From a virus, in the IMG/VR virus record IMGVR_UViG_3300030098_002912, positions 1 through 22,970 of that record: 22,970 bases of DNA. One strand, written 5' to 3'. Shown one piece after another: positions 1 through 22,970 of the stretch (the first letter of the stretch is position 1; every line of letters begins with the position of its first letter). Made by a program: the position numbers and the translations under genes. The notes beneath the pieces were generated by a model that was not told the DNA's origin, ran no database searches, and saw nothing but the letters and a program-made list of their open reading frames with translations.

Positions 1-17
1 ACCCACCGACGGAGGTG

Positions 18-320
18 TTATTTCTCTTCTTTTGTTATATCTGCATTAAACAGATACTCTATCTGTGTACCACCATCACCATTAGCGGTGAATTGTATAC
101 TGTTGTCCCATTCCTCAAAACCTGGAATATGCTTATCCATTTTAATCCAGATCGAAGGAGAGAACGTCTTAACTTTATCAATAAAGTCATTCTGCACGAC
201 TGTACCTGACAACAATGAGATATCCACCTCACTATTGAACAGAACAGCCCATGCATCATCAGAAAACTTAACACGATGACCGACTTTTAGATGTCGGGCA
301 TACTTGTCTGGATTTTCCAT
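18..320 (-). CDS. Small phage protein of unknown function (100 aa)
   Basis: I do not recognise this family. The protein is soluble and acidic, without signal peptide, membrane segment or obvious metal site. It has a VKFSDDAWAVLF segment near residues 17-28 and several Trp residues, which suggests a compact beta-rich fold. The start is fixed by a strong AGGAGG six bases before the ATG on the minus strand. It lies 10 bases downstream of the 77-aa gene and is probably co-transcribed with it from the promoter at 588-617. A short inverted repeat (CACC/GGTG at 4-7 and 14-17) follows the stop and may be the beginning of a terminator cut off by the window edge. Reality as a gene is well supported by the RBS and operon position; function is open. 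Confidence 0.8.
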   Translation of the reverse strand: MENPDKYARHLKVGHRVKFSDDAWAVLFNSEVDISLLSGTVVQNDFIDKVKTFSPSIWIKMDKHIPGFEEWDNSIQFTANGDGGTQIEYLFNADITKEEK

Positions 321-330
321 ATTTGTCCTC

Positions 331-564
331 CTAATTGTTAATTATTTCGTCGGCACCATGATGTGGTTCATCTTCCAAATTAAATGCACGGAGGTCTTCC
401 AGTTGCATTGGTTTCCTGAAGCGGAACTCCACGAATGGATTTCCACCGCCAGGACCAATAGCTGCAATAACCTTCATGCTACCTTCATATTTTTGGATGA
501 ACCCACATAAATCACCGAAATTGGCGTCTTCCGAGACGTCAACTCTGTAGATGTATATGGTCAT
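331..564 (-). CDS. Small phage protein of unknown function (77 aa)
   Basis: Unrecognised. Predicted beta-alpha-beta character: an N-terminal strand (MTIYIYRVDV), a helix containing FGDLCGFIQKY, then strands around VIAAIG and FVEFRFRK, with a GPGGG turn at about residues 37-41. The acidic, His-containing tail (EDEPHH) looks disordered. AGGAGA lies just upstream of the ATG. It is the first gene after the 588-617 promoter and immediately follows a strong terminator, so it starts a new transcription unit that also contains the 100-aa gene. Because the protein is short, acidic and leftward in an otherwise rightward structural genome, an early host-directed role is plausible but is inference only. 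Confidence 0.8.
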   Translation of the reverse strand: MTIYIYRVDVSEDANFGDLCGFIQKYEGSMKVIAAIGPGGGNPFVEFRFRKPMQLEDLRAFNLEDEPHHGADEIINN

Positions 565-587
565 ACTTTCTCCTGTCTTATTATTAT

Positions 588-617
588 ATTATATAATCAG
601 TTTTTCCGAAAATAAAC
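588..617 (-). promoter_or_regulatory. Leftward promoter with conserved 19-mer element, copy 1
   Basis: On the minus strand, GTTTATTTTCGGAAAAACT (599-617) is followed after 5 nt by TATAAT (588-593). The same 19-mer with one change and the same 5-nt gap to TATAAT occurs at 1444-1473. It sits between the terminator at 626-658 and the start of the 77-aa gene. The -35 position reads only TTTATT, so either the 19-mer recruits an activator or repressor, or this is a promoter for a non-sigma70 polymerase. Confidence 0.65.
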
Positions 618-625
618 AGATTTTA

Positions 626-658
626 ATAAAAAGGGGACTCCAGACATTTGGAATCCCC
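626..658 (-). terminator. Rho-independent terminator, leftward
   Basis: The leftward RNA forms a 10-bp stem (arms at 649-658 and 633-642, loop AAUGUC) including one U.G wobble, directly followed by UUUUUAUU. It begins 11 bases after the stop codon of the 85-aa gene. Read on the plus strand, the wobble becomes a C/A mismatch and the tail is poorer, so the leftward strand is the functional one. Confidence 0.9.
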
Positions 659-669
659 CGTTTATTTAT

Positions 670-927
670 TTATCCTCCCCATTCTTCATCATTACCGACT
701 TTATTGATTACCGCATTATAGACGGCCGTCCACAACTCAGCATATTCACCTTCATATGCCTTGCCCCAGTCTGGATCGTCTAAAGGGATAGTTTTAGTCA
801 TCTTACCCGCCCATATATTACCTTTTAAGGTAGGGATAATATTCCCCATTATATAATCGGTAAACTTAACTACCTCATCCTCATTAAAGCCGGAAGATTT
901 GAAGTGGTCTTTAAAAGACTTATCCAT
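670..927 (-). CDS. Small acidic phage protein of unknown function (85 aa)
   Basis: Unrecognised. The protein is rich in aromatic and acidic residues (WAGK, DDPDWGKAYEGEYAELWTAVYNAV) and ends DEEWGG; it appears helical and soluble. The start has a near-perfect GGAGG five bases upstream. It lies between two strong leftward hairpins: one at 953-981 separates it from the 127-aa gene, and the terminator at 626-658 ends it. No separate promoter is visible, so it probably depends on read-through of the upstream hairpin from the 1444-1473 promoter. That would lower its expression relative to the 127-aa gene. Confidence 0.8.
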   Translation of the reverse strand: MDKSFKDHFKSSGFNEDEVVKFTDYIMGNIIPTLKGNIWAGKMTKTIPLDDPDWGKAYEGEYAELWTAVYNAVINKVGNDEEWGG

Positions 928-952
928 ATTTTCCTCCGTTTTTATTAATTAA

Positions 953-981
953 GGACGACCCTAGATATACTAGAGTCGTCC
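953..981 (-). terminator. Strong intercistronic hairpin, probable leaky terminator
   Basis: Arms 953-964 and 970-981 form a 12-bp stem with the 5-nt loop UAUAU in the leftward RNA. One pair is U.G there but C/A on the other strand, which indicates leftward function. It follows the stop of the 127-aa gene by 10 nt. The downstream tract (UUAAUUAAUAAAAA) is only partly U-rich, so it may act as a partial terminator or an RNA end-protecting structure. Confidence 0.65.
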
Positions 982-991
982 CATTTATTAT

Positions 992-1375
992 CTATCCGTT
1001 TTTAGCGGATAGACAACCCAAACAACCTCTTCCAAGAGGGTCTGAACCTAGAAACCAATTACGGTAAAATCCAAGGATTCTTTCCGCTGGTTGTCTGATA
1101 AGACCTTCTGGGTTATCTTTCGATTTCTTACCCAAAAGTTTCTTATCAGCCGCTAATTGCTTAGCGATATTTTCTAGGTCTGCCCAAGAGTATGATTTAC
1201 CATTCTCTAAGGCACCCATTATAACCAAGGCTTGTTTAGGATAACCTTGAAGATTATCCAACTTTTTAAAAGTATAGGTAGTACCTTTCGATACTTTTTC
1301 TACTTTTTTATCAACCGCTTTGGTTATATTTTTGGAAGTTGGTTGGTTTTTTATAGAATTAGTCTGTATTTCCAT
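992..1375 (-). CDS. Phage protein of unknown function (127 aa), basic
   Basis: Unrecognised. The first 35 residues are Lys/Thr/Asn-rich and look disordered. Residues about 36-110 form a compact region (YTFKKLDNLQGYPKQALVIMGALENGKSYSWADLENIAKQ is its beginning, up to RILGFYRNWFL at the end) with spacing reminiscent of a winged-helix fold, where a helix precedes the SWADLENIAKQL helix. The basic character agrees with nucleic-acid binding, but this is inference. The tail contains two Cys (GCLGC). GGAGGT lies seven bases upstream of the ATG. The gene is preceded by the 1444-1473 promoter and a ~65-nt leader. A 7-bp hairpin (CTATCCG/CGGATAG) spans its last codons and stop. Confidence 0.8.
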   Translation of the reverse strand: MEIQTNSIKNQPTSKNITKAVDKKVEKVSKGTTYTFKKLDNLQGYPKQALVIMGALENGKSYSWADLENIAKQLAADKKLLGKKSKDNPEGLIRQPAERILGFYRNWFLGSDPLGRGCLGCLSAKNG

Positions 1376-1443
1376 AATTAACCTCCAATTTCTTCTTTCT
1401 TTTTAATGGGAAGGACTAAAAATAATCCCTCACCATTATCTTT

Positions 1444-1473
1444 ATTATATATAGAGTTTATCCGAAAATAAAC
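1444..1473 (-). promoter_or_regulatory. Leftward promoter with conserved 19-mer element, copy 2
   Basis: Minus strand GTTTATTTTCGGATAAACT (1455-1473), then 5 nt, then TATAAT (1444-1449). It matches copy 1 at 588-617 in 18 of 19 bases and in spacing. In this copy the 19-mer plus its next base forms an inverted repeat (AGTTTA, 8 nt, TAAACT), as expected for a dimeric regulator site. It lies about 70 nt upstream of the 127-aa gene. Confidence 0.65.
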
Positions 1474-1490
1474 TACTATTTTAGCCTATT

Positions 1491-1504
1491 TTAAATTAAT
1501 TTAA
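1491..1504. repeat. 14-bp perfect AT palindrome
   Basis: TTAAATTAATTTAA is fully self-complementary. It lies about 18 bp upstream of the 1444-1473 promoter element. In such AT-rich DNA it may be chance, or an upstream binding site for a regulator. Apart from this and the promoter, I see no gene in 1376-1537. Confidence 0.4.
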
Positions 1505-1522
1505 TATTAGGAGATCCGGATT

Positions 1523-1558
1523 GATTAAAAATCAGTTTTAATCGCGGACGCGCGCGAT
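1523..1558 (-). other. Two tandem hairpins at the 3' end of the 52-aa ORF
   Basis: In the leftward RNA, a GC-rich stem (AUCGCG/CGCGAU, 6 bp, arms 1553-1558 and 1541-1546) is followed by an AU stem (GAUUAAAA/UUUUAAUC, 8 bp, arms 1536-1543 and 1523-1530). They share 1541-1543, so only one can be complete at a time. They cover the stop codon of the 52-aa ORF and could protect its 3' end or act as an imperfect terminator. There is no U-run directly after the GC stem. Confidence 0.5.
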
Positions 1559-1696
1559 TTCTAATAGAGTCTTGACGGACGATTTTCGATAAAGGAACCT
1601 TAAACCAGTCGCTTTTGACACTTCGCGGAGGTCCTTAATTCGGCGCATTTCGGTCTTCGGTCCGCGGCTTTCAATCCGGTATAATTTTATACACAA
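1538..1696 (-). CDS. Possible 52-aa basic protein, weak Rho-N/SAP-like motif, TTG start
   Basis: This ORF is below 60 codons. It starts at a TTG with GGAGG exactly six bases upstream and ends TAA. An internal ATG at 1648 would give a 36-residue form. The frame is closed by TAG 10 codons upstream of the TTG, so no ATG is available to extend it. The translated product is very basic. Its second half, KDLREVSKATGLRFLYRKSS followed by VKTLLEIARVRD, has the spacing of a helix-loop-helix of the SAP/Rho-N type (L-E-A-GL-Y-K-L-I), a nucleic-acid-binding fold. That match is by eye and weak. Its codons are much richer in CGC, GCG and GTC than neighbouring genes. This may mean foreign origin, or that the GC-rich RNA structure is what is conserved. 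Against it: short length and rare start. Confidence 0.45.
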   Translation of the reverse strand: MCIKLYRIESRGPKTEMRRIKDLREVSKATGLRFLYRKSSVKTLLEIARVRD

Positions 1697-1698
1697 CT

Positions 1699-1782
1699 CT
1701 GGCCTCCAGTTACGCTTTACTGGCTAGCGACAAATCCTAATTGTCAGTTATACAATCATAGGCATCACCTCATAATATTGTA
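1699..1782 (-). promoter_or_regulatory. Structured leader before the 52-aa ORF, attenuator-like
   Basis: Leftward from the stop of the 58-aa gene there is a good RBS (GAGGTG) followed only by mini-ORFs (MIV or MPMIV, ending at about 1748). Next comes a GACAA/TTGTC hairpin (1729-1745). After it come three mutually complementary segments: CCAGT (1719-1723), ACTGG (1706-1710) and CCAG (1699-1702). The middle segment overlaps the GGAGG of the 52-aa ORF, so one pairing or the other can form. That is the layout of a translational attenuator. It is inferred from sequence only. Confidence 0.35.
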
Positions 1783-1959
1783 TTAGTCTTCTATTTGTAT
1801 GTCATCTGCATAAGTTTCCTCAGCGATGTGACAACTTAGATCGTGATATTCTTCACATATGTCTAAGATAGTCGCATCACCTAACTTACGCAATGACTCA
1901 GCAGTATCAGGTACTTTTAAGGTACAAGTACTCTTAAAAGTAATAACTACTTTTGCCAT
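1783..1959 (-). CDS. Small phage protein of unknown function (58 aa)
   Basis: Unrecognised. Starts MAKVVITFKSTCTLKVPD, an N-terminal beta hairpin, then a helix (TAESLRKLGDATILDICEEY) and an acidic tail. Two in-frame ATGs exist. The upstream one (1965) directly abuts AGGAG with no spacer, while the second (1959) has the usual 6-nt spacer, so I choose the second. The gene follows the zinc-ribbon gene by 25 nt on the same strand and is likely in the same leftward operon. No regulatory signal of its own is seen. Confidence 0.75.
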   Translation of the reverse strand: MAKVVITFKSTCTLKVPDTAESLRKLGDATILDICEEYHDLSCHIAEETYADDIQIED

Positions 1960-1984
1960 AGTCATCTCCTTTTGTTATATTGGA

Positions 1985-2197
1985 TTATTCTTCGTGTAAA
2001 TGATCTACGAGTTGGACTAAGCCATATTTCTTAGCTTCTTCCTCACTCAAGTCCAGATTATAGCCATACACAACACCTTGGTAAAAACCGCAGTAGTTGC
2101 AATAATGTACAACTGAGTACGCAGGTTCACTGTTATACTCAGTTAACATTTGTTTACCACAATCTGGACAAGTAGAGTCTTCAATAGAATTACTCAT
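1985..2197 (-). CDS. Zinc-ribbon protein (70 aa)
   Basis: Two CxxC knuckles, CPDC at residues 10-13 and CNYC at 33-36 with a Gly after each, form a classic four-cysteine zinc ribbon filling the first 40 residues. The rest is a helix with LSEEEAKKYG and a His-rich end (DHLHEE). Such tiny zinc ribbons are common in phages and usually bind nucleic acid or another protein; which one cannot be said here. AGAGGA precedes the ATG at suitable distance. A GGGAC/GTCCC hairpin (2218-2233) lies between it and the upstream 122-aa gene. The fold call is solid; the partner is unknown. Confidence 0.85.
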   Translation of the reverse strand: MSNSIEDSTCPDCGKQMLTEYNSEPAYSVVHYCNYCGFYQGVVYGYNLDLSEEEAKKYGLVQLVDHLHEE

Positions 2198-2217
2198 ATT
2201 GTCCTCTTATTGTTGGT

Positions 2218-2233
2218 GGGACGTCCATGTCCC
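2218..2233 (-). other. Intercistronic hairpin
   Basis: GGGAC/GTCCC 5-bp stem with a 6-nt loop in the 48-nt gap between the 122-aa gene and the zinc-ribbon gene, about 20 nt before the zinc-ribbon start. No U-run follows, so processing or RNA stabilisation is more likely than termination. Confidence 0.5.
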
Positions 2234-2245
2234 GGTTTATTATCC

Positions 2246-2614
2246 TTACTTGTTAGCGTTAGCTAGATCAAGTTTGTAGTGTATGCCACTAAACAAACGT
2301 TGTCTTTTAGGACCCTCTGATTTTTTAAGATCAAAGTAGTACTTAAGACAAGCTTTAGGTGCTAAACGGTACTTGTCAGAGTAACCATCTATACCACCCT
2401 CAGCATGACGTTTGTTGAGCTCATCAAGGTACTTCCAAAATGCCGTGATAGACATAGTCGTATCAGACATTCCGTCAGCCTCAATAGTCTCCCAAAGCTT
2501 GATAAGTTGGTAAGGAACGAATTCCAAACTCATCTTACCAGAAGCCTTGAGAGAACTAGCGCTCACAAGCTCGATCGAACCAACACCAGACTTAGCGTAA
2601 ATTGCCAGTTTCAT
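2246..2614 (-). CDS. Phage protein of unknown function (122 aa)
   Basis: Unrecognised. The N-terminus (MKLAIYAKSGVGSIELVSAS) looks like a beta hairpin. The middle is helical (FVPYQLIKLWETIEADG, TAFWKYLDELNKRHAEGG) and the end is basic (KKSEGPKRQRLFSG). There is no membrane segment and no catalytic motif I know. GGAG lies eight bases before the ATG. It follows the 38-aa gene across a hairpin-containing gap. A 138-codon frame on the opposite strand (2405-2821) overlaps it but is judged an artefact because this gene has the RBS and sits in a co-directional row. Confidence 0.75.
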   Translation of the reverse strand: MKLAIYAKSGVGSIELVSASSLKASGKMSLEFVPYQLIKLWETIEADGMSDTTMSITAFWKYLDELNKRHAEGGIDGYSDKYRLAPKACLKYYFDLKKSEGPKRQRLFSGIHYKLDLANANK

Positions 2615-2639
2615 AGTGTTATCTCCGTCGATAATTATA

Positions 2640-2673
2640 CTAGAGGTCCTATTACTAGGTCCTATTCCTCTAG
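2640..2673 (-). other. Hairpin with internal tandem repeat upstream of the 122-aa gene
   Basis: CTAGAGG (2640-2646) and CCTCTAG (2667-2673) form a 7-bp stem. The 20-nt loop region contains most of two copies of AGGTCCTATT (2644-2653 and 2657-2666, 13-bp period). The structure overlaps the stop codon of the 38-aa gene. A TATAAT (minus strand, about 2634-2639) sits immediately downstream, so it could also be part of an internal promoter or its operator. Confidence 0.45.
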
Positions 2674-2778
2674 CTTACTTAATTGCTCAAGAACATTCTC
2701 TTCTTCTGGATTAAGAGAAGAAAGAGCCTCTTCAAGAGCGATGAGCTCTTTTAATAGCTCATCAATGTCATTTATCAT
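2662..2778 (-). CDS. Very small acidic helical protein (38 aa)
   Basis: ATG with a perfect AGGAGGT six bases upstream. The translated product (MINDIDELLKELIALEEALS, then SLNPEEENVLEQLSKLEE) is strongly acidic, with Leu/Ile at heptad-like spacing. It should form one or two amphipathic helices, that is a small coiled-coil module or helical hairpin broken at the Asn-Pro. A protein like this can only act by binding a partner, for example as an inhibitor or DNA mimic; the target is unknown. It sits in the leftward row between the 54-aa and 122-aa genes. The RBS quality and direction are the main evidence for it. Confidence 0.7.
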   Translation of the reverse strand: MINDIDELLKELIALEEALSSLNPEEENVLEQLSKLEE

Positions 2779-2836
2779 GACACACCTCCTGCTTACGCGT
2801 TATGGTTATAATTCTAGATGATAAGAACGTATTGTC

Positions 2837-3001
2837 TTACCAGTTACCGTCTATAACATCTTGAACGAGTTTATAGACTTCATATACTTCTTCATACGTA
2901 AGTTCGCTAGGCTTACGAATGCAGACAGTATACTTGGAATCAGGTACTCTCTCATGTAAAAGGTCAAGAGCCTGCCTTAGTTTAGTTCTAGGATCCGCCA
3001 T
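2837..3001 (-). CDS. Small phage protein of unknown function (54 aa)
   Basis: ATG at 3001 with GGGAGGA upstream at good spacing. The product begins MADPRTKLRQALDLLHERVP, a basic amphipathic helix. It continues with a beta segment (DSKYTVCIRKP) and a second helix (ELTYEEVYEVYKLVQDVIDG), ending NW. The helix-strand-helix pattern and lack of low-complexity sequence make it look like a genuine folded miniprotein. I do not recognise it. Inverted repeats (GGC/GCC at 3016-3026) sit right next to its RBS and could modulate translation. Confidence 0.7.
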   Translation of the reverse strand: MADPRTKLRQALDLLHERVPDSKYTVCIRKPSELTYEEVYEVYKLVQDVIDGNW

Positions 3002-3056
3002 CTCTTCTTCCTCCCGGCTTATCGCCTATGGGCCTCTTCCCTGAGGACTTGTACTA

Positions 3057-3209
3057 TTAAATGTAATGTCGTACGAACATGATCTTCTTATCTTCATCAA
3101 TACGCTCGATGTAGACCTTCCAATCACGTAAGACAGACTGTATCTGGTATAGCGCCAAGCGTTCATGCACTCGGACTACATAACCAGTGTCAGTTATTAT
3201 CTTCCACAT
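3057..3209 (-). CDS. Small phage protein of unknown function (50 aa), first leftward gene
   Basis: ATG at 3209, AGAGGT eight bases upstream. The product (MWKIITDTGYVVRVHERLAL, then YQIQSVLRDWKVYIERIDED and KKIMFVRHYI) reads as strand-strand-helix-strand. It is mixed-charge and Trp/Tyr-containing, and the hydrophobic pattern supports a real fold. It is the gene nearest the divergent control region and would be the first translated in the leftward transcript, about 130 nt from the promoter candidate at 3338-3366. Function unknown. Confidence 0.7.
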   Translation of the reverse strand: MWKIITDTGYVVRVHERLALYQIQSVLRDWKVYIERIDEDKKIMFVRHYI

Positions 3210-3316
3210 GTTTATTACCTCTTATTTTTGTTGTTTTAACCTAAAGGGCCCCGGGGGGCATTATTAAGGATTTCATTTATTCTTCTACTAACCCAGTTTT
3301 TGGGGAGGGGATCTTT

Positions 3317-3345
3317 TTGACTTCTGACAAAATCCGTAAAATAAT
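3317..3345 (+). promoter_or_regulatory. Sigma70-like promoter candidate for the terminase operon
   Basis: TTGACT (3317-3322), 17-nt spacer, AATAAT (3340-3345). The start would fall near 3352, giving a ~30-nt leader to terS. Its -10 overlaps the -10 of the leftward candidate at 3338-3343, so both could not fire at once. Confidence 0.5.
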
Positions 3346-3366
3346 TGTACAAATTCCGAAATAAGT
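3338..3366 (-). promoter_or_regulatory. Leftward promoter candidate, degenerate third copy of the conserved element
   Basis: Minus strand ACTTATTTCGGAATTTGT (3349-3366), a 5-nt gap, then TATTTT (3338-3343). It shares TTATTT-CGGA and the 5-nt gap with the copies at 588-617 and 1444-1473, but lacks one T and has a weaker -10. It is correctly placed to drive the whole leftward block starting at 3209. Confidence 0.4.
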
Positions 3367-3374
3367 GTTATAAA
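3345..3374 (+). promoter_or_regulatory. Extended -10 promoter that could give leaderless terS mRNA
   Basis: TTGTAC (3345-3350), 18-nt spacer, TATAAA (3369-3374) preceded by TG at 3366-3367 (the TGn extended -10 signature). The expected start, about 7 nt after the -10, is 3381-3382, which is the A of the terS ATG. No Shine-Dalgarno sequence is present before that ATG. Confidence 0.45.
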
Positions 3375-3381
3375 TACTCAT

Positions 3382-3678
3382 ATGGCAAATGGTGGCAAAA
3401 GACCTGGAGCTGGTAGACCAGCAGGGTCAAAGAACAAGAGGACTCAGGAAATCCAAGATCGGTTAGACGACCTTGGCGTAGACCCTATTGAAGGTTTAGC
3501 AATGATTGTTAAAGACCCGAACAATAGTTCTGAGTTAAAATTTCAATGTTTAAAGGAGCTAGCACAATACGTCGCGCCGAAGCGTAAAGCTGTCGACGTG
3601 AACCAAGTGTCAACAGGAGAGATGACAATCGAGGTTGTCAAATTCTCAGACGATTTTGAAGATCAGAATACCACATAA
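3382..3678 (+). CDS. terS: Terminase small subunit (TerS)
   Basis: 98 aa. The N-terminus (GGKRPGAGRPAGSKNKRT) is the basic, Gly/Pro-rich DNA-contacting arm that opens many phage small-terminase-type proteins. The middle is helical (TQEIQDRLDDLGVDPIEGLA, then SSELKFQCLKELAQYVAPKR) and the tail is acidic, probably for contact with the large subunit. It is shorter than typical TerS (140-180 aa), so it may be a minimal form. In the complex it recognises the packaging site and loads the large subunit. The ATG has no RBS; see the extended -10 promoter, which suggests leaderless translation. Its 3' end overlaps the terL start. The assignment rests on the arm motif and on adjacency to TerL. Confidence 0.8.
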   Translation: MANGGKRPGAGRPAGSKNKRTQEIQDRLDDLGVDPIEGLAMIVKDPNNSSELKFQCLKELAQYVAPKRKAVDVNQVSTGEMTIEVVKFSDDFEDQNTT

Positions 3679-4951
3679 TTGGAAACCAAGAGACTATCAA
3701 CTTCCACTTTGGAAGTTCTTAGAGAAAGGTGGCAAACGGGCTGTAGCAGTATGGCACCGTCGTGCTGGCAAGGATTTATGTTCCATTAACTGGTGTGCAG
3801 TATGCGCGTTAAAGCGTCCAGGACTATACTGGCATCTCTTCCCTACCTATAACCAAGGACGAAAAATAGCTTGGGACGGTATGACCAGGGACGGTCGTAA
3901 GTTCATTGACCACTTTCCAGAAGAATTAGTAGCAGCAAAAAATAATACTGAAATGAGATTAACCTTGAAGAACGGTTCAATCTATCAGGTTGTCGGTACA
4001 GATAACGTTGACAGGTTGATTGGAGCCAATCCTGTAGGTGTAATCTTTTCAGAGTACTCGGTCCAAGACCCACGGGCCTGGGATTATATCAGACCTATCC
4101 TTGCAGAAAATGAAGGTTGGGCTGTGTTTATCTATACAGCTAGGGGCCGTAATCACGGGTATGAACTGTATAGTATGGGACGTAAAAATGAGAAATGGTT
4201 TAGTCAGAGTCTGTCGATCGACGATACACGGGCTGTGACCCAAGAGGCAATTGACGATGAACGCGACGCTGGAATGCCTGAGGAGATGATCCAGCAAGAG
4301 TTCTATTGCTCATTCGACGCTCCTTTAGTCGGGTCGTACTATGGTAACCCAATGGCAAAAGCTCTGGCCGATAAGCGAATTGTTAAGGTACCGTACGATC
4401 CGCTATTGGACGTGCACACCGCCTGGGACTTAGGTATGGGAGATTCTACTAGTATTATCTTTTACCAAACTGTCGGTTCTGAGATCAGGCTTATCGATTA
4501 CTATGAAAATCAAGGGGAAGGCCTAGCTCACTATATTAAGACATTGAGAGAAAAGGACTACGTTTATGGGGAACATATAGCACCGCACGATATAAAAGTT
4601 AGGGAGATGTCAACTGGGAGGTCTCGTTTAGAATCTGCCCGAGATTTAGGAATCAAGTTCCGTGTCATTCCTAACCTTAGAATTGAAGACGGGATTGAAG
4701 CCGTAAGAACCATATTACCTAGGTGTTACTTTGACGAGGACAAATGTGCTCACCTTGTAGAAGCTTTAAGACAGTACCGTAAAGATTTTGACGAGAAGAA
4801 TAAGTGCTTTAAGGATAGACCCTTGCACGATTGGTCTTCTCACCCGGCCGATGCTATGAGGTATCTGGCCCTAGCTATTAGAGATAGACAGAATAGTAAG
4901 ATGAAGAAGCTACCTAGACAAGCAGACCAGGAGTATCAGATATTAGGATAA
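3635..4951 (+). CDS. terL: Terminase large subunit (TerL): packaging ATPase and nuclease
   Basis: 438 aa, normal length. The ATPase domain has a variant Walker A, HRRAGKD (41-47), Walker B VGVIFSE (134-140) with Glu140 as the likely catalytic base, and a TAR coupling motif (168-170). The RNase H-like nuclease domain shows acidic positions in AWDLG (Asp265), HD (Asp319) and HPADAMR (Asp406). It cuts concatemeric DNA and pumps it through the portal. No in-frame ATG exists before Walker A. The frame opens with TTG at 3635, inside terS and in a different frame. A second TTG at 3656 gives a start MKIRIPHNWKPRDYQ, which resembles the usual family N-terminus. Neither has a well-spaced RBS, so translational coupling to terS (overlap 44 or 23 nt) is likely. 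The product call is secure; the start is not. Confidence 0.95.
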   Translation: MSNSQTILKIRIPHNWKPRDYQLPLWKFLEKGGKRAVAVWHRRAGKDLCSINWCAVCALKRPGLYWHLFPTYNQGRKIAWDGMTRDGRKFIDHFPEELVAAKNNTEMRLTLKNGSIYQVVGTDNVDRLIGANPVGVIFSEYSVQDPRAWDYIRPILAENEGWAVFIYTARGRNHGYELYSMGRKNEKWFSQSLSIDDTRAVTQEAIDDERDAGMPEEMIQQEFYCSFDAPLVGSYYGNPMAKALADKRIVKVPYDPLLDVHTAWDLGMGDSTSIIFYQTVGSEIRLIDYYENQGEGLAHYIKTLREKDYVYGEHIAPHDIKVREMSTGRSRLESARDLGIKFRVIPNLRIEDGIEAVRTILPRCYFDEDKCAHLVEALRQYRKDFDEKNKCFKDRPLHDWSSHPADAMRYLALAIRDRQNSKMKKLPRQADQEYQILG

Positions 4952-4980
4952 GAGAATTTATACCCACGGACGTACCTCAA

Positions 4981-5397
4981 ATGATTGCTTTGGGAGAGAA
5001 AATGCATGCAGAGTCTAACTTTAGAGACCTAGACTTTGATAAGGAAAAGCTTAAAAATTTAGGCTGGCACGTAGTCAATGGTGAAGATCGTTACTTTGCT
5101 TGTGTAGCAGAAGATGAAAATAATTGTATATTAGGTATGTTCGTTGGGCTAATAACAGAGTATTATTTTGGTAATGACCTTATGGCATCCGATTTATTGG
5201 TATATGTCGATAAGTCTAAAAGGGGAGCCATGGCGTCCGTAAGAATGTTTAAGGAGTTTGAAAAATGGGCAAAAAGAAAAAACGCAAAAGAGGTAAGGCC
5301 GGCTACTAGTACCGGTATCGAAATTGAGAGGACCAAGAAATTGTATACACATTTAGGATATGAAGTTTCAGGTAATACCTTTAGGAAGGTGCTTTAA
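4981..5397 (+). CDS. GNAT-family N-acetyltransferase
   Basis: 138 aa from the ATG. It has the GNAT layout: a core strand (DLLVYVDKSKRG), a pyrophosphate loop of the R-G-A-M-A type at about residues 79-84, a helix (MFKEFEKWAKRK), and a C-terminal LYTHLGYEVSGNTFRKVL block. This predicts acetyl-CoA-dependent acetylation of a small molecule or a protein amine; the substrate is unknown. The open frame extends upstream and encodes REFIPTDVPQM, the expected first GNAT strand. The true start is therefore probably ATT at 4942 (AGGAG eight bases upstream, 151 aa) or ATA at 4948, which overlaps the terL stop. The ATG at 4981 has only a poor RBS and would lose the first strand. It lies between terL and portal, within the packaging genes, and overlaps the next gene by TAATG. 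Modification of a virion or host protein is conceivable. Confidence 0.85.
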   Translation: MIALGEKMHAESNFRDLDFDKEKLKNLGWHVVNGEDRYFACVAEDENNCILGMFVGLITEYYFGNDLMASDLLVYVDKSKRGAMASVRMFKEFEKWAKRKNAKEVRPATSTGIEIERTKKLYTHLGYEVSGNTFRKVL

Positions 5398-5618
5398 TGT
5401 GCGGCGGCGGAGGAGGTTATACTCCACCCCCACCACCACCTCCAGCTCCTCCACCTAAAAAGGCGGAAGTGCAAAAACCAGTTGCAGATTATGCAGCTAT
5501 TGAGCGTAAAGCAAGAGGTAGACAATCTACGTTAATGACTGCTGGTAAAGCTCAAGGTTTAGTAGGTATGGAAAATATTCAGAAAAAGAGATTAATGGGA
5601 AGTTATACTGAGACCTAA
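5397..5618 (+). CDS. Small Gly/Pro-rich phage protein next to portal (73 aa)
   Basis: Begins MCGGGGGYT, then a proline run (seven Pro, Ala, three Pro), then a helical basic part (YAAIERKARGRQSTLMTAGK). Similar proteins with a Gly-run and Pro-run start occur beside portal genes in many podoviruses. Their role is not established; a minor virion or head-completion function is likely. Cys2 would be N-terminal after Met removal, but there is no hydrophobic signal, so it is not a lipoprotein. It overlaps the GNAT gene and the portal gene by TAATG on each side, so it is tightly coupled translationally. Confidence 0.75.
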   Translation: MCGGGGGYTPPPPPPPAPPPKKAEVQKPVADYAAIERKARGRQSTLMTAGKAQGLVGMENIQKKRLMGSYTET

Positions 5619-7231
5619 TGGAAAAGAAAGTAGACCACATTATTAAGCGTATGGGTCAATTAGAATCGATGCGTACAACCTGGGAGCCACTCTGGCAGGA
5701 TTGTACTAACTTTGTCAATCCAAGACGTGGTGACTTTTCTATTGAACGAGGTAAAGGAGATCGTACACGTTATGACTTAGTGTTTGACTCTACAGCACCT
5801 TTAGCAAATGAACAGTTAGCTTCTGGTTTACATGGCTTTCTTACATCAAGTTCTGAGAATTGGTTTAGTTTACAAATTCCAGCTATGGATGATGTCTTAC
5901 CACACTCAGTAAGAAACTGGTTACAAGGTACAACTGAAACATTATTTGATGATGTATTCAATGCAGCTGGTGGTAACTTTACTACGGCAGTTCATGAATT
6001 ATACTTAGACCTTGGTTCGTACGGTACAGCAGTTATGTATGTTGAAGATAAAGCCGGTGGTCCTATAAACTTTAGAACGTACCACTTAGCAGAGTGTTTT
6101 ATTGCTGAAGATTCAGAACATAAGGTAGATACACTGTATCGTAAGTACAAACATACAGCAAGACAACTAGTACAATTATATGCAGATAGACTACCACAAA
6201 AATTTATAGAGAATTCATACAAACAACCACACCAAGAATTTACATGCATACATGCAGTCGAACCTAGAGACTCTTATGGTCCTGGTTTAAAGAGTGCAAC
6301 TGAACTACCATTTAGTAGCTGTTATGTACTAGTTGAAGAAAAGATATTATTAGCTGAATCAGGATTTAATGAATTTCCTTATATGGTCCCTCGCTGGTCC
6401 AAAACTGCTGGAGAAATATACGGAAGGTCTCCAGCAATGACTTGTTTACCAGATATTCGCATGGTAAATGAGATGACTAAAACCGTTATTAGGGCAGCTC
6501 AAAAAGCAACTGATCCACCCCTTTTAGTTCCTGATGACGGTTTTATGTTACCACTTAGAACAGTTCCAGGTGGTTTAAACTATTATCGTTCTGGTACACA
6601 AGATAAGATTGAGCCTATTGCTAATGCAGTAAGGCCAGATATTGGTTTAGACTTTATAGAAACTAGACGTGAACATATACTTAAGACTTTCCATGTTGAT
6701 TGGTTACAAATGAGACAAGACGGTCCACAAATGACCGCAACAGAAGTATTACAACGTCAAGAAGAGAAAATGAGGTTGTTAGGACCGATGGTTGGTCGTC
6801 TACAAACAGAATTCTTAGGACCTTTAATTGATAGAGTATTTGCTATCATGGCTAGAAGAAATGCTATTCCAGCAGCACCACCTGAAATACAAGGTCAGGC
6901 GCTAAAAGTAGAATATGTATCTCCTGTAGCTCGTGCTCAAAAAGCTCAGCAGATCTTTAATTTTAGCAGGTTCTTAGAACAGATGATACCGTTGGCACAA
7001 GTTAAACCTGAAATATTTGATAACTTAGATGCTGATGGTGCATTCAAATGGGCGCATGGTACGCTTGACGCACCTATCGAAACTTTGTTAGATGATGAAA
7101 GTGTTGCTATGATGAGAGAACAAAGACAGCAACAACAAGAAGCTATGGCACAAGCAGAACAAGCACAGCAACTTGCTGGAGCTGCTAAAGATGCCAATGC
7201 GGCAGGACTACTAGGTGGCGAGGAAACCTAA
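5618..7231 (+). CDS. Portal protein (T7-type head-to-tail connector)
   Basis: 537 aa, matching the usual 500-560 aa of the T7 gp8-like connector family. Typical sequence landmarks are the N-terminal RMGQLESMRTTWEPLWQDCT and NPRRGDF, LASGLHGFLTSSSENWFSL, GSYGTAVMYVE, the central WSKTAGEIYGRSPAM, and MTATEVLQRQEEKMRLLGP near the end. The C-terminus is Gln/Ala-rich helix (QRQQQQEAMAQAEQAQQ), as expected for a barrel. Twelve copies should form the ring at one capsid vertex that docks TerL and later the tail tube. It starts within the stop of the small Gly/Pro-rich gene (TAATG) and overlaps the next gene by 17 nt. Confidence 0.95.
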   Translation: MEKKVDHIIKRMGQLESMRTTWEPLWQDCTNFVNPRRGDFSIERGKGDRTRYDLVFDSTAPLANEQLASGLHGFLTSSSENWFSLQIPAMDDVLPHSVRNWLQGTTETLFDDVFNAAGGNFTTAVHELYLDLGSYGTAVMYVEDKAGGPINFRTYHLAECFIAEDSEHKVDTLYRKYKHTARQLVQLYADRLPQKFIENSYKQPHQEFTCIHAVEPRDSYGPGLKSATELPFSSCYVLVEEKILLAESGFNEFPYMVPRWSKTAGEIYGRSPAMTCLPDIRMVNEMTKTVIRAAQKATDPPLLVPDDGFMLPLRTVPGGLNYYRSGTQDKIEPIANAVRPDIGLDFIETRREHILKTFHVDWLQMRQDGPQMTATEVLQRQEEKMRLLGPMVGRLQTEFLGPLIDRVFAIMARRNAIPAAPPEIQGQALKVEYVSPVARAQKAQQIFNFSRFLEQMIPLAQVKPEIFDNLDADGAFKWAHGTLDAPIETLLDDESVAMMREQRQQQQEAMAQAEQAQQLAGAAKDANAAGLLGGEET

Positions 7232-7466
7232 ACTAAACGAATTACACGATTCTTATCGCGCCGTGTTCAACACCAAAGACGGTGAGCGCGTGCTAGAACA
7301 CCTAAGTAAGGTATGTTTCTTAGATGTAACATCCTTTACTCCAGGTGACCCACACAGTACATCTTTTAAAGAAGGACAAAGAAGTATTGTACTACAAATC
7401 CTGAAGTTCATTGAACGCGATCCGAAGGAAATATTGCGATTAGTCGCAGGAGAAACTTATGAGTGA
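7215..7466 (+). CDS. Bbp19-like phage protein
   Basis: 83 aa, GTG start overlapping the portal 3' end by 17 nt. The pattern YRAVFNTKDGERVLEHLSKVC, then a loop containing DP, then EGQRSIVLQILKFIERD, is that of the Bbp19-like family, named from Bordetella phage BPP-1. There it sits at the same place, between portal and capsid genes. The family is a small helical protein of unknown precise role, perhaps in head assembly. The 3' end overlaps the scaffold start by 8 nt, and its coding sequence carries the scaffold RBS AGGAG. Confidence 0.8.
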   Translation: MARKPKLNELHDSYRAVFNTKDGERVLEHLSKVCFLDVTSFTPGDPHSTSFKEGQRSIVLQILKFIERDPKEILRLVAGETYE

Positions 7467-8304
7467 AGAGGCAACAGGGTCCGCTGAAGCTGCTACAGAA
7501 ACAGCTGTAGAGTCATCAGTCGATACGGGGAGCTCGGTTGATTGGAAAAATGCATTACCAGATGATGTTAAAACCGATCCGAGTCTCGCTGATATTAAAG
7601 ATGTAGGAGGACTAGCAAAGTCTTATATACATGCCCAAAAAATGGTAGGTACTGATAAAATAGCTTTACCAACTGAAAATGCAACACCTGAAGAAATGAA
7701 TACTTTTTATGATCGTTTAGGACGACCTAAAGAATATGAGTTTACTAAGGCTGAACTTCCAGAAGGCATGGACTATAATGAAGACATGGAAAAACAAATG
7801 AAAACTCTTATGCATTCAGCTGGTTTAACAAATAAACAAGCTAATGACTTAAATAACGGTTATTTGAAATATATGTCTGAACAATTTACTAACCAAAAAA
7901 CTGCTGATGAAAATCAAAAAGCAGAATGGTATAAAACACTAAAAACTGATCTAGGTAAAGCATTTGATGAGCAAGTAGACCTTTCTCAACGTGCTGCTAG
8001 AGAACTTGGAGGTGACGATTTTTTAACATGGCTAGATAATACTGGTCAAGGGAATAATCCTATGTTTGTTAAAATGTTTGCAAAAGTAGGCCAGATGATG
8101 GCTGAAGCTGGAGCAGAACCTGGCAAACCTCAATCTTTTGAGATGACGCCGGACTCTGCTAGAGCGGAAATTGCACGTTTACAAAGGGACCCTAATTTCA
8201 TGGAGCAATATAATAATAAAGAGACTGACGGGCATAAAGAAGCCGTTAAGAAGTTTGGTCGTTTATTTGAGTATGCTTATCCTGATACAGAGGTGTCAAC
8301 TTAG
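7459..8304 (+). CDS. Capsid scaffolding protein
   Basis: 281 aa, acidic and mostly helical. It has an Ala/Glu/Ser/Thr-rich disordered N-terminus and the phage scaffold/capsid-assembly pattern DWKNALPDDVKTDPSLADIK, followed by LAKSYIHAQKMVG, then FYDRLGRPKEYEF, a typical set in podovirus scaffolds. The C-terminal part (SARAEIARLQRDPNFMEQY) is likely the capsid-binding helix region. It guides assembly of the capsid protein into a closed procapsid and then leaves. AGGAG is seven bases before the ATG. It precedes the capsid gene, from which it is separated by a 128-nt gap with its own promoter. Confidence 0.88.
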   Translation: MSEEATGSAEAATETAVESSVDTGSSVDWKNALPDDVKTDPSLADIKDVGGLAKSYIHAQKMVGTDKIALPTENATPEEMNTFYDRLGRPKEYEFTKAELPEGMDYNEDMEKQMKTLMHSAGLTNKQANDLNNGYLKYMSEQFTNQKTADENQKAEWYKTLKTDLGKAFDEQVDLSQRAARELGGDDFLTWLDNTGQGNNPMFVKMFAKVGQMMAEAGAEPGKPQSFEMTPDSARAEIARLQRDPNFMEQYNNKETDGHKEAVKKFGRLFEYAYPDTEVST

Positions 8305-8322
8305 ATAAATACAGGATATAAT
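8293..8322 (+). promoter_or_regulatory. Promoter candidate for the major capsid gene
   Basis: GTGTCA (8293-8298), 18-nt spacer, perfect TATAAT (8317-8322). The -35 lies in the last codons of the scaffold gene. A 12-bp perfect palindrome, TAATCCGGATTA (8319-8330), covers the -10 end and the expected start site, as an operator would. This would let capsid be made in excess of portal and scaffold. Confidence 0.5.
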
Positions 8323-8330
8323 CCGGATTA

Positions 8331-8418
8331 ACGGGTAGCTCACAGAGTCCGTAACCGAGACCCAGGTATAGGGTAGTAGTGGTCCGAAAGGGCAACCATT
8401 GCGATAAGTTTAACTTTT
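8331..8418 (+). ncRNA. Structured 5' leader of the capsid mRNA
   Basis: This stretch has at least three local hairpins. First is ACGG/CCGT enclosing CUC-ACA-GAG (8331-8353), then ACCC/GGGU around 8360-8380. Last is a GAAA-tetraloop hairpin, UGGUCC...GG(gca)ACCA (8380-8400). It is GC-richer than its flanks and noncoding in all frames. It matches no RNA class I know. A capsid-mRNA stabiliser, a processing site or an autoregulatory site are options. Confidence 0.45.
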
Positions 8419-8432
8419 GAAGGAGGACAATT

Positions 8433-9317
8433 ATGTCAGTTCAAATTACTACCGCTTTTGTGCAACAGTACAAAGCGAATGTTGAACACCTCTTGCAACA
8501 AAAAGGTTCGCGCCTACGTCCATTCGTAAGAGTCGAGTCTCAGAACGCTGAGTACGAGTTTTACGACAGAATAGGTGCTACTAACGCGCAAGAAGTGACT
8601 GGTCGCCATCAAGATACTCCACTTATCACAGTACCACACGATAGAAGACGTGTCTCACTACGTGACTTTGATTGGGCGGAATTGATTGATAGAACCGACC
8701 GAATCAGATTGTTAATCGATCCAACTTCTCCATATGCTCAAAACGCAGGTTTTGCATTAGGTAGAAAAATGGATGAGATTATAATCGCAGGTGCTTTTGG
8801 AACAGTTTACACTGGTAAAACTGGAGCTACATCTGTTACTTTCCCAGCTTCACAACAAATTGCTGTGAACTATGTTGAAAGTGGCGGTGCTACAAACTCT
8901 GGTTTAACTATTGGTAAACTTAGAAGAGCAAAACAAATATTAGACCAAAACGAAACAGATCCATCAGATCCTCGTTACATCATTTGTACAGCAAAACAAA
9001 TTAATGACTTGCTACAAACAACTGAAGTAACTAGTGCTGATTTTAACTCTATTAAAGCTTTGGTACAAGGTGACGTTAATTCGTTCATGGGCTTTGAGTT
9101 CGTTAGAACTGAGCTCGTCGAAACAGATGCTAGCTCTTATAGAAGAGTTATTTGCTACTCAAAATCTGGACTATTGCTTGCAGTAGGTGCAGATATAAAT
9201 GTAGACATCGGTCCTAGACGCGATAAACGTAATTCAACTCAAGTTTACTGTTCAGCTTCATTCGGTACAGTCCGTATGGAAGAAGAAAAAGTACTTGAAA
9301 TTAAATGTGCAGAATAG
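8433..9317 (+). CDS. Major capsid protein
   Basis: 294 aa. It belongs by eye to the podovirus capsid family with BPP-1-like members. Supporting segments are the N-terminal TTAFVQQYKANVEHLLQQKG, RVESQNAEYEFYDRIG, the RHQDTPLITVPHDRRRV and DFDWAELIDRTD segments, and the closing FGTVRMEEEKVLEIKCAE. An HK97-type fold is expected; BPP-1 capsid protein has a permuted version of that fold. Hundreds of copies form the icosahedral head. It has the best RBS in the window (AGGAGG, seven bases upstream of ATG), its own promoter candidate and structured leader. These fit the very high expression expected of a capsid gene. Confidence 0.9.
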   Translation: MSVQITTAFVQQYKANVEHLLQQKGSRLRPFVRVESQNAEYEFYDRIGATNAQEVTGRHQDTPLITVPHDRRRVSLRDFDWAELIDRTDRIRLLIDPTSPYAQNAGFALGRKMDEIIIAGAFGTVYTGKTGATSVTFPASQQIAVNYVESGGATNSGLTIGKLRRAKQILDQNETDPSDPRYIICTAKQINDLLQTTEVTSADFNSIKALVQGDVNSFMGFEFVRTELVETDASSYRRVICYSKSGLLLAVGADINVDIGPRRDKRNSTQVYCSASFGTVRMEEEKVLEIKCAE

Positions 9318-9327
9318 GAGGTAGACA

Positions 9328-9825
9328 ATGGCTGTAACAACTCAGAAATCAACAGAGTATACTAATAGCACTGCAGATCCTATTACTACTCAAGCAAGAC
9401 CGGATGAAATGCATGGGAGATTAAGAATTATGTTCTTTACTCATGACCAAGACGGTGCTGGAGACGCAACTTCTAGTGTAGCTTTAGGTAAGCTACCAGC
9501 TGGACGTGTGCGTGTCTTGACTTCTCTATCAAGAGTATATTGTAATTGGACTACAAGTTCAGCTACATTAGACCTTGGTTTTGATGCTTATACTAATGCG
9601 GATGGAACTGCAGTAACTGCAGACCCTGACGGTTTAATTGACGGTTTATCTGTTGATACTGTTGGGTACTTCACATTAGAAGGAGCGCTAGCTGGCCTTA
9701 AAGCTACTGGCGGTACTTATACGTTTGACAGTAAAGACGGTGTTGTGATTAGAGCAACATCACAAGATACTGCAATCGCATCAGGTGATGACCTTGTAGG
9801 TTATCTAATCTATGTTATAGATTAA
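9328..9825 (+). CDS. Probable capsid cement/decoration protein
   Basis: 165 aa, ten nt after the capsid gene with its own AGGAGG. The product is beta-rich and acidic, with no helices of note and no cysteine pair. Examples are HGRLRIMFFTHDQDGAGDAT, LDLGFDAYTNADGT and GVVIRATSQDTAIASGDDLVGYLIYVID. In BPP-1 the gene after the capsid gene encodes the cement protein Bbp16, a beta-sandwich that clamps capsid subunits. Size, composition and position agree, but I see no diagnostic motif, so this rests on context. A stem-loop follows the stop. Confidence 0.65.
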   Translation: MAVTTQKSTEYTNSTADPITTQARPDEMHGRLRIMFFTHDQDGAGDATSSVALGKLPAGRVRVLTSLSRVYCNWTTSSATLDLGFDAYTNADGTAVTADPDGLIDGLSVDTVGYFTLEGALAGLKATGGTYTFDSKDGVVIRATSQDTAIASGDDLVGYLIYVID

Positions 9826-9833
9826 TATAAATA

Positions 9834-9853
9834 GGGGAGCCTTCGGGCTCCCC
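9834..9853 (+). terminator. Very stable UUCG stem-loop after the capsid cassette
   Basis: GGGGAGCC-TTCG-GGCTCCCC: a perfect 8-bp GC stem closed by a cUUCGg tetraloop, 9 nt after the cement-like gene stop. No U-run follows (next bases GCTTGGAGG, the RBS of the next gene). It probably reduces transcription into the tail genes or protects the upstream 3' end, as T7 Tphi does after its capsid gene. Confidence 0.75.
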
Positions 9854-9866
9854 GCTTGGAGGTAAA

Positions 9867-10472
9867 ATGGCAACAGCATCAGCAGACATTAATATCGTAA
9901 ACAGAGCTTTAACTTTGTTAGGTGTTAATACAATTACTGCTTTAACTGATTCAGATAAGGCAGCTTCTACAGCTTCTGTATTATGGGATGATACAAGAGC
10001 CGCAGTTTTTAGGGCACATCCTTGGAACTGCTTAACAAAAAGAGTAGCATTATCAAAAGACTCATCATCACCAGCTTATGGTTATGATAACAGATTTCAA
10101 TTACCAGCAGACTTTTTAAGACTTATACAATTAGAAAATGCTACGGATAACTATCAGATCGAAAACGATTTTATTCTATATGACGGAGATACACTTAACG
10201 TACAATATCTAGCCCTAGTTACTGATGTAACTAAGTATGATACACTATTGATTGACGCACTTGCTGCTAGGTTAGCGGCTGAATTAGCTCAACCACTACT
10301 ACAAAGTTCTACAGCAATGGACCAAATGTGGAAAATGTATGAAATGAAACTTAAAGAAGCTAGATACGTTGATGCTCAAGAAAACTGTCAAGATGTAGTC
10401 GATGCAGATTACTGGATAGATTCAAGAGGTGGTTTATTACGTCCTAATATAGAAACACCGCCAAGGAGTTAG
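9867..10472 (+). CDS. Tail tubular protein A (gp11/gp4-like)
   Basis: 201 aa, the standard length. The family pattern is clear: INIVNRALTLLGVNTITALTD, AASTASVLWDDTRAAVFRAHPWNC, FQLPADFLRLIQLEN, LNVQYLA and LIDALAARLAAELAQPLLQS, then a C-terminal helix (MWKMYEMKLKEARYVD). These head-completion proteins attach below the portal and connect it to the nozzle proteins. GGAGG lies six bases before the ATG, directly after the UUCG stem-loop. The next gene starts one base after the stop. Confidence 0.92.
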   Translation: MATASADINIVNRALTLLGVNTITALTDSDKAASTASVLWDDTRAAVFRAHPWNCLTKRVALSKDSSSPAYGYDNRFQLPADFLRLIQLENATDNYQIENDFILYDGDTLNVQYLALVTDVTKYDTLLIDALAARLAAELAQPLLQSSTAMDQMWKMYEMKLKEARYVDAQENCQDVVDADYWIDSRGGLLRPNIETPPRS

Positions 10473-10473
10473 A

Positions 10474-12834
10474 GTGGCAAAAGTTACGCCAATACAAACT
10501 AACTTCACAGGAGGAGAAATTACTCCTAAAATGCATGGTCGTGTAGACCTGCAAAAGTATGGTGCTAGCTGTAAAACCCTTAAAAACTTTATTTGTTTTC
10601 CTCACGGTGGAATTGTCAAAAGATCAGGTACACGGTTTGTAGCTGAATGTAAAGACAGCGCAAACACTAAGAGACTTATTCCATTTGTATTTAGTACTAC
10701 ACAAGCTTATATATTAGAGTTTGGTAATGATTATATAAGGTTCTACCGTAATGAAGGACAAATTTTAGACTCTGGTTCAGCGTATGAAATATCAAGCCCT
10801 TGGGGCGAAGAGTATTTAGATGGACTATCATTTACACAATCAGCAGATATTTTGTATGTAACTCACCCTGAATTTAAACCTAGAAAAGTAACAAGAACCG
10901 GCCATACTACTTGGACTGTAGCTGAGTTCGATCAAACAGACGGACCGTACCTTGATCAAAATACATCTGCTACAACTATGACTCCTAGTCATGCATCAGG
11001 TTCAAGTAGAACAATTACAGCAAGTGTCAGTACTTTTGCTAGTACAGATGTAGGAAGATTAATAAGGTTAAAACACAGTAGTACTTGGGGTTATGCTAAG
11101 GTTACTGGATTTACTTCAGCGACCGTAGTTACAGTCACTATTTTAAGTGATTTTGGTGGTACAGGTAGTACAACTGATTGGAGACTAGGTGCTTGGTCAG
11201 ATACTACAGGTTGGCCAACATGTGTTACATTCTATCAAGATCGATTATTCTTTGCTAATACTACAAATCAACCAAACACAGTATATAGTAGCAAGTCTGG
11301 CGACTTTGAAAACTTTGCACCTACAGCTACTGACGGTGCAGTTACCGATGACTCAGCCTTAGTATTTACACTAGCAACAAGTCAAGTAAATGCAATACGC
11401 TGGATGCAGGGTGCAAGACAATTACAATTAGGTACATCAGACGGACCATTTCTCATGTCATCAGGATCTGATAACTTAGCGCTAACACCTACAAACGTAA
11501 CAGTAAATAGAGAAACATCAGATGGTGTAGCAGCTCAAATACCAGTAACTGCTGGACGTGCTACACTTTTTACGGATAGAAATAAATTAAGAATTAGAGA
11601 GCTAGCTTATAAATATGACATTGACGGTTTTGTAACACCAGACCTATCATTAATAGGTGAGCATATTACATCAGGCTCTACAATAAAAAGTATTTCTTAT
11701 GCAAGGTCTCCTAATAATTTAGTGTGGGCTTTGTTAGAAGATGGTGGTTTAAGATGTATGACTTACGAGAGAGAACAAGATGTTGTAGCTTGGCATAGAC
11801 ATATACCAGGAGGTATTTTTGGTAGTTGCACAGTAACTGTAACAGATTACGCTAACATAGCAAACAATTCAAAACTAGTTTTAACAAAATCAGATGGTAC
11901 AACTACAACCTTTAATTCTGCTACATCTTCTACAACTGGAAAATTTCATAGTACAACTAGTAATAACCAAACAGCTACAAACTTAAAAACGTTAGTAGAT
12001 GCGGACTCTGATTTTACAGCAACTGTTGCTAGTAATGTAGTAACTATAAAAGAAACATCAAGAGCAGGTGCTAGTCCTTTAACAATTACAACAGGTGATT
12101 CTACAAGACTAGCTATAACAAGTCAAGCAGAAGCTAAGGTGTTAAGTATTGCAGTTATACCTACAGCAACTGAAACTGAAGATCAGCTTTACATGATAGT
12201 TGAAAGAACAATTAATGGAGCTACAAAACACTACGTAGAATTTTTAGAAGAAATATTCGATACAAACGAAGGTAAGTCAGTTAGTAACGCTTTCTTTGTT
12301 GATTCAGGTTTAACTTATACTGGTACCTCTGCTAATAGTGTATCAGGTTTAACTCATTTAGAAGGTGAAACAGTTCAAGTATTAGTTGATGGTGCAGTAC
12401 ACCCAAATAGAACTGTCTCGTCAGGTGCTGTTAGTTTAGCTAGTTCTGGTACTGAGATTAGTGTCGGTTTAGCGTATCAAGGTAAGCTAGTAACCTTAGA
12501 CCCTGAAGTACAGACAGAAACAGGAGCGTCACAAGGTAAGGTAAGACGTATTGAACGAGCTACGGTTAGAGTTGTAGATACCTATAACCTTAAAATTGCA
12601 GCTGAAACATTGCCACTTGAAGAATTAGATTTTAGAGATACTGGAGGCTTAGAAGCAGTACCATTTAGAGAAGGCGCTCAGTCTATGGACACAGTAACAC
12701 TATTTACCGGGGATAAGAGAGTATTGATTTCTCATACTCCAGATCGTAAATTTAACCTAGTTGTACAGCATGACCAACCTCAGCCTTGTACAGTTTTAGC
12801 AATAATGTATGCATTGGTGGTGTCCGATCGATGA
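10474..12834 (+). CDS. Tail tubular protein B (nozzle, gp12-like)
   Basis: 786 aa with a GTG start (GGAG upstream). The N-terminus, TPIQTNFTGGEITPKMHGRVDLQKYGASCKTLKNFICFPHGGIVKRSGTRFV in pattern, is the hallmark of podovirus nozzle proteins. Other landmarks are YILEFGNDYIRFYRNEGQI, WPTCVTFYQDRLFFANT and NAIRWMQGARQLQLGTSDGP, then VAWHRHIPGG in the body. The long Thr/Ser-rich section (about residues 450-560) is an extra beta domain. It forms the lower tail tube below tail tubular protein A. A 37-nt gap to the next gene contains only an RBS. Confidence 0.93.
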   Translation: MAKVTPIQTNFTGGEITPKMHGRVDLQKYGASCKTLKNFICFPHGGIVKRSGTRFVAECKDSANTKRLIPFVFSTTQAYILEFGNDYIRFYRNEGQILDSGSAYEISSPWGEEYLDGLSFTQSADILYVTHPEFKPRKVTRTGHTTWTVAEFDQTDGPYLDQNTSATTMTPSHASGSSRTITASVSTFASTDVGRLIRLKHSSTWGYAKVTGFTSATVVTVTILSDFGGTGSTTDWRLGAWSDTTGWPTCVTFYQDRLFFANTTNQPNTVYSSKSGDFENFAPTATDGAVTDDSALVFTLATSQVNAIRWMQGARQLQLGTSDGPFLMSSGSDNLALTPTNVTVNRETSDGVAAQIPVTAGRATLFTDRNKLRIRELAYKYDIDGFVTPDLSLIGEHITSGSTIKSISYARSPNNLVWALLEDGGLRCMTYEREQDVVAWHRHIPGGIFGSCTVTVTDYANIANNSKLVLTKSDGTTTTFNSATSSTTGKFHSTTSNNQTATNLKTLVDADSDFTATVASNVVTIKETSRAGASPLTITTGDSTRLAITSQAEAKVLSIAVIPTATETEDQLYMIVERTINGATKHYVEFLEEIFDTNEGKSVSNAFFVDSGLTYTGTSANSVSGLTHLEGETVQVLVDGAVHPNRTVSSGAVSLASSGTEISVGLAYQGKLVTLDPEVQTETGASQGKVRRIERATVRVVDTYNLKIAAETLPLEELDFRDTGGLEAVPFREGAQSMDTVTLFTGDKRVLISHTPDRKFNLVVQHDQPQPCTVLAIMYALVVSDR

Positions 12835-12871
12835 TAAATAGTCTATTATTACGAATTATGGAGGTTTACTT

Positions 12872-13384
12872 ATGTGCGTAACAGCTATGGTAGCTATGAC
12901 AGTTGCTAGTACGGGAATAGCTATTCACGGTCAAAGACAGCAAGCTAAAGCAGCTAAAGCTCAAGCAGAATATAATGCTCAAGTAGCTGAAAATAATGCA
13001 ACTATAGCTAGACAAAATGCTGAATATGAAGCTGATAGACATGATGACGGTGTTAGAAGATTATTAGCTAGTATGAGAGCTAGTCAATCTGCTACTGGTG
13101 TAACTAGGACAGGTACTAGTTTAGATTTACAACTTGATCAAGTATCACAAGCTGAAATGGACAAATTAGAAATATTATATACTGGTGGTATAACAGAACA
13201 AGGCCATAAGCAATCAGCTAGTAGTCAAAGAGCGATGGGTGAATATCAAGCATCACAAGCTAAAGCTAATATAGGTACATCATTATTGACAGGGGCATCA
13301 GGAGTAGCAGGAATTTATACTAAAACTGGCGGTGATTTAGGTTTATTTAATAAACAAGGAAGAAAGAGGTTATTTGGAGAATGA
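12872..13384 (+). CDS. Internal virion protein, T7 gp14-like
   Basis: 170 aa. Starts MCVTAMVAMTVASTGIAIHG, a hydrophobic N-terminal segment beginning Met-Cys as in T7 gp14 (MCW...). It is followed by an Ala/Gln-rich coiled-coil region (QAKAAKAQAEYNAQVAENNA, TIARQNAEYEADRHDDGVRR). The middle has MRASQSATGVTRTGTSLDL, and the C-terminus is basic. In T7 this protein is ejected from the head and inserts in the outer membrane as a DNA conduit. GGAGGT lies seven bases upstream. It overlaps the next gene by 4 nt. Confidence 0.85.
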   Translation: MCVTAMVAMTVASTGIAIHGQRQQAKAAKAQAEYNAQVAENNATIARQNAEYEADRHDDGVRRLLASMRASQSATGVTRTGTSLDLQLDQVSQAEMDKLEILYTGGITEQGHKQSASSQRAMGEYQASQAKANIGTSLLTGASGVAGIYTKTGGDLGLFNKQGRKRLFGE

Positions 13385-14376
13385 TACAAGTACCAGGAAC
13401 AACACAAGTAATTAATCAACCAGAAGCAGATGTAGACTTAGCTAAGACTTGGGTTTTTGGTAAGTCAGCAGAGTTAAGCTCTATGAATGATGAGCATTCT
13501 AATCAAATGATGGGGCAAATATCAGCTTCAAATTATATGAATGACCTAAGCTACATGGATGGTTCAAACCCTAATACTTATACTAACCAAAAGAAAAATT
13601 ATATAGATCAGTTATTAGCGGATGAAAGGTTTACTCCACCTAACCCATTAGCACAAGAACTTTGGGGTCAGTATACGCAAGCATTTAAACAAGACCAAGT
13701 TAATAAAGCTATTGCTGTAGAGTTACAACCTAGAATTCAAGCTAGAATTAACCATATTAGTAAAGGTGTAGAAATGCATTCTGACAGCATTAAAAATAAT
13801 CCTGAACTATATAATGAAAAAATGGAAGAGTTTAATCTTGTTATGGGTGATAATAATAGTATTATACCACCACAACAAGCAAATACATTAAAACAACACA
13901 CCAAAGAAATTTATAAAAGCTCTTATATGCAAGGTATGGTTAAGCTTGATCCAAAAGCATTAATGATGGAAATAACATCAGGCAAGCACAACGATTTAGA
14001 TAATAAAATGGTAGATAAGTTTTATCAAGGTGCTCTATCAAACTATATATTAACAAGTAAACGTGATATTGAAACTATAGCGGAACTAGTAAACGTTGAG
14101 TTAGATACTATATTAGAAAATGGAGGAGATTTAGGTAGTACTAGACTAGCAAGCTCTGATATTAGTGCTATTTCTTCAGATGAAATGTTATTAAAGCTTA
14201 CAGTACAAAGCGATTGGTATTCAGACGTTAGTTTAGAAGAAGTAGACGGTAAATGTTATTTAATAAATAATAATACAAGTTTAGATAAGGCTTTAAATAA
14301 CCAAGATGCTGTGCCACTTAAAAATGTTGCACAGGGTAAAAGAATATTAAAACAACTTAAAAGGATGTTTGGATGA
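13381..14376 (+). CDS. Internal virion/core protein, unassigned (331 aa)
   Basis: No family recognised with certainty. It is mostly helical, Asn/Gln/Met-rich, and lacks membrane segments and cysteines except one near the end (GKCYLINN). Its place between the gp14-like gene and the large internal proteins, with ATGA overlaps on both sides, argues for an ejected core component, perhaps equivalent to part of T7 gp15. The N-terminus (MIQVPGTTQVINQPEADVDL) resembles the unfolded arms of virion proteins. Confidence 0.6.
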   Translation: MIQVPGTTQVINQPEADVDLAKTWVFGKSAELSSMNDEHSNQMMGQISASNYMNDLSYMDGSNPNTYTNQKKNYIDQLLADERFTPPNPLAQELWGQYTQAFKQDQVNKAIAVELQPRIQARINHISKGVEMHSDSIKNNPELYNEKMEEFNLVMGDNNSIIPPQQANTLKQHTKEIYKSSYMQGMVKLDPKALMMEITSGKHNDLDNKMVDKFYQGALSNYILTSKRDIETIAELVNVELDTILENGGDLGSTRLASSDISAISSDEMLLKLTVQSDWYSDVSLEEVDGKCYLINNNTSLDKALNNQDAVPLKNVAQGKRILKQLKRMFG

Positions 14377-15803
14377 AGATAGCTACATACAAAAGAAGTA
14401 CTTCAAGTAGATTACCTAGAGGTACAGGTTTTACTGCAGCACCTAGTATTAGAGTTAGTTCTTCAGCTAATCTGGGAAATGCTATATTAAAACTAGGTAG
14501 TCAATTTTTAGATATAGGGGCAGAAGCTAAAAAATACTCGGAGGCTGGGGCGGCTGTTGAATTACTAAGTGCACAAATGGATAAACAAGATTTCATTCAA
14601 GAATATTCAAGAGACATTCTAGATTTAGAAAAAAGTATGCTTGATTCTGGTGGTGATTTTTTACAAGGTTCTAAAGACTTTCAAAGTAAATATGGTCTTT
14701 CTTTTTCTAGTCCACAGTCAATGGAATTAGCCATAAGACATATGAAAAAAAGATTAGACCAAAAAGTAAACGATCCTCATGGTTACTTACTTTCTAAACC
14801 AGGTGTATCAGAAGCTCTTGCAGACCTTGACCCTAAAGATGAACTTTACCATGATACATTTGAACAATATGCTGCTTTATATAATACACCAGTAGAGTCA
14901 GCAGGCTTTGACAAAGTTCAAGTAGGTGAGTTTGTAAGCCAATGGAATGCTACTGGTAATGATGATAAGCATATGTTTTTGACACAATTAGAACAAGAAT
15001 ATGGTACTGATTTAAGCCAAAGAATACTAGACATTATGAATAGAACTGGTAACGCAAAAGATTTATCAATATTAGACGCATATGCTATGACTTTTGTAGA
15101 TCCTTCTACAGGAGCAATTCAGTCTGAAAAAGTTAGGATATGGTATGAAAGTACATCACGTTATGGTAACAAAGATAATTTTGCAGCTGCAAAAGTAGAA
15201 TATGAATCTGATGCAAAAAACTTACAAGAAGATACGAATAAGATATTATATGACTCTAACTTTTTAATAAGTATGTTTGGTACAGATGACCCTGACGAAG
15301 GTCATTGGGATAAAAAAGTAAAACACCTGTTACTACTTTATAAGGACTCACCTAATCCGAGAAAGATAGTAAAAAATTACCTTACAGAGAATAAAGATCT
15401 TATAAATAACACTACAGGAAAACTATTACTCGATGAAGTTCATTTAAACAGTAGAAAAGGTGTTGATCTTCAAGCAATTAAAGACTTTGTTCAGAATTTC
15501 GACCATTGGGACTTTAGTGGTCATAATTTTAAGTATAACCTTAGAGAATATTTAATACAACAAGGGAACTACCAAGTAAGAGGAGATGATGATCAGTTGG
15601 ACGCTGATCATTTTCGTGATACTGTAAGGTTAGTTAATTCACGTAATATGAGAGATGGTATAGCTCTTGAAGAAAGAACATCAGATGGTATTTATAAACC
15701 TAAACTTGGTAAAAACGGTGAACAGTTATATATACCTTTTGAAGTATTTACCCGTGAGTTTAATATGAACACTATTGGCTTCTCTCCAAAATCAGGGTAC
15801 TAA
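14373..15803 (+). CDS. Internal virion/core protein, unassigned (476 aa)
   Basis: Starts MKIATYKRSTSSRLPRGTGF, a basic Ser/Arg-rich arm, followed by an Ala-rich helix (LGNAILKLGSQFLDIGAEAK, KYSEAGAAVELLSAQMDKQD). The remainder is charged and helical, with aromatic clusters (WDFSGHNFKYNLREYL). This matches the general style of podovirus internal core proteins (gp15 position). No enzyme motif was found. ATGA overlap upstream and TAATG downstream link it to its neighbours in a translationally coupled row. Confidence 0.65.
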   Translation: MKIATYKRSTSSRLPRGTGFTAAPSIRVSSSANLGNAILKLGSQFLDIGAEAKKYSEAGAAVELLSAQMDKQDFIQEYSRDILDLEKSMLDSGGDFLQGSKDFQSKYGLSFSSPQSMELAIRHMKKRLDQKVNDPHGYLLSKPGVSEALADLDPKDELYHDTFEQYAALYNTPVESAGFDKVQVGEFVSQWNATGNDDKHMFLTQLEQEYGTDLSQRILDIMNRTGNAKDLSILDAYAMTFVDPSTGAIQSEKVRIWYESTSRYGNKDNFAAAKVEYESDAKNLQEDTNKILYDSNFLISMFGTDDPDEGHWDKKVKHLLLLYKDSPNPRKIVKNYLTENKDLINNTTGKLLLDEVHLNSRKGVDLQAIKDFVQNFDHWDFSGHNFKYNLREYLIQQGNYQVRGDDDQLDADHFRDTVRLVNSRNMRDGIALEERTSDGIYKPKLGKNGEQLYIPFEVFTREFNMNTIGFSPKSGY

Positions 15804-17890
15804 TGAACTTTACTAAGAAAAAAATAACACATGTAACAACAAGCGGGTATGGAAATTTATTTTCTGTTTTCGATCAACCATCTGCTAGCGCTGTAACTAG
15901 AGCTGCTATAGATTCAGGTTTCCAGTTTTTACCAACATCAGCTATAATTAGAGGGTATCAAGGAGTTAACTTAGATATAGCAGAACAAAGGTTAATTAAA
16001 GATCAACCACTAGATGAGGATTTTACTAACTATTTAGTAGGTTTAGATAGAACTGAAAAATCAGATACTTTTAAAATGATGACTAATGCTGAAGCTCAGC
16101 AAGCAATAAAAGATTCTGGTTTAGAAGAGCAATTAGAAGTAGAAGATGTTATCTCTAACGTAAGGTTAAATAATCTAATTTACCAGAAAAAAAGAGAAAT
16201 ACGTAATAATAGAATAATCAGCAGAGCTAAAGGTAGTAGGTTTGCTAAAGGAGTAGCTTTACAAATAGCTACAGGATTTATAGACCCGATCAATATACCA
16301 TTAGCCGCAGTAGCCGTTCTAAACCACCCGTTTAAATTAGCCAAAGCTCTTTCAGGTGCAGGTAAGGTCCGTGCTTCAGCTGCTCTAGGTGCTTATGGTG
16401 GTGCTGTAGGTACAGCTATCGCGGATATTCCTGTTTACTTTCAAACTCAACAAGAGCAATTAGATTATGATTTAACAGATTGGGGAGTTAATATAGTAGC
16501 TGGTGGTATTTTTGGTGGAACAATAGGTACTGTTGCAGGATTTATTGGTGCTGATTTTAGGTTAAATAATGCAACTTATTCTAGGTTATTAAGAGATGAG
16601 ATGGAAGCGTCTGGTTTAACTTCAAGAACAGATAAACTTGCAGAAAAAATAGCTCCTCCTAAAAAACTTATAGACGATAAAAATAAACAAGTTAAGATAG
16701 CAAACCTTGTACTTAAGAATGATTCAGATGATACTAGACATAATAAAATAACGCTTGCTCAAAAAGCATTGGAAGAAGGAGAGCAGTTTGATCCTGAAAT
16801 ATTAGACTTTGCTAAAAATATGGAAGATGTTATATTAACACAAGACCTTCTTAGAGATGCTAACCTTTTTAAAAATAGTGAAAATAGGATTAATAAGAGA
16901 CGTAGAGAAATAAACGAAACATTTAATAAGGCTATGAAAAATGGAGAGATTTGGGATGAGACAGGCGAATATGCAGGAAACTTAGGTGTTTTTATTAGAG
17001 TTAAAAGACCTAGAATACAAAACCCAGATGAAGCTATAGCCTTTTTAAGAGCTCAGAAAAAAGAAGCTTTAGCACGTAATACCGCTGAAAGAAAAAGAAT
17101 TTATAACAAAAAATCAAAACTACAACAAAAACAAATTAAAGCAATAATACCACTCCTTAACGCTATAGATAACTTTAATTCAGTTACTAAAATCACAGGA
17201 TATAAAGTAACCGTTGAAGATATTATAAGAGGACTTTTTAAAAAGACAACAAATAAACCTAAAGATCTGTGGGGAGCGCACGTCTTAGGTTATGAAAAGA
17301 GAGCAAAAAAACTTGGCGTACTTAACAAACAATTTGATGAAAAAGTTGGTAAAAAAGTATTTAGAGGAGAGTATGACGAAGCACTAGAAGTAAGACGTCA
17401 AATAGAACAAGTTAATCTAACTAAAAGAATTCAAGCTCAAAACAAAGTGGAAGGTTTATTAGATTCACTAGCTAAAGAAGGTCTTAATAAAGATGAGCTT
17501 TTAGCTATGTTTAATAATAATGATTCATACTGGGCTACTAAACCCATGTCTGAAAAAAGAGAAACGATGTATGCTAAGCTTGCTGGTTTACACCAAGAAG
17601 GAAAACGGGCAGAAGCTGATAGAGCTAGAAAACTGATCCAAAAAGAAACTGACAAAGCTGATGCTATTAGAAAAAACCTAGAAGAACCTATGGCTGTGTG
17701 GGATAAAGAAGGTGTCGCGGGTTTAGAAAAATATGTTGAAGATAATTTAAAGGATGTCACTGCAGAAGATATTATGGAAGAATATTTACGAGCACTAAAT
17801 AGGATTAATACTGTGAAAACAAAAGTACTGTCTAAAGAGCCTTTAAAAAATGCTTTACGTAAAGCATTTAATTGTGCTAGGAGAAAATAA
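15803..17890 (+). CDS. Large internal virion protein, N-terminal part (695 aa)
   Basis: The N-terminal third contains three hydrophobic Gly/Ala-rich segments at about residues 150-173, 190-213 and 228-250, suited to membrane insertion after ejection. The last 400 residues are a long Lys/Glu/Arg-rich coiled-coil region. Together with the next gene it corresponds in size and order to the giant gp16-like internal protein. No lytic transglycosylase motif is visible, so any peptidoglycan-cutting activity must lie elsewhere. The boundary with the next gene is clean: AGGAG, then TAATG, in a different frame. Confidence 0.7.
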   Translation: MNFTKKKITHVTTSGYGNLFSVFDQPSASAVTRAAIDSGFQFLPTSAIIRGYQGVNLDIAEQRLIKDQPLDEDFTNYLVGLDRTEKSDTFKMMTNAEAQQAIKDSGLEEQLEVEDVISNVRLNNLIYQKKREIRNNRIISRAKGSRFAKGVALQIATGFIDPINIPLAAVAVLNHPFKLAKALSGAGKVRASAALGAYGGAVGTAIADIPVYFQTQQEQLDYDLTDWGVNIVAGGIFGGTIGTVAGFIGADFRLNNATYSRLLRDEMEASGLTSRTDKLAEKIAPPKKLIDDKNKQVKIANLVLKNDSDDTRHNKITLAQKALEEGEQFDPEILDFAKNMEDVILTQDLLRDANLFKNSENRINKRRREINETFNKAMKNGEIWDETGEYAGNLGVFIRVKRPRIQNPDEAIAFLRAQKKEALARNTAERKRIYNKKSKLQQKQIKAIIPLLNAIDNFNSVTKITGYKVTVEDIIRGLFKKTTNKPKDLWGAHVLGYEKRAKKLGVLNKQFDEKVGKKVFRGEYDEALEVRRQIEQVNLTKRIQAQNKVEGLLDSLAKEGLNKDELLAMFNNNDSYWATKPMSEKRETMYAKLAGLHQEGKRAEADRARKLIQKETDKADAIRKNLEEPMAVWDKEGVAGLEKYVEDNLKDVTAEDIMEEYLRALNRINTVKTKVLSKEPLKNALRKAFNCARRK

Positions 17891-20800
17891 TGAGTAAGTA
17901 TGATTCTTGTTCAAAAGAAATAAAAAGTATTATTATACAAGGAATAAATGAGTCAATAAAAAGCCTTAAAGCTGCTCAAAAGAATATTGCAAAAACACCT
18001 GAGTCAAAAGAACTTCTAGGCACAATTCCACATGATATAACTTCTGCTGAAAAACTAGCTTTAGCAGACGAAATAGAACGACAAATTGCTAATAAATTAT
18101 TTCATCGACGCGATAGAGTTAAGTTAGATGAAGTGGACGATGCAGAACTAATAGATGAAATACTAAAAGAAATTGAACAAGCAGAGTTACTTGCAAAAAC
18201 AAATGCTATTCAAGATACACAAAAAATTGCTGAAGATATGACTCAACTAGAAAATTCAACAAATTACTCTAACTATATTATAGGTAAAATAATAGGAACA
18301 TATGGTAAAGGTAAAAATAAATATGGTTCTAAACTTGCTGTTGATAAAATGCAAGAAGAAGAAGCAGGAAAAAGATCAAACAGATTAATAGAAAGACTTA
18401 AACATGATGGTGTGCTTGATTTTGCAAACCAAGTTAAAAATAATAAGTTTGTATCACAAGCAGGATTTTCATACCTTAAAGATCGAAACTATAAACCAGG
18501 TATAGCTGCAAATGAAGCTGCTGGATTTAAAACCGCAAAAATTTATATAGAACATTGGGAAGCTAACCAAGCTATGGCAGTAAAATACGGCGCTGCTCCT
18601 AAAAGAGCTGAGGATAATTTTGCAGAAATATTCGGCTATAATAGACCAGACCAATCAACCATTTTACGAGAAGATGATTTTGATACGTTTTATAACAATG
18701 TTTCAGAGCTATTTGACTTTGAAAATGAAAGACTAGTAACTTCAGATGGCAAAATTGTTTCAGGTGATGAACCAGATCTTAAAATGCAATATATTAGAGA
18801 GGTACACCAAACTATTAAAGAAGGTAAAAATATTATTTATAATGGACAAAGTGTGGGTTTTGGAGACGCTGGTAATACTGGTTTTGTTACAAAATTAGCT
18901 AATGTTATGGCGAAAGCTTTTAGGGGTAAAAATAACCCTGCCGCAAAACTATCAATGCCTAGCCAGTTTAAATTTAAAAATTTTGAAGCTGCTGAAACTT
19001 TTAGAGAATTATATATTAAGAGAGATATAAACCAAGCTATTCTTGACGGTAACAAATATTCAGCACATAATACTATCCTACTTAGAGAACTAGGAACAAA
19101 CCCAATGAACCATATGCAACAGCTTGTTAAATACGGTAGAAAACTTATTCATAAAGAGTTAGATAATAAAGGTATATCTAAAAAAAGAAAAGAAGATTTA
19201 GAAGGTCAGTTAGATGAGTTAGCAACTACGGGAAATGAAACATTACCGTCTGCTCTAAACAGGTATATGTCTGAAATAGACAATACGGCAAATAGGGTTC
19301 GAGGTTCTGGAACTGTGGCACAAATTGGTCGTGGTATTAGAATAGGAGAAGCTGTTAGAAGTTTAGGAATGTCCTGGGTTTCAGCCTGGTCAGATTTAAG
19401 TTATCAAACAGCGGCTTTAGGTAACGTTTTTGAAAACATGCCTTTAGGAGAAAGGTTTTTTAGAACACTAGGTAACTGGTTTCCAAAACAAAAAAATAGA
19501 GAGTTTATGAGAGCTTATGGACTAGGAGCCATAGCTACTAATGGTGCTTATTTCGAAAAAGCTGGTGGAGCAGCTGGAGATATTCCAGGTTTTATGACTC
19601 AACTTCAAAATACATTTTTTAAGTTCAATATGCAAAACTGGCACAACGACGTTTCTCAAATTGGTACTGGAGCTACACTAATTGGAAAAATGGCTACCTG
19701 GAAAAAATCTAGTTTTAAGGATCTCGATCCTAGCATCAAGCAATGGTTAAGAGATTACAATATTGACGAAGGTGGTTGGGAACTACTTAGAACATTTGGT
19801 TTAAATAAGATAGAAGATGTTGATGTTATTGATTCCTTTAAACTTGACCCTAAAGACCCTGAACAAATAGCCCTTGTTAAAAAAATCATGGCTGAAACGG
19901 ATGACCAGATAAATGATTTTAATTATTCAGAGCTTGCTAGTGATATTAACAATCGTAGGTCTGAGATTAGAGAAAAAATGGATACGATAGAATCAGAGTG
20001 GTGGGGTCAAAGTAGACTTGTTGAAAACCCAAAAACTGGTAGGTTAGAAAATAGATCGTCTAAAGAATACGATCTTGCACATAAAAGAATTGAGGGTTTA
20101 AAAAAGTTACTAGATAGACAAGTATCAGAACAAGATTTAGTAACACTAGAAAATGCTAAACCTAAAACTTACTCTGAAATGAGAAAGCTACCTTTAGAAG
20201 CTGGAGAAGATATTATTCAATTAATTAAAATTGTAAAGCAAACAAAAGATAGAGCTGTAAGAGATGAAGCTTTTGCCTTTAAAGATATTTTAACACCAGA
20301 AAGATATATTGAGAGAGTACAACAAAATTACTCAACGGCTATTTTTACAACAGCATCTGATGCAATCATGTTACCAGGTGCATATGAACGCTCACTTTCA
20401 AAAATAGCTGGACAAGCAGGTACTCTTCCAGGGGAATTTAATAGGCTACTTATGCAGTTTAAAACTTTCCCTATTACAGTATTAAGAAGAGCAGGAGCGC
20501 CTACATTACAAAGAGGTGCTAAACCTATGATAGAATTAATATTTATGACTACGATGATAGGTATGTTTTCTTATCAAGCAAAAGAGTATTTAAAAGGACG
20601 AACCGCACTTCCATTTGATGGAAGCTTAATACTTAAAGGTTTTATTCAAGGAGGAGCTGCCGGGTTATATGGTGATGTTATAATGTCTGCTGGTCAAAGT
20701 AAAGAACGGTTTCTTTCTGGTCTAGCTGGCCCAGGTATTACATCTACTTATGAATTAACAGCTGCTATGATAGAGCTAGTAAAAGAACCATTCACTGATG

Positions 20801-21030
20801 ATGCTAAGGCATTGAATGCCTTTGCTAGATTTGCAAGAACTCACATGCCTTATCAGAACTTATTCTATACAAAAATGGCACTAGACTATATGATATTCAA
20901 TAGTTTATCAGAACTGGGCAATCCAGGGTATCTTAATAGACTAGAAAGACGTATAATGAGGGAGAATGATCAAGAATTTAGAAGTATTTTTGGGGTTACT
21001 CCTGGAAGAGATAAGTTACTTGGAGACTAA
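17890..21030 (+). CDS. Large internal virion protein, C-terminal part, gp16-like (1046 aa)
   Basis: The largest gene here. Residues 1-470 are charged and helical. About 475-525 (RIGEAVRSLGMSWVSAWSDL followed by SYQTAALGNVF) and the C-terminal part (FTTASDAIMLPGAYERSLSK, GEFNRLLMQFKTFPITVLRR) are patterns found at the C-terminal end of podovirus internal ejection proteins. Hydrophobic stretches at about 877-903 and 915-960 may insert in the inner membrane. It is expected to leave the head with the DNA and help form the channel across the cell envelope. It has a good RBS and TAATG coupling to the 695-aa protein; the fibre gene follows directly after its stop. Confidence 0.75.
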   Translation: MSKYDSCSKEIKSIIIQGINESIKSLKAAQKNIAKTPESKELLGTIPHDITSAEKLALADEIERQIANKLFHRRDRVKLDEVDDAELIDEILKEIEQAELLAKTNAIQDTQKIAEDMTQLENSTNYSNYIIGKIIGTYGKGKNKYGSKLAVDKMQEEEAGKRSNRLIERLKHDGVLDFANQVKNNKFVSQAGFSYLKDRNYKPGIAANEAAGFKTAKIYIEHWEANQAMAVKYGAAPKRAEDNFAEIFGYNRPDQSTILREDDFDTFYNNVSELFDFENERLVTSDGKIVSGDEPDLKMQYIREVHQTIKEGKNIIYNGQSVGFGDAGNTGFVTKLANVMAKAFRGKNNPAAKLSMPSQFKFKNFEAAETFRELYIKRDINQAILDGNKYSAHNTILLRELGTNPMNHMQQLVKYGRKLIHKELDNKGISKKRKEDLEGQLDELATTGNETLPSALNRYMSEIDNTANRVRGSGTVAQIGRGIRIGEAVRSLGMSWVSAWSDLSYQTAALGNVFENMPLGERFFRTLGNWFPKQKNREFMRAYGLGAIATNGAYFEKAGGAAGDIPGFMTQLQNTFFKFNMQNWHNDVSQIGTGATLIGKMATWKKSSFKDLDPSIKQWLRDYNIDEGGWELLRTFGLNKIEDVDVIDSFKLDPKDPEQIALVKKIMAETDDQINDFNYSELASDINNRRSEIREKMDTIESEWWGQSRLVENPKTGRLENRSSKEYDLAHKRIEGLKKLLDRQVSEQDLVTLENAKPKTYSEMRKLPLEAGEDIIQLIKIVKQTKDRAVRDEAFAFKDILTPERYIERVQQNYSTAIFTTASDAIMLPGAYERSLSKIAGQAGTLPGEFNRLLMQFKTFPITVLRRAGAPTLQRGAKPMIELIFMTTMIGMFSYQAKEYLKGRTALPFDGSLILKGFIQGGAAGLYGDVIMSAGQSKERFLSGLAGPGITSTYELTAAMIELVKEPFTDDAKALNAFARFARTHMPYQNLFYTKMALDYMIFNSLSELGNPGYLNRLERRIMRENDQEFRSIFGVTPGRDKLLGD

Positions 21031-22887
21031 ATGACAGTAGGTGCAGCACTAGCAAGATCGGTAAGTACGGGGAACGGTTCAACGACCGAGTTCCCTTTTA
21101 ATGCTCCTGTCGCTGCAGCGTCGGAGATTAAGGTCTATACTGTCGTTATAGCCACTGGTGTTCAAACATTACAAACACAAGGTGGTGGCGGAACATATGA
21201 TTATTCTGTAGCTATTAACGCTTCGACAAACTATGCTACTATTACGGTAAATAACGCGTTACCTGATACACACAAGATTGTAATCATGCGTAACGTACCA
21301 CTTACTCAGGAAACAGATTATGTAGAGGGTGACGCTTTTGGAGCTGAGACTCATGAAGCAGCTCTCGACAAATTAACAATGATTGCAGCTCAGATATCTG
21401 AGGTCGCAGATCGTTCCATTAAGGTCCAAGAGACCTCTGCTACGTCGAATATTACATGCGCAGAACTCGTAGCAGACAAAGTTTTAAAAGTAAATTCAGA
21501 CGGTGATGGTATTGAAATGGGACCAACAACCGCGAATCTTGATACACTAGCAGGTATTACATCAGACATTACAACTGTCGCTGGAATCTCGTCTAACGTT
21601 ACATCAGTTGCAGGTAATGCAACTAATATTAATGCTGTCGCTGCCGACGCAACGGACATTGGAGCTGTTGCAGGTAAAGCTACAGAGATCGGAAGACTAG
21701 GTACTGCAGACGCAGTTGCCGATCTAGCAATATTAGGAACTACTGATATAGTTTCAGATATGAATACATTAGGAACTTCTGGTAATGTAACTAACATGGA
21801 CACCTTAGCAGGTATTGCATCGAACATCACAACTGTTGCGGGTATATCCAGCAATGTCACAACCGTAGCAGGAATTTCCTCAAACGTGACAACTGTTGCC
21901 GGCGTCGCGTCCAATGTAACGACCGTCGCCGGCGTTTCTTCTAACGTTACTACAGTTGCTGGTATAGCTTCTAATGTAACGACCGTCGCTAATAACGTAT
22001 CAGGTATCAATGATTTTGCAGCGAGGTACAGAGTCGGATCTTCAGATCCTGGTTCTGATAATGATGCTGGTGACTTAAACTTTAACACCTCATCTAATCA
22101 ATTAAAGTATTGGACTGGTAGTGCTTGGGCTGTAGTAGCAAATACAGATACTAACGTAGCAATATCAGCAAACGATACGACACCAGATTTATTACTCAAT
22201 AAACTAACAGCTGGTAGCAATATATCACTAACTGAAACAAACGATGGCGGCGATGAGACTATTACGATTGCAGCGTCAGGTGAAACTAAACCTACGATCA
22301 CTGGTATTAGTCCAACTACAATAACTAATACAGCATCGAATATAGTTATAACAGGAACAAATTACGTAATTACACCTAATGTAGAATTTATTGCTTCAAC
22401 AGGTGTTATTACTCTACCAAATAGTATTGTTAGAGATTCAGCAACACAACTTACAGTTAATGTGACACTACCTACAGATGGTACATATTTTATACGTGTT
22501 GAAAACCCTGATGGTCTTGCTGTTAGATCGGGTTCAGCATTGCTTACAGTATCAGATGCACCTACATGGAGTACAAGTGCTGGAAGTTTAGGAAGTGTAG
22601 CGGCTGGAGCGTCAGTATCTTTTGATGTAGATGCCTCATCAGACTCAACAGTAGCATTTAGTGAGACCACAAGCGTGCTTACAAGTAACTCAAACACACC
22701 AGCAAGTACAATGAATTTAACTTTAAACTCGTCTACAGGAGCTATTACTGGTACGGCTCCAGCGGCAACAGCCGAGACAACATATAACTTTACACTTAGG
22801 GCTACTGATGCTGAATCACAAACTGCGGATCGTGCATTTAGCATTACAGTAACAGTAGGAATTAATAACTCTGGGGGATTTAACTAA
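21031..22887 (+). CDS. Tail fibre: T7 gp17-like anchor, decapeptide repeats, Ig-like domains
   Basis: 618 aa. Residues 1-130 match the T7 gp17 N-terminal tail-attachment domain (STGNGSTTEFPFNAPV, VIMRNVPLTQETDYVEGDAF, ALDKLTMIAAQISEVADRSI). Residues about 171-325 are 10-residue repeats of the form NVTTVAGISS, likely a trimeric shaft. Residues 332-371 (RYRVGSSDPGSDNDAGDLNF to WTGSAWAVVA) look like a small phage fibre head module. Residues 420-507 resemble an IPT/TIG Ig-like fold (PTITGISPTTITNTASNIVI, GTYFIRVENPDG). Residues 509-609 resemble a He_PIG/cadherin-like Ig domain (NSSTGAITGTAP, YNFTLRATDAESQTADR). The Ig-like domains probably contact surface carbohydrate. The gene starts right after the stop of the gp16-like gene, and the next tail gene overlaps its stop by 1 nt. 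Confidence 0.88.
   Translation: MTVGAALARSVSTGNGSTTEFPFNAPVAAASEIKVYTVVIATGVQTLQTQGGGGTYDYSVAINASTNYATITVNNALPDTHKIVIMRNVPLTQETDYVEGDAFGAETHEAALDKLTMIAAQISEVADRSIKVQETSATSNITCAELVADKVLKVNSDGDGIEMGPTTANLDTLAGITSDITTVAGISSNVTSVAGNATNINAVAADATDIGAVAGKATEIGRLGTADAVADLAILGTTDIVSDMNTLGTSGNVTNMDTLAGIASNITTVAGISSNVTTVAGISSNVTTVAGVASNVTTVAGVSSNVTTVAGIASNVTTVANNVSGINDFAARYRVGSSDPGSDNDAGDLNFNTSSNQLKYWTGSAWAVVANTDTNVAISANDTTPDLLLNKLTAGSNISLTETNDGGDETITIAASGETKPTITGISPTTITNTASNIVITGTNYVITPNVEFIASTGVITLPNSIVRDSATQLTVNVTLPTDGTYFIRVENPDGLAVRSGSALLTVSDAPTWSTSAGSLGSVAAGASVSFDVDASSDSTVAFSETTSVLTSNSNTPASTMNLTLNSSTGAITGTAPAATAETTYNFTLRATDAESQTADRAFSITVTVGINNSGGFN
21541..22005 (+). repeat. Decapeptide-coding repeat array in the fibre shaft
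   Basis: About 15 ten-residue units; the last six are nearly identical in protein sequence (NVTTVAG[IV][AS]S). At DNA level the same residues use different synonymous codons in adjacent units (Val: gtt, gta, gtc; Thr: aca, act, acc, acg), so long exact direct repeats are absent. Confidence 0.85.
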
Positions 22888-22970
22888 TGGCTAATTCATA
22901 TTTGACAAGAGCAACATCATCAGCTGGTAATCAAAGAACTTACACAGTATCAGGTTGGTATAGATTTAGT
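22887..22970 (+). CDS. LamG-like tail protein, N-terminal fragment cut by the window end
   Basis: Only 28 codons are in view. The ATG overlaps the fibre stop (TAATG) with GGGGGAT upstream. The fragment MANSYLTRATSSAGNQRTYT, then VSGWYRFS, fits the opening of the concanavalin A/LamG-type phage tail proteins, whose typical start is SYLTRTPSSAGNRKTWT-(x)-SGWVKR. This family is a beta-jellyroll found in fibres or tail-tip proteins and probably binds glycans. The C-terminal extent and the true partner are outside the window. Confidence 0.7.
   Translation, partial: MANSYLTRATSSAGNQRTYTVSGWYRFS

Follow-up and report, generated by a model that had tools for sequence, protein, structure and literature searches.

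Two leftward promoters of sigma70-type form, P1 and P2, were found to stand before small genes in a 22,970-nt stretch of viral DNA (positions 1 to 22,970 of IMG/VR record IMGVR_UViG_3300030098_002912; this whole stretch is termed the window). Their form, their spacing, their placement, their conservation in related phages and a constraint on the letters of their spacers were all observed directly. The repeat formed by P1 and P2 is real and non-random, and it is explained at a first level as host-type promoters. Taking the evidence as a whole, we consider it probable that both promoters are read by the host and that a site within their spacers is bound by a trans-acting regulator, a reading drawn from comparison of the sequences.

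The DNA of the window belongs to a tailed phage and covers part of its genome. Its small genes read leftward, and a podovirus-like structural module (terminase, head-tail adaptor, major head protein and tail proteins) reads rightward. The longest close relative, G003 (43,175 nt, completeness not given), adds leftward genes for thymidylate synthase, DNA polymerase A, UvrD- and SNF2-type helicases, an AEP-type primase, DUF932 and others, with the replication-type genes on the same strand as P1, P2 and a third copy of the promoter, P3. Relatives of the terminase were detected at 14 loci of bacterial or archaeal assemblies (identity ≤58%), and 8 of these 14 assembly titles name alphaproteobacterial groups, among which we presumed Minwuiaceae, Rhizobiaceae and Rhizobiales to belong. 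These titles hint at the host group without fixing the host. Coordinates of the features discussed below are listed in Table 1.

Table 1. Features of the window, with positions counted from its first nucleotide.
Feature	Position	Strand	Description
Gene downstream of P2	331..564	-	77-aa protein with conserved GPGGGNP; family in 19/45 left arms
P2 promoter	588..617	-	G + TTTATT (-35, 611-616) + 17-nt spacer (594-610) + TATAAT (-10, 588-593)
Terminator-like hairpin immediately upstream of P2	629..662	-	sequence scan
Terminator-like hairpin directly after P1 gene	953..981	-	12-pair stem with one G-T pair
Gene downstream of P1	992..1375	-	127-aa protein; family with PKQA...Q...RI..YY core
P1 promoter	1444..1473	-	G + TTTATT (-35, 1467-1472) + 17-nt spacer (1450-1466) + TATAAT (-10, 1444-1449)
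P1 spacer element CGGAT	1460-1464	-	sequence
ATCCGTAAAATAA upstream of terminase -35	3332..3344	+	similar to ATCCGAAAATAA, which is the P1 spacer read on the plus strand
Terminase (TerS) promoter	3346..3374	+	TGTACA, 17 nt, TATAAA; ATG at 3382

A repeated promoter unit before leftward small genes

The sequence GTTTATTTTCGGA[A/T]AAACT, followed after 5 nt by TATAAT, occurs twice in the window, on the minus strand both times. A sequence-only reading of this DNA had described two such 30-nt modules; it was accurate as to their positions, the 18/19 identity of their 19-mers, the identical interval (N5) between 19-mer and TATAAT, and the leftward ORFs that they precede (ATG at 564 and 1375, with the -10 ending 23 nt and 68 nt upstream, respectively). 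When up to three mismatches were allowed, the 19-mer was found at 2 places in the window, compared to a mean of 0.01 in 100 dinucleotide-preserving shuffles. Beyond the 19-mer, P1 and P2 agree at 6/6 positions of TATAAT and 2/5 of N5, and their flanks are unrelated (5/20 identical in the 20 nt upstream and 7/20 in the 20 nt downstream). This sharp loss of similarity outside the module indicates that the unit stands alone rather than ending some longer repeat.

The inverted repeat AGTTTA/TAAACT noted at 1455-1474 is likewise real. Compared to shuffles, pairing was 7/10 for P1 (P 0.008) and 5/10 for P2 (P 0.16), such that P1 alone among the window copies exceeds chance; at the related loci L003 and L005, P values were 0.004-0.04 for P1 and P2 and 0.11-0.12 for P3. 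The exact 19-mer was present in five IMG/VR stretches, three of which are the relatives G001-G003. L083 and L087, which also carry it, have identical surroundings of the match and are without TATAAT at N5.

In a search of 20 related records at ≤3 mismatches, P1 and P2 were found to be kept in G001, G002 and G003, and the remaining 17 records gave no module match. Counted by locus, P2 is kept in L003, L004 and L005. The third copy, P3 (GTTTATTTTGGGCTTAACT-N5-TATAAT), is present in the records G001 and G003; counted by locus, it is seen in L003 and L005. Its distance from the point in L005 where the left end of the window aligns is about 175 nt, outside the aligned part. A weight matrix built from these sites and applied to G003 gave 42-46 bits for P1-P3 and 13.8 bits for the next site, a value within the range of the best sites of five shuffled genomes (6.4-14.8). 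All three copies in G003 are on the leftward strand ahead of leftward small genes. Thus, the proposal that the module would recur before genes genome-wide survived this search, with three copies only, and the notion of a promoter module with a small shared promoter set is backed by these three leftward copies and by the absence of others elsewhere in G003.

Strict promoter-pattern sites in G003 numbered four, namely P1, P2, P3 and one rightward site before the terminase gene. This number does not exceed what chance yields (2.1, sd 1.2, with 5 as the largest value in 30 simulated genomes), and for G003 it is placement, rather than site number, that counts. A strict promoter of P1 form was found to precede the P1 gene family in 20/20 loci that hold the gene (window included). 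These were drawn from 25 near-group loci (window included; terminase identity ≥83%), several of them near-duplicates; no P1-family ORF was found in the stretch examined of L008, L009, L013, L021 and L024. For L011, L012 and L015-L019 a later gene start was assumed because the promoter overlaps or adjoins the first-ATG start used. Other P1-family members of the same genomes (e.g., those of 93 aa) have no such promoter ahead of them.

Read as a promoter, the 19-mer is composed of one G, the -35 hexamer and the first 12 nt of a 17-nt spacer. The -10 of P1, P2 and P3 is TATAAT, 6/6 to the sigma70 consensus. The -35 had been judged poor, and TTTATT indeed matches TTGACA at only 3/6 positions; by contrast, its location is exactly 17 nt from TATAAT, which indicates sigma70-type promoter geometry. 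In related lineages the same place is occupied by TTTACA, TGTACA or TATACT. The spacing was examined with the pattern T[ATG]TA[CT][ACT]-Nx-TA[TC]AA[TA], where x = 12 to 22, in 14 sequences (window included) from which near-duplicates had been removed. By this approach, 33 non-redundant matches were detected at 17 nt, 26 of them before gene starts, compared to 6-14 matches each at spacings of 12-16 and 18-22 (1-6 before gene starts). A looser pattern applied to 15 more distant left arms again peaked at 17 nt, with 27 matches versus 5-13 at 13-16 and 18-21. A generic promoter scan of the window returned 21 sites, with 10.1 expected, and missed P1 and P2 because it demands 4/6 matches in the -35. 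HTVC028P (MW273921) had no match to the strict promoter pattern. As a separate observation, the left arms of the more distant relatives L051, L065 and L079 contain repeated promoter-like stretches of a different appearance, which read AAAAAAGTGTTTACAAAT or nearly so and are preceded by long A/T tracts.

A perfect TATAAT, a 3/6 -35 and a conserved block at about -36 to -18 would also suit promoters of the T4 middle type, at which a phage protein on the 19-mer would replace the sigma70 contact with the -35. According to PMC2988021, T4 middle promoters have a MotA box, centred at -30, in place of the -35, and they share with P1-P3 a good -10, a poor -35 and a conserved block near -30. The two differ in that P1-P3 are without the MotA-box TGCTT 12 ± 1 bp from the -10. 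Moreover, the -35-like hexamer is kept exactly 17 nt away in all near groups, several relatives reading TTTACA or TGTACA, and no relationship between the P1-product family and T4 MotA could be detected. A direct profile comparison of the two did not support kinship (hhalign probability ~1%), despite weak matches of the family to PHROG and Pfam models of MotA (E 0.073 in 1/33 members; E 0.012 at best in 2/51). Based on the retained hexamer and the absence of a MotA relation in this comparison, we regard an activator-dependent promoter of this type as improbable.

An unfamiliar polymerase had been suggested as another reader of the module, and this alternative found no support. The T7-type RNA polymerase domain PF00940 was detected in 0/20 related records (several of them fragments; the record of the window lies outside this set), and sigma70 r2 and r4 domains in 0/9 records (window included; some records are fragments), with the T7 and bacterial positive controls matched; the geometry is the usual 17-nt -35/-10 arrangement. 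A compact, near-identical unit before several genes is what T7-like phages have, and to this extent P1-P3 resemble promoters that a phage-encoded polymerase or sigma factor would read. Against this origin, which we consider very improbable indeed, stand the domain searches and the restriction of the module to leftward small genes: no copy precedes structural genes in the window or in G003, although copies before late genes would be expected of a T7-type system. In addition, among the parts of G003 listed outside its main structural block, the largest ORF of replication function is a DNA polymerase of 620 aa, shorter than the 883-aa T7 RNA polymerase. Since neither a T7-type RNA polymerase nor a sigma factor was detected in the records searched, P1-P3 are most likely read by the RNA polymerase of the host together with its main sigma factor.

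Conserved spacer letters and the terminase promoter

Promoter spacers normally drift. In the window, L003 and L005, by contrast, P1 and P2 are each alike at 18/19 positions between unrelated flanks, with a different single change in each genome. The spacers of P1 read ACCGGATAAAATCAGAT in L015/L016, CCCGGATAAAATCAGAT in L017, TCGGATAAAATATATTG in L006 and TTCGGATAAACTCTATA in the window, and CGGATAAA is common to all of these, in an identical position or shifted by one nt, while the -35 hexamers of the promoters that share it differ (TGTACT, TATACT and TTTATT). CGGA was found at spacer position 2-3 in 7/15 distinct P1 spacers and in 4/8 hand-defined lineages. Among shuffled spacers, CGGA in register reached a mean of 0.02 lineages, and none of 20,000 shuffles reached 4. 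When the 30 nt upstream of the -35 and the spacer of 25 non-redundant promoters (one of which, at window 2057, lies inside a gene) were examined together, ATCCG/CGGAT was the most enriched 5-mer, present in 11/25 compared to 0.86 in mononucleotide shuffles; this 5-mer was picked after looking. Its background is 4.0% of random left-arm 47-mers, or 3.1% if these are matched for G+C. Spacers of promoters within one genome agree at a mean of 9.6/17 positions (13 pairs) versus 7.1/17 for different groups (103 pairs). As many of the loci are near-duplicates and the promoters are related by descent, these statistics overstate independence.

Counter-examples were also observed. CGGA in register is missing from P1 of L007, L010, L120 and the L014/L020-L026 group, the last of which has ATTCCG or AATCCG later in the spacer. 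P2 of the window reads CGGAA, and P3 reads GGGC. The P1 and P2 spacers of L007 are alike at 7/17 only, and some pairs from different groups reach 13.

The likeness of the spacers might instead reflect recency: plain host promoters, acting without a regulator, in a 30-nt block that was copied or converted between cassette borders. Cassettes do shuffle in this region. Window 32-305, a single-gene cassette of 274 nt, is 96.7% identical to L006 2365-2638, consistent with a recent exchange with L006, and up to the end of the terminase the rest of window 1-3330 does not align to L006 at the same sensitivity. The hairpin stretch beside P2 of the window has its closest counterpart at another gene border (L005 6942-6978, 89% over 37 columns), and no hairpin was reported beside P2 in L003 or L005. 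Copying is also in keeping with the compactness of the repeated unit and with the AAATCTG or AATCTG that P2 and P3 have in common directly ahead of it. Since the small-gene region is mosaic, copying of promoter blocks is a real rival for part of the similarity. Two observations weigh against it as the full account. The flanks of P1 and P2 are unrelated, yet 18/19 identity persists in three genomes, each with a different single change; and CGGATAAA is in register in L015-L017, where the -35 is TGTACT and not TTTATT, which recent copying within a genome leaves unexplained. We therefore judge copying without a regulator to be unlikely.

Failure of the spacers to drift freely, together with CGGA in register despite different -35 hexamers, makes it likely that a trans-acting regulator acts on P1-P3, perhaps as an early-to-late switch. 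The suggestion in the sequence-only reading that the 19-mer is a regulator site thus stands in part: conservation of spacer letters at a fixed position across lineages supports it indirectly, and the regulator itself is deduced from that conservation. The embedded site is best described as a likely one and a well-supported lead rather than a finding.

ATCCG, the core letters of the P1 spacer, recur ahead of the -35 of the terminase promoter. In the window, TCCGWA(3-4)TAA was detected, even with one mismatch, only at P2, at P1 and upstream of the terminase -35; at ≤1 mismatch 1.5 and 0.5 are expected per window, and three places are not significant by number. Not all relatives conform, as the terminase promoters of L005 and L006 read TTCG instead of TCCG. 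The -10 of the terminase promoter, TATAAA, ends 7 nt before the ATG and leaves no room for a ribosome-binding site (3346-3384). With the start codon at this distance, the terminase mRNA is probably leaderless. The arrangement is conserved across the near groups, and the promoter pattern with its ATG was found in 24 viral stretches, in at least one of which (L116) it is not before a terminase gene. Stretches that appear GC-rich by eye in this AT-rich genome were observed where the leftward genes and the terminase promoter diverge (window 3241-3312 and L006 5930-6060); a packaging or origin site is possible there.

Genes downstream of P1 and P2 and candidate regulators

A hairpin was found directly 3' of the P1-type gene in 5/6 loci scanned (the window, L003, L005, L006 and L007), with none reported after the gene in the sixth, L010. 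The sequences of these hairpins differ between loci. P1, its gene and the hairpin thus form a one-gene unit. The family of the P1 product was detected in 43/45 left arms examined, often with several members, and had no credible Pfam or PHROG match. A tblastn search of 50,697 records of annotated phages with the P1 and P2 genes gave no hit at E ≤ 1 and two hits at E 3, and a short paralog from L051 gave no hit at E ≤ 0.01 against annotated phages.

Upstream of P1, about 310 nt (window 1474-1782) are without a convincing gene. This region includes stretches 83-86% identical to L003, L004 and L005, and a plus-strand GATCCGGATTGATTAAAAATCA-like sequence; no Rfam match was found there. An RNA element near P1 was considered and rejected, as a search of window 1-3700 returned only a sub-threshold TPP match elsewhere (2226-2300, E 0.32, 22.3 versus 54.3 bits). 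A further repeat, a pair of 28-37 nt of the AAAAAGTGTATATAAATCAATAACTTAGGGCCCT type spaced 68-69 nt apart, was observed in the leftward region of L011, L014, L016-L020, L023, L025 and L026.

The P1 product is our first candidate for the regulator, and a ribbon-helix-helix protein is the second. For the window protein, the predicted structure (pLDDT 72.7) resembled known folds only weakly, and the matches were mixed. A relative from L006 (28% identical) was predicted at pLDDT 81.8, and its best structural match was a segment of a type-II methionine aminopeptidase (Z 7.1, rmsd 2.2 over 65 residues). The winged helix of RPC39 (2yu3) was also matched (Z 5.6, rmsd 6.8), as were NRC3/NRC4 and MukF; those matches other than 2yu3 that bear no winged-helix label we take to be winged-helix regions. 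Many ribosomal L30 proteins appeared among the lower-ranked matches. A structural Z below 8 may reflect nothing more than a common arrangement, and there are many winged-helix domains that do not bind DNA. From these middling Z scores, the core of the P1 product is predicted to be winged-helix-like. Foldseek gave no PDB hit at E ≤ 0.001, the L006 model matched two uncharacterised phage proteins in a viral structure library (E 1.3e-4 and 8e-3), and a PDB sequence search with the P1-family alignment A3 gave nothing credible (best E 0.14).

The gene for the ribbon-helix-helix protein was identified at L005 4051-4299 (PF07878, E 2.7e-5; its 24.2 bits fall slightly short of the 26-bit cut-off). The window does not extend as far as the corresponding place. 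Members of the family were found at 14 loci, every one of them in the near groups, which have promoters of this class; the more distant left arms yielded no member. Mere descent may account for this restriction.

A possible timing switch and its relation to known systems

Under the proposed mechanism, host RNA polymerase would start at P1-P3 soon after infection. P1 would drive the one-gene unit for a small, predicted winged-helix-like protein, ending in the hairpin, and P2 would drive the next cassette. A phage regulator would then accumulate, occupy the spacers of the CGGATAAA class (about -28 to -18, over the core of the promoter) and so lower transcription from P1-P3; when bound ahead of the terminase -35, it may assist the polymerase in engaging the rightward promoter. 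The sign of the regulator's effect and its identity are guesses. In the fullest version, which we offer tentatively from sequence comparison as a possibility and not as an expectation, a small phage protein (the P1 product or the ribbon-helix-helix protein) would recognise a CGGATAA-type core, shut the leftward promoters including its own, and activate the leaderless terminase promoter, with site specificity that drifts by lineage. It would provide a one-protein timing switch for polymerase-less podoviruses distantly related to pelagiphages. The terminase is about 40% identical to those of several pelagiphages (HTVC027P lies outside this comparison), which marks them as distant relatives.

A set of host-type promoters is by itself ordinary. 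In the pelagiphage HTVC027P, PMC12753301 describes all early-expressed genes as function-unknown and proposes that they are crucial for starting phage transcription. With a defined promoter set, a conserved internal site and two named candidates, the question of how transcription starts becomes directly testable. Among the titles and abstract openings covered by our literature search, none addresses promoters of this phage group; this set includes PMC10504331, which concerns HTVC010P-type phages and mentions promoters.

Compared to sigma70/SigA-type early promoters of phages such as phi29 and T4, the promoters described here likewise have a TATAAT -10, a -35-like hexamer at 17 nt and small leftward genes, and no phage polymerase was found here, in which they are also alike. 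They differ in a -35 of the form TNTAYW and not TTGACA, and in the conservation of their spacer letters. Mobile promoter-stem-loop cassettes of T4-type phages, reportedly described by Arbiol et al. in 2010, similarly combine a promoter and a hairpin at the borders of swapped small genes; by contrast, the hairpin here lies by P2 in the window and not in L005, and the spacer is constrained across lineages. That study is cited in PMC4177764.

The start-associated sequences (SAS) of cluster K mycobacteriophages, 13-bp GGGATAGGAGCCC elements typically 3-7 bp from the start codon, and their extended form (ESAS), which has inverted repeats, likewise place a short repeat before small non-structural genes, according to PMC3203893. 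The repeat described here differs in being a promoter, with its -10 ending 23 or 68 nt before the start codon, and in having three copies only, and the SAS element as defined there is absent from the 3-7 bp before the start codons at 564 and 1375. A parallel in logic is offered by protein p4 of phi29, which PMC3100819 describes as required to repress the early promoters A2b/A2c and activate the late promoter A3 with the host sigma factor. By analogy, the proposed switch would also employ one early protein, promoters on opposite strands and a host sigma factor; in contrast to p4, both the regulator and its two effects are here deduced from sequence, and the putative sites lie in the spacers of separate promoters.
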